Shown in pieces: positions 1-64,000 of a DNA stretch of 64,000 nt. The stretch covers positions 105,916-169,915 of the forward strand of contig NZ_JAGEMK010000008.1 in NCBI RefSeq assembly GCF_017565425.1, read 5' to 3'. The position numbers and the translations under genes are program-made. How positions within the stretch are numbered: the stretch's first letter is position 1; each line of letters starts with the position of its first letter. This DNA is from Actinotalea soli. GTDB lineage: Bacteria > Actinomycetota > Actinomycetes > Actinomycetales > Cellulomonadaceae. The notes under the pieces are model-generated. The model worked only from the letters and a program-made list of their open reading frames with translations, had not been told where the DNA came from and did not search any database.

Positions 1-17
1 CGACGTCGCACATCGGG
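1..17. repeat. Possible truncated arm of palindrome family A
   Basis: Bases 3-15 (GACGTCGCACATC) match the left arm and inner bases of the family A palindrome at 14630 with one difference. The element would be cut by the window edge and no right arm follows. The rest of 1-112 is G-rich and shows no gene. Confidence 0.25.
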
Positions 18-112
18 CGCAGGACCGAGCGGGGCTGGCCGCGCGGGACCGGCGGGTCGGGGCTGGCGGGGCGGGGCGGGGTCGTCTAGGTGCGAGTCGC
101 CCAGCCTGCAGA

Positions 113-457
113 TCAGTCGTCCAGGGCGTCGATGACCTCGTCGAGGACCTGCCGGGCACGGCGGATCTCACGCTCGGCGGCGTCCAGGCGCGCGCGCTGC
201 TCGAGGAGGTCAGCCAGCAAGGCCGGGGTGCGCGCGCGCTGCGGCGCCTGCAGGCAGGGCAGCAGGCTGGCGATCTTCGAGCTGCAGAGCCCGGCGGCGA
301 ACAGCTCCTGCACCCGGATGACGGCGTCGACCATGGCCGGGTCGTAGCGCCGGTGGCCCGCGGGGGTCCGTGCGCTCGTGATGAGGCCCTGCTGCTCGTA
401 GTAGCGCAGCGACCGGGGGCTGACGCCGGTGCTCGCCGCGAGCTCGCCGATCCGCAC
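113..457 (-). CDS. MerR family transcriptional regulator
   Basis: A 114-residue MerR-type DNA-binding regulator. The N-terminus begins MRIGELAASTGVS, followed by SLRYYEQQGL and GHRRYD, the classic MerR winged-helix signature. A C-terminal helix (about residues 75-112) rich in Leu/Arg/Glu is the expected dimerisation coiled coil. There is no large effector domain; two cysteines near residues 58 and 66 are the only candidate sensing residues. I chose the GTG at 457 because a GGGAGG sequence lies 7 nt upstream; the longer ORF from 496 would cover that site and the divergent promoter. It is transcribed away from the VOC gene at 529 across a 71-bp gap holding a perfect palindrome, so it probably controls that gene and itself. 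The inducer is unknown. Confidence 0.9.
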   Translation of the reverse strand: MRIGELAASTGVSPRSLRYYEQQGLITSARTPAGHRRYDPAMVDAVIRVQELFAAGLCSSKIASLLPCLQAPQRARTPALLADLLEQRARLDAAEREIRRARQVLDEVIDALDD

Positions 458-497
458 AACCACCCCTCCCTCGATCAGGACCACCCATGCTGGCACC

Positions 498-522
498 TGA
501 CACCGGTGTCACGTCCTACCGT
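498..522 (+). promoter_or_regulatory. Palindromic operator and -10 element between MerR and VOC genes
   Basis: TGACACCGGTGTCA (498-511) is a perfect 14-bp palindrome. TACCGT (517-522) fits the TANNNT -10 consensus and lies 6 nt before the ATG at 529. MerR regulators bind dyads within the promoter spacer, so this is the likely MerR operator. No convincing -35 hexamer is seen, as is usual for activated promoters. Confidence 0.6.
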
Positions 523-528
523 CGCGAG

Positions 529-1059
529 ATGAGCGACGACGACGCGCGATCCCCTGACCCGACGGCGAGCCCGGTGCCGGCCGACCTCGCCCTGACGAAC
601 CCCGCACCGGTCAGCCCGGTGCGGCAGCTGCGGCTGGTGGTCGAGGCGGCCGACTACGAGCAGGCGCTCGCCTTCTACCGCGACGTGCTGGGGCTGCCCG
701 AGCAGGCCGCGTTCCAGGGGGAGGGCGGCGCCCGCGTGGCGATCCTCGACGCGGGTCGCGCCACCCTGGAGATCGCCAACCCCGCCCAGAAGCGCATGAT
801 CGACGAGGTGGAGGTCGGGCGTCAGGTCGCCCCGCACCTGCGCGTGGCCTTCGAGGTCGACGACGCGGAGGCGACCACGCAGGCGCTGGTCGAGGTCGGC
901 GCGGAGGAGCTGGCGCCCCCGACCGTGACGCCGTGGCGATCGCTGAACGCCCGCCTGGAGGCGCCCGCCGGCCTGCAGATCACCGTGTTCCAGGAGCTCG
1001 AGCCGCTCGAGGACCGCGCCACCCAGCCGGGCTTCGGCACGGACGACGCACACGACTGA
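529..1059 (+). CDS. VOC family (glyoxalase/bleomycin-resistance-like) protein
   Basis: A 176-residue vicinal-oxygen-chelate fold protein. After a ~35-residue acidic N-terminus comes one VOC module: VRQLRLVVEAADYEQALAFY, then GLPEQAAFQ, GGARVAILDAG and a second beta-alpha-beta unit with HLRVAFEVDD and a C-terminal TVFQELE. The Glu in the last strand is the usual metal-ligand position. The substrate cannot be read from the sequence; such proteins may be lyases, dioxygenases or drug-binding proteins. I start it at ATG 529 rather than 487, because the earlier ATG lies upstream of the promoter and palindrome. This makes it a leaderless mRNA. It is divergent from a MerR regulator, a common pairing for inducible detoxification genes. 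Confidence 0.82.
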   Translation: MSDDDARSPDPTASPVPADLALTNPAPVSPVRQLRLVVEAADYEQALAFYRDVLGLPEQAAFQGEGGARVAILDAGRATLEIANPAQKRMIDEVEVGRQVAPHLRVAFEVDDAEATTQALVEVGAEELAPPTVTPWRSLNARLEAPAGLQITVFQELEPLEDRATQPGFGTDDAHD

Positions 1060-1093
1060 CGGACGACGGCGTCAGGTGGCCCATCCTGGGACC

Positions 1094-2074
1094 ATGGACC
1101 CGACGATCCACCTGGGCACCGCCGCCGTCGCGGCGACCTACCGGGCGTTCGGCGAGCGCGAGGCGCGCGGCAGCTCCCCGACCTTCGAGCGATGGGCGCT
1201 CGCACTCAGCGAGGACGACGTCGTCGCGGATCTGATCGCGACGTTGCCGGCAGGCAAGCGGCAGCCGAACCTCGTCTTCGCAGCGGCACGGTGGCATGGT
1301 GCCGCAGGGACCTACGCGAGCCTCCGCGCGACGCTGCTCGATCGGTGGCCCGAGGTGCAGGCCACGATCCTCGCCCGCTCGACGCAGACCAACGAGGCCG
1401 GCCGGTGCGCGGTCCTCCTGCCCTTCCTGGCCGAGCTCCCGCAGCCCCTCGCCCTCCTCGAGGTCGGGGCGTCGGCCGGGCTGTGCCTGCTCCCGGACAG
1501 GTACTCCTACCGGTACGACGACGGGACCGCTCTCGACCCCCAGGACGGGCGGTCGGAGGTCGTCCTGCCCTGCTCGCTCGGACCCGGGGTGTCGGCGCCC
1601 ACCCGCATGCCCGAGGTCGCGTGGCGCGCCGGGATCGACCTCGCACCGGTCGCCGTCACCGACCCCGACGCGAGGGCCTGGCTCGAGACACTCGTCTGGC
1701 CCGAGCACGAGGACCGGCGCTCCCGGCTGCGGGCTGCGCTGGCCGTCGCCCGGCGGGAGCCACCACGCGTCGTCGCGGGGGACCTGCTCGAGACCCTGCC
1801 GTCCGTCGCGGCCGAGGCTCCCGCTGACGCAACCCTCGTCGTGGTCCACAGTGCCGTGCTCGCCTACCTCGACGCCGACGCCCGCTCAGCCTTCGTCGAC
1901 ATGGTCACGGCACTGCCAGGCCACTGGGTCAGCAACGAGGGCGAGCGCGTGCTCCCCGCGAGCGCTGCCCCGACCCCGGGCGCGAGCGACCCCCGCTTCG
2001 TCGTCATGGTCGACGGGGTGCCGCGCGCTCGCAGCGACCCCCACGGCCGATCCCTGCACGCCCTCAGCACCTGA
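1094..2074 (+). CDS. DUF2332 domain-containing protein
   Basis: A 326-residue protein of the actinobacterial DUF2332 family, whose function is not established. Recognisable blocks are the N-terminal ATYRAFGEREARGSSP, the central LLEVGASAGLCLLPDRY, VAWRAGIDLAPV, and the C-terminal VVVHSAVLAYL and WVSNEG. The glycine-rich EVGASAGL block resembles motif I of S-adenosylmethionine-dependent methyltransferases, so a methyltransferase-like fold is possible but not shown. The chosen ATG (1094) has CATCCT 6 nt upstream, a weak -10 that would make it leaderless; an in-frame GTG at 1076 is the alternative. It follows the VOC gene after 34 nt but may have its own promoter. Confidence 0.82.
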   Translation: MDPTIHLGTAAVAATYRAFGEREARGSSPTFERWALALSEDDVVADLIATLPAGKRQPNLVFAAARWHGAAGTYASLRATLLDRWPEVQATILARSTQTNEAGRCAVLLPFLAELPQPLALLEVGASAGLCLLPDRYSYRYDDGTALDPQDGRSEVVLPCSLGPGVSAPTRMPEVAWRAGIDLAPVAVTDPDARAWLETLVWPEHEDRRSRLRAALAVARREPPRVVAGDLLETLPSVAAEAPADATLVVVHSAVLAYLDADARSAFVDMVTALPGHWVSNEGERVLPASAAPTPGASDPRFVVMVDGVPRARSDPHGRSLHALST

Positions 2075-2110
2075 CCCCCACGCTCGTCCCGCCCACCTCC
2101 CACACCCCGC

Positions 2111-2178
2111 CGAGGTCGCACGTCCCCCGCGAGGACGCACCTGCTCCGGTGCGTCCTGGGCGCAGATGTGCGACCTCG
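2111..2178. repeat. Nested palindrome, family A copy 1
   Basis: Outer arms CGAGGTCGCAC (2111-2121) and GTGCGACCTCG (2168-2178) are perfect complements. An inner pair, AGGACGCACC (2132-2141) and GGTGCGTCCT (2148-2157), forms a second 10-bp hairpin with a 6-nt loop. The whole 68-bp unit can extrude as a cruciform. Related units occur at 3284 and 14629. This copy ends two bases before the possible GTG at 2181 of the next gene. Confidence 0.85.
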
Positions 2179-2234
2179 ATGTGGGGGATGTGGACAACCT
2201 GCCTGGCGAGGGCGCGGCACGGGAGGGTCGGGGG

Positions 2235-3233
2235 GTGGGGACGCGAGGTGGGGCGCAGGTGGCGGGACCGTGGGGTCCGGCCGCACAGGGGACGAGGGCA
2301 CGAGAGACCGGGGCGCTGGGTGCCGTGGCGTCGCCGCTGCCGCGGGTGCACCTGGCACGGGACCATCATCGGTCCGTGGTGGCGGGCCTCGTGCGGGACG
2401 GCACGTGGGTGCGCGTCCGGCCGGGAGCCTTCGTCGACGCGACGACACTCGAGGTCGCTGACCACCGCCGGGCCCTCGCCCTCGCGCGCATCGCCGCGCT
2501 CGGTACCCAGCTGACCGCAGACACCGTCCTGAGCCACACGTCAGCCGCCCTGCTCTGGGGGCTACCGACGCTCCGCACACCGACGGTCACCCACGTCGTC
2601 CAGCACTTCCGCGCGCGGTCGGGCGCGAGCCCGGACGTCGTCCGCCACCGACGCGACCTCTCGCCCGACGACGTCGTCGTCCTCCATGGCGTGCGGGTCA
2701 CCAGCCTCGAGCGCACGGTGGTCGACTGCGCGATGGCCGAGTCGGTGCGTGGCGGGGTGGTCGTCGCGGATGCTGCCCTCCGCCGGGGCGCGGACCGGCA
2801 GAGGTGCGCCCGGCTCCTCGCCTCGATGCCCGGCCGCCGCGGCGTCGTCCGGGCCCGGCTGACCCTCGATCTCGCCGACGACGGCGCGGAGTCGGCCGGG
2901 GAGAGCCTGGCTCGCCTTGAGCTCGTCGAGATCGGACTCCCCCGCCCGCAGACCCAGGTCCCGGTCCAGACGCACCTCGGCACCTTCTGGGCCGACCTCG
3001 GCTGGCCCGCCGAACGGGTGCTCGCCGAGTACGACGGCCGCGGCAAGTACGCCGACCAGCCGGCCGACGTCGTCATCGAGGAGAAGCGGCGCGAGGACGC
3101 GCTCCTCGACCAAGGGTGGCGCCTCCTCAGGCTCACCAAGGAGGACCTTGCGCGCCCGCACGTCCTCGCGGCCCGCGTCCGCCGCACCTTCCCAAGCCTC
3201 CGCCTCACGCCCCGCCCCGCCCTCACCCACTAG
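2235..3233 (+). CDS. AbiEi antitoxin-like / DUF559 endonuclease-fold protein
   Basis: A protein of about 332 residues of a type common in actinobacteria. An N-terminal winged-helix region resembles AbiEi antitoxins (SVVAGLVRDGTWVRVRPGAF, then LSHTSAALLWGLPT). A C-terminal DUF559/Vsr-like nuclease-fold segment contains FWADLGWPAERVLAEYDG, the Glu-Lys pair EEKRREDALLDQGWRLLRL and a terminal arginine-rich helix. DUF559 is related to the very-short-patch endonuclease fold; catalysis is not demonstrated here. I chose the GTG at 2235, 8 nt after GGGAGG; GTGs at 2181 and 2190 are alternatives. No partner toxin gene is adjacent. The gene is bracketed by two palindrome family A copies (2111 and 3284), which suggests it moved with, or is a target of, that element. 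Confidence 0.72.
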   Translation: MGTRGGAQVAGPWGPAAQGTRARETGALGAVASPLPRVHLARDHHRSVVAGLVRDGTWVRVRPGAFVDATTLEVADHRRALALARIAALGTQLTADTVLSHTSAALLWGLPTLRTPTVTHVVQHFRARSGASPDVVRHRRDLSPDDVVVLHGVRVTSLERTVVDCAMAESVRGGVVVADAALRRGADRQRCARLLASMPGRRGVVRARLTLDLADDGAESAGESLARLELVEIGLPRPQTQVPVQTHLGTFWADLGWPAERVLAEYDGRGKYADQPADVVIEEKRREDALLDQGWRLLRLTKEDLARPHVLAARVRRTFPSLRLTPRPALTH

Positions 3234-3283
3234 CCCAGCCCCCTCCGCGGCCAGCCCTGCCAGCACCGCCAGCCCGGCCAGCA

Positions 3284-3353
3284 CCGAGGTCGCACTTCTG
3301 CACTGAGGACGCACGCGCGCATGGACGACCTCGGTGCAGATGTGCGACCTCGG
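3284..3353. repeat. Nested palindrome, family A copy 2
   Basis: Perfect 12-bp outer arms CCGAGGTCGCAC (3284-3295) and GTGCGACCTCGG (3342-3353). The inner pair CTGCACTGAGG / CCTCGGTGCAG extends the stem with one mismatch. The central AGGACGCACG is shared with the other copies. A G-rich tract follows directly. Confidence 0.85.
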
Positions 3354-3418
3354 CGAACGGGAGGGCTGGGGTGGGGCTGGGGTGGGGGCGGGGTGCGCGG
3401 GTGGGGCGGGGGCGGGGC
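3354..3418 (+). other. G-run tract with quadruplex potential
   Basis: Repeated GGGG runs separated by 1-3 bases (for example GGGGTGGGGCTGGGGTGGGG) fill the space between palindrome copy 2 and the promoter of the next gene. Such runs can form G-quadruplexes on the plus strand. The same palindrome-then-G-run arrangement recurs at 14629-14760. Confidence 0.5.
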
Positions 3419-3430
3419 TAGCCTCGCGGC

Positions 3431-4228
3431 GTGAACCACGTCGTCGCCGGGGTCGCGGACCTCGACACCACCACCATCCTGCTGCTGCTCGCCGCGGCGT
3501 TGCTCGCGGGCTGGATCGACGCCGTCGTCGGGGGCGGGGGGCTCGTGCAGCTGCCCGCGCTGCTGCTCGTCCCGGGGATCAGCCCGCTGCAGGCCCTCGC
3601 GACCAACAAGCTCGCGGGGATCATGGGTACGAGCGTGAGCGCGGCCGTGTTCTACCGACGCGTCCAGCCCGGGCTACGGACGGCGGCGCCGATGGCGCTC
3701 GCAGCCCTGCTCGGCGGAGCGGGCGGGGCGGCGCTGGCGAGCTTCCTGCCCGGGGAGGTCATCACGCCGATCGTGCTGGTGGCCCTGGTGGTCGTCGCGG
3801 TGTGGACCGTGGCCCGCCCCGGCGCGGGGCGGGTCACGAGGCTGCGGTACTCCGGCGTGCGGCACACCGGGACGGCAGCGGCGCTGGGCCTCGGGATCGG
3901 CGCGTACGACGGGCTCGTCGGTCCCGGCACGGGCAGCTTCCTGGTGATCGGGCTCGTGGGGCTGCTGGGGTACGCCTTCCTCGAGGCCTCGGCCAACGCC
4001 AAGATCATCAACACGGTGACCAACCTCGGCGCGCTGATCATCTTCGCCCTGCAGGGCGCCCCGTTGTGGGTGCTCGGGCTGATGATGGGCGTCGCGAACA
4101 TCCTGGGCGCCTACGTCGGGGCGCGGATGGCCGTGGCCCGGGGCAGCGCCTTCGTCCGGGCGGTGTTCCTCGTCGTCGTCGGCGGGCTGATCCTGCGGCT
4201 GGGCTGGGACGTGCTCGGGCTGGGGTGA
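3431..4228 (+). CDS. TSUP family (TauE/SafE) membrane permease
   Basis: A 265-residue integral membrane protein with about eight predicted helices. It belongs to the TSUP family, which exports or imports sulfite, sulfonates and other small organic anions. Diagnostic features are the helix-2 segment GWIDAVVGGGGLVQLPAL with the repeat LATNKLAGIMGTS in the first half, and the mirror motif GAYDGLVGPGTGSFL with NAKIINTVTNLGAL in the second half. The duplicated N-K/N-A-K motif is typical. TAGCCT (3419-3424) lies 6 nt before the GTG, so the mRNA is probably leaderless. The substrate is not evident. It stands alone, separated by 42 nt from the next gene, which has its own -10. Confidence 0.88.
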   Translation: MNHVVAGVADLDTTTILLLLAAALLAGWIDAVVGGGGLVQLPALLLVPGISPLQALATNKLAGIMGTSVSAAVFYRRVQPGLRTAAPMALAALLGGAGGAALASFLPGEVITPIVLVALVVVAVWTVARPGAGRVTRLRYSGVRHTGTAAALGLGIGAYDGLVGPGTGSFLVIGLVGLLGYAFLEASANAKIINTVTNLGALIIFALQGAPLWVLGLMMGVANILGAYVGARMAVARGSAFVRAVFLVVVGGLILRLGWDVLGLG

Positions 4229-4270
4229 TCCGGCCCGACGACGGCGCCCCGCGCCCCGTACCATCCCCGC

Positions 4271-4723
4271 GTGGGCATCACGATCGAGACCAGGACCGCG
4301 ACGCAGATCACGGCCGCCGAGCTCTACCCCCTGCTGCAGCTGCGGGTCGACGTGTTCGTCGTCGAGCAGGAGTGCCCGTACCCGGACCTCGACGGGCAGG
4401 ACCTGCTCCCCGACACCCTCCAGGTGTGGGCCCACGAGGACGGCGCCGTGCTGGGCTGCATCCGCGTGCTGCGCACCGGGAGCGACTCCCCGTCGATCGG
4501 CCGCGTGGCGACCAGCCCCGCTGCCCGCGGTCGCGGCGTCGCCGGACGGCTGCTCGAGGAGGGCATCACGCTGTGCGGCCCGACGGCGACCATCCACCTG
4601 GGCGCCCAGGCCCATCTCGAGCAGTGGTACGGCCGGTACGGGTTCGTCCGCGCGGGCGAGAACTACGACGAGGACGGCATCCCGCACGTGCCGATGGAGC
4701 GGCGACCCACGACGGCAGGCTGA
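4271..4723 (+). CDS. ElaA-type GNAT N-acetyltransferase
   Basis: A 150-residue acyltransferase close to the ElaA subgroup: LRVDVFVVEQECPYPDLDGQD near residues 25-45 is the ElaA hallmark, followed by the acetyl-CoA loop in IGRVATSPAARGRGVAGRLL. The C-terminal HLGAQAHLEQWYGRYGF is the family's conserved beta-alpha segment. Members acetylate small amines; the physiological substrate is unknown. TACCAT (4259-4264) sits 6 nt before the GTG, giving a leaderless start. It is followed by tandem repeats and a strong hairpin terminator. Confidence 0.88.
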   Translation: MGITIETRTATQITAAELYPLLQLRVDVFVVEQECPYPDLDGQDLLPDTLQVWAHEDGAVLGCIRVLRTGSDSPSIGRVATSPAARGRGVAGRLLEEGITLCGPTATIHLGAQAHLEQWYGRYGFVRAGENYDEDGIPHVPMERRPTTAG

Positions 4724-4726
4724 CGG

Positions 4727-4770
4727 CCGGGCCTCCTCGTGCAGGGAGCCGGGCCGCCTCGTGCAGGGAG
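4727..4770. repeat. Two 22-bp tandem repeats
   Basis: CCGGGCCTCCTCGTGCAGGGAG (4727-4748, minus its last bases identical) is repeated at 4749-4770 with a single T-to-G change. A degenerate third unit merges into the hairpin that follows. It lies directly after the acetyltransferase stop codon. Confidence 0.75.
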
Positions 4771-4808
4771 GAGGGCCCGCCGCGCAGGGGGGGCAGCGGC
4801 GGGCCCTC
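4771..4808 (+). terminator. 13-bp hairpin terminator
   Basis: Arms GAGGGCCCGCCGC (4771-4783) and GCGGCGGGCCCTC (4796-4808) are perfect complements around a 12-nt loop. There is no U-tract, which is normal in high-GC actinomycetes. It ends the acetyltransferase transcript. From 4809 to 5028 I see only a TTGACG hexamer at 4946 as a possible -35 and no gene. Confidence 0.7.
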
Positions 4809-5028
4809 GCGGTGAACGCTAGCAACCGCACCTGTGAGGACGCTGTGCGTGGACGGGTGTCACCGCCGCCCGATCATCAGACCCCGATGAGTTTCCTCGA
4901 TCGACCCGGTCTTCTCTCGTGCGACCCGGTGCGCCCGAATTGTCGTTGACGCGCGCCGAGGGACCCGGGAGGGTCGCGCTGTCCGGCGTCGGGTGGGCCC
5001 GGGCACTCATCGACGGGAGGGGATCCTC

Positions 5029-6122
<1,094 letters not shown>

Positions 6123-6126
<4 letters not shown>

Positions 6127-6941
6127 CCGCCACGACGAGCGCGCCCAGCACGGGCCTCGACGTCCCGCTCGAGCGCGGCCCCGCGGCAACCTTCCTGCGC
6201 GAGAGCCACATCGTGTTCCGTCGCCAGCTGCGGATGAACCTGCGCAACCCGGCCTGGGTCATCATCGGGATGCTCCAGCCGGTGCTGTACCTGCTGCTGT
6301 TCGGCCCGCTGCTCGAGCCGCTGATCGACCAGTTCGGCGCGACGAACGCGTACACGTTCTTCGTCCCCGGGATGCTCGTGCAGCTCGGGATCTTCGGGGC
6401 GTTCTTCGCGGGGTTCAGCCTCATCGGCGAGTGGCGCGAGGGGGTCATCGAGGCCGAGCGCGTCACCCCGGCCAACCGCACGGCCCTGCTGGTGGGCCGG
6501 CTCTACCGTGATCTGCTCCAGCTCTGCGTCCAGGCCCTGATCCTCGTGGCCCTGGGCTGGGCCCTGGGCATGCGCGCCTCGGCCGTGGGCATCGTGATCG
6601 GCGTGCTGATCACCCTGCTGCTGGGCGGGGCGTGCGCGGCGGCCTCGAACGCGCTGGCCCTGACCGTGAAGTCCGAGGACGTCATGGCCCCGGTCATCAA
6701 CATGATCATGATGCCGGTGCTGCTGCTCTCGGGGATCCTGCTGCCGATGACCATCGGGCCGGACTGGCTGGTGCGGGTCAGCGACTTCATGCCGACCCGG
6801 CACGTGGTCGACGCCGTGCGCGCGTCCTTCGCCGGTGACTTCGCCTTCTCGGCCCTGGGCTGGGGGATCGCGTGGTCGGTGGGCATGTTCGTCCTGGCGG
6901 TGTGGTGGGGCACGGCGACCTTCCGCCGCGAGAACGCCTGA
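6123..6941 (+). CDS. ABC-2 type permease, DrrB-like
   Basis: A 272-residue permease partner of the preceding ATPase. It has a ~30-residue cytoplasmic N-terminus with the ABC-2 entry motif VFRRQLRMNLRNPAWVIIG, then six predicted membrane helices. The conserved GEWREGVIEAERVTPANRTALLVGR segment is the coupling-helix region of DrrB-type proteins, and the last loops contain LLSGILLPM and MPTRHVVDAVRA. It overlaps the ATPase gene by 4 bp. Together they form a complete exporter; two ATPases and two permeases are expected per complex. Confidence 0.9.
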
Positions 6942-6959
6942 CCGGCGCCCGAGCCCGCT

Positions 6960-7001
6960 CCGGGGCACCTGCGCGCCCCTCCCGTCGTGTCGGTGCCCCG
7001 G
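6960..7001 (+). terminator. Hairpin terminator after the ABC exporter operon
   Basis: CCGGGGCACC (6960-6969) pairs perfectly with GGTGCCCCGG (6992-7001) across a 22-nt loop, 18 nt after the permease stop. No U-tract is seen. Confidence 0.6.
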
Positions 7002-7015
7002 GGCACCATGGACCC

Positions 7016-7648
7016 ATGGCCATCGAGCTTCCCGAGCTGCTGCTCCCCGACGCCGCGGCGTGGCACACGTGGCTGCGCGAGCACCACACGGAGTCGACCG
7101 GGGTGTGGCTGGTGCTGCACAAGAAGGGTGGGACGGTCACCTCCCTGACCTACGCGCAGGCCCTCGACGAGGCCCTCTGCTTCGGCTGGATCGACGGCCA
7201 GGCCCGGTCCCGTGACGCCGAGACCTCGGCCCAGCGCATGACGCCGCGCCGCGCCCGCAGCCGCTGGTCGGCCCGGAACGTGACCCATGTCGAGCGGCTC
7301 GAGCGGGAGGGCCGGATGCAGGAGGCCGGCCGGGCCCAGGTGCGGGCCGCCCAGGCCGACGGTCGCTGGGACGCCGCCTACCCGGGCCCCGCCGACGCGG
7401 TCGTCCCCGAGGACCTCGCGCAGGCGATCGCCGCCGAGCCGCGCGCGCAGGCCTGGTTCGAGGTGCTGACCTCGAGCAACCGCTTCACCCTGATCACCCA
7501 GGTGAACGACGCCAAGCGCCCCGAGACCCGCGCCCGCCGGATCGCGACCTTCGTGGAGGCGCTCAGCGAGGGCCGGACCCCGTACCCGCAACGCCGTCGG
7601 CCCGAGGGCCCCGACGTCGCCCCCAGCGCAGCACCCCGGGGGAACTAG
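7016..7648 (+). CDS. YdeI/OmpD-associated family protein
   Basis: A 210-residue cytosolic protein of the YdeI family (bacteriocin-protection/OmpD-associated annotation), whose biochemical role is not settled. Visible blocks are WHTWLREHHTESTGVWLVLHKK, the highly conserved DEALCFGWIDGQARSRD, MTPRRARSRWSARN and the C-terminal KRPETRARRIATFVEAL. The ATG at 7016 has CACCAT 6 nt before it, which would make it leaderless; the closer ATG at 7008 is out of frame. It stands between the exporter terminator and the ECF42 promoter, so it is probably monocistronic. Confidence 0.85.
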   Translation: MAIELPELLLPDAAAWHTWLREHHTESTGVWLVLHKKGGTVTSLTYAQALDEALCFGWIDGQARSRDAETSAQRMTPRRARSRWSARNVTHVERLEREGRMQEAGRAQVRAAQADGRWDAAYPGPADAVVPEDLAQAIAAEPRAQAWFEVLTSSNRFTLITQVNDAKRPETRARRIATFVEALSEGRTPYPQRRRPEGPDVAPSAAPRGN

Positions 7649-7660
7649 GTCGACGCCCGG

Positions 7661-7687
7661 TGTCGATCTCGACCGACCTCGCGCGTC
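7661..7687 (+). promoter_or_regulatory. Putative ECF42-dependent promoter
   Basis: TGTCGA (7661-7666) and CGTC (7684-7687) are separated by 17 bp. ECF42 sigma factors are known to recognise a TGTCGA -35 with a CGA/TC-type -10, so this matches. It lies 50 nt upstream of the first DGPF gene, in the operon that encodes the sigma factor itself. Confidence 0.65.
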
Positions 7688-7736
7688 ATCCTGATGACCG
7701 GGCGCACCCGACGCCCCGCACCGCGGAGGAACCACC

Positions 7737-8171
7737 ATGACCACGACGCCGACCCCGGACCACAGCACGGCGGACGAGGCAGCACCGGCCACCCCGTCGC
7801 CGAGCGAGTACGTCGTCCTGCTGTACGCCGACGAGGCCGCCTGGCTCGCGGCGAGCCCTGAGGAGCAGGCGGCGGTGTTCAGCCAGCACGAGCGGTTCTC
7901 GACCCGGTGCGAGGAGCGCGGGCACCGCATCACGGGCGGGGCCGAGCTCCGCCCCAGCAGCACCGCACGCCTGGTCCGCCGCGACGCCGCCGGGTTCCCC
8001 ACGGTGACCGACGGCCCCTACGCCGAGACCGTCGAGCGCTTCGGCGGCTACTACCTCGTCGAGAGCAGCGACGTGGACGACCTCGCCGCCCTGGTCACCG
8101 AGCTGCTCGAGCCCGGCGAGACCGCAGAGATCCGCGCCACCACCAACGACGTCGACGGGCAGGGGGCGTGA
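7737..8171 (+). CDS. DGPF (YCII-related) domain protein 1
   Basis: A 144-residue protein with an Ala/Thr/Ser/Pro-rich N-terminus (~25 residues), then a YCII-like ferredoxin-fold domain: EYVVLLYADEAAW, HERFSTRCEERGHRITGGAEL and VTDGPYAETVERFGGYYLVE, in which DGPY is the family motif. DGPF proteins accompany ECF42 sigma factors; an enzymatic or signalling role has been proposed but is not established. It has a strong ribosome site (GCGGAGGA, 7 nt before ATG). Its stop overlaps the next start (GTGA). Confidence 0.88.
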   Translation: MTTTPTPDHSTADEAAPATPSPSEYVVLLYADEAAWLAASPEEQAAVFSQHERFSTRCEERGHRITGGAELRPSSTARLVRRDAAGFPTVTDGPYAETVERFGGYYLVESSDVDDLAALVTELLEPGETAEIRATTNDVDGQGA

Positions 8172-8512
8172 GATTCGTCGTTCTGCTCCACCAGGACGAG
8201 CAGGTCTGGCGGGACGCCTCACCCACCCAGCGCGAGGAGTACTACCGCCGGCACGACGCGTTCGCCCAGGTCACGTCCCGCACGGGCTGCACGATCCTCG
8301 CCGGGGAGGCCCTCGCCGGGGTCGAGACCGCGACGACGGTGCGCCGACGGGGCGAGCAGGTCAGCGTGACCGAGGGGCCCTTCGCCGAGACCGCCGAACA
8401 GCTCGGCGGCTTCTACCTGGTCGAGGCGCCCCACCTGGACGCCGTGATCGAGGCCAGTCGTGAGCTGCCCGAGTACACCGTCGAGATCCGTCCGGCGATC
8501 GACGTCGCGTGA
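8168..8512 (+). CDS. DGPF (YCII-related) domain protein 2
   Basis: A 114-residue second DGPF protein: a compact domain starting MRFVVLLHQDEQVW and ending TVEIRPAIDVA. Its family motif is TEGPFAETAEQLGGFYLVEA, with Glu in place of the usual Asp. It overlaps both neighbours by 4 bp, so all three proteins are probably made in fixed ratio. It is a paralogue of the upstream gene. Confidence 0.88.
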   Translation: MRFVVLLHQDEQVWRDASPTQREEYYRRHDAFAQVTSRTGCTILAGEALAGVETATTVRRRGEQVSVTEGPFAETAEQLGGFYLVEAPHLDAVIEASRELPEYTVEIRPAIDVA

Positions 8513-9831
8513 CCACGCCACCGTCGGGCCCGCACGAGGCGTCCGCCCAGGACGACCCCCTCGCGCGGGCCTGGCGGGAGCACTGGGGGCGCACCGTCGC
8601 CCTGCTGCTGGGCCAGTTCGCCCGGCCCGACCTCGTCGAGGACGCCGTCGCGGAGGCCTTCGCGAGCGCGGCCCAGCGATGGCCTCAGGACGGCGTCCCC
8701 GACTCCCCCGGGGCGTGGCTCCTCACCGCCGCGCGCCGCCGCGTCGTCGACCGGCTGCGGGCCGAGGCCGTGCACCGCCGCAAGGAACCACTCATGGTGG
8801 TCGACGCCCGCACCCGCGCCGCCGCCTCCGCCTCCGCGACGGATCCCAGCACCGGGCCGGCGGAGGACGAGCACCTGCTCGACGAGCGGTTGCGCCTGAT
8901 CTTCACCTGCTGCCACCCGGCGCTCTCGGCCGAGGCCCGCGTCGCCCTCACGCTGCGTTTCGTCATCGGCCTCGACGTCCCCGAGATCGCACGGCTCATG
9001 CTCGTGCGGCCCACGACGATGGCCGCGCGGATCACCCGGGCCAAGAAGCGCCTCACCGCCTCGGGCATCCCGTTCGACGTACCCCCGGCCGGCCGCCTCG
9101 ACGAGCGCCTCGACGTCGTCGCCACGGTGCTGTACCTGGTGTTCACCGCGGGCTACCACCCGCAGCCCGGTGACGAGCCGCTGCGGGGTGACCTGGGGGA
9201 CGAGGCGATCCGCCTCGCACGGGTGCTCGACAGCCTGCTCCCCGGCCACGGCGTGGTCCGGGCCCTGCTCGCCCTGATGCTCCTGCAGCACTCACGCCGC
9301 GACGCACGCCTGGACCCTGACGGGCACCTCGTGCTGCTGCACGACCAGGACCGCTCCCGCTGGCGGCGCACCGAGATCGAGGAGGCCCTCCCGCTCCTCC
9401 GTGGACTTCCCCGCACCACCGGGCAGGCCGAGGCGTACCGGCTCCAGGCCCTCGTCGCGGCCGAGCACGCGACGGCCCCCGCAGCCGCGAGCACCCGGTG
9501 GGACGTCATCGCCGGTCACTACGCCGAGCTCGAGGACCTCACGGGCTCCCCGGTGGTGCGGCTCGCGCGGGCCGTGGCGGTCGCCGAGCTCGACGGCCCG
9601 GACGCAGCGCTCGCCCTCCTCGAGGGCCTCGAGACCCGCCTGCCCGACCACCACCGCCTCGAGGCCGTCCGGGCCGAGCTCGCCTGGCAGGCGGGCAGGC
9701 CGCAGGAGGCCGCGGCCGGTTTCCTCCGAGCCCTCGCCCTGGTCCCCGGCGGACCGGAGCACGAGCACCTGACCGAGCGCCTCGCCGCCCTGCGCACGGA
9801 GGCCCTCACGCCAGAGGCCGAGGCCGGCTAG
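8509..9831 (+). CDS. ECF42-type RNA polymerase sigma factor
   Basis: A 440-residue sigma factor, more than twice the length of ordinary ECF factors because of a C-terminal extension. Region 2 is LARAWREHWGRTVALLLGQF through WPQDGVPDSPGAWLLTAARR (about residues 20-80). Region 4 is ARVALTLRFVIGLDVPEIAR with ITRAKKRL (about 145-185). Residues ~200-440 form the DUF6596/TPR-like helical extension (GYHPQPGDEPLRGDL, ALLALMLLQHSRRDAR, RLARAVAVAELDGPDAAL). In ECF42 the extension is needed for activity and no anti-sigma factor is known; none is encoded here. The GTG overlaps the DGPF gene stop, and the promoter at 7661 suggests autoregulation. Confidence 0.93.
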   Translation: MTTPPSGPHEASAQDDPLARAWREHWGRTVALLLGQFARPDLVEDAVAEAFASAAQRWPQDGVPDSPGAWLLTAARRRVVDRLRAEAVHRRKEPLMVVDARTRAAASASATDPSTGPAEDEHLLDERLRLIFTCCHPALSAEARVALTLRFVIGLDVPEIARLMLVRPTTMAARITRAKKRLTASGIPFDVPPAGRLDERLDVVATVLYLVFTAGYHPQPGDEPLRGDLGDEAIRLARVLDSLLPGHGVVRALLALMLLQHSRRDARLDPDGHLVLLHDQDRSRWRRTEIEEALPLLRGLPRTTGQAEAYRLQALVAAEHATAPAAASTRWDVIAGHYAELEDLTGSPVVRLARAVAVAELDGPDAALALLEGLETRLPDHHRLEAVRAELAWQAGRPQEAAAGFLRALALVPGGPEHEHLTERLAALRTEALTPEAEAG

Positions 9832-9842
9832 ACCGTCGAGGC

Positions 9843-9865
9843 GGTGCCCGCCATCGCCGGGCACC
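9843..9865. terminator. Hairpin between convergent genes
   Basis: GGTGCCCG (9843-9850) pairs with CGGGCACC (9858-9865) around a 7-nt loop. It sits between the stops of the sigma factor (9831) and the SRPBCC gene (9872), so it may act in both directions. Confidence 0.6.
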
Positions 9866-9871
9866 TCACGC

Positions 9872-10612
9872 CTACGGCGTCAGGTCGTCCTCGACGGTGG
9901 TGGGAGCCCACCACGCGGTCCAGCGCTGCTCGACCTGGGCGATCCTCGCGTCGTCGAGGCCGTAGGTGTTGAGCACGAACATCGCGACGCCGTGCGGAGG
10001 CGCCGCCGACGGGGGTGTGCGCGCGACGACGAGCAGGGCGTGCTCCTCCTCCGCGACGGTCAGGCCGATCTGCAGGTCGGTCTGGAAGGCGATCTCGCCG
10101 GTGAAACGGGACCCGTCGGCGCGTTCGACCGCGTAGGCCGAGCCGACGGGGGCGTCGCCCAGCGGGCGCAGGCCCAGGTCCTTCAGGAGGGCGTGGTCCT
10201 CGGAACCGAGGTCCACCCCGAGGGCTGAGACCGTGCGGCGCTCGGCCCCGGGGTGGCGCTCGAGGGCGAACTGGAGCTGGTGGGCGAAGGTGATCCACCC
10301 CTCGTCGACCGCGTCGTAGGCGCCGACCATGTCGCCGTCGGTGGTCCCGTCCTTGCGCGAGATGACCAGCCGGGTGGAGAGCTCGCTGATGGGCTCGAGG
10401 GCGATCCGGTCGCCGTCGGGCCACACGAGGGTGCGGGCGGCAGGGTCCTCGGTGGGCTCGTCGACGAAGATCTGCTGGATCTCGGCGGCGAGGCCGTCGT
10501 CGTCCCAGCCGAACCAGCGGTGGATCTGGTCGGGGTCGCGCAGGGCCGCCCACACGGCGTCCGGTGTCGCGCGCACCGCGATGTCGACCAGGACGCGGTC
10601 CTCGGTGCTCAT
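9872..10612 (-). CDS. SRPBCC/AHSA1-like domain protein
   Basis: A 246-residue protein with an N-terminal START-like helix-grip fold. VLVDIAVRATPDAVWAALRD and IHRWFGWDDDGLAAEI are the opening beta-alpha block, and GWITFAHQLQFAL is the long C-terminal helix region. Such proteins bind hydrophobic ligands or co-chaperone partners. The remaining ~100 residues repeat a related open pattern (SRFTGEIAFQTDLQIGL to WTAWWAPTTVED). GAGGAGGAACC directly precedes the ATG, and an ORF from further upstream is not needed. No operon partner; function unknown. Confidence 0.78.
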   Translation of the reverse strand: MSTEDRVLVDIAVRATPDAVWAALRDPDQIHRWFGWDDDGLAAEIQQIFVDEPTEDPAARTLVWPDGDRIALEPISELSTRLVISRKDGTTDGDMVGAYDAVDEGWITFAHQLQFALERHPGAERRTVSALGVDLGSEDHALLKDLGLRPLGDAPVGSAYAVERADGSRFTGEIAFQTDLQIGLTVAEEEHALLVVARTPPSAAPPHGVAMFVLNTYGLDDARIAQVEQRWTAWWAPTTVEDDLTP

Positions 10613-10729
10613 GGTTCCTCCTCGGTGGACGTGGCCGACCCGAGCATGGCACCGGGCCGACGCGCGCGCGAGCGAAGGCCGTCGAAATGGCGTGGCGCGG
10701 ACGCCGCCGGTCGGAGCACAGTGGCCCCC

Positions 10730-11839
10730 ATGCGCACGTGGTCTGTCACCCGGTCCCCCGTCCCACCGTCCCTCGAGGACCCGGCGGCCTGGGCCCTGCA
10801 CGGCGCCTCCGCGGTCTCCTTCGCGGTCGACCACGACACCTACGGCAACGACGACGTCGCCTACACCGCTCAGTACCTGCACGTGGGCCTCACCCGGACC
10901 GAGTACACGACGCGGGTGCTGCTCGTCGCGCACCGCAGCGACCTGGCCTCCCCCACCGCCCAGGACGTCGTCGGCCTCGCGAACCTGCACATGCAGCGCG
11001 CGAGCAACGAGCGCATGGCCTACGTCGAGCTCGTCGTGCACCCCGAGCACCGACGCCAGGGGGTCGGGGCCGCCCTCCTGGCCGAGGCCGAGCAGGTGGC
11101 CCGGGCCCACGGGCGGAGCGTCGTCATCGCGAGCTCCGACCACCGCGGCGAGCCAGCCGCCGACGCCCCCGGTGCCCTCGAGGCGCCGACCGGCAGCGGG
11201 CGGATCGACAGCGCCGAGCCCGGGGCCGCCTTCGCCCACCGTCACGGCTTCGTCCTCGAGCAGGCCGAGCGCTACAGCGTGCTGGACCTGCCCGTCGACC
11301 CCGACCTGCTCGACCGGATGCACGCCGAGGCCGCCGACCGGGCCGGCGCGGACTACCGCCTGCACGCCTGGAGGGACAGTCTCCCCGAGGAGTGGCTCGA
11401 GCACTTCGCCGTCCTCGAGACGCGGATGTCCACCGATGCGCCGTCTGCGGGCCTCGAGCTCGAGGAGGACGTGTGGGACGCCGCCCGGGTGCGCGCGGCC
11501 GAGGAACGGATCGCCGCCGCCGGGCACGCGTTCCTCGTCGTGGCCGCCGAGCACGAGCCCACCGGCACCCTCGCGGCCTTCACCATGGTCGAGATGCCCC
11601 ACGACCGACCCGCCGTGGTGTTCCAGGAGGACACCCTCGTGCTGCGGGAGCACCGCGGTCGCCGGCTGGGCATGCTGGTCAAGGCCGACATGCTGCGGCG
11701 CCTGGCCGCCTCCCACCCGGGCGCCGAGCGCGTGCACACGTGGAACGCCGAGGAGAACAGCTACATGCTGGCCATCAACGTGGCCCTCGGCTTCCGGCCG
11801 ACCGGCGTCTCGGGTGAGTGGCAGAAGCACCTGACCTGA
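10730..11839 (+). CDS. Tandem GNAT-domain acetyltransferase
   Basis: A 369-residue protein with two GNAT folds. In the first, YVELVVHPEHRRQGVGAALL (about residues 100-120) is a full acetyl-CoA loop with the Q/RxxGxG/A signature. In the second, EDTLVLREHRGRRLGMLVKA (about 305-325) carries a partial loop, followed by HTWNAEENSYMLAINVALGF. Tandem GNATs include mycothiol synthase, but this lacks clear mycothiol synthase features and is best called a generic actinobacterial double-GNAT protein. Divergent from the SRPBCC gene across 117 bp. The ATG at 10730 is in line with the start of conserved sequence; GTG 10721 is possible. Confidence 0.85.
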   Translation: MRTWSVTRSPVPPSLEDPAAWALHGASAVSFAVDHDTYGNDDVAYTAQYLHVGLTRTEYTTRVLLVAHRSDLASPTAQDVVGLANLHMQRASNERMAYVELVVHPEHRRQGVGAALLAEAEQVARAHGRSVVIASSDHRGEPAADAPGALEAPTGSGRIDSAEPGAAFAHRHGFVLEQAERYSVLDLPVDPDLLDRMHAEAADRAGADYRLHAWRDSLPEEWLEHFAVLETRMSTDAPSAGLELEEDVWDAARVRAAEERIAAAGHAFLVVAAEHEPTGTLAAFTMVEMPHDRPAVVFQEDTLVLREHRGRRLGMLVKADMLRRLAASHPGAERVHTWNAEENSYMLAINVALGFRPTGVSGEWQKHLT

Positions 11840-11849
11840 GCCCCGGGCG

Positions 11850-11865
11850 CGGCCCGCGAGGGCCG
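11850..11865. terminator. Short GCGA-loop hairpin
   Basis: CGGCCC-GCGA-GGGCCG is a 6-bp stem with a stable GNRA tetraloop. It lies between the convergent stops of the double-GNAT gene and the thiamine ATPase gene. Confidence 0.5.
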
Positions 11866-11878
11866 GGAGGGGGCGGCG

Positions 11879-12928
11879 TCAGCCCAGCCGCGGCACCGCG
11901 TCGACGTCGACCGTGAGCCGCACCTGCTCCCCGGGCCCGACGACGGCGCGGTCCGGGGCGCTCGGCTCGACCACCGTGACCGGTCCGATCCCCTCGACCT
12001 CGACCACGACCTCGACCACACCGCGTCGGAACCCCGCGCTGCGCACCGTCCCGCGCAGGTCCCCCGCCGGGTCGAGCCGCAGGGAGCCGGGGCCGAGGGC
12101 CACCAGGGCGTCGTCCTCGACCCCGGGGAGCACCCCGGCCGGCACGAAGGCCTCGTAGCCGAGGAACTCCGCGACCCGCTGCGAGGCCGGGCGGTGCCAC
12201 AGGTCGACGGGCCGGGCGACCTGCAGCAGGTGACCGAGGTCCATCACGGCGATCCGGTCGGCCACCGCGAAGGCCTCGTCGTGGTCGTGGGTCACGAAGA
12301 CCGCCGTCGTGCCCGTGGTGGTCAGCGCCTCGCGCACCTCGGCCGCGAGACGCTCGCGCAGCGCGCGGTCCAGGGCCGAGAGCGGCTCGTCGAGCAGCAG
12401 CAGCCGGGGCCGCGGCGCGAGGGACCGGGCGAGGGCCACCCGCTGCCGCTCCCCGCCGGACAGGGTCGAGACCGCACGGTCCGCGAACCCGCCGAGGCCC
12501 ACCAGCTCGAGCAGCTCGGTCACCCGTTCGCGGCGCCGGGCCCGCGGCTCCCCGGCCATCTCGAGGCCGAAGGCCACGTTCGCGGCGACGTCCCGGTGCG
12601 GGAACAGCTGCCCGTCCTGGAACATCAGCCCGAACCCGCGGCGGTGCACCGGCACCCCGGCGAGGTCCGCGCCGTCCCAGGTGATCGACCCCGAGGAGGC
12701 CGGCTCGAGCCCCGCGACGGCCCGCAGCAGGCTCGACTTGCCGCTGCCCGAGGGCCCGAGCAGGCCCAGCACCTCACCGGGCTCGACCTCGAGGCTCAGT
12801 CCGTCGACAGCGGTCGCCGTCGTGCCGTCGTCGTCCCGGTAGTGCACGACGAGGTCACGGACGGCCAGGCCGCGGCCGGCCGAGGTGGTGGACGACGGGT
12901 CGGTGGGCGACGGGTGCTGCGGTGTCAT
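11879..12928 (-). CDS. thiQ: Thiamine ABC transporter ATP-binding protein
   Basis: A 349-residue importer ATPase. Walker A is GPSGSGKSSLLRAV (about residue 48), Q-loop FGLMFQDGQLFPHRDV, signature LSGGERQRVALARSL, Walker B LLLLDEPLSALD and switch HDHDEAFAVADR. Residues ~245-349 are a TOBE-like regulatory domain. It overlaps the permease stop by one base (TGATG). Last gene of the TPP-riboswitch operon, so it should energise uptake of thiamine or its phosphates. The ThiQ name rests on context; the ATPase sequence alone would fit any CUT1/iron/spermidine importer. Confidence 0.87.
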   Translation of the reverse strand: MTPQHPSPTDPSSTTSAGRGLAVRDLVVHYRDDDGTTATAVDGLSLEVEPGEVLGLLGPSGSGKSSLLRAVAGLEPASSGSITWDGADLAGVPVHRRGFGLMFQDGQLFPHRDVAANVAFGLEMAGEPRARRRERVTELLELVGLGGFADRAVSTLSGGERQRVALARSLAPRPRLLLLDEPLSALDRALRERLAAEVREALTTTGTTAVFVTHDHDEAFAVADRIAVMDLGHLLQVARPVDLWHRPASQRVAEFLGYEAFVPAGVLPGVEDDALVALGPGSLRLDPAGDLRGTVRSAGFRRGVVEVVVEVEGIGPVTVVEPSAPDRAVVGPGEQVRLTVDVDAVPRLG

Positions 12929-14613
12929 CAGAACTCCCCTGCCGCGCCGGCGCGCAGCCGTTCGGTGAGGGCCATGACGCTCGCGGTCACCAGCGCCAGC
13001 AGCACCGAGGCGGCCAGGGCCATGCCGAGGTTCTCGGCCCCCGGGCGTCCGATCAGGCGGAAGATCACCACGGGCAGTGTCGGCCGGTCCGGCCGGGCCA
13101 GGAAGGACGTCGCGCCGAACTCCCCGAGGCTGACCGCGAAGGCCAGGCCCACGGCCAGCCCGAGGGAGCGCGCGGCGATCGGCCAGTCCACCAGCCGCAG
13201 CACCCTTCCCGGGGAGGCGCCGAGCACGGCGGCGGCCTCGTGGAGCCGGGAGTCGATCGCGCGGAGCACGGGCAGCACGGTACGCACCACCAGCGGGGTC
13301 GCGACCACGGCCTGCGCGACGGGGATGAGCAGCGGGTGGGTGCGCAGGTCGACGTCGAGCCCGAGGGGACGGTCCAGGGCGATGAGGAAGCCGAACCCGA
13401 CGGTCACGGCCGAGACGCCGAGGGGCAGCATAAACACCGCGTCCAGGGCCCGGACCGCGCGCCGCGTCCCCCGGCCCCGAGGACGGCGCGAGACCACGAG
13501 GGCCACGAGCCCGCCCACCACCACGGCCATGACCGTCGCGTCCACCGCGATGCGCAGGGAGTTGAGCCCCGCCTCCCACACGGTCACGCTCAGCGCGTTG
13601 CTGCCCCCCGTGGTGCCCAGGTTGACGTAGTTGCCCAGGCCCCAGCCGGTCGGCGTCCGGAAGGACCGCACCAGCACCGTGACCAGCGGCAACGCGAGCA
13701 GCACCACGACGACGACGGCGGTCACCCCGACCGCGAGCAGGTCGCCGGCGCTGCGCTCGGGTCCGCGCAGGGCGAGCCGGCGGTGGGCCACCCGCTCGGG
13801 CCGACCCAGCTGCAGCGCGCGCTCCCGCCGGGCCCGGGCCCGCCCCGCGGTGCCGAGGGCGACCGCGACGACGACGAGCTGCACCACCGAGAGGACGGCG
13901 GCGGCTCGCAGGTCGAGGAACTGGGTGGTCTGCACCCAGATCTCGGTCTCGACCGTGCCGTAGCCCGTGCCACCGAGCACCAGGACCACCCCGAAGGCCG
14001 TCGCGCAGAAGAGGAAGACGATCGAGGCGGCCGAGGCGATCGCCGGGGTCAGCGCCGGCAGGGTCACGGTGAGGAAGGCCCGCCAGGGCGGGGCGCCGAG
14101 GGAGCGGGCAGCCTGCTCGGCCCGCGGGTCGAGGTGCGCCCAGAACCCGCCGACGGTCCGCACCACCACCGCGTAGTTGAAGAAGACCAGCGCGGCGACG
14201 ACGGCCGCGAAGGTGCCGTCCCAGTCGAGGAAGCCCAACGGCCCGGAGGGGGCGAGCACCGACCGGAAGGCCACCCCGACCACGACCGTCGGGAGCACGA
14301 AGGGCACGATGACGAAGGCCCGCAGGGCGGCGCGGCCGCGGAACTGGCAGCGGTAGAGGAGGTAGGCACCGGGGATGCCGACCAGCACCGCGATCGCCGT
14401 GCCCACGGTGGCCTGGGCGAGGGTCAGCCCGATGATCCGCCAGGTGCGCGGCCGCCCGAAGACCTCCGCGAACCCGCCCAGGTCCAGGCCGCCGTCGGCC
14501 ACGAAGCCCCGCAGCACCAGGCTCCCCACCGGCAGGGCGAAGAACAGCCCCAGGAAGGCCAGCGGCACAGCGGCCGCCAGCCCCCACACCAGGCCTCGCC
14601 CCAGGCCTCTCAC
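12928..14613 (-). CDS. thiP: Thiamine ABC transporter permease, duplicated domain
   Basis: A permease of about 561 residues with two homologous halves of six helices each, as in ThiP and AfuB/FbpB. The coupling motifs are EQAARSLGAPPWRAFLTVTL in the first half and EAAAVLGASPGRVLRLVDW in the second. I use GTG 14613, just before the first helix (RGLGRGLVWGLAAAVPLAFL); the longer ATG at 14658 would place the start inside palindrome copy 3. The 151-bp gap to thiB holds that palindrome and a G-run tract, which may reduce thiPQ expression relative to thiB. Ends one base into thiQ. Confidence 0.87.
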   Translation of the reverse strand: MRGLGRGLVWGLAAAVPLAFLGLFFALPVGSLVLRGFVADGGLDLGGFAEVFGRPRTWRIIGLTLAQATVGTAIAVLVGIPGAYLLYRCQFRGRAALRAFVIVPFVLPTVVVGVAFRSVLAPSGPLGFLDWDGTFAAVVAALVFFNYAVVVRTVGGFWAHLDPRAEQAARSLGAPPWRAFLTVTLPALTPAIASAASIVFLFCATAFGVVLVLGGTGYGTVETEIWVQTTQFLDLRAAAVLSVVQLVVVAVALGTAGRARARRERALQLGRPERVAHRRLALRGPERSAGDLLAVGVTAVVVVVLLALPLVTVLVRSFRTPTGWGLGNYVNLGTTGGSNALSVTVWEAGLNSLRIAVDATVMAVVVGGLVALVVSRRPRGRGTRRAVRALDAVFMLPLGVSAVTVGFGFLIALDRPLGLDVDLRTHPLLIPVAQAVVATPLVVRTVLPVLRAIDSRLHEAAAVLGASPGRVLRLVDWPIAARSLGLAVGLAFAVSLGEFGATSFLARPDRPTLPVVIFRLIGRPGAENLGMALAASVLLALVTASVMALTERLRAGAAGEF

Positions 14614-14628
14614 CCGCCCGCACCCCCG

Positions 14629-14696
14629 CGAGGTCGCACATCTGCACCGGGGACGCACTTCTGAACGTGCGACCTCGGTGCGAGTGTGCGACCTCG
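14629..14696. repeat. Nested palindrome, family A copy 3
   Basis: CGAGGTCGCAC (14629-14639) pairs with GTGCGACCTCG (14686-14696). A second right arm, GTGCGACCTCG, lies inside at 14668-14678, so two alternative stems are possible. GGACGCAC is present as in the other copies. It sits between thiB and thiP in the thiamine operon. Confidence 0.85.
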
Positions 14697-14699
14697 GCG

Positions 14700-14760
14700 G
14701 GCCGGGGCCGGGCCCGGGGCCGGGGCCGGGGTGGGGGTGGGGGTGGGGGTGGGGGTGGGC
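14700..14760 (+). other. G-run tract with strong quadruplex potential
   Basis: GGGGCC units run into five near-perfect GTGGGG hexamers (about 14731-14758). The G-rich strand is the template strand for the thi operon, so the mRNA would carry the C-rich complement. It begins 4 nt after palindrome copy 3. Confidence 0.6.
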
Positions 14761-14764
14761 ACGG

Positions 14765-15877
14765 TCAGCCGATGACCGTGTCCGTCCAGGCCTGGATCCA
14801 GGCCTCGCGGTTCTCGGTGATGACGGCCGGGTCGAGGGTGTACGGGTCCTCGGGCAGCGGGGCGAACCGCTCCCAGGACTCGGGCAGCTCGATCGAGGAG
14901 TCCGCCGGGTACACGTACATGTTCTCGGGGATGTCGGCCTGGACCTCGGGGCTCAGCAGCCAGTCGATCACCTGCTGCGCGCCCTCGGGGTTGGCAGCGC
15001 CGGCCAGCACCCCGGCGTACTCGACCTGCCGGAAGCAGGTGTCGAGCATCGCGCCGGTCGGCGCCTCCTCGGCGCCCTCGCCGACCTCGTACGGCGGGGA
15101 GGAGGCGTAGGACAGCGCGATGGGCCGGTCACCCTCGCTCGAGGGGCCGGAGAAGTCGACGTAGTACGCGTCCGACCAGCCGCTGACCACCTTGAGACCG
15201 TTGGCGCTCAGGTCCGCCCAGTACTGCTCCCACCCGTCCTCGCCGAACTCGGCGACGGTCGCCAGGAGGAAGGCCAGCCCGGGGGACGAGGTCGCGGGGT
15301 TGGTCGTCACGACGAGGTCGACGTAGGCCGGGTCGGTGAGGTCGGTCAGGCTCGTGGGCTCCTCGAGCCCTTCCTCGGCGAACCACTCGTGGTCGATGTT
15401 GAGGCACACGTCGCCCACGTCGACCGCGCTCAGGTACCCCTCGTCGTCGACCGCGAGGGCCTCGACGTCGGGCCCGGCGTTCGGCGAGGTGTACGGGTCC
15501 AGGACCCCCTCCTCGATCGCGCGCGAGGCGAAGGTCGTGTCGATCCCGAAGACGACGTCGCCCAGGGGCGAGTCCTTGGTGAGGATCAGCTGGTTGACCA
15601 GGGCACCGCCGTCCCCCGGGGCCTGGGTCTCGAGGGTCAGGCCCGAGGACGACTCGAAGTCCGCGATGACGTCCTCGCTGAGCGCGAAGGAGTCGTGCGT
15701 GACGAGGACGACGGTGCCGCCGCCCTCCCCGGTGGTGGCGCCGTCCTCGGATGCGCCGTCGTCGTCGCTGCCCGTGCCGATGGTCGAGCAGCCCGCGAGC
15801 AGGGCGCCCGCCGCGACGAACGCGCCGAGGCGCAGGTGGTTCCCGGTGCTGGCCGGGTGGGCGAGGGTCCTCGCCAT
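14765..15877 (-). CDS. thiB: Thiamine ABC transporter substrate-binding lipoprotein
   Basis: A 370-residue solute-binding lipoprotein. The signal peptide has lipobox LLAGC (about residues 26-30), then an acidic linker. The mature domain starts VVLVTHDSFALSEDVIADFE, the typical ThiB/TbpA opening. Further family features are SPLGDVVFGIDTTFASRAI, VDVGDVCLNIDHEWF, a DLVVTTNPATSSPGLAFLLA hinge block and SGWSDAYYVDF near the ligand pocket. The ribosome site is GAGGAGG, 6 nt before ATG. It is the first gene after the TPP riboswitch, which strongly supports thiamine or a thiamine precursor as substrate. Confidence 0.93.
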   Translation of the reverse strand: MARTLAHPASTGNHLRLGAFVAAGALLAGCSTIGTGSDDDGASEDGATTGEGGGTVVLVTHDSFALSEDVIADFESSSGLTLETQAPGDGGALVNQLILTKDSPLGDVVFGIDTTFASRAIEEGVLDPYTSPNAGPDVEALAVDDEGYLSAVDVGDVCLNIDHEWFAEEGLEEPTSLTDLTDPAYVDLVVTTNPATSSPGLAFLLATVAEFGEDGWEQYWADLSANGLKVVSGWSDAYYVDFSGPSSEGDRPIALSYASSPPYEVGEGAEEAPTGAMLDTCFRQVEYAGVLAGAANPEGAQQVIDWLLSPEVQADIPENMYVYPADSSIELPESWERFAPLPEDPYTLDPAVITENREAWIQAWTDTVIG

Positions 15878-15973
15878 GGTGTGTCCTCCTCGTGGTGGCA
15901 GGAGGGGGGCCCAGCACCAGCGTCGTCGACCGGCAGCACCCGTCGACGACGACGGTGGCAGGCCTGAGACGTC

Positions 15974-16076
15974 CCGACTCCCTACGCCGGTACCAACCGG
16001 ATCAGGTTCGAGGGTCTGCGGATGTCCGCACTCTCAGCGTCCAGCGTCCGGCGAACCGGACGACGCTCCCCTGTCG
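15974..16076 (-). promoter_or_regulatory. TPP riboswitch (THI element)
   Basis: Read on the minus strand, the conserved blocks appear in order: ACAGGGGAGC, then GCTGAGAGTGCGG, CCGCAGACCCTC, GAACCTGATCCGGTTGGTACC and GGCGTAGGGAGTCGGG. These are the P2-P5 elements and the CUGAGA pyrimidine-binding loop of the TPP aptamer. The start codon of thiB lies ~96 nt downstream; the expression platform could act at the Shine-Dalgarno or by termination and was not resolved. Confidence 0.95.
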
Positions 16077-16202
16077 TTCACCCCGAGCCTACCGCCGCGA
16101 CGCCGGTGCCCCGGCCGCCGTGGTGCCACGGACCACGCCGCGTCCGCGGCTACGCTCGGGGCGGGCAGGGCCCGACCTGCAACATCCGACCGAGGAGGAG
16201 CC

Positions 16203-16646
16203 GTGGCCGTCCAGGCTGAGCTGTTCGCCGCCAAGCACGCTGCCGCCCTGGCACGCTCCGAGGCCCTCGAGGCCGGTGGCGTGACCCCGACAGGGGACGC
16301 CTCCCACCTGGCCCTCGTGGACCTCGGACCGATCGAGCTCGAGACCCTCGGCGAGATCGTCGCGCGGGCCGTGCGCTTCGGCTCGGGCGACCTCGAGCTC
16401 GAGGAGGTGGACCTCGACCACGAGGCGCTGCTGCTCCTCCCCGACTTCCTGTGCGAGGCCCTGGCCGAGCTCAGCCGCAGCGAGGACCCGGACCTGGCGA
16501 CCGAGGTCGCGACCGAGTGGGCGCAGGCCGAGGAGGTCGACGCCTCGGCGACGGAGCTGCTCCCGGTGCTGCGCTCGATCGTCGCGCTGGTGCTGCTGGC
16601 GGAGAAGACCGGCGAGCGCCTCTACCTGTGGACCGCCGAGGGGTGA
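16203..16646 (+). CDS. Hypothetical actinobacterial protein
   Basis: I do not recognise a named family. The product is 147 residues, acidic and leucine-rich, predicted all-helical and soluble, with no signal peptide or metal motif (HLALVDLGPIELETLGEIVA, LLLLPDFLCEALAEL, LLPVLRSIVALVLL). A GAGGAGGAG ribosome site precedes the GTG, and TACGCT (16151-16156) is a plausible -10 some 50 nt upstream. It is divergent from the thiamine operon. Confidence 0.6.
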   Translation: MAVQAELFAAKHAAALARSEALEAGGVTPTGDASHLALVDLGPIELETLGEIVARAVRFGSGDLELEEVDLDHEALLLLPDFLCEALAELSRSEDPDLATEVATEWAQAEEVDASATELLPVLRSIVALVLLAEKTGERLYLWTAEG

Positions 16647-16720
16647 CCCGGCCGCACTGCGCCACCCGGTAGGCAGGGCTACGGTGAGCGGAGCAGCTCA
16701 CCCATCGGCGGAGGTAGATC

Positions 16721-16969
16721 GTGTCGGACAAGAAGCAGGGCGTCGCAGCCAAGGTCATCGGCGGTGTCGTCACCCTGGTCGGCGTGTGGGCCGCCCAGAA
16801 GGCCGTCGCGAGCGCCTGGAAGATGGTCAGCGGTCACGAGCCGCCCCACGCGGAGGACGACGACGACTCCCGCCTGGCCGAGGTGATCGGCGCGGCTGTG
16901 CTGTCGAGCGCCATGGTCGCGCTGGCCCGCGTGCTGGCCACGCGAGGGACCGCCAAGTTCCTCAGCTGA
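16721..16969 (+). CDS. DUF4235 small membrane protein
   Basis: An 82-residue DUF4235 protein. Two hydrophobic segments, VAAKVIGGVVTLVGVWAAQK and EVIGAAVLSSAMVALARVLA, flank an acidic loop (HAEDDDDSRLA). The pattern of two helices and a short loop suggests a membrane-associated role; function is unknown. GGAGG lies 7 nt before the GTG. Its end overlaps mrpG by 8 bp on the opposite strand. Confidence 0.85.
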   Translation: MSDKKQGVAAKVIGGVVTLVGVWAAQKAVASAWKMVSGHEPPHAEDDDDSRLAEVIGAAVLSSAMVALARVLATRGTAKFLS

Positions 16970-17426
16970 CGGGTCCGTCGCCGTCCTGATCGGCGCGGGC
17001 CGGAGGGTCTGCCTCGTCCTGCGCCGCTCGGTCGGGCGCGGACTGCGCGACCTCTGCCTGCGCGACCTCGGCGTGGGCCAGCTCCAGGTCGCGGGTGAGC
17101 TCGTCGACGACGAGCAGCTCCTTGCGGACCTTCCCGGTGCGGTATCCCGCGCGCGCCACCATGTGCGCCGCGACGGGCGAGGTGAGCATCTGGAACAGGG
17201 CCACGAGCAGCAGCATCCACATCACCGGGCCGCTGCGCAGTCGCAGGGCCAGGCCCAGCATCATGAGGATGAGCCCGAGCACCTGCGGCTTGGTCGCGGT
17301 GTGCATGCGGGCGAGCAGGTCGGGGAACCGGACGAGCCCGACCCCGGCCGCGAGGGTCAGCACGGCGCCGCCCAGCAGGCACACCGCGGCCAGCACGTCG
17401 AGCACCACGTCCAGGGTCTCGTTCAC
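16962..17426 (-). CDS. mrpG: Mrp Na+/H+ antiporter subunit G
   Basis: A 154-residue subunit with three membrane helices (residues ~10-90). GLVRFPDLLARMHTATKPQVLG is the MnhG/MrpG signature, followed by VALFQMLTSPVAAHMVARAGYRTG. A ~50-residue charged cytoplasmic tail rich in Ala, Glu and Asp is longer than in most homologues. It is the last gene of the Mrp operon and overlaps mrpF by 4 bp. The complex exchanges Na+ or K+ for protons across the cell membrane. Confidence 0.93.
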   Translation of the reverse strand: MNETLDVVLDVLAAVCLLGGAVLTLAAGVGLVRFPDLLARMHTATKPQVLGLILMMLGLALRLRSGPVMWMLLLVALFQMLTSPVAAHMVARAGYRTGKVRKELLVVDELTRDLELAHAEVAQAEVAQSAPDRAAQDEADPPARADQDGDGPVS

Positions 17427-17815
17427 TCGCGCACCTCCCCCTGGGCCGGCCCGCCGTGGTGCTCGGGGTCGCTGGACTCGAGTGCCGTGGTCTCGGCGTC
17501 GAGACGCTCGCTCTCGGCGGCAGCGATCTCCTCACGGGTGAGGACGCGCCCCTCGCCCTCGGGCTCGACCGAGGCGAACCTCGCGATGGTCACCGAGCCG
17601 ACGAAGCCCACGAGGGCCACCGCCACGAGGATCGGCACCGTGTCGATGCGACGCGACCACGCCGCCTCGAGGGCGATGGCCCCGACGATGGTGCTGGTCA
17701 CGATGTCCAGGGCGATGGTGCGGTCGAGCATGCTGGGGCCCTTCTCGGCCCGGACCAGCGCGAGTCCGGCACTGATGGTGAGCAGCACCGCGCAGATGAT
17801 GACGACGACGATCAC
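17423..17815 (-). CDS. mrpF: Mrp Na+/H+ antiporter subunit F
   Basis: A 130-residue subunit. Three membrane helices include the conserved RAEKGPSMLDRTIALDIVTS between the first two. The C-terminal ~45 residues are acidic and probably cytoplasmic. I set the start at GTG 17815, with GGGGGAG 7 nt upstream, giving the usual MrpF N-terminus (MIVVVIICAVLLTISA). It overlaps both neighbours by 4 bp. Confidence 0.92.
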   Translation of the reverse strand: MIVVVIICAVLLTISAGLALVRAEKGPSMLDRTIALDIVTSTIVGAIALEAAWSRRIDTVPILVAVALVGFVGSVTIARFASVEPEGEGRVLTREEIAAAESERLDAETTALESSDPEHHGGPAQGEVRE

Positions 17816-18504
17816 GGGCGCTCCCCCTTCTCCTCGACGGCCCCGTCGCCGCCCTTCTCGACGGGCGGCGCGACCTCTCCGATCTCGGTGAGGCAGACCG
17901 GGGCGGCTGCCTGCGACGGAGCCCCCTGGAGGCCCGGGTCGGCGACCCCGCGCTGCGGTCGACGGGTGAGCCCGGCCTCGGCCAGCTCGGCGTCCGAGGC
18001 GAGGGCCCGCAGGATGCGCGCCTCGGTGTCCAGGACGTTGCGCCGCGCCGCCTCGACCCCGCCGGCGATGTCGACGTCGAGCACGTGGATGTAGAGCACC
18101 CCGGAGACGCGGTGCGCCTCGACGACGATCGACCCGGGCACCAGCGAGCACAGCTCGGCGGTCAGGGTCAGGTACAGGTCGGAGTGGCTGCGCAGGTGGA
18201 CCGCGAGCACCGCGCTGCGCGGGGTCCTGCCCACCCGGAAGGCCTGGTAGGCCACCTGGGCGCTGGCCACCACCAGGTCGACGACGAACCGGTACGCCAG
18301 GTAGGCGACCGAGGGCAGGTGCACCCGGCCGTGGAAGTCCACCGCGGGCAGGGGCATCAGCCGGGTCACCACGACCGCCAGGACGAGGCCGCTGAGCACG
18401 TTGGCGATCGAGAGGTCACCCCAGACGAGCACCCAGATGACGGCCAGCCAGACCGTCATGACGAGGTTGACGCCGAAGGAGCGGCGGCGCGGGTGGAGGC
18501 TCAC
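17812..18504 (-). CDS. mrpE: Mrp Na+/H+ antiporter subunit E
   Basis: A 230-residue subunit. Two N-terminal helices lie in LVMTVWLAVIWVLVWGDLS and NVLSGLVLAVVVTRL. Then VAYLAYRFVVDLVVASAQVA and the soluble MrpE domain with ELCSLVPGSIVVEAHRVSG and LYIHVLDVD. The C-terminal extension of ~60 residues is rich in Pro and Glu. GTG 18504 overlaps the mrpD stop (GTGA). Confidence 0.92.
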   Translation of the reverse strand: MSLHPRRRSFGVNLVMTVWLAVIWVLVWGDLSIANVLSGLVLAVVVTRLMPLPAVDFHGRVHLPSVAYLAYRFVVDLVVASAQVAYQAFRVGRTPRSAVLAVHLRSHSDLYLTLTAELCSLVPGSIVVEAHRVSGVLYIHVLDVDIAGGVEAARRNVLDTEARILRALASDAELAEAGLTRRPQRGVADPGLQGAPSQAAAPVCLTEIGEVAPPVEKGGDGAVEEKGERP

Positions 18505-20117
18505 TCGTCCTCCTCCTCGACCGGCTCGTCGGGCAGCTCGGCGTCGGGGGTGTCCTCGGCGAGGTCGGAGGACACCCCGGCGCCGCGGGCGCGGTCCGGG
18601 AGCACCGAGACGATGTACTGGTTCGGGTCCCGCAGGGTGGCGGCGGCCCGCTGGGTGTAGTCGTACATGGGCCCGGCCACGACCGTGATGCTGACCCCCA
18701 GGAGCACGAGGGAGGCCGCCGAGCCGACCATCGCCCGCGGCAGCCGCATGGGTGCGGGCTCGACCGGGGCGACCTGCCAGAAGGCCTTGTTCCAGGCCTT
18801 GACGATCGCGTAGAGGGTCAGCAGCGAGGTCACGACCCCCGCCCCGACCAGGGTGAGGGCCAGCGGCCCGCCGTCGGCCACCCCCGCCTGGAGCAGCCCG
18901 GCCTTGCCGAGGAAGCCCGACAGCGGCGGGATCCCGGCGAGGTTCATCGCCGGGACGAAGAACAGCACGGCGAGCAACGGCGCGAGCCGGGCCAACCCGC
19001 CGAGCTGGTCCAGGCTGGTGGACCCACCCCGGCGCTCGACCAGCCCGACGACGAGGAACAGCGCCGTCTGCACGGTGATGTGGTGGGCCACGTAGAAGAT
19101 CGAGGCGCCCAGCCCCTGCTCGCTGGACAGCGCGATGCCGAAGATCATGTAGCCGATGTGGCTGACCAGGGTGAAGGACACCAGCCGCTTGATGTCGTTC
19201 TGGGCCACGGCCCCGAGGATCCCGACCACCATGGTGAGCAGCGCCGCGACCATGAGCAGGGTGTCGGCCCGGCCGTCGGGGAACAGCAGGGTCTGGGTGC
19301 GGATGATCGCGTAGACGCCGACCTTGGTCAGCAGCCCCGCGAACACCGCCGTGACGGGGGCAGGGGCCGTGGGGTAGGAGTCCGGCAACCAGGCCGAGAG
19401 CGGGAAGATCGCGGCCTTGATGGCGAAGGCCAGCAGCAGCAGGAGCTGCAGCACGAGCTGCACCCCCGGGTCGATCTCGGGCAGCCGGATCGCGAGCTGG
19501 GCCAGGTTGACCGTGCCGGTCGCGGCGTAGATCAGGCCGATCGCGAGGAGGAAGATGATCGAGGACACCAGCGAGACGACCACGTAGATGGTCCCCGCGC
19601 GGATGCGCTCCCCCGTGCCGCCCAGGGTGAGCAGCACGTAGGAGGCCGCGAGGAGCATCTCGAAGCCGACGTACAGGTTGAACAGGTCCCCCGAGAGGAA
19701 GGCGTTGGCCACGCCCGCGCTCAGCACCAGGTACGTGGGGTGGAAGATCGCCACGGGGGTGCCGCGGTTGCCGTCGGCGAGCCCCTGGGCGAGGGAGTAG
19801 ATCAGGACGCACAGGGTCACCGCCGCGGAGACGGTGAGCATGAGGGTCGAGAGGCGATCGGCGACCAGGTCGATCCCGACGGGTGCCGCCCAGTTCCCCA
19901 CGTCGAGGACGACAGGCCCCTGGTCGGCCGCGACGAGCAGGGTCAGCGAGGCGAGGAGCACCACGGTCAGGGCGACGACGCTGATGATCTGCTGGGCCTT
20001 GGGGTGCCGCCACAGCGCGAGGGCCAGGCCCGCGGCCGAGAGCGGGACCAGCACCGGCAGGGGCACCACCCAGCTGAGGTCGGTGAGGCTCAGCCAGAGG
20101 AGGTCCGGCGGGGTCAT
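18501..20117 (-). CDS. mrpD: Mrp Na+/H+ antiporter subunit D
   Basis: A 538-residue complex-I-like proton-channel subunit (NuoM/N family) with about 14 helices. Key blocks are FEMLLAASYVLLTLGGT (conserved Glu of helix 5), AIKAAIFPLSAWLPDSYPTAP (conserved Lys), TKVGVYAIIRTQTLLFP and AQNDIKRLVSFTLVSHIGYM. These Glu/Lys residues form the proton path. An acidic tail ends the protein. Overlaps mrpC and mrpE by 4 bp. Confidence 0.94.
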   Translation of the reverse strand: MTPPDLLWLSLTDLSWVVPLPVLVPLSAAGLALALWRHPKAQQIISVVALTVVLLASLTLLVAADQGPVVLDVGNWAAPVGIDLVADRLSTLMLTVSAAVTLCVLIYSLAQGLADGNRGTPVAIFHPTYLVLSAGVANAFLSGDLFNLYVGFEMLLAASYVLLTLGGTGERIRAGTIYVVVSLVSSIIFLLAIGLIYAATGTVNLAQLAIRLPEIDPGVQLVLQLLLLLAFAIKAAIFPLSAWLPDSYPTAPAPVTAVFAGLLTKVGVYAIIRTQTLLFPDGRADTLLMVAALLTMVVGILGAVAQNDIKRLVSFTLVSHIGYMIFGIALSSEQGLGASIFYVAHHITVQTALFLVVGLVERRGGSTSLDQLGGLARLAPLLAVLFFVPAMNLAGIPPLSGFLGKAGLLQAGVADGGPLALTLVGAGVVTSLLTLYAIVKAWNKAFWQVAPVEPAPMRLPRAMVGSAASLVLLGVSITVVAGPMYDYTQRAAATLRDPNQYIVSVLPDRARGAGVSSDLAEDTPDAELPDEPVEEEDE

Positions 20118-20581
20118 GACCGGTCACCTCCCATCTCGTCGTGGGCCGAGGCGGCGTCCTCGTCGAGGGTCGTGGTGACCTCGGTGTCGCTGTCCTCGAA
20201 GGCCGCGAGGTCCGCTGCGGCACGGCGGGCGACGCGGCGGTCCTCGAGGTCGTCCTGGACCTCGTCGTGCCGGTTGAGCTGCCACGAGCGGTAGGCCATG
20301 GCGAGCAGGAAGGCCGAGATGCCCATGGTGAGCACGATCGCCGTGAGGATCATGAACTGGGGCAGGGGGTCGCTCATGTCCTCCGGGGCGGTCTGGCCCG
20401 TGATGGGCGCCCCGCCGGCGGCGCCCCCGGCGACGAGGAACAGCAGGTTGATCCCGTTGCTCATCGCGATGAAGCCGAGCAGCACGCGGGTCAGGCTGCG
20501 CTCGAGCAGCAGGTACACACCGACCGTGATGAGCACGACGATCGCCAGCACCAGGGCCAGGCTCGGGGAGGTGTCGATCAT
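20114..20581 (-). CDS. mrpC: Mrp Na+/H+ antiporter subunit C
   Basis: A 155-residue NuoK-like subunit with three helices. LLLERSLTRVLLGFIAMSNGINLLF contains the conserved second-helix core, and DPLPQFMILTAIVLTMGISAFLLA the third. The C-terminal ~50 residues are charged and probably cytoplasmic. The ATG at 20581 overlaps the mrpA stop. Confidence 0.93.
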   Translation of the reverse strand: MIDTSPSLALVLAIVVLITVGVYLLLERSLTRVLLGFIAMSNGINLLFLVAGGAAGGAPITGQTAPEDMSDPLPQFMILTAIVLTMGISAFLLAMAYRSWQLNRHDEVQDDLEDRRVARRAAADLAAFEDSDTEVTTTLDEDAASAHDEMGGDRS

Positions 20582-23500
20582 CGCTGCACCTCCGCGCCGA
20601 GGTGCTCGTCCGGGGCCGCGCCGTAGGGGGCGTCGGCCGTGGCCCGGTCCTCCCCCTCGGGGTGCTCGGTCTCGGGGTCGCCGTCCTGGGCCTCGCCGTG
20701 CCGGTCGACCTCCGAGCCCAGGCTGCGCAGCACATCCAGCACCAGGCCGACCACCAGCAGGAAGACCCCCATGTCGAAGAACAGCGAGGTCACCAGCTTG
20801 ATGTCCCCGAGCAGGGGGACGGTCACCTCGATGATCAGGCTCTGCAGCACCGACCCTCCGGCGAGCAGGGCGAGCAGCCCGACGCCGGCCGAGAGGAACA
20901 GGCCGGTGCCGAGCAGCAGGCCGGGGTGGATCGGGGCAGCCTCGGTGAGCTCGTAGCGGCCCCCCGCGAGGTACCGGACGATCAGCGCGATCCCGACGAC
21001 GAGGCCCGCACCGAACCCGCCCCCGGGGGCGTTGTGCCCGGCGAAGAGCAGGAAGAGCGCGTACATGATCATCGAGTGGAAGAGCAGCCGCGTGGCGATC
21101 TCGAAGATGATCGACCGTCGTTGCGGGGCCAGGGTCCGGCCACCACGCAGCCACTCGGTGCGGGGCCGTGCGCGGCGCGTCGAGCCGCCGAGGCCGAGCT
21201 CGGCCTCGCTCGCCCCCTCGGCACGGCCCGCGTCGCGCACGCGCAGCACGTGCATGGGGTCGGGGACGTCGCCGGCCCACACCCGGGTGCCGTCGGCGGC
21301 GTCGTCGGCCCGTTGGAGCTCGCCGCCGCGGCGGCGCAGGAAGATCAGGGAGGCCACACCGGTCGCGGCCGCGAGCAGGACGGAGATCTCGCCGACCGTG
21401 TCCCAGGCGCGGATGTCGACCAGGGCCACGTTGACGACGTTCTTGCCGCCGCCGAAGACGTAGGCCTCCTCGGCGAAGTCCACCGAGACCGGCGGGTGGA
21501 TCCGCGCCCCGGGGACGATCAGGGCCAGGGCGCCGACGGTGAGGCCGACCGTGAGGCCGATGGCCAGGCGGACCCAGCGGCTCGCGGCGAGGGGGCGCAC
21601 CGAGAAGTACGCGGGCAGGCGCCGCAGCACCAGCACGAAGATCACCAGCATGATCGTCTCGACCAGCACCTGGGTCAGCGCGAGGTCGGGGGCCCCGTGC
21701 AGCAGGAAGAGGTACGCGACCGCGTACCCGCTGATCCCGGCGAGCACCACGGCCTTGAGGCGGCGCCGGGCGTTGGCCGCGAGGATCATCGCGCCCCCCG
21801 CCAGGAGCCCCGCGACCAGCTGGACAGGGCTGTCCCACAGGCGCACGCCGTCCGCCCCGGGCAGCGTGGTGCCGGCGGCCAGGGTGGTGATGGCGAGGCC
21901 GACCAGCACCAGCAGGATCGTGCCGAGGTAGAAGGGCAGCGACCCACGCTGGGTGACGGCGGTGACGTCCCCGGCGAGCTCGTCGAGGCGTCGCATGCCG
22001 CGGCGGTACCCGCGGTCGGCGTCCCAGGGGATCCGCACCCGGGCCTGCCAGCCCTCGACCCGGGCCCGCGCCCAGAACATCAGCGCGCCGACGGTCAGGA
22101 TCACGACGGTCAGCGCGAGGGCCGGCGAGAAGCCTGCCCACAGCACCAGGTGGCCCGGGTCCCCCGGGTAGGTGTCGGCGTGCGGGGCGAGCAGCCCTTC
22201 GCCCACCTCGGGGGTCAGTGCCAGGACCAGCCCGAGCACGGCGAGCACCGCGGCCGGCGCGACGAGCACGAGGGGCGGGTGCTTGATCGCGAGCGGGCCG
22301 TCGTCCCCGGCGACCCCGGCCGCGACCGCCGCGGCGTGCGGGGCCGTCGCGTCGTCGGAGGTCGCGTGGGTGCGCTTGGTGGCGAAGGCCCCCCACCAGA
22401 ACCGCAGGCCGTAGGCCACGGTCAGCGTGGAGCCCACCACCATGGAGACGAGGACGAACAGGCCGACCGCGGTGCCGCCGTCGTGCACGAAGGCCTCGAG
22501 GGCGGCCTCCTTGGCGACGTACCCCGCGAAGGGAGGGAGCCCGATCATCGACGCGGTCGAGAGGGCGCCGACGGCCGCGGTGATGGGCAGCTCGCGCCCC
22601 ACCCCGGTCAGGCGGCGCAGGTCGCGGGTGCCGGTCGCGGCGTCGACCACGCCGACGGTGAGGAAGAGGGAGGCCTTGAACATCGCGTGGGCCCCCAGCA
22701 TCGCCAGACCCGCGAGCGCGGCGGCGCGGGAGCCCAGGCCGACCAGGAGCACCAGGAGGCCGAGCTGGCTCACGGTGCCGAAGGCGAGGATGAGCTTGAG
22801 GTCGTTCTGGCGCAGGGCTCGGTAGCCGCCGACCACGAGGGTGCCGCAGCCCAGCACGATGACGATCCCGCGCCACACCCCGAGCTCGCCGAAGCCGGGG
22901 GCGAAGCGGGCCACGAGGTAGACGCCGGCCTTGACCATCGCGGCGGCGTGCAGGTACGCCGAGACGGGGGTCGGGGCGGCCATCGCGGCGGGCAGCCAGA
23001 AGTGCAGCGGGACGAGGGCGGACTTGGTCGCGGCCCCGGCGAGGAGGAGGACGACGGCGACCGTCGCGAGGGTGGTGGTCGTCCCGGCCGGGATGCCGCC
23101 GCCCTCGCTGGCCAGGGCCACGACCTCGGAGATCCGGTAGGTGCCGGTGGTCTCGCCCAGCAGCACGATCCCGACGAGCATCGCGAGCCCGCCCGCGGTG
23201 GTCAGGATGATGGCCTGCATCGCGGCGCGGCGGGAGGCCTTGCGCTCGGCGTAGTGGCCGATCAGCAGGTAGGAGAAGACCGTGGTCAGCTCCCAGAAGG
23301 TGTAGAGCAGGAGCATGTCGTCGGTCACGACGAGGCCGAGCATCACACCCGCGAAGGCCACGAGCACCCCGCCGAAGCGGCCCAGGCCACCCGCCGTCGC
23401 CGAGAAGTAGCGCGAGCAGTAGACCAGGACCAGGGCGCCGACCCCGCCGACCATCAGCACCATGAGCCAGGACAACGTGTCGAGCCGGAAAGCCAGCTCC

Positions 23501-23697
23501 ATGTCGAGGGCCGGGACCCACTGGACCACCTCGACCGGGCCGTCCCCGGCCATCACCTCGCTGGTCCAGCTGAGGGCCCAGGCGGCGGCCGAGGCCGGGG
23601 CGAGGGCCATGACGAGGAACGCTCGACGACCGAGCCACTGCACCAGGAGCGGCGCGCCGAGAGCCACCACGAGGTGGGCGGCGAGCAGCAGGAGCAC
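20578..23697 (-). CDS. mrpA: Mrp Na+/H+ antiporter subunit A fused to subunit B
   Basis: A 1039-residue fusion. Residues ~1-600 are the NuoL-like antiporter core (FWELTTVFSYLLIGHYAERK, ATKSALVPLHFWLPAAMAAPTP, LRQNDLKLILAFGTVSQLGL). Residues ~600-790 match the MrpA C-terminal NuoJ-like part. The final ~200 residues are MrpB-like (FHSMIMYALFLLFAGHNAPGGGF, LLGDIKLVTSLFFDMGVFLLVVG). No separate mrpB exists in the operon, consistent with fusion, as in many actinobacteria. GGAG lies 9 nt before the GTG start. It leads the operon mrpA(B)-C-D-E-F-G; every junction overlaps by 4 bp. Confidence 0.94.
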   Translation of the reverse strand: MLLLLAAHLVVALGAPLLVQWLGRRAFLVMALAPASAAAWALSWTSEVMAGDGPVEVVQWVPALDMELAFRLDTLSWLMVLMVGGVGALVLVYCSRYFSATAGGLGRFGGVLVAFAGVMLGLVVTDDMLLLYTFWELTTVFSYLLIGHYAERKASRRAAMQAIILTTAGGLAMLVGIVLLGETTGTYRISEVVALASEGGGIPAGTTTTLATVAVVLLLAGAATKSALVPLHFWLPAAMAAPTPVSAYLHAAAMVKAGVYLVARFAPGFGELGVWRGIVIVLGCGTLVVGGYRALRQNDLKLILAFGTVSQLGLLVLLVGLGSRAAALAGLAMLGAHAMFKASLFLTVGVVDAATGTRDLRRLTGVGRELPITAAVGALSTASMIGLPPFAGYVAKEAALEAFVHDGGTAVGLFVLVSMVVGSTLTVAYGLRFWWGAFATKRTHATSDDATAPHAAAVAAGVAGDDGPLAIKHPPLVLVAPAAVLAVLGLVLALTPEVGEGLLAPHADTYPGDPGHLVLWAGFSPALALTVVILTVGALMFWARARVEGWQARVRIPWDADRGYRRGMRRLDELAGDVTAVTQRGSLPFYLGTILLVLVGLAITTLAAGTTLPGADGVRLWDSPVQLVAGLLAGGAMILAANARRRLKAVVLAGISGYAVAYLFLLHGAPDLALTQVLVETIMLVIFVLVLRRLPAYFSVRPLAASRWVRLAIGLTVGLTVGALALIVPGARIHPPVSVDFAEEAYVFGGGKNVVNVALVDIRAWDTVGEISVLLAAATGVASLIFLRRRGGELQRADDAADGTRVWAGDVPDPMHVLRVRDAGRAEGASEAELGLGGSTRRARPRTEWLRGGRTLAPQRRSIIFEIATRLLFHSMIMYALFLLFAGHNAPGGGFGAGLVVGIALIVRYLAGGRYELTEAAPIHPGLLLGTGLFLSAGVGLLALLAGGSVLQSLIIEVTVPLLGDIKLVTSLFFDMGVFLLVVGLVLDVLRSLGSEVDRHGEAQDGDPETEHPEGEDRATADAPYGAAPDEHLGAEVQR

Positions 23698-23896
23698 GTC
23701 CGGCTCCGTCCGGTCGGGGGCGGTGGTCGGTCGGGATGGTCAGTGCCTGTCGAGGCCCGCCGTCGCGCAGGCGTCAGCGGGCCTTGGAGGGGCGTCGTGT
23801 TGTCAAGACGATGAACGCGAGCACGCACCCGCAGACGTGCCACGGGGGTGCGTCACTGAACAGGACCATCGTACCTTCCGGGCCTGAGGCACCGAC

Positions 23897-23908
23897 TAGC
23901 GTGGCGGG
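23897..23908 (+). promoter_or_regulatory. -10 element of a leaderless gene
   Basis: TAGCGT (23897-23902) ends 6 nt before the GTG at 23909. The ~200-bp region 23698-23896 between mrpA and this gene must also hold the mrp promoter; TTGTCA on its minus strand is a weak candidate and nothing else is clear. Confidence 0.5.
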
Positions 23909-26284
23909 GTGGACGCCCTGCAGCTCGCCGCCCTCGTCGTCGCGGTCCTGGCGACCGTCGTCGGCGTGACCGTCTTCTCCCTCGGGGTGCGCGCGATCGT
24001 GCGCACCGTCGCGCAGGGCGGCCCGGCCCCCGAGCGCACCGACCACCGGTGGTTGCGGACGAGGCTGGCCCTCGGGCTGCTGCTCGGGCACGGACGCTTC
24101 CAGCACCGACCGTTCGTCAAGGTCGCGCACTGGGTCGTCATGGTCAGCTTCCCGGTGCTGTTCTTCACGCTGGTGGCCGGGTACGGGCAGATCGTCGACC
24201 CGCACCTGGCCCTGCCGGCGGTCCTCTGGGTCGCCCCGCTCGGGTGGCTGGTCGAGGGGTTCGCGTGGCTGGGGCTGCTGGGCATCCTGGCGCTGGTGCT
24301 GGTGCGGCAGCGTGCCCACCCCCGCCGCGGGGAGGCCGCCGCCGGAGCGCCGTCGGCCGTGCAGGACTCGCCGTCGGGCCGGCGCGGGCCGCAGGGGGCG
24401 CGGTCCTCGCGGTTCTTCGGGTCGAACGCGGGGCAGGCGTACTTCGTCGAGCTGATCATCGCGGCGGTGGTGCTCTGCGTGCTGGTGCTGCGGGGGCTGG
24501 AGTACGCGCTCGCGATGAGTGCGCCGGGCGGGGTCTCCGCCGACGTCGCCTCCGCCCTCGCGCTGCAGCACCCGCTGACGGCGTGGTTCGGCTCCTGGTG
24601 GGTCGGGGCGGGCACCGAGGCCCTCGAGACGGCGGTGGTGCTGGTCGCCCTGCTGAAGATCCTCACGTCGATGACCTGGATGGTCGTGGTCGGGCGTCGG
24701 CCGGCGATGGGGGTCTCGTGGCACCGGTTCCTCGCGGTGGTCAACGTGTGGGCGCGGCGCGAGGTCGACGGCTCCCCCGCCCTGGGTCCGGTGCCGCCGG
24801 TGCGGGCCGCGGGCAAGGTCGTGGACTTCGAGGCGATCGACGACCTGCCCGAGGACGCGCGGCTCGGCGTCGGGCAGCTCGAGGACTTCACCTGGAAGGG
24901 GCTGCTGGACTTCTCGACCTGCACCGAGTGCGGGCGGTGCCAGGAGCAGTGCCCCGCGTGGAACACCGGCAAGCCCTTGTCCCCCAAGCTGATGATCACC
25001 GCCCTGCGCGACCACGCCTACGCGAGCGCCCCGTACCTGCAGCCCGCTCCCAACGCAGCCACCGCCCCGACAGGCCTCACGACCACCACCGGCCACCTCC
25101 CCCCCGGCCTCGTGTCAGAACGTGGGGGTGCCAGGGGTATCCCAGCTTCTGACACGAGCTCGGCCACCAGCTCGGCCACCAGCTCGGCCTCCAGCTCGGA
25201 CACGAGCCATGCGGGGGTGGACGTGCTCGCGCTGGTGGGGGACGTCATCGACCCGCAGGCGTTGTGGGACTGCACCATGTGCGGGGCCTGCGTCCAGCAG
25301 TGCCCGGTGGACATCGAGCACGTCGACCACATCGTCGACCTGCGCCGCAACCAGGTGCTCATGGAGTCGGCCTTCCCCGAGGAGCTCGGCCCCATGTTCA
25401 CCAAGCTCGAGAAGCAGGCCAACCCCTGGGGCATGGCCCCGCGCAGGCGCCTGGACTGGGCCCAGGGCCTGGGCTTCGAGGTCCCCGTGATCGGGGCTGA
25501 CGTCGAGGACGCGAGCGAGGTCGACTACCTGTTCTGGGTCGGCTGCGCGGGGGCCTACGAGGACCGCGCCAAGCGCACCACCCGCGCCGTGGCCGAGCTG
25601 CTGCACGCCGCCGGGGTGAGCTTCGCGGTGCTGGGTGACGGCGAGTCCTGCACGGGGGACCCGGCCCGACGCGCAGGCAACGAGTTCCTCTTCCAGATGC
25701 TCGCCCAGGCCAACGTCGAGGTGCTCACCGAGGTCATGGCCCAGCGCATCGTGGTGACGTGCGCGCACTGCTTCAACACCATCAGCCGCGAGTACCCCCA
25801 GCTGGGCGGGCGCTTCGAGGTGGTGCACCACACCGAGCTGCTCGACCGGCTGGTCACCGACGGCCGCCTGACCCCCACCACCCGGCCCGACGACGACGCC
25901 TCCGCCGGCACCGTGACCTATCACGACCCGTGCTACCTCGGCCGGCACAACCAGATCTACACCCCGCCCCGCGACCTGATCGGCGCCCTGCCCGGGGTCA
26001 CCCTCACCGAGATGCCCCGCACCCAGGAGCGGTCCTTCTGCTGCGGCGGCGGGGGCGCCCGGGTGTGGATGGAGGAGTCGACCGGGACGCGGATCAGCAC
26101 CGACCGCGCGACCGAGGCCCTCGACACCGGGGCCCGCACCATCGCGACCGGCTGCCCGTTCTGCACGGTGATGCTCACCGATGGCGTCGCGGCGGCGAGC
26201 GCCACCGGGGCCGGGACTGGTCAGGGCCCGGTCGAGGTGGTCGACGTCGCGATCATGCTGCGGGACGCGGTGCTGCCCGACTGA
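23909..26284 (+). CDS. Membrane-anchored Fe-S oxidoreductase (heterodisulfide-reductase-like)
   Basis: A 791-residue protein. Residues ~1-260 hold about five membrane helices like the NarI/HdrE cytochrome b domain. C338 starts CTECGRCQEQCPAWNTGKP and C455 starts CTMCGACVQQCPVDIEH, two ferredoxin-type 4Fe-4S motifs. Two CCG domains follow (CTGDPARRAGNE near 580, CAHCFNTI near 618, then DPCYLGRHN and CCGGGGARVWMEE from 711). Such proteins pass electrons between membrane quinone and soluble partners; the actinobacterial physiological role is not established. Oddly, residues ~401-432 between the two ferredoxin motifs are encoded by a palindromic element and four 12-bp tandem repeats, absent from any conserved domain. 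Leaderless start. Confidence 0.9.
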   Translation: MDALQLAALVVAVLATVVGVTVFSLGVRAIVRTVAQGGPAPERTDHRWLRTRLALGLLLGHGRFQHRPFVKVAHWVVMVSFPVLFFTLVAGYGQIVDPHLALPAVLWVAPLGWLVEGFAWLGLLGILALVLVRQRAHPRRGEAAAGAPSAVQDSPSGRRGPQGARSSRFFGSNAGQAYFVELIIAAVVLCVLVLRGLEYALAMSAPGGVSADVASALALQHPLTAWFGSWWVGAGTEALETAVVLVALLKILTSMTWMVVVGRRPAMGVSWHRFLAVVNVWARREVDGSPALGPVPPVRAAGKVVDFEAIDDLPEDARLGVGQLEDFTWKGLLDFSTCTECGRCQEQCPAWNTGKPLSPKLMITALRDHAYASAPYLQPAPNAATAPTGLTTTTGHLPPGLVSERGGARGIPASDTSSATSSATSSASSSDTSHAGVDVLALVGDVIDPQALWDCTMCGACVQQCPVDIEHVDHIVDLRRNQVLMESAFPEELGPMFTKLEKQANPWGMAPRRRLDWAQGLGFEVPVIGADVEDASEVDYLFWVGCAGAYEDRAKRTTRAVAELLHAAGVSFAVLGDGESCTGDPARRAGNEFLFQMLAQANVEVLTEVMAQRIVVTCAHCFNTISREYPQLGGRFEVVHHTELLDRLVTDGRLTPTTRPDDDASAGTVTYHDPCYLGRHNQIYTPPRDLIGALPGVTLTEMPRTQERSFCCGGGGARVWMEESTGTRISTDRATEALDTGARTIATGCPFCTVMLTDGVAAASATGAGTGQGPVEVVDVAIMLRDAVLPD
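25109..25158. repeat. Palindromic element inside a coding sequence
   Basis: CTCGTGTCAGAA (25109-25120) and TTCTGACACGAG (25147-25158) are perfect 12-bp arms. The interior can form a second stem, GGGGTGCC against GGTATCCC, if G-U pairs are allowed in RNA. The unit is read in frame as LVSERGGARGIPASDTS. It looks like an inserted REP-type element rather than an evolved linker. Confidence 0.8.
25157..25204 (+). repeat. Four 12-bp tandem repeats
   Basis: AGCTCGGCCACC occurs twice, then AGCTCGGCCTCC and AGCTCGGACACG, encoding Ser-Ala-Thr-Ser-like units. They abut the right arm of the palindrome. Slippage would change linker length by four residues without a frameshift. Confidence 0.8.
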
Positions 26285-26318
26285 CCCTGCTCGGACTCGG
26301 CGAAGGACAGGAGCGCGC

Positions 26319-26726
26319 ATGGACACGTTCAGCTTCGGGGCGGTGATCCTCTTCAGCGCGCTCGTGATCGTCTTCGCGTTCGCCAGCATCACATCCGTCG
26401 TCAAGCACTGGCCCGAGCCCGTGGACCGGGAGGTAGCGCGACAGGCCGCGAGGTCCCTCCTGCGTGGAAGGCTGGCGGGGGGCGAACCTCAGCGGTCGGC
26501 AAGCATCCGGCTCGCGCGAGGCTGGGCGCGCGGGTACTGGACCGCCTTGATGCTCCTCTGCCTCGCCGCCATCCAAGGGTTCCTCAGGCAGTCCTTCGAC
26601 GACGTCCTGTCCACGGTGTCCGTGGTGGCGATCGTCGCCTGCATCGCAGGAGCGGTGCTCACGGCGGTGCAGGTCGCCCTCGCTCGCGCGGCACTGCGGG
26701 GCGCAGGTCAGCCGCGGGGGTCGTGA
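26319..26726 (+). CDS. Hypothetical two-helix membrane protein
   Basis: A 135-residue protein with no recognised family. Helix 1 (FGAVILFSALVIVFAFASIT, residues ~5-25) is followed by a basic cytoplasmic stretch; helices 2 and 3 are ALMLLCLAAIQGFL and VVAIVACIAGAVLTAV. AGGACAGGAG precedes the ATG by 6 nt. It follows the Fe-S protein by 34 nt and may be co-transcribed. Its last 19 bp overlap the convergent serpin gene. Confidence 0.6.
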   Translation: MDTFSFGAVILFSALVIVFAFASITSVVKHWPEPVDREVARQAARSLLRGRLAGGEPQRSASIRLARGWARGYWTALMLLCLAAIQGFLRQSFDDVLSTVSVVAIVACIAGAVLTAVQVALARAALRGAGQPRGS

Positions 26727-27964
26727 ACGCTGCCGAGGAAGAGCACGGCACCGGTCTCGCGGTCGCTCACGGTGAACGCGAACGGGCGGTCGACCCGGAA
26801 CGGTGGTGACCCGGCGGACTCGGTCATGACCGCGCCCGTGGCGACCGCTGCCTCGGTGCCCCGTTCGTCGACCCGGATGTAGGTCTTCTGCACGACGGTG
26901 TCGAGGTGAGGGTTGGCCGAGGACATCGGCGTGAAGTCCCCGGCGCGGAACGCGGCCACCATCCCGAGGGACTGCAGGGGCGCGGTGAGGTCTGCCTCCC
27001 ACTCGAGCTCTGGACGTGGCAGGGCGATCTCGGAGACGGTGGCGGGCCGGAGGCCGTCGACAGCACTGCGCCAGGCCTCGGCGTCGAGGTCGTCGAGCAG
27101 CCCGTCGAGGTCCACGCCCTGCTCCGGCACGATCAGCTCCATGCCGAAGCGCTCCTCGTCGCCGTAGGGGAGCCGGAGCATCTCGAAACCGGCACCGGAG
27201 GACGTCTCCGCCCCGGCGTTGCCGCGGTGCATCGTGGGGACCTGCACCTTCCTGCCGCCGGCCAGGGTGAACGGCGCGTCCCGTGTCTGGGCTTCGTCGA
27301 ACGTGGTGGTCCAGGTGCCCAGGAAGTAGACCGTGTTGAGCAGCACCAGCACCGCGTGCGGATCGGGAAGACCGAGGGCCGCCGCGATCTCCTCGACCAG
27401 CCCGTTGGTGTTCCCCTCGACCCAGTCGTCGATCGCCGCGGCCGCGCCCTGCGAGCCGAGGTCCACCTCGTCCAGCGTCGCCCCGTAGGCGTCCTGGACG
27501 AAGGACACGTAGTCGTCCTCGAGCGGATACCCCTCGGCCGCCCACAGCGAGCTCGCGATCTCCAGGGTGACGTCGTCGGTGTCGATCAGGTCGGCGAGCA
27601 GCGCTGCGTTGCGGGTGTCCTGCGGACCGTCGAGGCGCAGGAGTCGGACCATCTCCTCGGCGCTGTCCCCGCCGGCCCCCGCGGCCAGCATCCCGAGCAG
27701 CACCGAGGCCGACAGCGGCGACGTGACCGTGGTGTCGCCCTCCTGCGCGACAGCGGCGTGCAGGTCGAAGCCGAAGGCGTTGGCGGCGTCCGCTGCTGCC
27801 GTGGCGTCCTCAGCGGAGAGACTGCCCGCGAGGGCCGTGCCCAGGGGGGCGCGCGAGCCGTCGTCTGCCGCGCCGTCGACCCCAGCACATGCCGCCAGGG
27901 CGAGGGCTCCCGCCGCCGCGGCGGCAACGAGCCTGGTGCACCTCACAGGGACCATGGCGTCCAT
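26708..27964 (-). CDS. Serpin family lipoprotein
   Basis: A 418-residue serine protease inhibitor-fold protein with a lipoprotein signal peptide (lipobox LAAC near residue 26), hence anchored outside the membrane. Serpin landmarks are SPLSASVLLGMLAAGAGG, LNTVYFLGTWTTTFDEAQT (shutter motif), FGMELIVPEQG and a C-terminal RPFAFTVSDRETGAVLFLG. The hinge DERGTEAAVATGAVMTES has the Gly-Thr-Glu-Ala-Ala pattern of inhibitory serpins. The scissile bond cannot be fixed, but lies near Thr-Glu-Ser-Ala. Bacterial serpins protect against external proteases. M1 or M4 (27955) could start translation. Confidence 0.92.
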   Translation of the reverse strand: MDAMVPVRCTRLVAAAAAGALALAACAGVDGAADDGSRAPLGTALAGSLSAEDATAAADAANAFGFDLHAAVAQEGDTTVTSPLSASVLLGMLAAGAGGDSAEEMVRLLRLDGPQDTRNAALLADLIDTDDVTLEIASSLWAAEGYPLEDDYVSFVQDAYGATLDEVDLGSQGAAAAIDDWVEGNTNGLVEEIAAALGLPDPHAVLVLLNTVYFLGTWTTTFDEAQTRDAPFTLAGGRKVQVPTMHRGNAGAETSSGAGFEMLRLPYGDEERFGMELIVPEQGVDLDGLLDDLDAEAWRSAVDGLRPATVSEIALPRPELEWEADLTAPLQSLGMVAAFRAGDFTPMSSANPHLDTVVQKTYIRVDERGTEAAVATGAVMTESAGSPPFRVDRPFAFTVSDRETGAVLFLGSVHDPRG

Positions 27965-28058
27965 CTCTCGTCAGCGTGAGGGGAGCGGCGACATCCTCAC
28001 CCCTACCCTGACCGTGTCCCGACGCTCACCGCGCTTGCACCCACCGGGGCGCTCCCTC

Positions 28059-29135
28059 TCAGAGGTCGGCGGGGTCCACGACGAAGCCCATCATGTCCGT
28101 GATCTCCCCGCCGACGGCCTTGTGCACGGCGCGGGTGATGGCGATGACCAGGGGCGTGGCTCGGCCTCGGGCCACGCGCAGGTTCAGGCTCGGGCGCTCG
28201 GACTCGAGGTCGGCGAGGTCCTCGGGCTCCCAGCGGACGGTGTAGCCCACGGCGCCGCGCTCAGCCCACGGGATGCCGGCGATGACGGGGGGCAGCGCGG
28301 TCTCCCCGGTGACCTCGAGGGCGATCATCCCGTCGAGGTCGAGGTCCACCAGGGCGCCGTACCCCTGCATGGGCTCGGGGTCGGTGAGGGCGGCGATGTC
28401 CCGCTGGTCGGCGGCGACGTGCAGGGCGTGACGCTGCTCGGCGTTGATCACCTCGGCCCCCGGCACGGCCTGCAGCCCGGTGCCCTGGGGCGGTCCGTTC
28501 CAGCGCCCGTCGGGCAGGTTGAGGTAGGCGCGCGGCACGGCCTGGCGCATGACGGTCAGCGCGGCGTCGGGCTCGAGCCAGATGTCCGTCCACACCGTGA
28601 GGTCGACGGCGGCCGAGGGGTCGGGCACGAGCACCGCGGGGGCCTGGTCGGCGGCCGGGGCGACCCGCACCGCTCCACCCAGCCGGCGCGCGACGTCGAC
28701 CAGCCATCGCACCACCCGCTCCTCGTCGCGGACGGGCAGCCCGGCCGGGAAGGCGCGGCCGAGCCCGTCACGGTCCCCGCCCCCCGGCCAGGGCGGGGTG
28801 CCGCGCTCGACGGGGGCGTGCATCACGTAGGCCAGCGCGGCGGAGGCCGGCACGCCCAGGGCGCTGGTCGCGGGACGGTCGAGGGTGAAGGGGCCCTGCA
28901 GCACGCTGTGCCGCGACAGGCGCAGCGCACCGGGAGGCGCGACGGTCTGGCGCAGTCCGCGCGCGCCACCGGCCGGGCGGGGCGGAGTCACGCCCGACGT
29001 CGTCTCCCAGACGGCCCGCGGGAATCGGCTCGCGGCGAGGGTCTCGACCTCGTCAGCGCCGACGTCCTCGGGCAGCACGAGCACGTGCCGACCAGTGACG
29101 TCGGTCGAGGTGGGGTCGAGAGCCGGGAGTGCCAT
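28059..29135 (-). CDS. Hypothetical actinobacterial protein
   Basis: A 358-residue soluble protein I cannot assign. It opens HVLVLPEDVGADEVETLAAS, has an Arg/Pro-rich middle, WLVDVARRLGGAVRVAP and repeated aromatic strands (VDLTVWTDIWLEPD, VGYTVRWEPEDLADL). It ends ITRAVHKAVGGEITDMMGF. No signal peptide, helices or metal motifs. TAGGCT (29142-29147) ends 6 nt before the ATG: leaderless. It lies downstream of dcd on the same strand but has its own promoter. Confidence 0.65.
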   Translation of the reverse strand: MALPALDPTSTDVTGRHVLVLPEDVGADEVETLAASRFPRAVWETTSGVTPPRPAGGARGLRQTVAPPGALRLSRHSVLQGPFTLDRPATSALGVPASAALAYVMHAPVERGTPPWPGGGDRDGLGRAFPAGLPVRDEERVVRWLVDVARRLGGAVRVAPAADQAPAVLVPDPSAAVDLTVWTDIWLEPDAALTVMRQAVPRAYLNLPDGRWNGPPQGTGLQAVPGAEVINAEQRHALHVAADQRDIAALTDPEPMQGYGALVDLDLDGMIALEVTGETALPPVIAGIPWAERGAVGYTVRWEPEDLADLESERPSLNLRVARGRATPLVIAITRAVHKAVGGEITDMMGFVVDPADL

Positions 29136-29220
29136 GGGGGGAGCCTAGGTCGCCAGTGTTGCGGCTGTGCTTCGGCGGTGTTGCCCAGACGGGCCTGGTC
29201 ACAGCGCCGGAGCAGCCGAG

Positions 29221-29796
29221 TCACACCTGCGTGCGATGGAAGCTCGTCGAGGAACGGGAGGCCGTCGGTCCGCGCTGACCCTGGTACCGCGAGCCGTAGA
29301 CGCTCGACCCGTAAGGGTGCTCCGAGGGCGAGGAGAGGCGGAAGAAGCACATCTGGCCGATCTTCATGCCGGGCCACAGCTTGATCGGCAGGGTCGCGAC
29401 GTTGGACAGCTCGAGGGTCACGTGCCCGGTGAAGCCCGGGTCGATGAACCCCGCGGTCGAGTGGGTGAGCAGCCCGAGCCGGCCCAGGGAGGACTTCCCC
29501 TCGAGGCGGGCCGCGACGTCGTCGGGCAGGGTCACGGCCTCGTAGGTCGAGCCGAGCACGAACTCACCCGGGTGCAGGATGAACGCCTCGTCGGGGTCGG
29601 CCTCGACCAGGTGGGTCAGGTCGGGCTGGTCGAGGGCTGGGTCGATGAAGGGGTACTTGTGGTTGCTGAACAGCCGGAAGAACTTGTCGAGCCGCACGTC
29701 GATGCTCGAGGGCTGGATCATGGCCGGCTCGTAGGGGTCCAGCTGGATGCGTCCGGAGTCGAGCTCGGCGCGGATGTCGCGGTCGGAGAGCAGCAC
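29221..29796 (-). CDS. dcd: dCTP deaminase
   Basis: A 191-residue trimeric deaminase converting dCTP to dUTP (or directly to dUMP in the bifunctional actinobacterial form), the first step of thymidylate synthesis from dCTP. It begins [20 protein letters not shown] and [17 protein letters not shown]. The active-site block is [20 protein letters not shown], then GHVTLELSN with the catalytic Glu, and the C-terminal [10 protein letters not shown] that closes over the triphosphate. The length is normal. TACCGT (29803-29808) ends 6 nt before the GTG, so it is leaderless. Confidence 0.96.
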
Positions 29797-29893
29797 GGGG
29801 CCACGGTAGCGGCTGGGCCCGGGGGCTGGGAGCGCGTCGAGCAGGAGGACCTGGCGGGCGAGGTCGGGGGTCCGCGCGGGGCCAGGCACAGCG

Positions 29894-29926
29894 AGAGCCC
29901 CTCGAAGTAAGCGTTCGAGGGGCTCT
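29894..29926. terminator. 13-bp hairpin with GTAAGCG loop
   Basis: AGAGCCCCTCGAA (29894-29906) pairs perfectly with TTCGAGGGGCTCT (29914-29926) around the 7-nt loop GTAAGCG. It lies upstream of dcd, where no transcript is expected to end, so a terminator role is doubtful. A second hairpin with the same loop is at 61626. From 29927 to 30253 I see no gene. Confidence 0.65.
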
Positions 29927-30253
29927 GCTGTGGTCGTCGGACCCGACAGCCGGTTGCCCGACTGCTGCGGTCCCGCTCCGGCGCTACGGGCGGCTGCCGC
30001 GCGGTCTCCCGTGCAGCCACCACCTGACGACCCGACGTTCCGGTCCGTTGGGACTCCTGCGGCGCCATCCGCAGCTCGCAGGGTCTCCCCCGCGAGGTGG
30101 TCCACCGTTCTCCGGTCAGTCCCGACGGCCGTTCGCCCCCGGAGCCCAGGTTGCCCTGGTACGTCCCGGTTCTGAACGACTGCCGGAACCCAGTTCTAGA
30201 CCCCCGCGGGCGGAGCCCACAAGGGTTCGGCGCACCCGAATCGTGATCAACAG

Positions 30254-30357
30254 TTCTACACAGGTTCGTCCACAGGGTGACGTGCGCCGCACGAAATCAC
30301 CCACATGGCTGTGGACAAGATCTGTGCACGACGGCGGGGCACGGGACCGGGTCCACA
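30254..30357. promoter_or_regulatory. Cluster of DnaA-box-like sites
   Basis: Against the actinobacterial box TTGTCCACA, TGTGGACAA (30310-30318, reverse) is perfect. TCGTCCACA (30266-30274) has one mismatch. TTCTACACA (30254-30262), TGTGCACGA (30323-30331, reverse) and GGGTCCACA (30349-30357) have two. Five sites within 104 bp exceed chance expectation. No dnaA or dnaN is nearby, so this is more likely a DnaA-titrating or regulatory cluster than oriC. Confidence 0.55.
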
Positions 30358-30404
30358 GGCACAGCCGGGACGACGGCGAGGAAGGGGACCCGGCGAGGGG
30401 CGCT

Positions 30405-30435
30405 TTGGCCAGGGCGCGTCGATGGTGGGTATGAT
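30405..30435 (+). promoter_or_regulatory. Promoter of tRNA-Gly
   Basis: TATGAT (30430-30435) is a near-consensus -10 and TTGGCC (30405-30410) a weak -35 at 19-bp spacing. The tRNA 5' end follows 29 nt after the -10. Confidence 0.55.
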
Positions 30436-30464
30436 CGTCGCGCGCCGCCCAGCAACGGGCGCTC

Positions 30465-30535
30465 GCGGGTGTAGTTCAATGGTAGAACATCAGCTTCCCA
30501 AGCTGATAGCGCGGGTTCGATTCCCGTCACCCGCT
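30465..30535 (+). tRNA. tRNA-Gly (anticodon CCC)
   Basis: A 71-nt cloverleaf: acceptor GCGGGTG/CACCCGC, D stem GTTC/GAAC, anticodon stem TCAGC/GCTGA with loop TTCCCAA (anticodon CCC), a 4-nt variable loop, T arm GCGGG-TTCGATT-CCCGT and discriminator T. The CCA end is not encoded. It reads GGG glycine codons. No integrated element or duplicated 3' end is seen beside it. Confidence 0.95.
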
Positions 30536-30565
30536 CCCAGCACGTCGGCCCCCTCGGCGGGCAGC

Positions 30566-32326
30566 TCAGCCCTCTCCCTCACCCGGTACGCCGCGGTCTG
30601 CTCGACGGCCGTCCTCCGCATCCTCGAGGTGAGCGGCGACGAGTTCCCGGTACCGTCCGCGCTGGCCGACGAGCTCGGCGTGAGTCCCTTGCTGGACGAT
30701 CCGACCGCGGTCGAGCACCAGGACCTGGTCCGCGTGGACGACCGTGTCGAGGTGGTGGGCGATCACCAGGACGCTGCTCGTGCGCGCAAGATCACGCGCC
30801 GCCACGCCCACCAGCCGGGCGTTCTCCGGGTCCAGCGCTGAGGTGGCCTCATCCATGATCGTCAGAGGTGCCGCCTTGAGGAGCGCGCGGGCGATCGATA
30901 CGCGCTGACGCTGCCCTCCGGACAGGCGCGCCCCGCCGGGCCCGTTGGCCGTGTCGAGCCCGGCAGGGAGGTCGTGGAGTGCGGAGTCCAGCCCGGCGGC
31001 ACGCACCGCCCGGGCAAGATCCGCCGGCGAGGCCTCGGGGGCCGCCGCACGGATGTTCTCGGCGATGGTCCCGTCGGCGAGGTGGTCGTCCTGGAGGACC
31101 ACCGCGATCCTGCGGTAGAGCGCGCCGGTCTCGAGGCCACGCAGGTCCGCGCCGTCCAGGAGGATCCGGCCCGCCGACGGGTCCCAGAAGCGGGCGAGGA
31201 GCCGAGCGATGGTCGTCTTGCCCGAGCCTGACGGCCCGACGACGGCGGTCAGGCCGCGGCGCGGAAGAGCGAAGCTGACCTCCTGGATCACCGGGACGTC
31301 GCCATAGCGGAAGGACACGCCCTGAACGTCCACGAGCACGTCCGTCCCGGGTGGGTCCTCCGGCGGCAGATCGAGGACGGGGAGCGGCCGCACGCACAGG
31401 ACGTCCGCGACACGGTCCAGGGCTCCGCGCTGCAGGCGAAGCCCGGCAGCGAGCTCGGCCCCGGCAGCGGCTACCGCGGTCAGCCGGGAGGTGGTCACCA
31501 GCAGCCCGACGAACGCCGGTACGGACAGCGTCGCCCCGGCGACCCAGAGGACCCCGACCGCGACGAGCGCGGCGAAGAGCACGTTGAGCGTCACGCTGAA
31601 CAGCAGGAGCCCGGGCAGCACCGTGGCCGTCGACCGGCGCGCCTCACGTGCCGCCTCGCCGAGAGCACGCTCCAGCGCGTCGTCGTCCTCGGACCGTCGG
31701 TCCGTACGGATCACCGGCTGACGGACGGCGTACTCGAGCACGCGGTTGGCCGCCTCCACGTCGGCGCGGTGCCGCCGCAGGTCGACGGTCCGAGCGAGGT
31801 GCTGGCTGAGCGTGCTGGCCCACCACGCGACGAGGCTCGCGGCGAGCAGCGCGACACCGAAGCGCCAGTCCAGGAAGGCCACCGTCACGGCGGCGGCCAC
31901 CGGGGTCAGGATGGCGGTGATCGCAGGGCGCAGCAGGATCGCCGGGTAGGACATGAGCCGGGGCACCCCGGTGGTCGCGGTGTCGACGACCTCCGCCTGC
32001 CGCGTCGGGGTGAACCACCCCAGCGGGAGGTGCGCGATGTGGTCACCGAGCGCGAGATGGAGAGCACGCGCAGTCTGGCTCCCCGTGCGGAAGGCGGCCG
32101 ACTGCGCCACTCCTTGCACGACAACGAAGCCGAGGGCGGTCAGGGTCAGCGCCACCAACCACGGCTCTGCCGCCTCGTAGCCGGTGCCCACGAGCACCGC
32201 CACGGAGGTCCCGGCAAGACCGAGCACGACTCCCTGCAGGACGGCGGCGGTGGCGAGCCAGGCCGTGAGCGCGACCACGGCTCGGGCATCAACGGCGGGC
32301 AGCAGGCGGTGCAGGGCGCGGAGCAT
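30566..32326 (-). CDS. Exporter-fold ABC half-transporter 2 (IrtB/YbtQ-like)
   Basis: A 586-residue protein with an N-terminal six-helix type IV membrane domain (residues ~15-320) fused to an ATPase. Walker A is GPSGSGKTTIARLLARF, signature RLSGGQRQRVSIARALL, Walker B LTIMDEATSALD and switch IAHHLDTV. The membrane domain contains LGDHIAHLPLGWFTP. Half-transporters of this size that work as pairs include the siderophore importers IrtAB and YbtPQ. The assignment here rests on general sequence character and on the metal-uptake context. It overlaps the preceding half-transporter by one base (TGATG). Last gene of a six-gene operon. Confidence 0.82.
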   Translation of the reverse strand: MLRALHRLLPAVDARAVVALTAWLATAAVLQGVVLGLAGTSVAVLVGTGYEAAEPWLVALTLTALGFVVVQGVAQSAAFRTGSQTARALHLALGDHIAHLPLGWFTPTRQAEVVDTATTGVPRLMSYPAILLRPAITAILTPVAAAVTVAFLDWRFGVALLAASLVAWWASTLSQHLARTVDLRRHRADVEAANRVLEYAVRQPVIRTDRRSEDDDALERALGEAAREARRSTATVLPGLLLFSVTLNVLFAALVAVGVLWVAGATLSVPAFVGLLVTTSRLTAVAAAGAELAAGLRLQRGALDRVADVLCVRPLPVLDLPPEDPPGTDVLVDVQGVSFRYGDVPVIQEVSFALPRRGLTAVVGPSGSGKTTIARLLARFWDPSAGRILLDGADLRGLETGALYRRIAVVLQDDHLADGTIAENIRAAAPEASPADLARAVRAAGLDSALHDLPAGLDTANGPGGARLSGGQRQRVSIARALLKAAPLTIMDEATSALDPENARLVGVAARDLARTSSVLVIAHHLDTVVHADQVLVLDRGRIVQQGTHAELVGQRGRYRELVAAHLEDAEDGRRADRGVPGEGEG

Positions 32327-34068
32327 CAGGAGTCCTTCCGTGGGGCGGCGGCAGACATCGAGGGGCGCCACGCCGAGGGGGACGCTGCGGAGTCCCAGAG
32401 CCGGCGGTACGCGGCGCATCCCTCGAGCAGCTCGGCATGGGTGCCCTGCCCGGCCAGCCGACCGCGGTCGAGCACCACGATCCGGTCGGCGTGGGTGACC
32501 GTGCGCAGCTGGTGGGTGATGAGCAGGACGAGCCGCGAGCCCGCCTCGCGCGTCAGGGTCTCCATGAGGACAGCGCGGGTCGGGGGGTCGAGGGCCGAGG
32601 TCGCCTCGTCGAGCACGAGGGCGGTCGGGCGGCGCAGCAGCGCGCGCGCCAGGCAGACCCGCTGGCGTTGCCCACCGGACAGCTCGACCTCCTCGCCGAG
32701 GACCGTGTCGTAGCCGCGGGGCAAAGCCTGGATCTCCTCGTGGATCGCTGCGGCGACAGCGGCCGCGATCACGTCCTGCTCCGGGACGGTGCGCCCCCCG
32801 GTCAGGTTGTCGCGGACGCTGGCCTCACGGAGCCCGGTGTCCTGGAAGACGTAGGCGACCCGCTCGTACAGGCCGGGCTCGCTCAGCTCCCCGAGCTCGA
32901 CGTCACCGAGCAGGACCCGGCCCTGCGTGGGGTCGAAGAACCGTGCGAGCACCCCGGCGAGGGTGCTCTTGCCGCTGCCGGACTCCCCCACCACCGCCAC
33001 GAGCCCGGTCGTGGGCAGCTCGAGGGTGAGGCCGTCGAGGGCCACCTCGTCCTCGCCGTAGCGATGACTGACACCCTCGAGGCGCAGCGCACCCCCCACC
33101 TCGGGAGCGGCCCCGCCCCAGGTGAGGCGAGGTTGGGCCAGGAAGGAGCTGATCGACCCCAGCGCGGACAGGCCCGTGCGGATCGCCTGGATCCGGGGGC
33201 CGACGACGGCGACGGGCGCGGAGACGGCGGGCCCGAGGAGCGCGCCGGCCACGAGGGCTGTGGGGGTGACCCTGTCGAGATGGAGGCCTAGCGCGCCGGT
33301 CAGGACGAGCAGGGCCGTCGTGACGCCCGGAGCGACGACGAGCCAGGACGCCGTCGTCGCGGCCGAGGTGCGACGGGACCATGCGCTGAAGAAGTCGTGG
33401 AACTGCGTGACGGCGGCGCGGAACCGGGACCGTGCACCGCCCGCGCCGCCGTACACCTTGGCGACGGGCAGGCCTCGCACGTAGTCGACGACCGCGCTGC
33501 CGATGCGGTGCTGCTGCGCGGCGTACTCGGCGAAGCCCGCGGCCGATCCGCGCATCGCGCGAGCGAAGCACCCGACTCCGAGGATCAGCGGCAGCGCGGC
33601 CAGCAGGGCGAGCCGCCAGTCGAGCAGGGCGAGGGCCACGAGGCCGACGAGCGAGGTCACCACGAGCGCCGTCACGTCCAGGAGCGTGTGGGCGACGAGG
33701 TGGTGCAACGCGCCGGTGTCGTCGTGCAGCACGGTCTTGATGCGACCCGCGCCCTGCCCGGTCACCGCAGGCACCGGGAGGTCCCGGATGGTGCGGACCA
33801 GGCGCGCCCGGAGCTGCCGCGTGAGGTCCGCGTCGGCACGGTGGCTCAGGACCGTCGCCGCGCTGGCCGCGCCGAGACTCCCCAGCGCACCACCGACCGC
33901 AGCGAGCAGGACGACCGTGCCGGGGGCCGGTTCACCGCTCATCCAGGCGCCCGTGAAGGCGATGAGCGCGAGCAGAGGCACGAGGGTCAGGACCGCAGCG
34001 AGGCCCTGGAAGGCCATGGCGAGGATCAGCACCCCGCGGACGGGCCGAAGCAGACCGAGGGATGTCAT
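32326..34068 (-). CDS. Exporter-fold ABC half-transporter 1 (IrtA/YbtP-like)
   Basis: A 580-residue half-transporter. Six helices occupy residues ~10-300, with KTVLHDDTGALHHLVAHTLLD in the second/third-helix region, a segment resembling siderophore-type half-transporters. The ATPase has GESGSGKSTLAGVLARFF, ELSGGQRQRVCLARALL, ALVLDEATSALDPPTR and LITHQLRTV. It is expected to pair with the next gene as a heterodimer. Its start overlaps the stop of the double ATPase by 4 bp. Mono-functional drug export is the alternative role. Confidence 0.82.
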   Translation of the reverse strand: MTSLGLLRPVRGVLILAMAFQGLAAVLTLVPLLALIAFTGAWMSGEPAPGTVVLLAAVGGALGSLGAASAATVLSHRADADLTRQLRARLVRTIRDLPVPAVTGQGAGRIKTVLHDDTGALHHLVAHTLLDVTALVVTSLVGLVALALLDWRLALLAALPLILGVGCFARAMRGSAAGFAEYAAQQHRIGSAVVDYVRGLPVAKVYGGAGGARSRFRAAVTQFHDFFSAWSRRTSAATTASWLVVAPGVTTALLVLTGALGLHLDRVTPTALVAGALLGPAVSAPVAVVGPRIQAIRTGLSALGSISSFLAQPRLTWGGAAPEVGGALRLEGVSHRYGEDEVALDGLTLELPTTGLVAVVGESGSGKSTLAGVLARFFDPTQGRVLLGDVELGELSEPGLYERVAYVFQDTGLREASVRDNLTGGRTVPEQDVIAAAVAAAIHEEIQALPRGYDTVLGEEVELSGGQRQRVCLARALLRRPTALVLDEATSALDPPTRAVLMETLTREAGSRLVLLITHQLRTVTHADRIVVLDRGRLAGQGTHAELLEGCAAYRRLWDSAASPSAWRPSMSAAAPRKDS

Positions 34069-35474
34069 CGCAGGGTTCCTTCGCTGAGGGTCAGTGCGCG
34101 GTCCGCCCGGGAGGCGACACGGTCACGGTGGGTGATGAGCAGCACCGGGGTGCCACGCTCGCGCCGGTAGCGGTCGAGGGCCTCGAGGACCCGCTCCTCG
34201 GTGGCCGGGTCCAGGGACGCGGTGCTCTCGTCGCACAGCAGCACCGCGGGCGCGGCGGTGATCGCCCGGGCGAGGGCGACACGGTGCCGCTGCCCTCCGC
34301 TGAGCTGGTCCGGCCTCCGCTCCAGGTGGGCGGGGTCGAGGCCGAAGCGGTCGAGGACCTCCTCCGGCCCCCACCCGCACGACCGGCCGTTGCGGGCGGC
34401 GGACGCCCGGGCTCGGCCGAGCGTCCTGTGCACGGGCTCGTGCGGGTTGAGGGCGGCCCGGGCGTCCTGACCGACGTACGCGAGAAACGGCCCACCTGTC
34501 CGCGCCCGGGCCGAGGCGTCCCAGCCGACAGGCCTGCCGTGCAGCCGGAGCTGTCCGGCGGCCGGGGGCGCGAGCCCCGCGAGTGCACGAGCGAGCGTGG
34601 TCTTGCCGCTGCCGGAGTCACCACGCACGGCGACCATCTCGCCCTGCGCGATCGCGAGGCTCAGGTCGTCGAGGATGCGCGCTTCACCGCGCCGGACGGT
34701 CAGGCCCGTCACCGACAGCATCGATGCCTGGCCGTGGTCCGGGCGGCACACCGGGGCCCGGACCACGGCGGGCGGGGCCGTGGCCTTCGGAGCCGGCGCG
34801 ATGCGGCCCGCCGCGACGGTGAACGTCCTGTCGGCCATCCGGGTGATGACCGAGAGGTCATGGCTCACGAGCAGGACGGCGGGCCGCCAGGGCAGATCGG
34901 CGAAGGCTGAGCCGACCGCGTGCGCGGTGGCGGGGTCCAGGCCGCTCGTGGGCTCGTCGAGAACGATCAACCGCGGCTCCGTCAGGAGCGTCCGGGCCAG
35001 CAGCGCCCGTTGGGCCTGACCGCCGGACAGCCGCCCCGGGTGTCGTCGCAGCAGGTGCTCGTCGAGCGAGGCCGCTCGGGCGGCCTCGGCAACTCTCCTC
35101 GCTCGGTCACGACGGTCTGCGCCGGGGTGGGCGATGCGGTCGGCCGCGTCGAGCTGGGTCAGCACGCGGTGGCGCGGGTTGAGCGCGCTGGCGGGGTCCT
35201 GGGGCACGTATCCCGTGACGCGGCCCCGCAGCGCGCGCCGGCCGTCGAGGGTGAAAGGGTCGAGACCGGCGACCCGCACGGTGCCCGCCGTGCGGCGCAG
35301 CCCGGGACCGAGGTGCCCGAGCAGGGCGTGCGCGAGCGTGGTCTTCCCGGCGCCCGACGGCCCGACGAGGCCCGTCACCGTGCCGTCGGCGAGCTCGAGG
35401 TCCACGCCGTCGAGGATCACGGCGCCGTGCTGGGTCGCCACGCTCAGCCCGCGGACGTCGACGAGGCCGCTCAC
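34065..35474 (-). CDS. Fused double ATPase of a peptide/nickel-type ABC importer
   Basis: A 469-residue protein with two complete Opp/Nik-type nucleotide-binding domains, equivalent to OppD+OppF. Domain 1: GPSGAGKTTLAHALLGHLG (about residue 37), RLSGGQAQRALLARTLL, LIVLDEPTSGLD. Domain 2: RGDSGSGKTTLARALAGLA (about residue 290), QLSGGQRHRVALARAI, VLLCDESTASLD. Each has its switch His (LLVSHDLSVI, LLITHRDRV). It overlaps the permease and half-transporter genes by 4 bp each. Confidence 0.9.
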   Translation of the reverse strand: MSGLVDVRGLSVATQHGAVILDGVDLELADGTVTGLVGPSGAGKTTLAHALLGHLGPGLRRTAGTVRVAGLDPFTLDGRRALRGRVTGYVPQDPASALNPRHRVLTQLDAADRIAHPGADRRDRARRVAEAARAASLDEHLLRRHPGRLSGGQAQRALLARTLLTEPRLIVLDEPTSGLDPATAHAVGSAFADLPWRPAVLLVSHDLSVITRMADRTFTVAAGRIAPAPKATAPPAVVRAPVCRPDHGQASMLSVTGLTVRRGEARILDDLSLAIAQGEMVAVRGDSGSGKTTLARALAGLAPPAAGQLRLHGRPVGWDASARARTGGPFLAYVGQDARAALNPHEPVHRTLGRARASAARNGRSCGWGPEEVLDRFGLDPAHLERRPDQLSGGQRHRVALARAITAAPAVLLCDESTASLDPATEERVLEALDRYRRERGTPVLLITHRDRVASRADRALTLSEGTLR

Positions 35475-36289
35475 GCCGCTCGGTCGATCCGCTCGGGCGC
35501 CAGCCGGGTGGGCACCGAGGCACGGTCGACCAGGACCGTCAGGCTGACCGCGAGCGCGACCAGCAGGATCGCCGGCACCACCACCGGAAGGGCGTTCATC
35601 GTGACGCCGACGCTGTTCTCGCGCACCATCCGGCCCCAGTTCGCGGTGGGGGCCCCCGCACCGAGCCCCAGGAACCCGGCGGTCGCGGCCAGCTGGGTCG
35701 CGGCCACGAAGCGAATCCCTGCCTCCGCGAGGGCCACCGGCGCGAGCCCGGGGGCGATGTCGCGGCGGACCCTCGCGAGGAGCGGCTCGCCCCGGGCCGC
35801 GGCGTGGCGGGCGTACTCGGTTCCGACGAGCCGCGCGGTGCCCGCGTGCACGACGCGGACCGAGAACGGTGCGCTGACGATCGCGATCCCGACGGCGACC
35901 ACGACGTCGTCACCGGGGGCGCCCGTGGCGAGCAGCAGCAGCAGGAGCAGGGCGGGAAGGGCGGCGAGGGCGTCGACGGAGCGCATGAGCGCGAGTCCCA
36001 GCCGTCGGCGGTGGGTGATCCCCGCCCAGACACCCGCACCGAGGCCGACGGCACTGCCGAGCAACGTGGCCGCGAGCGCCTGCAGCACCAGGACCCGGCC
36101 GCCGACGAGCAGCCGTGCGAGGGCGTCCCTGCCCAGGACGTCCGTACCCATCGGGTAGCTGTCGGTCGGCGCCTCGAAGGAGCTGCCGACGGGGGTGGTC
36201 GCGCCACCGGGTGCGAGCCACGGGCCGGCGAGCGCGATGGTCAGCACGGCCACCACGGGCAGGGCGAGCACCACGGTGCGCCGGGTCAC
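35471..36289 (-). CDS. Peptide/nickel-type ABC permease 2 (OppC/NikC-like)
   Basis: A 272-residue permease with about six helices. The N-terminal PMGTDVLGRDALARLLVGGR is the OppC/NikC hallmark (GTDxxGRD). The coupling loop is EYARHAAARGEPLLARVRRDIAPG. GTG 36289 overlaps the permease 1 stop by 4 bp. It forms a heterodimeric channel with permease 1. Confidence 0.9.
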   Translation of the reverse strand: MTRRTVVLALPVVAVLTIALAGPWLAPGGATTPVGSSFEAPTDSYPMGTDVLGRDALARLLVGGRVLVLQALAATLLGSAVGLGAGVWAGITHRRRLGLALMRSVDALAALPALLLLLLLATGAPGDDVVVAVGIAIVSAPFSVRVVHAGTARLVGTEYARHAAARGEPLLARVRRDIAPGLAPVALAEAGIRFVAATQLAATAGFLGLGAGAPTANWGRMVRENSVGVTMNALPVVVPAILLVALAVSLTVLVDRASVPTRLAPERIDRAA

Positions 36290-37251
36290 CGGGCCGGTCC
36301 GGTCGCCGTCGGGCCGTGGCGGTCCAGCAGGCGCGCGGTGACGTCGCCTACGAGCAGGAGCAGCAGGGTGATGGCACCGAGCACGAGGCTCAGTCCCTGG
36401 ACGAGGGGCACGTCGCGGTGGGCGACCGCCTGGGTGAGCTCGGACCCGAGGCCGGGGACGTTGAACAGGGTCTCCACGACGATCGCACCGCCCAGGAGGC
36501 CTGCGGTCATCACGGTCAGGGCCATCACGGCAGGAGCCAGCGCGTTCGCGACGACCACTCCCCAGACGTACCGGAGGCCTCGCACCCCGTTGAGCCGCGC
36601 GAACTCGGCGAAAGGCGTGGCGACCGTGTGCGCGACGGAGGCACGCAGCAAGCGCATCGTCGCGCCGAACCCACCGAGTGCGAGGGCGACCGCGGGCAGG
36701 AGCACCAGCTCGGGGTGCTGCCACAGCGACTCCCCGGGCCGGACGAGGGCGACGGCGGGCAGGACGGGCCACCAGGCGGTGAACACCGCGAGCAGGACGG
36801 TGGCGACGAGGAAGTCCGGGGTGCCGATGAGCCCGAGGGTCGTGCCGCTGAGCCAGCGGTCCAGTCGACCGCCCTGGCGCAGCCCGGCGGCAGTGCCCAG
36901 GACACCCGCGAGCGTCACGATCATCATCACGGCGGGCACGAGCACGGCCAGGCTCGTCACGAGACGCGCGCCGACGATCCCGGCGACGTCGCGGCCGGTG
37001 GCCAGCGAGGTCCCGAGGTCGCCACCCAGCGCCCCGCGCATCCACTCGAGGTATCGCTCGGCACCCGGACGGTCCAGTCCGAGGGCGACGCCGATCGCCT
37101 CCCGCTCGGCGTCCGTGGCGTGCGGACCCGACAGCACGCCCGCGGCGTCACCGGGCAGGACCTCGGTGGCCCAGAAGACGACGACCGAGAGCGCGGTGAG
37201 GGTCGCCAGGGCTGCCACGACCCTCACCGCGATCCAGAGGTCCAGCCGCAC
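36286..37251 (-). CDS. Peptide/nickel-type ABC permease 1 (OppB/NikB-like)
   Basis: A 321-residue permease with six helices. VVVFWATEVLPGDAAGVLSG and ERYLEWMRGALGGDLGTSL form the typical OppB N-terminal loop. The coupling loop is FAEFARLNGVRGLRYVWGVV, and the family motif ETLFNVPGLGSELTQAVAHRD lies near the C-terminus. It starts 3 nt after the binding-protein stop, so co-transcription is near certain. Confidence 0.9.
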   Translation of the reverse strand: MRLDLWIAVRVVAALATLTALSVVVFWATEVLPGDAAGVLSGPHATDAEREAIGVALGLDRPGAERYLEWMRGALGGDLGTSLATGRDVAGIVGARLVTSLAVLVPAVMMIVTLAGVLGTAAGLRQGGRLDRWLSGTTLGLIGTPDFLVATVLLAVFTAWWPVLPAVALVRPGESLWQHPELVLLPAVALALGGFGATMRLLRASVAHTVATPFAEFARLNGVRGLRYVWGVVVANALAPAVMALTVMTAGLLGGAIVVETLFNVPGLGSELTQAVAHRDVPLVQGLSLVLGAITLLLLLVGDVTARLLDRHGPTATGPAR

Positions 37252-37254
37252 GGG

Positions 37255-38772
37255 TCAGGGGGTGATCGTCGCCTGCGCGAAGTCCGGGAACTGCAGCTCG
37301 CGCACCCCGGACACCGCGGTCGACGCTGCGCTGATCGTGGGGACGAAGACCGGGGCGATCTGATTGCCCTTCTCCCACAGCAGCTGCTGCGCCGCGTGCG
37401 AGGCGTTCAGCCTCTCCTCGGCCGTCGGGGCGCTGCGCGCGGTCTGGACGAGCGCGTCGACCTCCGGGAAGGTCCCGGGCGTGTGGTTGGGCTCGAACGG
37501 TGCGGGTGGGGTGTAGCCCGCCTTGAAGGGGAGAGCGAGGTACGCCGGGTAGTCGGCGAAGAGCTGACCGGGGGCGAGCTCGGCGAGGGTCGCGTCGACC
37601 CCGACGGCCTTCAGGTCCTCGACGACGAGCGTCGCGGTCTCCACCATCCCCGGCAGCTCGGGCCCGACCGTCAGCTCGACGCTCATGCCCGTCCGACCGG
37701 CCTCGTCGAGCAGCTCACGGGCTCGGTCCTGGTCGTGGGTCCGCTGCTCGAGCGAGTCGTCGTAGCTGCCGAACCCGAGGGCTGGCACATCGTTGCCCTC
37801 GAACGCGTGACCGAAGTAGACGTTCTCGACGATCCGCTCGCGGTCGACGGCGAGCTTGAACGCCTCCCTCACGCGTGGGTCGGCGAAGGGCTCATGCTCG
37901 AGGTTCATCGCGAAGAACTGGTACGAGGCGTACGGCAGCTCGCTCGTCGCGACCGAGAGCCCGCCCTCGCCCTCGAGGTTCTGCGCCTGGGCGGGGGACA
38001 GCCCGCTGATGTAGTCGACCTGGCCCTGCCGCAGGGCGTTCACCCGTGCGGTGCCGTCCGCGATGGACATCAGCTCGATCTCGTCGAGCGTGGGAGCCTG
38101 CCCGTAGAAGCCGTCGTTCCGTTCCAGCAGGGTGGACTGCCCGGGCTCGAAGGCGGCGATCGTGAACGGGCCTGACGACGGCGTCTGCGGGGTGAACTCA
38201 GTGGTTCCGTCCTTGATCGCGAGCATGCTCTGGCAGATCAGCTCGCGACCGTCGGCGAGCGGCGCGAGGGCCGGCAGGACGACGGTCGAGGGGTCCGGCG
38301 CGGAGGCGGCGTCCAGGTCGACGTTGCGTGACACGAGTCGGGTGAACGGCAGCCCTTCGAGCAGCACGGGGGCGCGCAGCGAGTAGAGCACGTCTGCCGA
38401 GGTGAGGGCCGTGCCGTCGGTGAAGGTGACCCCGTCCCGGACGCGCAGGGTGTACTCGGAGAGGTCCTCGCTCATCTCGATCGACTCGACCACCCCGTAG
38501 GCGACCCCGTCAGGCGCGGTCGGGTCGAGCTCGCACAACGGCGCGTGGACCAGTCGTGCCCGCACGTAGTCCAGGGCGGTCGGACCCTGGAGGTAGTTCA
38601 GCGTCTCGGTCGAGCCGCCGGCGAACGCGGCGCGCAGCACACCCCCGTCCACGGTCACCGGCTCGGCCGCCTGCTCGGCTTCGTGGCTGCCGGAGCATCC
38701 GGCCAGTGCCAGGGCCACCAGCACCGAGGTGGCCCCCACCACACCGCGCCTGCGCATCGTGCTCGTCGCCAT
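37255..38772 (-). CDS. Peptide/nickel-type substrate-binding lipoprotein
   Basis: A 505-residue family-5 solute-binding protein. A basic N-terminus leads to VALALAGCSG (lipobox). Domain blocks are SEDLSEYTLRVRDGVTFTDG, PFTIAAFEPGQSTLLERNDG and VREAFKLAVDRERIVENVYFGHA. Such proteins bind peptides, nickel chelates, opines or metallophores; the ligand is not evident. AAGAAGG lies 7 nt before ATG 38772, preferred over the ORF's first start because that lies downstream of the -10. First gene of the operon, with a Fur-like operator on its promoter. Confidence 0.9.
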   Translation of the reverse strand: MATSTMRRRGVVGATSVLVALALAGCSGSHEAEQAAEPVTVDGGVLRAAFAGGSTETLNYLQGPTALDYVRARLVHAPLCELDPTAPDGVAYGVVESIEMSEDLSEYTLRVRDGVTFTDGTALTSADVLYSLRAPVLLEGLPFTRLVSRNVDLDAASAPDPSTVVLPALAPLADGRELICQSMLAIKDGTTEFTPQTPSSGPFTIAAFEPGQSTLLERNDGFYGQAPTLDEIELMSIADGTARVNALRQGQVDYISGLSPAQAQNLEGEGGLSVATSELPYASYQFFAMNLEHEPFADPRVREAFKLAVDRERIVENVYFGHAFEGNDVPALGFGSYDDSLEQRTHDQDRARELLDEAGRTGMSVELTVGPELPGMVETATLVVEDLKAVGVDATLAELAPGQLFADYPAYLALPFKAGYTPPAPFEPNHTPGTFPEVDALVQTARSAPTAEERLNASHAAQQLLWEKGNQIAPVFVPTISAASTAVSGVRELQFPDFAQATITP

Positions 38773-38825
38773 CCGGCACCTTCTTCCAGGATCCGCCTCC
38801 GGCACCCTGCCGGTGTTTACGTCGT

Positions 38826-38854
38826 ATACTAGCACCAGTTGAGAACGAGTCTCA
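38826..38854 (-). promoter_or_regulatory. Promoter with Fur-like operator
   Basis: On the minus strand TGAGAC (38849-38854) and TAGTAT (38826-38831) are separated by 17 bp. TGAGAACGAGTCTCA (38840-38854) has 5-bp palindromic arms and differs at two positions from the 7-1-7 Fur consensus TGAGAATGATTCTCA. It covers the -35 and part of the spacer, so repressor binding would block the transporter promoter. An iron or zinc Fur-family repressor is the likely ligand; the TetR protein is the alternative. Confidence 0.6.
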
Positions 38855-38881
38855 TCGCTCGTCCCTGGTTAGGATCCCGAG

Positions 38882-39637
38882 ATGGCCACCTCCGCACCGC
38901 TGGACAGGGACGCCATCGTCGAGGCCGCGGTCGACATCACCCGGCACGCCGGGCTGTCTGCGCTGACCATGCGGGCCGTCGGCGCCAGGTTCGGCGTGAC
39001 CGCCATGGCGCTCTACCGTCACGTGGCCAACCGCGAGGAGCTCGTGCGCCTGGTCGCGAACCAGATCGGCACGCTGGTGCGCCCTCAGGTGCCGGACGAC
39101 GCCGACTGGCACGACCGGGCGCGGGCCTGGGCGGTGGCACAACGCGCGGTCCTTCGACAGCACCCCGGCGTGGCCGCCTGGCTGATGCAGAACGGACCGG
39201 CAGGGACGGAGGCCTACCGACTCCTCGAGCTCCTGACCGCGAGCCTCGCCGACGCCGAGCTCGACGATGCCACGGTCGCCCGGGGATCGGCGCTCATCAT
39301 GAGCTGGACGTTCTCCCGGATCAGCATCGAGGACAGCGCGGATGCCCGCCGAGCCGCCGACCAGCCGAGCCGAGCGGGCGCCTTCGTGACCGGCCTGGAC
39401 CAGATCGACCCCACCGAGCACCCGACCGCTGCCCGCGTCGGCCCGACCTTCTTCACCCTCGGCATGGAGGAGATCTTCGACACGGGCCTCGACTGGATCC
39501 TGGCCGGGATCGGCGTCAGTGCCGGTCGTGTGCCCGAGGAGCCGCCCTCGGCACAGCCGCCTGATGCCAGAAGCCCACTGGATCGGGCCGTCGAGAGGAG
39601 CGGCGACGCCCGTCGCACCGTGACCCAGGAGACCTGA
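38882..39637 (+). CDS. TetR/AcrR family transcriptional regulator
   Basis: A 251-residue repressor. The N-terminal helix-turn-helix is AIVEAAVDITRHAGLSALTM, then GARFGVTAMALYRHVANREELV (residues ~10-55). The ligand domain resembles TetR_C (HPGVAAWLMQNGP, TFFTLGMEEIFDTGLDWILAGI). TAGGAT (38870-38875) ends 6 nt before the ATG, so the mRNA is leaderless. It is divergent from the transporter operon and shares the operator region, so it may regulate that operon together with a Fur-type repressor. Confidence 0.9.
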   Translation: MATSAPLDRDAIVEAAVDITRHAGLSALTMRAVGARFGVTAMALYRHVANREELVRLVANQIGTLVRPQVPDDADWHDRARAWAVAQRAVLRQHPGVAAWLMQNGPAGTEAYRLLELLTASLADAELDDATVARGSALIMSWTFSRISIEDSADARRAADQPSRAGAFVTGLDQIDPTEHPTAARVGPTFFTLGMEEIFDTGLDWILAGIGVSAGRVPEEPPSAQPPDARSPLDRAVERSGDARRTVTQET

Positions 39638-39639
39638 CC

Positions 39640-40134
39640 TCAGAGCACCTCGCCGAGCCACCGCACCGTCACGATCGCGCCGACCATGGCGAACCCGAGG
39701 ACGACCAGCACGCCCACGCACCCTAGGGCGAAAGGCCACAGGGAATCGCGGACGGGGTTCTCCCAGGAGGGCCGACGCCCCAGCGGGCCCCGCGCGGCCG
39801 CACGCAGCTCCCCCAGACGCTCGCGGGCGACCGCCGTCTCGGCGTCGTTCTCCGAACCCGTCCAGCACAAGGCCCGCATCATCACCACGGGATCGCTCTG
39901 GGAGGCGCGGACGAAGGCCTCCGACTCCGCCGGTTCAGCGTCCTCCGAGAGGTAGTTCCACCGACCCGCCTGGTCGGCGTGCCCCTCCGCCCGGTACACG
40001 GCGGCCAGCTCCTCGCGCAGGTCGAGGCGCTGCGGCTCGGCGTCCACCTTCTGCTTGAGCCACTGGCGACGTCGACGCAGCCTCTCGGCGGGGGTGAGGT
40101 CGGCCCCGTCGGCGCCGTCGTCGGGGGTGGACAT
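39640..40134 (-). CDS. DUF6584-like protein
   Basis: A 164-residue protein resembling the DUF6584 family. A charged N-terminal helix (LTPAERLRRRRQWLKQKVDA), a tetratricopeptide-like pair (LREELAAVYRAEGHADQAGRWNYL) and SEAFVRASQSDP precede one C-terminal membrane helix (LGCVGVLVVLGFAMVGAIVTV). Function unknown. TACGTT (40141-40146) ends 6 nt before ATG 40134, so this start is preferred over the GTG at 40140. Convergent with the TetR gene, with only 2 nt between the stops. Confidence 0.7.
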   Translation of the reverse strand: MSTPDDGADGADLTPAERLRRRRQWLKQKVDAEPQRLDLREELAAVYRAEGHADQAGRWNYLSEDAEPAESEAFVRASQSDPVVMMRALCWTGSENDAETAVARERLGELRAAARGPLGRRPSWENPVRDSLWPFALGCVGVLVVLGFAMVGAIVTVRWLGEVL

Positions 40135-40177
40135 GATCACAACGTAGAGGGGCCAGGCGTGGACCTCACCCTCTTTG

Positions 40178-40223
40178 CGGGCCGGTCGAGACTCTCCCCC
40201 GAGAGAGACCCTCGACCGGCCCG
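40178..40223 (-). terminator. Hairpin terminator after rtcB
   Basis: CGGGCCGGTCGAG (40178-40190) pairs perfectly with CTCGACCGGCCCG (40211-40223). CTCTC/GAGAG inside extends the structure. It starts 46 nt after the rtcB stop. Confidence 0.7.
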
Positions 40224-40268
40224 CGCCCGTACCCCCGCTGCGCCAGCCGATGCGACGCGGACGACGCC

Positions 40269-41450
40269 TCAGTCGCCCTTGACGTTGACGATCTGGCGGA
40301 GCTCGTGCCGCACCCGGACGAGGTCAGCGGCGTCGGCCATCACGACGTCGATGTCCTTGTACGCCTGGGGGATCTCGTCGATGAAGGCGTCGGTCCGCCG
40401 GTACTCGATGCCGACCATCGCCTCCTCCAGCTGCTCGACCGTGAAGGTCCGGCGCGCCCGGGACCGGCTGTACTCACGGCCCGCACCGTGCGGCGCCGAG
40501 CAGAGCGAGTCCCGGTTGCCCTTGCCCTCGACGACGTACGACCGGGTACCCATCGAGCCAGGGATCAGGCCCATGACCCCTTCGTGAGCGTCGATCGCCC
40601 CCTTGCGGGACAACCAGACCTTCTCGCCGAAGTGCCTCTCCTGCTCGGTGTAGTTGTGGTGGCAGGAGATCTCCTCGCGGCGCTCGACGTCCTCCCCCAT
40701 GAAGGAGGCTGCGGCGTCCACCACCCGGTCCATCATCTCGGCCCGGTTCTGCCGAGCGAACTCCTGGGCCCACCGCAGTGCGCGGACGTACGCCCAGAAC
40801 TCGTCGGTACCCTCCACGAGGTACGCGAGGTCGAGGTCCTCGAGCCGGATGAAGTACCGCTCCATGAGCTCCCGGGCGACCCTGATGTGGTGCTGCGCGA
40901 TCCTGTTGCCCACGCCCCGGGACCCGGAGTGCAGGAACAGCCACACCCGGTCCTGCTCGTCGAGGCTGACCTCGATGAAGTGGTTCCCTGACCCGAGCGA
41001 TCCCAGCTGGAGCGCCCATCCGCCGACGAAGGACGCAGGGTCGGGCATCTCGAGCTGCTCAGCCAGGGTCGCGAGAGCACCGACCCGCTCCTCCGCTGAC
41101 GGCGTGAGGGTCTGGTTGCGGCCACCAGCCGACAGGGGGATGCGCCGCTCGATCCCCTCACGCAGGTCCACCAGCGGCGCACCGGTGGCGGCGACGTCGT
41201 CCTTGGTCCACTGCGTCAGCACCGCGTCCATGCCGCACCCGATGTCGACGCCGACGGCCGCCGGGATGATCGCGCCCCGGGTGGGGATGACGGACCCGAC
41301 CGTGGCCCCCTTGCCGAGGTGCGCGTCAGGCATCAGCGCCATGTGCGGGTAGATGAAGGGCATCTCGCTCGTCCGCAGCGCCTGCTCACGGGTCCCGTCC
41401 TCGAGGATGGACGCCCATGAGATCAACGACGCGGACAGGTGCCGGGTCAT
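40269..41450 (-). CDS. rtcB: RtcB family RNA ligase
   Basis: A 393-residue GTP- and Mn-dependent ligase that joins 2',3'-cyclic phosphate or 3'-phosphate ends to 5'-OH RNA ends. Motifs are ALMPDAHLGKGATVGS, VGVDIGCGM (metal-binding Cys), LGSLGSGNHFIEV, LHSGSRGVGN, ISCHHNYTE and SAPHGAGREYSR, whose His is the guanylylated residue. At ~390 residues it belongs to the shorter bacterial group. GAGAGGA lies 6 nt before the ATG. No archease or RtcA gene is adjacent. In bacteria it is linked to repair of damaged tRNA or rRNA. Confidence 0.95.
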   Translation of the reverse strand: MTRHLSASLISWASILEDGTREQALRTSEMPFIYPHMALMPDAHLGKGATVGSVIPTRGAIIPAAVGVDIGCGMDAVLTQWTKDDVAATGAPLVDLREGIERRIPLSAGGRNQTLTPSAEERVGALATLAEQLEMPDPASFVGGWALQLGSLGSGNHFIEVSLDEQDRVWLFLHSGSRGVGNRIAQHHIRVARELMERYFIRLEDLDLAYLVEGTDEFWAYVRALRWAQEFARQNRAEMMDRVVDAAASFMGEDVERREEISCHHNYTEQERHFGEKVWLSRKGAIDAHEGVMGLIPGSMGTRSYVVEGKGNRDSLCSAPHGAGREYSRSRARRTFTVEQLEEAMVGIEYRRTDAFIDEIPQAYKDIDVVMADAADLVRVRHELRQIVNVKGD

Positions 41451-41469
41451 GACATTCCTCTCTTCCCTG

Positions 41470-41521
41470 GTGGTGTGCGCCGATCATGATGGCGCCTCGT
41501 AGGTCCACGACCCAGGGGTTT
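41470..41521. repeat. ~52-bp direct repeat, copy 1
   Basis: GTGGTGTGCGCCGATCATGA and the bases after it, including GGCGCCTC and TCCACGACCCAGGGGTTT, match copy 2 at 44264-44315 at about 47 of 52 positions. It lies between rtcB and the flavoprotein gene. Confidence 0.85.
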
Positions 41522-41565
41522 TCGAGGCCGCACCTCAGGACCACCTCGGGTGCCGCACCCCGCGC

Positions 41566-43782
41566 TCACGACTCGACGCCTGCGCCTTGTGGTGCGATGT
41601 AGAAGTTGTCGCGGAACAGGCCGGTGGGATCCCATGTCGCCTTCAGCTGGCGCAGACGGCTCAGGTGGGCGGGCGGGAATGCGCGGGAGAGGACGTCGGG
41701 GCCTGTGTCGGTCTCGAAGCTGAGATACATGCCTTCCAGGTGGGGGACGAGGTCGGCCCAGCGCTGCTCGATCTCACCCGTGCCACCGCCGAGCATCGCG
41801 ATGAGGAAGTTCGCGTCCCGCCAGGCATATGCGGTGGCGTCGGCGGGCTGGTTCGCGACGGCGCCGCCCGCGGAACGGATGCTGAGGACGAACGGCGACC
41901 GGGAGGCGAGCAGTTCCGCCAACCCCTGCGACACGTCGCCGTCGAGATGGCGGGCCAGGCCCGCGTGACCGTGCGGTTCGCTGCGACCGTGCTGCTGCTC
42001 CCCGCCCGGAGGCAGCTGGAGCAGGGCCTCGTAGGGAACCATCTGCACCGACTGGTTCGCCATCGGCGCTAGCCCCGCGAACGGCTGCAACCGCTCCACG
42101 ACGGTGTCGGGGTCGTGCTCGTCGACCACGATGAGCGCCTGCACGGCGGTGGGTGAGCAGGGACCCGTCGGGCTCATCATCAGCGTGCCCGTCACGGTCG
42201 GGTCGGAGTTCTCGATCGTCGTACCCCAGGCGGTGAGGAAGGAGGCGACGTCGTCGGGGACGAACACGAGCATCGCGAATCCGACCTGGTCGGCGACCGG
42301 GTGCGCGTCGAACTCGAACGAGACCGCGACACCGAGGTTGGCTCCGGCTCCGCGCACGGCCCAGAACAGGTCGCTGTTCTCGTCGGCGCTGGCGTGGACC
42401 AGCCCACCGTCGGCCGTGACCACGTCCACCGAGCGAAGGTGGTCGATGGTCAGGCCGTGCTCGCGGACGAACCAGCCGATCCCGGCTGTCGTCGCGAGCC
42501 CGCCGACGCCGACGCCGCCGTGGTCGCCGGCGGTGATCGCCAGCCCGTGCGGCGCGAGAGCCTGCGCGACCTCCCCCCACCTGGCGCCCGGGCCTACGCG
42601 TACTCGACCGCCTGCGCTGACGGTGATCTCGTCGAGGGCGTCCAGGGCGATCACGATGCCGTCGTCGTTCAGCGAACGACCGGACAGTCCGTGCCCTGCG
42701 CTGAACAGCCCCAGCGGGACGTCCCGGTGCCGGCCCGCGAACCGCACCGCCTCCTGCACCTCGTCCGTGGACTCCGGACGGATCACCAGACCCGGCCTGG
42801 CGCCCCGGAAGTAGCTGGACGTGTACCGGGCATATCCGCGATCTCCCGGGAGCAGGCCCCGCCTCGTGATCCGTTCCGGGAGAGGGGCGTCTCGGAACAC
42901 CCGGGCCCCGGAGAGCGAAGGTGCGGAGGACCTGCCGCGGCGGGCCTTCTCGACGCGCTCCCGGATGCGCGGCGCGCTCTCCTGCGCGAACTTCCGGATC
43001 TCCTGGGGGTCGTCGGAACCCATGATGAACACGCTGATCCCGTGCTGGATCGCGAGCTCCGCCATGTCGTCCGCGTCGTGCTGCGGAGTCACGTTCATCA
43101 GCCGGGTGACATCCCGAGGCTCACGTCCGGCCTTCCGAGCAGACTCGTCGATGACTCGATTCCCTCGCTCGATGTCACCCGGCTTCAGCCATGGCAGGCT
43201 CGGCAGCCACCCGTCTCCCTTCCGGCCGAGGATCCGCTGCATGCGGGGCTTGTAGGCACCGACCCAGATCGGAATGCCATGCGCGGGTGCCGGACCCCGC
43301 GCCGCCCCGACCGCACGGTGGTGCTGTCCTTCCACGTGCAGGGGCGCCTGCGTGCTCGTGTCCCAGATGCCCCGGATGATGTCCAGCGCCTCATCCAGAC
43401 CGCTCACCGCCTCCGCCGGCGTCAGCAACGGTGCGCCCATCGTCGCCATCGCATCGAAGTAGCCACCCGTGCCGATCCCCAGCTCGACCCGGCCATCGCT
43501 GAGACGATCGAGGCTCGCCAGCGCACGGGCGAGCACCGCCGGCTGCCGCAGCGGCAGGTTCAGCACGTTCCCCGACACGTGGATCGTGGACGTCCGGGCA
43601 GCGACCCACGCGATCAGGGTCCAGGTGTCCTGGAAGGCCGCCTGGTACGGGTGGTCCTGGAACGTCACCAGGTCCAGGCCCAGCTCTTCGCTGAGCATGG
43701 CCATGTCGACGGGATGCCGCGGTGACGCAGCGATCGGAGTCACGAAGCTGCCGAAGCGCAGCGGGTGGAGGTAGTCAGCCAT
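41566..43782 (-). CDS. Luciferase-like monooxygenase fused to FAD-dependent oxidase
   Basis: A 738-residue two-domain flavoprotein. Residues ~1-285 are a luciferase-like (LLM) TIM barrel: FGSFVTPIAASPRHPVDMA, TSTIHVSGNVLNLPLRQPAV, ASLDRLSDGRVELGIGTGG and PIWVGAYKPRMQRILGRKGD. Residues ~325-738 are a BBE/PCMH-type oxidoreductase: PGLVIRPESTDEVQEAVRFA, FSAGHGLSGRS (candidate FAD-linking His), GDHGGVGVGGLATTAGIGWF and C-terminal GLFRDNFYIAP. The usual second linking Cys is absent. Both flavin domains in one chain suggest two consecutive oxidations; the substrate is unknown. GGAGGGTGGAGAC precedes the ATG. Divergent from an HxlR regulator. Confidence 0.88.
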   Translation of the reverse strand: MADYLHPLRFGSFVTPIAASPRHPVDMAMLSEELGLDLVTFQDHPYQAAFQDTWTLIAWVAARTSTIHVSGNVLNLPLRQPAVLARALASLDRLSDGRVELGIGTGGYFDAMATMGAPLLTPAEAVSGLDEALDIIRGIWDTSTQAPLHVEGQHHRAVGAARGPAPAHGIPIWVGAYKPRMQRILGRKGDGWLPSLPWLKPGDIERGNRVIDESARKAGREPRDVTRLMNVTPQHDADDMAELAIQHGISVFIMGSDDPQEIRKFAQESAPRIRERVEKARRGRSSAPSLSGARVFRDAPLPERITRRGLLPGDRGYARYTSSYFRGARPGLVIRPESTDEVQEAVRFAGRHRDVPLGLFSAGHGLSGRSLNDDGIVIALDALDEITVSAGGRVRVGPGARWGEVAQALAPHGLAITAGDHGGVGVGGLATTAGIGWFVREHGLTIDHLRSVDVVTADGGLVHASADENSDLFWAVRGAGANLGVAVSFEFDAHPVADQVGFAMLVFVPDDVASFLTAWGTTIENSDPTVTGTLMMSPTGPCSPTAVQALIVVDEHDPDTVVERLQPFAGLAPMANQSVQMVPYEALLQLPPGGEQQHGRSEPHGHAGLARHLDGDVSQGLAELLASRSPFVLSIRSAGGAVANQPADATAYAWRDANFLIAMLGGGTGEIEQRWADLVPHLEGMYLSFETDTGPDVLSRAFPPAHLSRLRQLKATWDPTGLFRDNFYIAPQGAGVES

Positions 43783-43810
43783 GTCTCCACCCTCCGCGCA
43801 CGCGACACCG

Positions 43811-43840
43811 TTGACAAAGCGTAGGTAACCTACTTACTTT
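43811..43840 (+). promoter_or_regulatory. HxlR promoter with palindromic operator
   Basis: TTGACA (43811-43816) and TACTTT (43835-43840) are separated by 18 bp. GTAGGT-A-ACCTAC (43821-43833) is a perfect 6-bp dyad inside the spacer. HxlR regulators bind GTA/TAC dyads. The same dyad lies upstream of the flavoprotein gene, so both directions are probably regulated together. Confidence 0.7.
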
Positions 43841-43846
43841 CGGTGC

Positions 43847-44248
43847 GTGACAGGCGCCGAGAGGTCGAAGCAACCTCAGCCGTTGCGCATCGACGACGAG
43901 GAGTGCCGGCGTCTGGCGGCCGTGATGGAGATCGTCGGCAGACGCTGGTCCAGCGGCATCCTCCTTGCCCTCGGGACGGGTGCAGAGCGCTACTCCGAGA
44001 TCGAGCGCCGCGTCCAAGGGCTCTCCGGGAGGATGCTCACCGTCCGGCTCCGCGAGCTCGACAACGCCGGACTCGTCGAACGCACGGTCGAACCCACCAC
44101 CCCCGTCAGCGTCCGCTACCACCTGTCGCAGAGGGGGATGGAGCTACTGCGCTCGCTCCAACCGATGGCACAGTACGTTCGACGCTGGGAACCACCGGCA
44201 GACGAGGGCTCAGGGCCTCGCATCGACGCCAGCCCCCGCGGCCAGTGA
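43847..44248 (+). CDS. HxlR family transcriptional regulator
   Basis: A 133-residue winged-helix regulator. DEECRRLAAVMEIVGRRWSS is the HxlR opening, followed by YSEIERRVQGLSGRMLTVRL (recognition helix) and GLVERTVEPTTPVSVRYHLS (wing). HxlR proteins often sense reactive electrophiles or redox state. The GTG is 6 nt after the -10 hexamer (leaderless). Divergent from the flavoprotein fusion, which it probably represses. Confidence 0.9.
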   Translation: MTGAERSKQPQPLRIDDEECRRLAAVMEIVGRRWSSGILLALGTGAERYSEIERRVQGLSGRMLTVRLRELDNAGLVERTVEPTTPVSVRYHLSQRGMELLRSLQPMAQYVRRWEPPADEGSGPRIDASPRGQ

Positions 44249-44263
44249 CCATCGTGATCCACC

Positions 44264-44315
44264 GTGGTGTGCGCCGATCATGATCGCGCCTCACGGATCC
44301 ACGACCCAGGGGTTT
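44264..44315. repeat. ~52-bp direct repeat, copy 2
   Basis: Same sequence and orientation as 41470-41521. The two copies bracket the flavoprotein gene and HxlR regulator. A shorter fragment, TGCCGATCATGAC, recurs at 44366-44378. Confidence 0.85.
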
Positions 44316-44381
44316 CCGGGGAAGACTCGAAGCGACAGGGCAGCGCCTCGACAGTGACGGCGGGGTGCCGATCATGACCTA

Positions 44382-44879
44382 GTGCCGCGCCCCCGCAAGA
44401 TCGCCCTGCTCGCCGTGCTGGTCGTGGGCGGAGGCCTCGTGGTCGCCGGGCCGCTGTCGCACGCCATCCATGAGTGGCGGGCCGAGCGGGCCTGGCCCCA
44501 GGACCGCGAGCGCGTTGTGGACGCCGCCGCCGCCGTGGCGCTCGGGGACGGGTACGCCCCCGTTCCCTGCGACGAGCTGTTCTCGGTCGACGGCGCGCGG
44601 TGCTGGACGACCGACCGCCGACCCGAGGACGCGCTCCCGGACCTGGTCGGCGCACTGACGAGCGTCGGCGCGACCGTGACGCCGACGTGGTGCCATCCCA
44701 CCAGTCCAGACGGACCCGGCGCGTGCGACGTGGTAGCCACCTTCGCCGGGACCTATGCCTACCAGGGCATCAACGCGGGCGCCGCACGGGACATCGACCT
44801 GGAGGCGGAGGACATCGAGGGGCTGTGGCTGAGCACGACCACCGTGTTCGTCGTCCCGGTCTTCACGCCGCCGTCCTGA
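44382..44879 (+). CDS. Hypothetical secreted or membrane-anchored protein
   Basis: A 165-residue protein. A single N-terminal hydrophobic segment (IALLAVLVVGGGLVVAGPLS) acts as signal anchor, with no lipobox. The remaining ~130 residues are extracellular and contain four cysteines (VPCDELF, ARCWTTDRR, TWCHPT, GACDVVATF) that could form two disulfides. I recognise no family. No ribosome site is visible; GATCAT (44370-44375) is a weak -10 6 nt before the GTG. Confidence 0.55.
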   Translation: MPRPRKIALLAVLVVGGGLVVAGPLSHAIHEWRAERAWPQDRERVVDAAAAVALGDGYAPVPCDELFSVDGARCWTTDRRPEDALPDLVGALTSVGATVTPTWCHPTSPDGPGACDVVATFAGTYAYQGINAGAARDIDLEAEDIEGLWLSTTTVFVVPVFTPPS

Positions 44880-44917
44880 CCGCACCGACGGGGACCCCGG
44901 GTAGGTCAGGTGTCCCG

Positions 44918-45103
44918 CTACAGGTCCGAGAGCGCCCGGCCCAGCATGCGGAACGGGACGAGGATCAGGCGTACGACGAAGCCGAGGAACTCCAGGAACC
45001 ACATGAGCTCCCACCCGTTGCGCAGCCCTCGGCCCAGCCGACGCCAGAAGCCTCGTCTCGTGCCGTGCGCGGTCTCGCCCATCACGCCCCCCTTGGATGC
45101 CAT
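44918..45103 (-). CDS. Hypothetical small basic membrane protein
   Basis: A 61-residue product with a basic N-terminal half (RRGFWRRLGRGLRNG) and one hydrophobic helix (MWFLEFLGFVVRLILVPF). No family recognised. TAGCGT on the minus strand (45119-45124) is a possible -10. ATG 45082, preceded by AAGGGGGG, is an alternative start. Coding status is plausible but not certain. Confidence 0.4.
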   Translation of the reverse strand: MASKGGVMGETAHGTRRGFWRRLGRGLRNGWELMWFLEFLGFVVRLILVPFRMLGRALSDL

Positions 45104-45126
45104 CCTGCTGGTGGCTGAACGCTAGG

Positions 45127-45143
45127 GCACCGGCGACCGGTGC
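45127..45143 (-). terminator. Hairpin downstream of the monooxygenase operon
   Basis: GCACCGG-CGA-CCGGTGC is a 7-bp stem, 62 nt after the nitroreductase stop. Confidence 0.45.
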
Positions 45144-45204
45144 AGGCGGCTGTCGTGGTCCCCGCCCGCACGGACCCGCGCGAGACCACTCGGACGGCCT
45201 ACGC

Positions 45205-45837
45205 TCACACGACCCGGGCGACGTCCTCGAAGTCGAGGCGGGCCTGGCGGTCGCGGGTCGCGGGCGTCGAGAAGCCCTCGTGGTCGGCCGGGGCAGCGCC
45301 GACGTTGAGCACCATGATCGAGCGCCAGGGCGAGCCGGCGAAGAGGTCGGCGTCGACCCCGGGGGCGTCGAAGCCGGTCATCGGCCCGACGTGCAGTCCC
45401 GCGGCGCGCAGGCCGACGACGAGGTAGCCGGCCTGGAGGAAGGTGTTGTCCCGCGAGGTCGCGGTGCGGGAGTCGGGGGCGTCGGCGAGCTGGTCGCGCA
45501 GGGCAGCCAGGTGCGGTGCGAGCCGCGGCAGGTGCTCGTGGAAGTCCAGGTCCGCCGCGAGCACGATGCTCAGCGGCGCACGGAGGGTCTTGGCCGCGTT
45601 GCTCCCGCTCATGTGGGAGGCGAGCCGCTCGCGGGCCTCGGTCGACCGCACCAGGAGCATGCGCATCGGCAGCGAGTTGAAGGCCGTCGGCCCCCACCGC
45701 ACCAGCTCCCACACCTCGCGCACCTGCTCGTCGGAGACGTCCTCGTCGCTGAAGGTGTTGACGGTGCGGGCCTCGCGGAACACGAGGTCGAGGACCTCGT
45801 CCGAGACCACGGCGGACTGGCTCGTGTCGATGCTCAT
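45205..45837 (-). CDS. Nitroreductase family protein (RutE/HadB-like)
   Basis: A 210-residue FMN oxidoreductase of the malonic semialdehyde reductase subgroup. REARTVNTFSDEDVSDEQVR and VRWGPTAFNSLPMRMLLV bind FMN, then QAGYLVVGLRAAGLHVGPMTG and a C-terminal ADLFAGSPWRSIMVLNVG. It overlaps the preceding flavoprotein gene by 4 bp. In this operon it may supply reduced flavin or reduce an aldehyde product; RutE activity itself is not implied. Confidence 0.88.
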   Translation of the reverse strand: MSIDTSQSAVVSDEVLDLVFREARTVNTFSDEDVSDEQVREVWELVRWGPTAFNSLPMRMLLVRSTEARERLASHMSGSNAAKTLRAPLSIVLAADLDFHEHLPRLAPHLAALRDQLADAPDSRTATSRDNTFLQAGYLVVGLRAAGLHVGPMTGFDAPGVDADLFAGSPWRSIMVLNVGAAPADHEGFSTPATRDRQARLDFEDVARVV

Positions 45838-47081
45838 GACCGTTGCAACACCGCGGGGGCTGCCGTGTTCCCCGTCGTCACGGAGTCCGCCTCACCTCCG
45901 ACGGGCTGCACCCCGATGCTCCACACCGTGGGCGGCGCCGCGCCGTTGACGGCCCAGTCCCCCACCACACGCGCCTTGTAGATGGCCGGGTTGTGGGTCG
46001 CGACCGTGCGGGCGTTGCGCCAGTGCCGGTCCAGGGCCTTGGTGGTGCTGGTCGCGGATGCCCCCAGCCCGTCGAAGATCGCCGTCGCCGCCCGAGGCAC
46101 CGAGGCGCTGAGGACGACCTGCCCCTGGGCCGTGGCGAGCTCTGCCCCCTCGCTCGTGGCCCGCTGCTCCTCGAGCCCTGCCCCCCGGCTCGCGTAGGCG
46201 GCCTCGAGGGACCCCGCGACGTGCTGCACCAGGGCCTCGGCCGCGAAGCTGGTCGCCTCGATCTCCCCGACCACCTGGAGCACCTGGGGGTCCTGACGCA
46301 CCCGGGGCCCGTTGCCGTGGCCGAAGGTCCGGGTCCGTGCCCGCACCTCGTCGGCTGCGTCCCGCGCCGCCGCCCGAGCGATGCCGGCCAAGGTGATGAG
46401 GTGCACGTGCTGGTAGAGGGCCGTCTGGTACGGGAACCGCCCGGCGAAGGGGAAGACGGCGTCCGGCTCGACGGGCGCCTGGTCGAAGACCGTCGTCCCG
46501 CTGCCGGTCAGACGCTGGCCGAAGCCGTCCCAGTCGTCGGTGGTGGTCACGCCGTCCGCCCCGGCCGCGACGATCAGCGCGAGGTCCGTGCCGTCGGCCC
46601 CGCGCGCGGTGACGTCTATCCAGTCGGCGTAGATCGACCCCGTCGTGTAGTACTTGCGCCCGGTGACCGTCAGCCCTGCCGGGCCGTCGTCGAGGGTGGT
46701 CGAGACGCCGCCGGCCCCGGGCTCGGTCCACGCGTTGCCCGCGATCTGCCCCGCGACGAACCGTGAGATCCACCGGCTGCGGTCCTGGCCCGGGTGGTGG
46801 AAGAGCTGGTCCTCGACCAGGGCGATGTGCCCGCGCAGGGCCTGGAGGATGTTGCTGTCCGCCGCAGCCAGGTCGACCAGCAGCCGGCTGTACTCGGGCC
46901 AGGTCAGGCCGTCGCCTCCCAGCTCGACCGGGATGCGAGCAGCGCCGAACCCGGCCTCCCGCAACCAGCCGATCTGCTCGTGGGGCAGGGCCCGGGTGCG
47001 CTCGGCCTCCACGGCTCGCTCGGCGATCTTGTCCAGGATCGGCCGGTACGTCGCTGCGGCGGCCTCGTAGGTGGTGGTCAT
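45834..47081 (-). CDS. DszC/SfnB-like flavin monooxygenase (acyl-CoA dehydrogenase fold) 1
   Basis: A 415-residue protein with the three-domain acyl-CoA dehydrogenase fold: an N-terminal helical domain (IGWLREAGFGAARIPVELGG), a beta domain with GNAWTEPGAGGVSTTL and GRKYYTTGSIYADW, and a C-terminal helical domain ending ALDRHWRNARTVATHNPAIY. It lacks the catalytic Glu context of true acyl-CoA dehydrogenases and matches the DszC/SfnB group, FMNH2-dependent monooxygenases of sulfur heterocycles and sulfones. GGAAGGA precedes the ATG. Confidence 0.85.
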   Translation of the reverse strand: MTTTYEAAAATYRPILDKIAERAVEAERTRALPHEQIGWLREAGFGAARIPVELGGDGLTWPEYSRLLVDLAAADSNILQALRGHIALVEDQLFHHPGQDRSRWISRFVAGQIAGNAWTEPGAGGVSTTLDDGPAGLTVTGRKYYTTGSIYADWIDVTARGADGTDLALIVAAGADGVTTTDDWDGFGQRLTGSGTTVFDQAPVEPDAVFPFAGRFPYQTALYQHVHLITLAGIARAAARDAADEVRARTRTFGHGNGPRVRQDPQVLQVVGEIEATSFAAEALVQHVAGSLEAAYASRGAGLEEQRATSEGAELATAQGQVVLSASVPRAATAIFDGLGASATSTTKALDRHWRNARTVATHNPAIYKARVVGDWAVNGAAPPTVWSIGVQPVGGEADSVTTGNTAAPAVLQRS

Positions 47082-47110
47082 GGCAGGTCCTTCCAGGGTG
47101 AGGGGCGCGG

Positions 47111-48028
47111 TCACTTCACGGCCCCGGCGGTGAGCCCCTCGACGAGGCGGCGCTGCAGGGTCAGGGCGATCACCAGCACGGGGAGGATGCCGACCATCGC
47201 GGCGGCGGCGATCTTCCCGTACTCGGCGACCCGTTCCCCGAGCAGCAGGGACAGGTGCACGGGCAGGGTCTGGGAGGCGGCGTCCTGGGTGAGGAAGCTC
47301 GCGAGGAGGAACTCGCTGTAGCCGAGCAGGGTGACGATCAGCCCGACGGCGACCAGCGAGGGCCCGGCCAGGGGAAGCACGATCGAGGTCAGCACCCGCA
47401 GCGGGCCCGCGCCGTCGAGCTGTGCGGCCTCGTCGATCTCCCCGGGGATCCGGTGCAGGAAGGCCTGCAGCAGCCACACCGCGACCGGCAGGTTCACCAG
47501 CCCGTACACCAGGGTCAGGCCGAGCAGGCTGTTGGTCAGCCCGAGGATGCGCAGCAGGGTCAGCAGCGGCACGACCGCGACGATGGGCGGCAGCAGCCAC
47601 GGGCTCATCACCGTCGCGAGCAGGGTGCGCCCGCCGGTGCCCCGACGCGACAGGGCCCATGCCCCCGGCAGCGCGAGGGCCAGGGACAGCAGCGCCCCGC
47701 CCACGGCGGCGAGCACCGAGTTGAGCACGGCCTGGGTCAGGGTGGTGCCGACCACCGCGTCGCCCCAGTTCGACCACCGCAGGTCGCTCGGCACGAGCAC
47801 CCCCGCGACCAGCTCGTTGCGCCCCATGAGGGACACCGAGAACAGGTAGAGCAGGGGCACGACGGCGAGCACCACCCCCAGGACCACCACGACGGGGGCC
47901 AGCAGCCGCGGACGACGGCGCCGCGCTCCGGTCCGCAGCACCGGTCGCGTCCGGACCGGGGGGCCGACGGCGGGGCGCGCGAGGACCGGGGGCGCCGGGG
48001 CCGGGCGCGTGGAGAGGGTGCTGGTCAT
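47111..48028 (-). CDS. ABC importer permease, MalG type
   Basis: A 305-residue CUT1-type permease. After a ~45-residue Pro/Arg-rich N-terminus come six helices. The coupling loop is IPGEIDEAAQLDGAGPLRVL, the EAA motif of carbohydrate-type permeases. It overlaps the MalF-type gene by 4 bp and lies 29 nt before the flavoprotein gene. No ATPase gene is in the operon. Confidence 0.88.
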   Translation of the reverse strand: MTSTLSTRPAPAPPVLARPAVGPPVRTRPVLRTGARRRRPRLLAPVVVVLGVVLAVVPLLYLFSVSLMGRNELVAGVLVPSDLRWSNWGDAVVGTTLTQAVLNSVLAAVGGALLSLALALPGAWALSRRGTGGRTLLATVMSPWLLPPIVAVVPLLTLLRILGLTNSLLGLTLVYGLVNLPVAVWLLQAFLHRIPGEIDEAAQLDGAGPLRVLTSIVLPLAGPSLVAVGLIVTLLGYSEFLLASFLTQDAASQTLPVHLSLLLGERVAEYGKIAAAAMVGILPVLVIALTLQRRLVEGLTAGAVK

Positions 48029-48981
48029 CGTTCGACCTTTCGGGTCAGGAGGGCCACCGGCACGGTCACGACCGTCACCACGACGGCGAGCAGCAGCGTG
48101 ATCACCGCGGCACGGTCGAGGTCGAACTGCTGCAGGGCCGCCTGGTGGATCAGGTAGGAGGGCACCGTGGTGGACTGGCCCGGCCCGCCGGCGGTCATGA
48201 CCGCGACCAGGTCGTAGACCTTGAAGGCCAGCACCAGCCGGACGAAGAAGGCCGCGAGCACGACCCCCGCGACCGAGGGCAGCACCACGTGCCGGACCAG
48301 GCGCAGACCGTGCGCGCCGTCGAGGGCGGCGGCCTCGAGGACCTCGCGGTCCAGGCCGAGCAGCCCCGCGTAGACCAGGAGCATCACCAGCGGGGTCCAC
48401 TGCCAGGTGTCGGCGATCGCGACCCCCAGCAGGGCAAGCCCCGGGGAGGACAGCACCGCGACGGCCTGCCCCTCGTAGCCCACGGCCCCCAGCAGGGTCG
48501 CGAGCAGCCCACCCGCAGGGTTGAACACGAGCCGCCACACGATGGCCACGACGACCGGTGGGGTCATCAGCGGCAGCAGGAGCAGCCCGCGCGCGAGCCC
48601 TCCCCCACGCCGCAGGCCTGACAGCGCGAGGGCCAGCACCACCCCGAGCACCGTGCTCAGGGCCGCGACCCCCACCGCGTACCCCGCTCCGCGGGCCAGC
48701 GCGTCGGTCACGTCGCTGCTCGCGACGACCTCCCGCGCGCTGGCCAGCCCGGCCCACTCCTGGAAGGGGTTGCCGAGGGTGGACTCGGTGAGGGAGGCCC
48801 CCACGATGAACACCAGCGGGTAGGCCCCGAGCACCAGGACGGTGAGGATCAGCGGGCTGACCATCAGCCGGTGCTGCCAGGTCTGGGCGCGGCGGCGCGG
48901 TCGTGGCACGCGCTGCCCGGCGGGGACCGGCCCGGAGACCGCCGGGCCGGCCGCCGGGCCGGTCGCCAGGTCAGTCGCCAA
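48025..48981 (-). CDS. ABC importer permease, MalF type
   Basis: A 318-residue CUT1-type permease with six helices. The EAA loop is LDREVLEAAALDGAHGLRLV, and TAGGPGQSTTVPSYLIHQAAL is the conserved periplasmic/last-helix block. The TTG at 48981 overlaps the binding-protein gene by 11 bp and has GGGAG 10 nt upstream; GTG 48906 is the alternative. It pairs with the MalG-type subunit. Confidence 0.88.
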   Translation of the reverse strand: MATDLATGPAAGPAVSGPVPAGQRVPRPRRRAQTWQHRLMVSPLILTVLVLGAYPLVFIVGASLTESTLGNPFQEWAGLASAREVVASSDVTDALARGAGYAVGVAALSTVLGVVLALALSGLRRGGGLARGLLLLPLMTPPVVVAIVWRLVFNPAGGLLATLLGAVGYEGQAVAVLSSPGLALLGVAIADTWQWTPLVMLLVYAGLLGLDREVLEAAALDGAHGLRLVRHVVLPSVAGVVLAAFFVRLVLAFKVYDLVAVMTAGGPGQSTTVPSYLIHQAALQQFDLDRAAVITLLLAVVVTVVTVPVALLTRKVER

Positions 48982-50371
48982 GGGTTCGCTCCCACTCGGC
49001 CTGGACCCGCTCCATCGTCTCCTGCGCGGTGCCGCCCTGGCCGGCGAGCAGCTTGGCGAGCTCGTCGGTGAGGATCTGGGCCAGCTGTGCCGCGTGCTCC
49101 CCGGTGGGCCAGGCCAGGCTGTCGGTCAGGGTCGCGCGGTTGGCCTCCTGCAGCTCGGGGAAGGCCGTGCCGTAGGACTCGCTCTCCAGGGAGGAGATGC
49201 GGTTGGGGTCGATGCCCGTGGGCGGCTCGGCCGTCAGCAGGGCCTCGTTGACCTCGGAGGAGGCCGCCCAGGCGATGAAGTCCTGCGCGAGCTCCGTCTC
49301 CTCGGTGTTGGCCGTGACGGTCCAGGTGAAGCCGGCGACCAGCGAGGCGCGTGACTCGGTCGCATCCCCGCCCACGGGCAGGGTGGTCACACCCCAGCCG
49401 TCCGCGACCGTCGAGCCGGACTCGGCGCTCTGGGAGACGACGCCGAGGTCGGTCCAGTTCTCGATGAAGGCCACCGAGCCGTCGAGCCAGGCGCTGTTGC
49501 CCTCGCCGAAGGCCGTCTCCCCCGGCGTCGGGAAGGCGTGCGGCCAGATGTCGACCAGGGCCTGCGCGGCGGCGACGGCCTCGGGGGTGTCGACCGACGG
49601 GGCGCCGCTCTCGTCGAGGAAGGAGCCGCCGTACCCGGCGAGCCGGTTGGCGTAGCTCGCCCCGAGGATCAGCGGGGACTTCTGCCCGAAGACCGCCGCG
49701 CCGTAGACGCCGTCCCCGGACTCGTTCTCGGTGATGGTCTCGACCTGATCGAGGTACTCGTCCCAGGTGGCCGGCGGGGCGTCGAAGCCGTTCCGGGACA
49801 GGATCTCGGTGTTGTAGAAGAGCACGTGGGTGTCCCCGTCGAAGGGCAGCCCGTACCGGCGGTCGCCCACCTGCGTGTACGCGTCGTAGATCGAGGGGAT
49901 GAAGTCCTCGGTGTCGAGCTCGGGGGTCTCCTCGATCCAGTCGGTGAGGTCCTGGATGACGCCGTCGGCCGCGAGGTCGCCGATCGAGACGTACCAGGGT
50001 GCCGCGACGTCGATCGTGTTGGCCCCCGACTGCTGGTCGAGGGTGAGCTTCGCGGCGATCTCGTCGTAGGGGACGATCACCGGGTTGATGCGGACGCCGG
50101 TCTCCTCCTCGTAGGTCTCGGCCAACCACTCCGAGGCCCCCTCGTGCGAGGAGATGAGCAGGACGGTGAGCTCCTCGCCGCCGGCGGCGTCCGCGGCCCC
50201 TGCCGCGCAGGCTCCCAGCGGGAGGGTCACGGCCAGGGCGGCGAGGGCGCCGACGGTCGAGCGCCGGCCGGGCAGGCTGGTGGGCCGCCGGGTGAGGAGG
50301 GTGGTGGGCTTGTGGGCGGCTGACTTGTGGGCGGCTGACGTGTGGGCGGTGGGCTTGCGGGTGGCAGTCAT
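48971..50371 (-). CDS. ABC substrate-binding lipoprotein, MalE type
   Basis: A 466-residue family-1 solute-binding protein. A long basic N-terminus with His/Ala/Thr repeats precedes the hydrophobic segment and the lipobox LPLGAC (about residue 55). The mature part starts ELTVLLISSHEGASEWLAET and includes APWYVSIGDLAADGVIQDLT, GLPFDGDTHVLFYNTEIL and the hinge GWGVTTLPVGGD. AGGAAGA lies 6 nt before ATG 50371; GTG 50425 overlaps the previous stop and is possible. The context suggests import of a sulfur compound, although this family usually binds sugars. Confidence 0.87.
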   Translation of the reverse strand: MTATRKPTAHTSAAHKSAAHKPTTLLTRRPTSLPGRRSTVGALAALAVTLPLGACAAGAADAAGGEELTVLLISSHEGASEWLAETYEEETGVRINPVIVPYDEIAAKLTLDQQSGANTIDVAAPWYVSIGDLAADGVIQDLTDWIEETPELDTEDFIPSIYDAYTQVGDRRYGLPFDGDTHVLFYNTEILSRNGFDAPPATWDEYLDQVETITENESGDGVYGAAVFGQKSPLILGASYANRLAGYGGSFLDESGAPSVDTPEAVAAAQALVDIWPHAFPTPGETAFGEGNSAWLDGSVAFIENWTDLGVVSQSAESGSTVADGWGVTTLPVGGDATESRASLVAGFTWTVTANTEETELAQDFIAWAASSEVNEALLTAEPPTGIDPNRISSLESESYGTAFPELQEANRATLTDSLAWPTGEHAAQLAQILTDELAKLLAGQGGTAQETMERVQAEWERTLGD

Positions 50372-50421
50372 GGTCGTCTTCCTGGTGGGTTCGGGGTGAG
50401 GGTGCGGCGCGGGGCCGGCAC

Positions 50422-51648
50422 TCACGTGTAGAGCGAGATGGGCTGGACCTGGCCGAGCAGGAAGTGCGCTCCGACCTCGAGCTTCTTGTAGTCGACCGGG
50501 TCGTGGAGGGAGTGGGTGCGCACGTTGCGCCAGAAGAGGTCCAGGCCCACCCCGCTGCGGGCCGAGCTCGAGCCGGTCACCTCGTAGATGCGGTTCGCGA
50601 CGTCGACCCCGACCTCGGTCGAGACGACCTTGAGCCCGGCGACCTTGATCGCGAGCGCGGCCCGCTGCTCGGCCGTGACCTGCCCGCCGAGCCCGAGGAC
50701 GGCGTCGAACTCGGCGTTCAGGACGTCGGCGAGGGCCTCGACCGCTGCCGTCCGGGCCACGAGCTCGCCCACGGTGCGCTGGACGAGGTGGTCCTCGGCG
50801 TAGGTGGGTGCAGCGGAGAGGAACCAGGAGCGCGGGCGGGCCAGGACCAGCTCGCGACCGCGGGCCAGCGCCCCCTGGGCCACACCGAGGTAGAAGTTCC
50901 CGAAGGCCAGCTGGATGGCCGGGGTGACGAGGGTGGAGAAGGCATCCTCGTCCTCGATCTCACCGAGCACGTCGGCGGGGTCCACGCGCACGTCGTGGTA
51001 GCGCACCGACCCGCTGGCCGAGAGGCGCTGACCGAGGAAGTCCCAGTCGTCGAGGAGCTCGAGCCCCTCCCGCTCGCGCTCGACGACGAAGGCCAGCACG
51101 GCGCCGTCCTGGTCGCCGCCGCGCACGGTCGCGTTGATGATGATGACGTCACCGACCGAGGAGCCGGTCGAGAACCGCTTGAGCCCGTTGAGGCGGTAGC
51201 CGTCGCCGTCGGGGGTGAGCTCGAGGGTCGGGTCGACGGGGTTGACCGAGTCCCCCCAGACCCACTGCCCCTCGGCCGAGCGTCGCCACCACGGGCCCTG
51301 GTCGGCGGGCTCGGCGTAGAAGACGATCGTCGCCTGGTTGATGTAGTGGTAGGCGAGGAGCTGGGCGATGGACCCGTCGGTGCGGGCCAGGATGCGCACC
51401 GCCTCGAAGGCGGTCTGCCAGTGGGCTCCCGCGCCGCCGTGCTCGGCGGGGACCAGCAGGTTGACCAGCCCGGTGCCGCGCAGGTGCTCGAGCTCGGCGA
51501 AGGGCTGCTCGTTGGCGCGGTCCCGCTCCCAGGCGTCGGCGCCGAGGTGCTCGGCCGCGGCCTGGGCGACGGCGCGCCAGTGGTCCAGCTCGGTGGCGTC
51601 GGCCGCGCCGTGCCAGGGGGAACGCTCGACGACTGCGTGCTCGGTCAT
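50422..51648 (-). CDS. DszC/SfnB-like flavin monooxygenase (acyl-CoA dehydrogenase fold) 2
   Basis: A 408-residue homologue of the gene at 45834. Key blocks are GTGLVNLLVPAEHGGAGAHW, a beta domain with WGDSVNPVDPTLELT and GLKRFSTGSSVGDVIIINAT, and a C-terminal GLDLFWRNVRTHSLHDPVDY, the DszC-type ending. It needs reduced flavin from a reductase. It overlaps the LLM gene by 4 bp. Two members in one operon may attack different substrates or successive steps. Confidence 0.87.
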   Translation of the reverse strand: MTEHAVVERSPWHGAADATELDHWRAVAQAAAEHLGADAWERDRANEQPFAELEHLRGTGLVNLLVPAEHGGAGAHWQTAFEAVRILARTDGSIAQLLAYHYINQATIVFYAEPADQGPWWRRSAEGQWVWGDSVNPVDPTLELTPDGDGYRLNGLKRFSTGSSVGDVIIINATVRGGDQDGAVLAFVVEREREGLELLDDWDFLGQRLSASGSVRYHDVRVDPADVLGEIEDEDAFSTLVTPAIQLAFGNFYLGVAQGALARGRELVLARPRSWFLSAAPTYAEDHLVQRTVGELVARTAAVEALADVLNAEFDAVLGLGGQVTAEQRAALAIKVAGLKVVSTEVGVDVANRIYEVTGSSSARSGVGLDLFWRNVRTHSLHDPVDYKKLEVGAHFLLGQVQPISLYT

Positions 51649-53075
51649 ACCGTCTCCTTGGTCCGTGCCGGGACGACCTGCTCGTCCGCGGCGCTCAGCT
51701 GGCCGGCGTAGGCACCGCGGTACGCGGCGGCCGGGTGGGTGTCGGCGACGTGGTGGTGGCCCGCGCCGTAGAGGTACTCACGGAGGGTCGAGCCCTCGTA
51801 CTCGCGCCACACGCGCCCGCGTCGCTGCAGCTCGGGGACGACGAGGTCGACGAACTCCTCGAAGGAGCCCGGGGTGATGGCGTACGCGAGGTTGATGCCG
51901 TCCAGGCCCGCGTCGTCGATCCACCGCTCGATCTCGTCCGCGACGGTGGTGGGGCTGCCCACCAGCACGGGCCCGATGCCACCCACCCCGACGTGCTGGG
52001 CGATGTCCAGCGGGGTCCACTCGCGGGTCGGGTCGGCCTTGGTGAAGATCGACAGGGCGGAGCGGGCCGCGTCGGTGTCCACGTACTTGAGGGGCTGCTC
52101 GGGGTCGAAGGAGGCCAGGTCCAGGCCGGACCACCCGCCGTAGAGGGCCAGGGCCCCCTCGGCGCTGCTGTAGGACCGGTACTCGGCGAGCTTGCGCTCG
52201 GCCGCCGCGTCGGAGTCCGCGACGATCGCCGTGAGCAGGGCGTAGATCTTGACCGAGTCCCGGCTGCGGCCGTGGCGCTCGGCGCGGTCACGGATGTCGT
52301 CGGTGGTGAGCCGGGTGAGGTCCGGACGCAGGGCGTTGATGAAGACCCCTTCACCGTGCTGCCCCGCGAAGTCCCGGCCGCGCGGCGAGGCGCCGGCCTG
52401 GAAGATCACCGGGGAGCGCTGGGGCGAGGGCTCGGACAGGTGGATGCCGGGCACCCGGAAGTGCTGGCCCTCGTGGCGGATGGGATGCACCTTGGTGGGG
52501 TCGGTGTAGATGCCCCGGGCCCGGTCCTTGACCACGGCGCCGTCCTCCCAGGAGCCCTCCCAGAGCTTGTAGGTGACGTCGAGGAACTCGTCGGCGAGGT
52601 CGTACCTGTCGTCGTGGCGGATCTGCCGGTCCAGGCCCAGGTTGCGGGCGGCGCTGTCGAGGTAGGAGGTCACGACGTTCCACCCGATGCGCCCGCCGGT
52701 CAGGTGGTCGAGGGTCGAGAGCTTGCGGGCGAAGGAGTACGGCTGCTCGTAGGTCAGGGCCGCGGTGACGGCGAAGCCGAGGTGCTCGGTGACCGCAGCC
52801 ATGGCCGGGACCTGGAGGAACGGGTCGTTGAGCGGGATCTGAGCCCCGTCGATCAGGGCGGGGGCCGAGGAGTTGCGGTAGACGTCGTACACGCCCAGCA
52901 CGTCGGCGATGAACAGGGCGTCGAACCGTCCGCGCTCGAGGGTCCGGGCCAGGTCGGTCCAGTACTCGAGGGTGTTGTACGTGTCGGCCCGGTTGTCGGG
53001 GTGGCGCCACAGGCCGGGGCTCTGGTGGGTGGGCGTGGTCATGTCGAAGGCGTTGAGGCTGATGCGCTTGGGCAT
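51645..53075 (-). CDS. NtaA/SnaA/DszA-type flavin monooxygenase
   Basis: A 476-residue two-component monooxygenase of the NtaA/SnaA/DszA family. MPKRISLNAFDMTTPTHQSP is the family opening. Then RGRFDALFIADVLGVYDVY, TGGRIGWNVVTSYLDSAARN, a long NtaA-type insertion with KVHPIRHEGQHFRVPG, QAGASPRGRDFAGQHGEGVF and GPVLVGSPTTVADEIERWID. The family oxidises sulfones, aminocarboxylates and related compounds with reduced FMN. AGGAGC is 6 nt before ATG 53075. First enzyme gene of the operon, 308 nt downstream of a Cys-rich leader ORF. Confidence 0.9.
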   Translation of the reverse strand: MPKRISLNAFDMTTPTHQSPGLWRHPDNRADTYNTLEYWTDLARTLERGRFDALFIADVLGVYDVYRNSSAPALIDGAQIPLNDPFLQVPAMAAVTEHLGFAVTAALTYEQPYSFARKLSTLDHLTGGRIGWNVVTSYLDSAARNLGLDRQIRHDDRYDLADEFLDVTYKLWEGSWEDGAVVKDRARGIYTDPTKVHPIRHEGQHFRVPGIHLSEPSPQRSPVIFQAGASPRGRDFAGQHGEGVFINALRPDLTRLTTDDIRDRAERHGRSRDSVKIYALLTAIVADSDAAAERKLAEYRSYSSAEGALALYGGWSGLDLASFDPEQPLKYVDTDAARSALSIFTKADPTREWTPLDIAQHVGVGGIGPVLVGSPTTVADEIERWIDDAGLDGINLAYAITPGSFEEFVDLVVPELQRRGRVWREYEGSTLREYLYGAGHHHVADTHPAAAYRGAYAGQLSAADEQVVPARTKETV

Positions 53076-53372
53076 GGTGCTCCTGCGGGAGGACGGCCGG
53101 GTGGCCGTGGCTGGCGGGACGGCGCGGGGCCGCGGGACGGGACGGCAGCGCACCCGGACGCACCGACCGCGCCGGAGGTGGTCCGGGCAGGGCTGGTGCG
53201 CACGGGACGGCGGGTGCCGGGGTGCGGGTCGACGACCTCGGGCCGTGAGGGCGGGAGGTGTCAGGGGCCGACGACGGAGGTCGGCTGGTCGCCGCTGCGC
53301 GATCGACGCGTCAGGGCGCGGAGCGTTCCGGGACTGGCTCGGTGGAGCGACTCAGCGGGTGAGCGGCTCGGG

Positions 53373-53399
53373 GGTGGTGCTGGTCAGTGACAGCACACC
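53373..53399 (-). promoter_or_regulatory. Hairpin across the Cys codons of the leader ORF
   Basis: On the minus strand GGTGTGCTG pairs with CAGCACCACC, with one bulge and an 8-nt loop. The left arm contains the tandem Cys codons TGC TGT. A ribosome stalled there would open this hairpin, the basic logic of an attenuator. Downstream alternative stems could not be resolved by eye. Confidence 0.45.
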
Positions 53400-53422
53400 G
53401 AGGTCAGACCCGGCATGCACAT
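53384..53422 (-). CDS. Leader peptide with paired cysteines
   Basis: A 12-codon ORF encoding MCMPGLTSVCCH. It contains three Cys in twelve residues, two adjacent and next to the end. Short leaderless ORFs with C-terminal Cys runs are known in mycobacteria as cysteine-responsive attenuators upstream of sulfur genes. TACGCG (53424-53429) is an imperfect -10 if translation begins at the second ATG (53416). It ends ~308 nt before the DszA-type gene. The ORF is too short for coding statistics, so position and composition are the support. Confidence 0.5.
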   Translation of the reverse strand: MCMPGLTSVCCH

Positions 53423-53544
53423 TCGCGTACCGGCGACGTCGCGCGGTGCGTTGTGCTCTCGGTTCTGCCCCATGACGCCGACGATGACAGGCGTCCCTGC
53501 ATGTGGGAAGACGCGTTCCACCTGGTGGACATCACGGGTGCTGC

Positions 53545-54081
53545 TCAGCGGTACCGCAGCACCCATCGGGCTCGGTCCGCACGGCAGCGACGGTGCACGC
53601 GCACCACGGGCCGCCCGTCCCGGTCGACGTTCACACCGTCCCGCACCAGCACCGGGTCACCGGTGGGGATCTGCAGCAGGCCGGCGTCCTCGGGGCAGGC
53701 CTGCGCGGCCGAGAAGGAGCGCCAGCCGTACTCGAGGCCCAGGTCGGCCCCCGCGGCCATGGCCCCCACCAGCGTCTGGCCCCGCTCCCACCCCTCGGCG
53801 AGGTCGGGGAAGTCGCGGTCCACGACCCAGTAGGTGCTGACCACCCAGGGTTCGTCGCCGATCTCGATCAGCGTCTCCAGGCGCCGCAGCCGAGCACGGG
53901 GCCGCTGGAGATCACGGCGGACCACCGGGGAGTCCTCGATCGAGGTGCCCAGGAGCCGCTCGATGTAGCTCCGGCCGCGCAGGGCCGCGGAGCGGGCGAG
54001 GATCTCGTCCACCGCGTCGACCCTGCCCTGGTCGAGCTCGACGTCCACGGGCCGACCCGTCGCATCGATGACCCCTCGCAC
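53545..54081 (-). CDS. Stand-alone UTRA domain protein
   Basis: A 178-residue protein with a UTRA (chorismate-lyase-like) ligand-binding fold: SYIERLLGTSIEDSPVVRRD, RLRRLETLIEIGDEPWVVST and the C-terminal IPTGDPVLVRDGVNVDRDGR with CRADRARWVLRY. UTRA normally follows a GntR winged-helix domain, which is absent here, so it cannot bind DNA in the usual way. The start at GTG 54081 has TACAGT 7 nt upstream; ORF starts at 54159 and 54192 would add a low-complexity basic tail. It lies 122 nt upstream of the Cys leader ORF. It may sense a ligand or be a true lyase. Confidence 0.6.
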   Translation of the reverse strand: MRGVIDATGRPVDVELDQGRVDAVDEILARSAALRGRSYIERLLGTSIEDSPVVRRDLQRPRARLRRLETLIEIGDEPWVVSTYWVVDRDFPDLAEGWERGQTLVGAMAAGADLGLEYGWRSFSAAQACPEDAGLLQIPTGDPVLVRDGVNVDRDGRPVVRVHRRCRADRARWVLRYR

Positions 54082-54209
54082 CTTGTCGACTGTAGGTCGG
54101 CCCCGCCCGCCCGACGCGTCCCGGCGGGGCTGTGCGCCGAGTAGCCTCCCAACCGTCATCCCCTGGCCACCCCACGGTCGCCTGCCGCTCACCCAGAACC
54201 GAGGAGCAC

Positions 54210-55433
54210 GTGGTCGAGCCCCCCGAGCAACGCCGCACCCTCGCCGTCCTCGTCCTGGCCCAGGTGCTCAGCGGGGCCGGTCTCGCGGCGGGCATCACCG
54301 TCGGCGCCCTGCTCGCCCAGGAGATGCTCGGGGCCACGAGCCTCGCCGGCCTGCCCGTCGCCCTGTTCACCCTCGGCTCGGCCGGCGCCGCGGTCGCCGT
54401 CGGGCGGGTCTCGCAGCGCGCCGGGCGTCGGGCCGGCCTGGCCCTCGGCTACGCCACCGGCGCCCTCGGCGCGGCGGGGGTGGTGCTCGCCGCCGCCCTC
54501 GACAGCGTGCCGCTGCTCTTCGCGGCCTTCGTCGTCTACGGCGCGGGGACCGCCACCAACCTCCAGGCCCGCTACGCCGGGGCAGACCTCGCCGCGCCGT
54601 CGCGCCGCGGCCGCGCCCTGAGCACCGTGCTCGTGGCGACCACCGCGGGCGCCGTCGTCGGGCCCAACCTCGTGACCGTGATGGGTGACGTGGCCCTCGG
54701 CTGGGGGATCCCCGCCCTCGCGGGGCCCTTCGTCCTGGCCGGGGCCGCCTACGCCGCCGCCGGACTGACCCTCGGGGTGCTCCTGCGACCCGACCCGCTG
54801 CTGCTGGCCCGGTCCCTGGCCGCGAGCGCGCAGGCCCGTGCCCACGCCGCCGGGACGACCACCCCCACCGAGGTGCCCGCGCGCCCGCGGGTGGTGGCCC
54901 TGGCCGGCTCGGTCATGGTCGTGACCCAGCTCGTGATGGTCGCGATCATGACGATGACCCCCATCCACATGCAGGCCCACGGGCACGACGTCGGGGCGAC
55001 AGGCCTGGTCATCGCGATCCACGTGGGAGCCATGTACCTGCCGTCCCCGCTCGCGGGGTGGCTCGTGGACCGGGTCGGGGCTCGGGTGGTCGCAGGGCTC
55101 GCCGGGGTCACCCTGCTGGCCTCGGGGCTGGTCGCCGCGCTCACGCCGGTGCGGTCCCTGGTGGGGCTCGCGGCGGCCCTCGCCCTGCTGGGCCTCGGGT
55201 GGAGCCTGGGGCTGGTGAGCGGCACCGCGATGCTCGCCGACGAGCTGCCGCTCTCGACCCGCGCCCGCACCCAGGGGTCGGTGGACCTGACCATCGCGGT
55301 CGCGGGGGCCGGGGCGGGCATGGCCTCGGGGTTCGTCGTCGCCTCGACGAGCTTCGCGACGCTGTCCCTCGCAGGGGGTGTCCTCGCGCTCCTCCTGGTC
55401 CCCGTGGTCGCCTGGTCGGCGCGCCGCCCCTAG
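54210..55433 (+). CDS. MFS transporter
   Basis: A 407-residue major facilitator with 12 predicted helices. VLAQVLSGAGLAAGITVGAL is helix 1; GRVSQRAGRRAGLALGYATG is the helix 2-3 loop signature. GTATNLQARYAGADLAAPSRRGR lies in the helix 4-5 region. A long central loop (PDPLLLARSLAASAQARAH) separates the halves. GAGGAG precedes GTG 54210 by 3 nt; TAGCCT (54142-54147) is a probable -10. The substrate is unknown. Its stop overlaps the hydrolase stop on the other strand (CTAG). Confidence 0.88.
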   Translation: MVEPPEQRRTLAVLVLAQVLSGAGLAAGITVGALLAQEMLGATSLAGLPVALFTLGSAGAAVAVGRVSQRAGRRAGLALGYATGALGAAGVVLAAALDSVPLLFAAFVVYGAGTATNLQARYAGADLAAPSRRGRALSTVLVATTAGAVVGPNLVTVMGDVALGWGIPALAGPFVLAGAAYAAAGLTLGVLLRPDPLLLARSLAASAQARAHAAGTTTPTEVPARPRVVALAGSVMVVTQLVMVAIMTMTPIHMQAHGHDVGATGLVIAIHVGAMYLPSPLAGWLVDRVGARVVAGLAGVTLLASGLVAALTPVRSLVGLAAALALLGLGWSLGLVSGTAMLADELPLSTRARTQGSVDLTIAVAGAGAGMASGFVVASTSFATLSLAGGVLALLLVPVVAWSARRP

Positions 55434-56419
55434 CCCGCGACCCCGCGAGCGCGCAGCCACTCCAGGACGGTGCTCAGGTAGGTGGTGCGGGCCTGCTCGG
55501 CCGACAGGCTCAGGTCGTGGATCCCGCCCTCGACCGGGACCACGACGACGTCCACTCCCAACCGGGGGGCGAGACGCCACATGTGGTGCACGTCGAGCAC
55601 GGTCTCCTGGCTGTCCAGGTGCGGGTTGTCCAGGCTGTTGGGACCGTTCTGCGCCGCGGTGCAGACCAGGACCGGCACGCCCAGGCCCAGGCCGCGTGCG
55701 ATGCGGGCCTGCCCGCGGCGGACCGCGAGCAGCCAGTCGGCGCGAGCGGGGAACCCACCCGGGGGCTTGAGCTCGAGGTCGTACTCCCAGCGCCCGCCGT
55801 GCGCGACGTGCAGGTGCTGGGAGTACGCGGAGACCGCGCCGTCCCCGACCACACGCTGCGGCGTGAGCCTGCCGACCACACCGAGGGAGAGCCTGGTGCG
55901 CAGACGTCGCCACCCGTCGCCGTTGAGGTCGAGCCACGGGCTGTTGAGCACGAGGGCGTCCGGCCCCGCGGCACCAGGACGCGCCGCTGCCCACAGGCTC
56001 GCGACCAGCCCACCCGTCGAGTGGCCCACCACCACGACCTGCCGGTGGCCCAGGGCGCGGACCGCCGACGTCGCGGCGTCGAGGTCGGCGTCGTACTCGC
56101 TCAGGTCGGTCGTGTGGTGCGGGAGCTGGTCGGGGCGCCGGGACCGTCCGCACCGGCGCAGGTCCAGGCCGTAGAAGGCCAGCCCCTGCGCCGCGCACCA
56201 CGCGGCCACGTGGTCCTGGAAGACGTAGTCGTTGTACCCGTGCACGTGCAGCAGGGCGGGGGCCGCGGGGTCCGCCAGGACCCGTGCCGGGCGCAGCAGG
56301 GTGGCCGCCACGGGGCCGCCCGCGTCGTGGCCCACGGGCAGCCTCAGCCTCTCCCACCCGGCGACGAGGGCGTCCTCCTCCCAACCGCCGACCAGGTCCT
56401 CGACCTGGGAGGTGGTCAC
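55430..56419 (-). CDS. Alpha/beta hydrolase (monoacylglycerol-lipase-like)
   Basis: A 329-residue serine hydrolase of the S33-type fold. LLHVHGYNDYVFQDHVAAWC is the oxyanion strand. The nucleophile elbow is VVVGHSTGGLVASLW (about residue 128), and the catalytic His is likely in VEGGIHDLSLS near the C-terminus. GLDLRRCGRS is typical of this group. The substrate is unknown; an acyl ester is likely. GTG 56419 overlaps the stop of the upstream MFS gene by 4 bp, so the two are co-transcribed. Confidence 0.88.
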   Translation of the reverse strand: MTTSQVEDLVGGWEEDALVAGWERLRLPVGHDAGGPVAATLLRPARVLADPAAPALLHVHGYNDYVFQDHVAAWCAAQGLAFYGLDLRRCGRSRRPDQLPHHTTDLSEYDADLDAATSAVRALGHRQVVVVGHSTGGLVASLWAAARPGAAGPDALVLNSPWLDLNGDGWRRLRTRLSLGVVGRLTPQRVVGDGAVSAYSQHLHVAHGGRWEYDLELKPPGGFPARADWLLAVRRGQARIARGLGLGVPVLVCTAAQNGPNSLDNPHLDSQETVLDVHHMWRLAPRLGVDVVVVPVEGGIHDLSLSAEQARTTYLSTVLEWLRARGVAG

Positions 56420-57861
56420 CGGGCGCCGTCCCCGGTCGCGTCCGCTGCCTCGTCCCCGACCGCCTCGAGGTCCCGCGCCGCGACGCGCTCGACCCGCACC
56501 GGCAGCAGGAGGACCAGCCCCAGGGCGAGCACGACCATGATCCCGAGCACCCCCCAGTGCTGGGCCCCGGCGATCGCGATCGAGGTCGAGAAGGCCAGGG
56601 GGGCCAGGAAGCTCGCGGCGCGACCGGTGGTCGCGTACAGGCCGAACATCTCCCCCTCCCGCCCGGGCGGGACCACGCGGGCCAGCAGGGACCGGCTCGC
56701 GGACTGCGCGGGACCGACGAACACGCACAGCAGCAGACCGAAGACCCAGAAGGCGGTCTGACCCGCGTCGTGCAGCAGGAAGACCGCCGTACCGGCCACG
56801 AGCAGGCCGATCAGGCTCGCGACGATCACGGCCTTGGGGCCTACGCGGTCGTCCAGGAACCCGCAGCCGATCGTCGCCACCCCCGCGACCACGTTCGCCG
56901 CGATGGCGAAGACGACGACCTCGCCGGCGCTGAACCCGAAGGTCACCGAGGCGATCACCGCCCCGAAGGTGAAGACCCCGGCCAGGCCGTCACGGTAGAC
57001 GGCGCTCGCGACGAGGAAGGCCAGCAGCGACCGTCCGTGGCGCCACAGGCCGCGCAGGTCACGACCGAGGATCCGGTACGACTCGAGGACCCCGGTGCGT
57101 GGGCCCGCGGGGCCGGTCTGCGGTGCCTCGGGGACCACCACGAGCACGGGGATCGCGAAGAGCCCGAACCACAGGGCCGCGACCAGCACCGAGATGCGGA
57201 TGTCCATCCCGTCCTCACCGGTGACCCCGAACCAGCCGACCTCAGGGTTGATGAAGCCCACGAACAGGATGAGCAGCAGGGCGATGCCCCCGAGGTAGCC
57301 CGCCCCCCAGCCGATCCCGCTGATCCGGCCCATCGCCTCACGCGAGGAGATCTGCCGCAGCATCGCGTTGTAGTTGACGTTGGCGAGCTCGAAGGCGATG
57401 TTGCCCAGCCCCAGCAGGGTGATCCCCAGCAGCAGGTTGAAGGTCGACGAGTCCGGGTCCGGCCGCACGAGGACCATCGCTGCGCTGAGCGCGACGGTGA
57501 CCGCGGTGTGGATGCCGAGCCAGAGCCTGCGACGCCCCGCCCCGTCGGCCCGGGCGCCGAGCACGGGGGCCACGACGGCGATGACCAGGCCCGCGAGCGC
57601 GAGGCCCCAGCCGAGCCAGGTCGAGTGCTGGGCGAGGGCCGCGTCCAGCTGCGCGGTCGCTGGACCGCCCGCCTCGCCCTCGGCCGCCGCGGCCGCCACG
57701 ACCGACGGGGTCACGAAGTCGCTGCTGGTGATCCAGCGGGTGAAGACGAAGGTCGTGATGACCGCGTTGAACGCGGCCGACCCCCAGTCCCACAGCGCCC
57801 AGGCGCCCACCTGGCCTCGGTGGATCCGGGGGGCGCTCGGTGCTTCCGTGGTCGCGGTCAC
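56416..57861 (-). CDS. UMF1/Atg22-like MFS transporter
   Basis: A 481-residue permease with about 12 helices. ALWDWGSAAFNAVITTFVFT is the UMF1/Atg22 signature of helix 1. GLGNIAFELANVNYNAMLRQ and the GRISGIGWGAGYLGGIALLL block of helix 6 are also characteristic. The C-half contains FVGPAQSASRSLLARVVPPGREGE. Atg22 relatives export amino acids from vacuoles; bacterial substrates are unknown. TACGCT (57868-57873) ends 6 nt before the GTG, so it is leaderless. Confidence 0.88.
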   Translation of the reverse strand: MTATTEAPSAPRIHRGQVGAWALWDWGSAAFNAVITTFVFTRWITSSDFVTPSVVAAAAAEGEAGGPATAQLDAALAQHSTWLGWGLALAGLVIAVVAPVLGARADGAGRRRLWLGIHTAVTVALSAAMVLVRPDPDSSTFNLLLGITLLGLGNIAFELANVNYNAMLRQISSREAMGRISGIGWGAGYLGGIALLLILFVGFINPEVGWFGVTGEDGMDIRISVLVAALWFGLFAIPVLVVVPEAPQTGPAGPRTGVLESYRILGRDLRGLWRHGRSLLAFLVASAVYRDGLAGVFTFGAVIASVTFGFSAGEVVVFAIAANVVAGVATIGCGFLDDRVGPKAVIVASLIGLLVAGTAVFLLHDAGQTAFWVFGLLLCVFVGPAQSASRSLLARVVPPGREGEMFGLYATTGRAASFLAPLAFSTSIAIAGAQHWGVLGIMVVLALGLVLLLPVRVERVAARDLEAVGDEAADATGDGAR

Positions 57862-57952
57862 GCGGGAAGCGTACGGCCGGCGGGCCGCGCGTCAGCCCGC
57901 TGACGGGACGGGGGACGGGGATGGTCAGGCACTGTTCACCCCCGCGACACGC

Positions 57953-58942
57953 TCAGCGGCGGGGCAGCAGCCGCTGGTGCGGCAGGGCCGGGGCGGGCAG
58001 GGGGTCGCCCGGGTAGTCCTGGACGACGCCGAAACGACGGGCCGGCTCGCCCGGGTGCTCGCCGTCGTCGGCGCCGATCTCGGCCTGCCAGCGCGCCCGC
58101 GCCGCGACGACCTCCTCGTGGTCGCGGCCGATGAAGTTCCACCACATGACGATCTTCTCGCCCAGCGGCTCGCCACCCAGCAGCACCACGCGCACGGGCT
58201 CAGGGCCCACCGACCGCAGGGTCAGGCTGGTGGCGCCCGGCGGGTGGTAGACCAGGGCGCTGCGCTCGCCGCGCACCCCCTCGAGCTCGGCAGTCCCCGC
58301 GTCGACCAGCACGCCGTGCTCGAAGGTCGGGTCGACGTCGAGGCGGACCTGCTCCCCCGCGGGCAGGGTGAGCTCGGCCCCCAGCAGGGGCGAGAAGGTC
58401 GGCACGGGAGAGGACGCCCCCGCGAGGCTCCCGAGGAACACCCGGGCCTGCGCGGGACCGAGCTGCGTGACCGGCGGCACGTGGTGGGTGAAGGCCGGCG
58501 GCACGTCCCGGTGCTGCTCGGGCAGCACGACCCACAGCTGGACCCCGTGCAGCACCGAGGTCGCGGGGGTCGAGTCCTCCGAGTGGCTGATGCCGTGGCC
58601 GGCGGTCATGAGGTTGAGCTCTCCGGGCCGGACCATCGACCGGGTGCCCAGGCTGTCGCGGTGCTCGATCTCGCCGGTGAACAACCAGCTCACGGTCTGC
58701 AGGCCGGTGTGCGGGTGGGGCGGGACGCGCATGCCGCCGGTCACCTCGACGTCGTCGGGCCCGTAGTGGTCGGCGAAGCACCACGCACCGATGAAGGAGC
58801 GACGGCGCTGCGGCAGGGTGCGGCGCACGGTCATCGCACGGATCCCGCCGAGCGGGACCTCCCGTGCCTCGAGGACCTCGGCGACCGGGGCGGTGCCGTC
58901 CTCGCACACCACCTCGGGGGGTGCGGTCTCGAGGTTCGTCAT
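57953..58942 (-). CDS. Pirin family protein
   Basis: A 329-residue bicupin. The metal site of pirins is present: PPHPHTGLQTVSWLFTGEIE and AGHGISHSEDS hold the conserved His residues and Glu. FSPLLGAELTLPAG starts the C-terminal cupin, which ends WWNFIGRDHEEVVAARARWQ, also a pirin hallmark. Pirins act as quercetinases or regulators in different hosts; the role here is unknown. GGGAGG is 6 nt before the ATG. It starts 14 nt after the phosphatase stop, so both form an operon. Confidence 0.93.
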   Translation of the reverse strand: MTNLETAPPEVVCEDGTAPVAEVLEAREVPLGGIRAMTVRRTLPQRRRSFIGAWCFADHYGPDDVEVTGGMRVPPHPHTGLQTVSWLFTGEIEHRDSLGTRSMVRPGELNLMTAGHGISHSEDSTPATSVLHGVQLWVVLPEQHRDVPPAFTHHVPPVTQLGPAQARVFLGSLAGASSPVPTFSPLLGAELTLPAGEQVRLDVDPTFEHGVLVDAGTAELEGVRGERSALVYHPPGATSLTLRSVGPEPVRVVLLGGEPLGEKIVMWWNFIGRDHEEVVAARARWQAEIGADDGEHPGEPARRFGVVQDYPGDPLPAPALPHQRLLPRR

Positions 58943-58956
58943 GATGCCTCCCGGGG

Positions 58957-60978
58957 TCAGGCCGACCGGCGGACCGCGACGACGGTGAGGTCGTCGGGCA
59001 GCTCTCCGCCCAGTGCGGCCACCGCCAGGATCCCATCCACCGCGTCCTGCGCGGTAGCGGCGCCGCGCAGCACGGTGTCGAGCCGGCCCAGGTCCTCGAT
59101 CGAGCCACCCATGGCGTCGAGCACCCCGTCGCTGAAGGTGACCAGCAGCGCGCCGGGCTCGAGCTGGTCCACCGCGACCTCGCGGGGCTCGTCGAGCCTG
59201 ATGCCCAGGGGCAGCCCCGTCGAGGTCAGACGGCGCACCCCGCCGTCGGCCGCGCGCACCAGGGTCAGTCCGTGGCCCGCGTCGGCGTAGCTGAGGGCCC
59301 CGGTGGGCAGGTCGATCGCCAGGTGCATCGCGGTGACGAAGGCCCCCGCCTGGGCGAGGTCCTCGTGCAGGGCGCGCTCGGCGACGGCCAGCGAGGCTGC
59401 GACGTCGCCCGTCCCGGCCACCCCGCGGATCGCCGTGCGGCAGGCGGCCGCGAGGATCGCCGCCCCCATGCCCTTGCCCATGACGTCCGCCAGGGTCACC
59501 ACCAGCCCGTCCGCGGTCACGCGCCAGTCGTAGAAGTCCCCGCCCACGGTGCGGGCCGGGACGAACCCCGAGGCCACCTCGTACCCCGGGACCACCGGGG
59601 CGTGGGCCGGGAGCAGGCTGGCCTGGACGTAGGCCGCCCGCTCGAGCTCCTCGCGCTCGAGGGTCACGTCCCGCATCACGGTGACGGCGCCGCGCTGGCT
59701 GGGCAGGACGGTCGAGCTGAACCGCAGCACCCGGGCGAGGTCCTCCCCCGAGTGCTGGACGAGCAGGTCCGTCTCGCGCACCGGGTTCCCCGCGAGGGCC
59801 ATCCGGGAGGGCAGCAGACCCTCGTCCAGGACGGTGCCGTCGAGCCGGCGCAACCCGTAGAAGCTGCTCGACCCCACCCTGTCGGCCGGGTCACGGCCCG
59901 CGCCGAGGAGGCGCCGGGCCGCGGGGTTGCGCAGCAGGGTCTCGCCCTCGGCGTCGACCACGCTGACCCCCTCGCTCATGGTGTCGACGATGGTCAGCAG
60001 CAGGACCGCCTGGGACTCGGCGTCCCGGCGCGCAGCATTGAGGTCCTCCACCAGGCGGTTCCGCTCGTCCCGGGCCAGGGCCAGGGCCAACCCGATGACC
60101 GCGACCATCGCCACGTAGGCCTGGGCCACGACCACCTGGGTGATCCGGTCCCCGATCGAGGCGAAGGGGCCCATGCCGGCGACGGTGAAGGCGATGGCGG
60201 TGACCCCCATGACCGTGTCGTGCAGGACGACGAAGCGGGTCCGCAGCCTGGCGCCGGCCCAGATCGTCAAGGTGATCAGCGGGAAGGCCAGCGGAAGATC
60301 CTGCAGGGCCACGAACCACACGGCGTACATCACGGGGGCCAGCACGATGGCCGCGAGGTACTCCCCCGTGCCCGCAGCGGTCACGGCCTGGTCCTGCCAC
60401 CGGACCCGGACCCCCGCACGACGGCGCTCCTCGATCCACGAGCCGACGACCAGGCCGAGCGGGACGATGACGAGGATGCTCACGGTGTTGCGCATGAACC
60501 AGAGCACCGCGACCTGCCAGGACCAGGCACCACCGTCCAGGACCGTGGCCCCCGCGGCGGGCAGCACCGAGACCAGGGAGCTCGCCCCCGTCGCGGCGAG
60601 GAACAACCAGAGCTCGTCGACCTTGCGCAGCATCTGCCGGCCACCGCCGGCCCACACCCGCGGGCACCAGCGGCGCAGCAGCCAACAGAACACCCCCACC
60701 TGGGTCAGGGTGGCACCGACGAGCACGAACGTCTGGGCGTGGTTGGAGCCGCTGAGCGCGAGGACGAGCGCGGTGGCGCAGGTGAGCACGAGGGCGTCGA
60801 CCCACCAGCGCTGGGCCGCCGCACGGACCACGAACCACAGGGCGGCGACGCCCGCGGCAGGGGTCGCGAGGCTCACGCCGCTGTCGCCGATGACCAGGGC
60901 CTCGCGGCCCACCGAGACGGCGATCACGTACGCGAGGGTGAAGACGGCGGTCACACCGAACGCGCGTCGTCGTGCCAT
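58957..60978 (-). CDS. MASE1-PAS-PP2C (SpoIIE-type) phosphatase
   Basis: A ~673-residue membrane sensor phosphatase. Residues ~1-300 are a MASE1 domain with about eight helices (GDSGVSLATPAAGVAALWFV near the start). Residues ~310-430 are a PAS region (VDTMSEGVSVVDAEGETLLR). Residues ~450-673 are a PPM/SpoIIE phosphatase domain: GYEVASGFVPARTVGGDFYD, TLADVMGKGMGAAILAAACR and VTFSDGVLDAMGG, with the metal-binding Asp residues in place. It probably dephosphorylates an anti-anti-sigma factor, but no such gene is nearby. ATG 60978 begins the first helix; GTG 61053 is possible. Confidence 0.9.
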   Translation of the reverse strand: MARRRAFGVTAVFTLAYVIAVSVGREALVIGDSGVSLATPAAGVAALWFVVRAAAQRWWVDALVLTCATALVLALSGSNHAQTFVLVGATLTQVGVFCWLLRRWCPRVWAGGGRQMLRKVDELWLFLAATGASSLVSVLPAAGATVLDGGAWSWQVAVLWFMRNTVSILVIVPLGLVVGSWIEERRRAGVRVRWQDQAVTAAGTGEYLAAIVLAPVMYAVWFVALQDLPLAFPLITLTIWAGARLRTRFVVLHDTVMGVTAIAFTVAGMGPFASIGDRITQVVVAQAYVAMVAVIGLALALARDERNRLVEDLNAARRDAESQAVLLLTIVDTMSEGVSVVDAEGETLLRNPAARRLLGAGRDPADRVGSSSFYGLRRLDGTVLDEGLLPSRMALAGNPVRETDLLVQHSGEDLARVLRFSSTVLPSQRGAVTVMRDVTLEREELERAAYVQASLLPAHAPVVPGYEVASGFVPARTVGGDFYDWRVTADGLVVTLADVMGKGMGAAILAAACRTAIRGVAGTGDVAASLAVAERALHEDLAQAGAFVTAMHLAIDLPTGALSYADAGHGLTLVRAADGGVRRLTSTGLPLGIRLDEPREVAVDQLEPGALLVTFSDGVLDAMGGSIEDLGRLDTVLRGAATAQDAVDGILAVAALGGELPDDLTVVAVRRSA

Positions 60979-61195
60979 GGGGGGTGCACCAGCTCCCGCA
61001 GGCTGGGTGCCGTGCCTCCTGCTCGAACCCAGGGACTCAGGCCCGCGGGGCACCGTCGCGTCCTGCGACGGCTCAGCTCCACGAACCGGATCTCACTACC
61101 TATCGGCACGTTACGCGCCGAGGTGAAGGCTTCGGCCCCGACTAGGCTGGTGGCGGCGCATCCCCCCGTGGGCGATCAGAGGCGGTCGAGACAGC

Positions 61196-61498
61196 ATGGT
61201 CGAGACGTACCCGGCAGAGCCGGTCGTGACGCGTGACGAGCACCGGTCGCGGTACATCCTCCGGCTGGGCGAGGAGGCCGCCGGCTACGCGCAGTTCCGC
61301 GAGGAGGACGGCCGGGCGGTGTTCTTCCACACCGAGGTCCGCCACGCCTACGACGGGCACGGGCTCGGCACCACCCTGGTGCGCAAGGCCCTCGAGGACG
61401 TGCGGGGGCGCGGGCTGCGGATCGTGCCGCAGTGCCCCTTCGTCGCGGCCTTCCTGCGTCGGCACCACGAGTTCGACGACCTGGTCGACCCGGTCTGA
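61196..61498 (+). CDS. Small GNAT-like N-acetyltransferase (YjdJ/NATD1 type)
   Basis: A 100-residue single-domain acetyltransferase of the YjdJ type. RYILRLGEEAAGYAQFREED and VFFHTEVRHAYDGHGLGTTLVR (with its GLGTTL acetyl-CoA loop) are followed by GLRIVPQCPFVAAFLRRH, the conserved ending with Cys. Substrate unknown. The ribosome site is weak. TAGGCT (61143-61148) is a possible -10 ~48 nt upstream. Confidence 0.88.
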   Translation: MVETYPAEPVVTRDEHRSRYILRLGEEAAGYAQFREEDGRAVFFHTEVRHAYDGHGLGTTLVRKALEDVRGRGLRIVPQCPFVAAFLRRHHEFDDLVDPV

Positions 61499-61625
61499 GG
61501 TCTCATCGGCAGGGCTCCGCGGGGAGAGGGCCGGCTGACGTCGGCACGGCGTCACCGAGAGGTCATCGACCCGCCGCGTGTCGGTCGTCCCCCCGTCACC
61601 CCTCACTGCCTACCGTGGTCGCTGA

Positions 61626-61656
61626 AGGCCCCTCGGAGTAAGCGTCCGAGGGGCCT
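61626..61656 (+). terminator. 12-bp hairpin with GTAAGCG loop
   Basis: AGGCCCCTCGGA (61626-61637) and TCCGAGGGGCCT (61645-61656) pair perfectly. The loop GTAAGCG is identical to that at 29907-29913. Here it lies 128 nt after the acetyltransferase stop, so it could terminate that transcript. The intergenic region 61499-61903 holds no gene. Confidence 0.65.
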
Positions 61657-61693
61657 CGACTCGTCCAGGCCGAGCCGGCCGCCGCCTCACCGG

Positions 61694-61771
61694 TCGCCCA
61701 CAGGCCCGTCCACAGGCTGGGGGCCCAGGATGCGCCGCATCCCCAGCCCTGTGGACCGAGGCTGTGGACGA
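61694..61771. promoter_or_regulatory. Second cluster of DnaA-box-like sites
   Basis: TGTGGACGA (61763-61771, reverse) has one mismatch to TTGTCCACA. TCGCCCACA (61694-61702), CCGTCCACA (61706-61714) and TGTGGACCG (61750-61758, reverse) have two each. A 7-bp dyad GGATGCG-C-CGCATCC lies among them. It is weaker than the cluster at 30254. Confidence 0.4.
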
Positions 61772-61843
61772 CGCGCCGCAGCCCGCCGCGCTGCGCCCAC
61801 TCCTCGCAGCTCGATCCTTCACAAGTGCTGACCCACGGTCGAA

Positions 61844-61854
61844 GTCACTGTGAC
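61844..61854. promoter_or_regulatory. Palindrome upstream of the cellulase gene
   Basis: GTCAC-T-GTGAC is a perfect dyad 49 nt before the cellulase ATG. It may be an operator. The known actinobacterial cellulase operator TGGGAGCGCTCCCA is not present. Confidence 0.35.
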
Positions 61855-61903
61855 AGGGGGCCGTCGTCGAGCTCCCCGGCCCCCCGTCCCGCTGGAGCAC
61901 CCC

Positions 61904-63838
61904 ATGCCGTCCCCGACCCGTCCCTGGCTCATCCGCACCGTCCTGGCCCTCCTCGTCACGACCGCCGTGGGCATCTCGACCAGTGCCGCCGTCCTCGTCC
62001 CGCTGCCGACCGGCACCGAGGTCACCGTGCTCACCGACCGCCTGCTCAGCGGGCAGACCCTCGGCCCCGGCGAGCACCGCGACATCGGCACCCACCGTCT
62101 GGTGGTCCAGCTCGACGGCGACGTCCGGCTCCTCGAGGGAGCGGCGACGCGGTGGAGCACGGGCACAGCAGGCCATCCCGGCGCCCGGCTCGTCATGCAG
62201 GGGCACGGAGCCCTCGAGGTGCTCTCCACCGAGGACGTCGTGCTGTGGTCCACCCGCGTCAGCTCCCCCGGCGCCCGCCTGGTGGTCAAGCCCGACGGGT
62301 ACCTCTACGGCATCTCCGTCGCGCACACCGTCATCTGGTCGACCCAGGCCAAGCACGACGTCGGGGAGGTCGCACCGACCGACCGCATCGCCTCGGGCGG
62401 GATGCTCGTGTCCGGCGGTGCCATCAGCACCGCCGACGGGTCCCACGAGCTCCGCATGCAGCCCGACGGCGACCTCGTCCTCTGGGCCGGCGCGCGGGCC
62501 GTGTGGCGCTCAGGCACCCGTGACAACCCTGGCGCCGCCCTGCACCTCGAGACCACCGGCGAGCTGCGGATCGTGGCCCCCGGCGGTGCCACCCTCTGGT
62601 CGAACGGCATCAGCTCCCCCGGGGCCCGCCTGGTCATCAAGGGCGACGGCCGCATCTACGAGATCGACCGAGCAGGCGCATCGGTCTGGTCGACCACCAC
62701 GGGCGGGGGCACCACCAAGCCCGTCGTCGTCCCGGGCGTGACCCCGGCCCCCGAGCCGACAGCGCCCCCGGCACCGACACCGACACCGAGCCCCTCGGCC
62801 TCGTCGGGGGCCGGGAGGGGGACGGGGGAGGTGCCGATCGCGGTCAACCCCGGGCTCCCCCGCTCGGCCGGCGGGCTCCCCGCGACCAGCACCGACAGCC
62901 CCCGCCGACCCCCCGGTCAGGGCGTCCCGACCTCCCCGGCGCGGAGCTTCCTCGCCACCAGGGCCCCCTACGTCAGCCCCACCACCCCGGCCGCGGTCGG
63001 GGCGGCGACCGCCCGGAACCAGGGCCGCACGGCCGACGCAGCCCTCCTCGACCGGGCCGCCGCGGGGGGCGCGGCCCGCTGGCTCACCCCCGTCGACCAG
63101 ACCGCGACGGTGGCCCGGACCGTGCGCGAGTACGCGGCCGAGGCTGCTGCCGCAGGGCGCACCCCCGTGTTCGTGACCTACGCGATCCCCGACCGGGACT
63201 GCGGCAACCAGTCAGCCGGCGGGCTCACCCCGGCCCAGTACACGGCGTGGACCCAGGCCGTGGCCGAGGGCCTGGCCGGCACCCGCGCCGTCGTCGTCGT
63301 CGAGCCCGACGCGCTGCTGCACGTCTACCGCTGCGGGAGCAGCGACGCCCGGTTCGCCCAGATCCGCGACTCGGCACGGGCCTACACGGCCGCCGGGGCC
63401 GAGGTGTACCTCGACGCGGGCAGCAGCAACAGCTTCAACTGGGGCCCGGCCACCCGCGCCGACATCGCCTCACGCCTCGAGCGCGCCGGGATCCGCGAGG
63501 TCGCCGGGTTCGCGACCAACGTGTCGAACTTCCAGACCACCGCCGACGAGCGGGCCTACGGCGACGCGCTCTCCCCCCTGGTGGGCGGCGCCCGCTACGT
63601 GATCGACACCTCCCGCAACGGTCAGGGCGGACTGCGCGACGCCAACGGCGCGGTGTGGTGCAACCCACCCGGCCGCGGCCTGGGCACCCGCCCGGCCTAC
63701 GTCGGCTCGGGGGCGCACGTCGCGAACCTGTGGATCAAGACCGTGGGGCTCTCCGACGGCCAGTGCAACGGCGGGCCGCCCGCCGGCCGGTTCTGGGAGG
63801 AGTACGCCCTCGGTCTCGCCCTGCGCTCGGCGAGCTAG
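61904..63838 (+). CDS. Secreted lectin-domain GH6 cellulase
   Basis: A 644-residue secreted enzyme. A signal peptide (residues ~1-27, LIRTVLALLVTTAVGISTSA) is followed by two bulb-type lectin repeats (~30-270; RLVMQGHGALEVLSTEDVVL, HELRMQPDGDLVLWAGARAV). A Pro/Thr/Ser linker (~275-345) leads to a glycoside hydrolase family 6 domain (~360-644). GH6 motifs are VTYAIPDRDCG (D432, the pKa-modulating Asp), VVVEPDALLHVYRC (D469, the general acid), EVYLDAGSSNSFNW, WCNPPGRGLGTRP and GRFWEEYALGLAL. It should cleave beta-1,4-glucan. No family 2 cellulose-binding module is present. GGAG lies 7 nt before the ATG. Confidence 0.92.
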   Translation: MPSPTRPWLIRTVLALLVTTAVGISTSAAVLVPLPTGTEVTVLTDRLLSGQTLGPGEHRDIGTHRLVVQLDGDVRLLEGAATRWSTGTAGHPGARLVMQGHGALEVLSTEDVVLWSTRVSSPGARLVVKPDGYLYGISVAHTVIWSTQAKHDVGEVAPTDRIASGGMLVSGGAISTADGSHELRMQPDGDLVLWAGARAVWRSGTRDNPGAALHLETTGELRIVAPGGATLWSNGISSPGARLVIKGDGRIYEIDRAGASVWSTTTGGGTTKPVVVPGVTPAPEPTAPPAPTPTPSPSASSGAGRGTGEVPIAVNPGLPRSAGGLPATSTDSPRRPPGQGVPTSPARSFLATRAPYVSPTTPAAVGAATARNQGRTADAALLDRAAAGGAARWLTPVDQTATVARTVREYAAEAAAAGRTPVFVTYAIPDRDCGNQSAGGLTPAQYTAWTQAVAEGLAGTRAVVVVEPDALLHVYRCGSSDARFAQIRDSARAYTAAGAEVYLDAGSSNSFNWGPATRADIASRLERAGIREVAGFATNVSNFQTTADERAYGDALSPLVGGARYVIDTSRNGQGGLRDANGAVWCNPPGRGLGTRPAYVGSGAHVANLWIKTVGLSDGQCNGGPPAGRFWEEYALGLALRSAS

Positions 63839-63874
63839 GCCGTCCCGCTCCGCCAGCCCCCGCTCCTCGCCCCG

Positions 63875-63910
63875 CCCCGCAGTCCTCGCCCAACCCCGCA
63901 GTCCTCGCCC
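63875..63910. repeat. 17-bp direct repeat pair
   Basis: CCCCGCAGTCCTCGCCC occurs at 63875-63891 and 63894-63910, downstream of the cellulase stop in C-rich sequence. Confidence 0.7.
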
Positions 63911-63969
63911 CGCCCGCTCCCTGCCCCGGCTCCGGCTCCCGGTCCCGCCCCCGCTCCGCGCGATTGGGG

Positions 63970-64000
63970 TCGATCGGGGTCACTATCTGACCCCGATCGA
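63970..64000. repeat. 13-bp palindrome at the window edge
   Basis: TCGATCGGGGTCA (63970-63982) pairs perfectly with TGACCCCGATCGA (63988-64000) around CTATC. The preceding GATTGGGGTCGATC suggests the element may extend beyond the window. It could be a REP-type element or the terminator of the cellulase gene. Confidence 0.65.

Follow-up and report, generated by a model that had tools for sequence, protein, structure and literature searches.

Upstream of an organosulfur-type monooxygenase operon of Actinotalea soli lies an open reading frame of 29 codons, MGQNREHNAPRDVAGTRMCMPGLTSVCCH, and we consider it likely that it is translated as a leaderless leader peptide and attenuates the operon by sensing the charging of tRNA-Cys and, probably, also of tRNA-Met. 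It was found in the window, i.e., the whole stretch of 64,000 nucleotides that was analyzed. Its relatives are kept throughout the genus in front of sulfur-scavenging genes, and the initial annotation, which had recognized a Cys-rich, probably leaderless upstream ORF ahead of such an operon, was right in this respect. The features of the locus are given in the direction of transcription:

53504..53520, reverse strand: imperfect inverted repeat TGGAAC-N5-TTCCCA over the -35-like element, a candidate operator
53504..53509, reverse strand: -35-like TTCCCA (TTNNNN upstream of CANNNT)
53481..53486, reverse strand: -10-like CATCGT (CANNNT at -12 or -13), 7 nt before the ATG
53384..53473, reverse strand: leader ORF, 29 codons, ATG at 53473, stop at 53386-53384
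53414..53425, reverse strand: core CGA-ATG-TGC-ATG (Arg17-Met18-Cys19-Met20)
53390..53395, reverse strand: terminal TGC-TGT Cys pair, codons 27-28
53076..53383, reverse strand: C-rich untranslated region (UTR) of 308 nt between the leader stop and the monooxygenase ATG
51645..53075, reverse strand: LLM flavin monooxygenase, NtaA/DmoA subfamily (TIGR03860, 544 bits with a cut-off of 280; PF00296)
50422..51648, reverse strand: DszC/SfnB-like flavin monooxygenase (best model NF043015, below cut-off; PF08028)
48971..50425, reverse strand: ABC solute-binding protein, MalE type (PF01547)
48025..48981, reverse strand: ABC permease (PF00528)
47111..48757, reverse strand: frame with an ABC permease in its C-terminal half, start uncertain (PF00528, residues 368-538)
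45834..47777, reverse strand: SfnB-like monooxygenase from about residue 240, start uncertain (TIGR04022 below cut-off; PF08028)

The downstream genes thus bear out the organosulfur monooxygenase operon that had been proposed, with an LLM enzyme, DszC/SfnB-like enzymes, a MalE-type binding protein and two permeases. Since the matches to the DszC and SfnB models remained below their cut-offs, organosulfur compounds are a putative substrate of the operon. Its first gene is preceded by an AGGAG and starts at the ATG at 53075, and the encoded monooxygenase is 100% identical to one of Actinotalea sp. C106.

The initial annotation had described a shorter, 12-codon ORF with a Cys pair, MCMPGLTSVCCH, encoded by ATG TGC ATG CCG GGT CTG ACC TCG GTG TGC TGT CAC TGA at 53422-53384 on the reverse strand. 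This sequence is present at the place named and has a single exact match across the 3.63-Mb genome; GTNTGYTGYCAYTGA occurs once in the window, as compared with a mean of 0.00 in 100 shuffles. Its boundary, however, was misplaced. The 12 codons are codons 18-29 of the longer ORF, the frame of which stays open in 5' direction as far as the ATG at 53473, and comparison of 19 leaders points to this ATG as the start: it lies 48 nt before the core in 18 leaders and 45 nt before it in the remaining one. On the same comparison we rejected the formerly assumed start at codon 18 together with its suspected -10, which falls within the 29-codon ORF. Our choice of start is based on the spacing between ATG and core and on a promoter-like match, as a few leaders have additional in-frame ATGs upstream.

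Upstream of the leader ATG, the arrangement TTCCCA-N17-CATCGT-N7-ATG fits the predicted leaderless transcript. The corresponding promoter-like pair, CANNNT at -12 or -13 combined with TTNNNN at a distance of 16-19 nt on its 5' side, is present before 18 of the 19 leaders, where this distance is 16-18 nt. Of 1374 control ATGs located elsewhere in these stretches, 4 have such a pair. For CANNNT alone at -12 or -13, the figures are 18/19 and 21/1374, respectively. A generic sigma-70 scan returned no match.

The 19 leaders, that of the window included, originate from 16 genomes: 13 of the genus, two of genus g6 and one of g4. They are mutually related, and counts over them are therefore not independent. 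Fifteen precede an ssuE FMN reductase gene, with 223-498 nt between leader and ssuE, and two, in G000 and G005, precede an operon of the window type; the latter are near-identical in sequence and identical in their peptides. The other two are located before a gene with acyl-CoA-dehydrogenase-type domains (G011, contig C7) and at a contig edge (G013). Genes of sulfur metabolism, encoding SsuE, LLM and DszC/SfnB-like proteins, are accordingly found downstream of the leaders. The genome of the window carries two leaders, the second of which is located before ssuE on contig C26.

Several searches contributed to this set. A DNA search in 59 relatives gave four convincing matches among many of chance level, and their peptides revealed a common element with different genes downstream. 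With a pattern of the core, seven hits in six genomes were obtained among the 19 genomes of the genus (reversed control: none), while in 200 genomes of the family the seven hits were all within the genus (reversed control: six); this pattern misses the g6 and g4 leaders, which use different codons. A stricter core pattern matched only the window's genome among 396 genomes of the order, a sample holding one further genome of the genus. With ssuE as probe in 91 family genomes, eight close homologues of 75-85% identity were identified, and each of them is preceded by a leader, with 319-528 nt from the first in-frame ATG of the leader to ssuE; the family search found an ssuE match in 19 genomes, and 11 remoter ones (42-49% identity) lay outside the leader scan. 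Within the 19 genomes of the genus, all searched for ssuE at E <= 1e-30, 13 carry both ssuE and leader, and neither was found in the other six, where the patterns may miss diverged leaders and two-mismatch hits were partly fetched. Adjacency of leader and ssuE was measured in 12 of these 13 genomes, the two being on separate contigs in G013. At E <= 1e-55, ssuE was detected in G000 and G007 only among 297 genomes of the order. The two SsuE proteins tested score above the equivalog cut-off (206 and 203 versus 164 bits). Four of the 19 leaders were compared with the NCBIfam leader-peptide models, with no family matching at E up to 10.

What the leaders have in common is located in their interior. 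In the protein alignment (18 rows, two dsz leaders being identical) M1, M18 and C19 are invariant, and D12 and R17 nearly so. All leaders but one contain CGA-ATG-TGC (18 of 19); G428 instead reads GGC-ATG-GCG-ATG-TGC, with a 6-nt insertion, the ATG-TGC in frame and four Cys. The terminal Cys pair, which had been taken as the key feature, did not prove to be one: a pair ends 8 of the 19 leaders, a single terminal Cys seven, and four have none, two of these with one Cys overall. Cys and Met are nevertheless abundant throughout, with 47 and 40 of the 539 residues in the 19 leaders versus 1 and 8 of the 1682 residues in four proteins of the window operon.

The use of codons is likewise peculiar. 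CGA encodes Arg17 in 17 of 17 aligned leaders, while a single one of the 156 Arg codons of 14 ssuE genes is CGA. In four genes of the window the count is 6 of 102, and for the operon found there the codon cannot be called extremely rare. At position 16, GCA represents 10 of 13 Ala codons, compared with 8 of 472 in ssuE. Insertions and deletions preserve the frame: G011_C7 has lost one codon, G428 has gained 6 nt, and the gaps before the terminal Cys codons measure 3 nt. Stops are absent from frame 0, sixteen in number in frame 1 and absent from frame 2, which is thus as open as frame 0. The pairwise mismatch by codon position is 0.27/0.28/0.23 in leader codons 2-20 and 0.17/0.15/0.38 in ssuE (both the mismatch counts and the codon table cover 17 of the 19 leaders, G011_C7 and G428 being left out, and 14 ssuE genes). 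The flat mismatch over the codon positions outside the core, like the open frame 2, speaks against a simple coding role. The amino-acid sequence is thus not maintained over most of the peptide, a nucleotide-level element is conceivable, and the targets of selection seem to be the core codons and the integrity of the frame. CGA is a slowly decoded codon; because it is rare in ssuE and conserved in the leader, it may serve as a ribosome brake.

From these features we infer a course of events in which transcription would begin at or next to the ATG and the ribosome would initiate at once. When Cys and Met are plentiful, it would pass the slow CGA and the Met-Cys-Met codons and be released at the stop, whereby about 300 nt of C-rich untranslated RNA would become exposed to Rho and most transcripts would be terminated prematurely. 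Under shortage of Cys-tRNA, the ribosome would stall at codon 19 or at codons 27-28, close to the stop. By shielding the beginning of the UTR or by keeping RNA polymerase coupled, it would then allow expression of the monooxygenase and transport genes. Leader control of the TnaC type is Rho-dependent. Common to both would be a ribosome held near the leader stop that shields the adjacent Rho-entry region, whereas the signal here would be uncharged tRNA and there it is the nascent peptide together with free tryptophan. The tna operon is named by Seliverstov et al. (PMC1262725).

The composition of the UTR is suggestive in this regard and compatible with a Rho-entry region. C exceeds G in all 17 UTRs measured, as compared with 12 of 19 control stretches taken at 60-260 nt upstream of the start. 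For UTR measures based on a gene start, 17 of the 19 leaders were used, G011_C7 and G013 lacking one. Terminator-like sites were searched in window positions 52900-53700, and none was found. The 19 downstream stretches contain at most four T per any eight nt, and a classical attenuator of the trp type, with terminator hairpin and U-tract after the leader, is thus not present. The hairpin into which the Cys codons had been placed does appear in the minimum-free-energy fold, but it is not conserved, as RNAalifold on 17 leader-UTRs yielded no more than -3.5 kcal/mol; on the basis of this alignment, a conserved hairpin or antiterminator was rejected. The 201-nt stretch at the leader of the window has a fold z-score of -3.1; single-sequence z-scores range from -4.7 to +2.7 across loci and were set aside as evidence. 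An Rfam scan of the window gave no cis-regulatory family at the leader and only tRNA and TPP hits, both far off; the TPP riboswitch is located at 15962-16082 on the reverse strand (63.5 bits). In eight leader loci scanned with Rfam at E <= 0.1, the single match was to an miRNA (35.5 bits versus a gathering threshold of 100) and was taken as chance.

The main rival to Rho-dependent termination accepts the same leader and lets it act on translation of the first gene. Stalling would remodel the RNA and free the ribosome-binding site of the monooxygenase, as reported for the poly-Cys leaders of Mycobacterium smegmatis, a case that is termed translational attenuation in papers citing it. In agreement with this idea, a clear AGGAG precedes the first gene of the window, and sites of the AAGGA or AGGAG type are found before most ssuE starts. 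A pairing of leader and ribosome-binding site is, however, not conserved in the RNAalifold result cited above, and the length of the UTR varies between 223 and 498 nt. Translational control seems rather unlikely to us, and we favor termination by Rho within the C-rich UTR.

Orthologous operons showed a different arrangement. Among 221 genomes of the family, 10 homologues of the window monooxygenase with at least 67% identity were found, its own copy counted, and 16 of 30 homologue loci were scanned upstream for leaders. No leader of the 29-codon type was found within 1500 nt upstream of the eight other orthologues (67-68% identity). The refuting condition named in the initial annotation, Cys codons not conserved in close relatives that retain the operon, hence gives a divided answer. 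The leader is not conserved with the operon in these eight cases, but it is conserved with the ssuE operon, including that in the window's genome. Moreover, in five of the eight orthologous operons a SAM-IV riboswitch is followed by a shorter leader that contains the CGA-ATG pair. SAM-IV (Rfam RF00634) heads seven of the eight, with scores of 84.6-95 bits versus a gathering threshold of 38 (L176-L178, L182, L209-L211), and the contig of the eighth, G009, ends too soon. It is located directly upstream in G464, G430, G011 and G023 and about 3.1 kb upstream of the monooxygenase in G012, G007 and G003; in G012 it precedes an ABC transporter with an ATPase whose best match is MetN (below cut-off) and an NlpA-family lipoprotein. 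Neither the window nor the eight leader loci tested contain a SAM-IV riboswitch.

Five of the seven SAM-IV loci, all except those of G464 and G430, show such a mini-leader, GTG-CGA-ATG-(T/C)GC behind a purine-rich Shine-Dalgarno sequence (SD), the GTG following the aptamer after 10-14 nt. The peptides are VRMCCCRH (twice), VRMCSCLDHTA, VRMRSCRD and VRMRCCHP, and thus the codon after CGA-ATG encodes Arg and not Cys in two of the five. In single folds of the five loci the SD is partly to mostly paired, and no common pairing was seen. SAM-IV and mini-leader together head the following transporter/monooxygenase operons:

L209, 6673-6820: SAM-IV with mini-leader
L210, 3237-3384, reverse strand: SAM-IV with mini-leader
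L211, 6901-7058: SAM-IV with mini-leader
L213, 2037-2187: SAM-IV with mini-leader
L214, 1996-2142: SAM-IV with mini-leader

With due reserve we suggest that CGA-Met-Cys may be an exchangeable stall cassette of Actinotalea-like bacteria with two mounts, either a leaderless promoter or a SAM-IV riboswitch that would gate a SD, the tandem then being a possible two-input device. In the tandem, SAM would decide on translation of the leader and Cys-tRNA on stalling within it, such that scavenging would open only when methionine-derived and cysteine-derived sulfur are both low. The CGA would be the built-in brake that times the ribosome.

Further loci deserve mention. A supposed leader ending in GRQPSPVAGCPR before the orthologous monooxygenase of Rothia/Kocuria was dropped, as it overlaps the SAM-IV aptamer in eight loci. 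Eight Rothia/Kocuria-type orthologues have SAM-IV upstream (L038, L042, L043, L046, L052, L055, L057, L062; eight Rothia/Kocuria loci among 20 scanned), and in seven of them a standard SAM riboswitch is located on the opposite strand. Outside the 19 leaders, G426 (genus g2) contains a leader-like ORF, MTPDSLALTASRRSGLRAALARRMCPCPCC (L186, 1260-1352), with CGA-ATG-TGT and the ending ARRMCPCPCC. Between the start of this ORF and the LLM homologue that follows it (52% identity) are 241 nt.

The core might also be read as a DNA or RNA element of 9-12 nt, an operator or a small hairpin with a GAAU loop, to which the surrounding ORF is incidental. In favor of this reading, all 17 aligned leaders agree in every codon position of CGA-ATG-TGC while the codon-position pattern is flat elsewhere, and an inverted repeat GCAC-GAAT-GTGC spans the core in 10 of 17. 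Yet the arms of this palindrome are unequally conserved, the left one varying (GCA, GCG, ACG, GGG, CCG) and the right one fixed, and an operator function was rejected on this ground. Moreover, indels keep the frame, Cys and Met are strongly enriched, the same codons recur after a SD-spaced GTG in the mini-leaders, and the one leader without CGA retains its in-frame ATG-TGC next to a 6-nt insertion and with four Cys. Taken together, this makes an incidental ORF improbable.

The inverted repeat over the -35 is a candidate operator of some sulfur regulator. TGGRAC-N5-TTCCCA is found exactly in 6 of 19 promoters, in four of these six as TGGGAC-N5-TTCCCA. Just upstream of the leader promoter and on the same strand (53545-54192, reverse) is a gene for a UTRA-domain, PhnF-like (GntR-like) regulator; no DNA-binding domain was detected by Pfam in the frame scanned. 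That a regulator on this repeat controls initiation only, with the ORF as a passive result of the leaderless start, would accord with the exact copies, the near-matches in other promoters and the adjacent GntR-like gene, but it leaves the Arg-Met-Cys core, the Cys/Met enrichment and the mini-leaders after the riboswitch unexplained and seems a poor prospect.

Attenuation by a leader peptide also suits what can be predicted of sulfur physiology in the genus. A search for PAPS/APS reductase (PF01507) gave no match in 16 of the 19 genomes of the genus, that of the window included, while all 14 control genomes were positive; among the 13 leader-bearing genomes of the genus, only G015 has it. The genus is thus probably largely devoid of assimilatory sulfate reduction by the common route, which would make a sulfur-amino-acid switch on organosulfur scavenging plausible.

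Poly-Cys leaderless short ORFs of mycobacteria, which provide the experimental precedent, were reportedly described by Canestrari et al. in 2020. In the sections dealing with them, several papers present these ORFs as cysteine-responsive attenuators (PMC13236596, PMC9094748, PMC9031893, PMC4633059). Shared with the leaders studied here is a leaderless, Cys-rich upstream ORF before sulfur genes, the start being predicted from sequence in our case. In contrast, our leaders have a constant internal CGA-ATG-TGC core where the mycobacterial ones have a terminal Cys run, and the genes downstream are ssuE and those of predicted organosulfur scavenging. Seliverstov et al. (2005) reported Cys leaders in Mycobacterium and Propionibacterium acnes, where they precede cys operons, and in Bifidobacterium longum, where cbs follows (PMC1262725). 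According to the pertinent part of that paper, these have Cys codons near the stop and lack a terminator hairpin, and the authors proposed Rho; the genes are different, and an Arg-Met-Cys core is not described in that part (PMC1262725).

Of the single leaders that we encountered in the literature, metL of Streptomyces lividans TK24 comes closest. It reads MSTTSDRTPATEATTTPGARCMCRRMCAF, precedes metNIQ and was reported as a methionine leader (PMC8079986). In the portion of the paper devoted to it, metL has 29 residues, is reported to be leaderless, is without a typical terminator and is located before a sulfur amino-acid importer; it ends in a Cys/Met cluster, CMCRRMCAF, which holds Arg-Met-Cys. 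Compared at the peptide level, the sequence is otherwise dissimilar, and a tandem with SAM-IV is not described in that portion (PMC8079986). In an open-licence literature collection, in which subscription papers are sparsely represented, we found no description of a family with an Arg-Met-Cys core, of the link to ssuE, or of a tandem of SAM-IV and Cys leader. Cysteine-leader attenuation is already known; what seems new, at least to us, is the core with its two architectures, and likewise the tandem with SAM-IV.

If our interpretation is correct, cysteine-leader control would extend beyond cysteine metabolism and include organosulfur scavenging by environmental actinobacteria, and the switching of predicted desulfonation genes could be explained at the RNA level. 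The conserved CGA next to the presumed sensing codons is an unusual design feature. The tandem of riboswitch and leader would constitute a compact two-signal gate, and orthologous operons would be able to exchange a SAM-IV sensor for a leader sensor.
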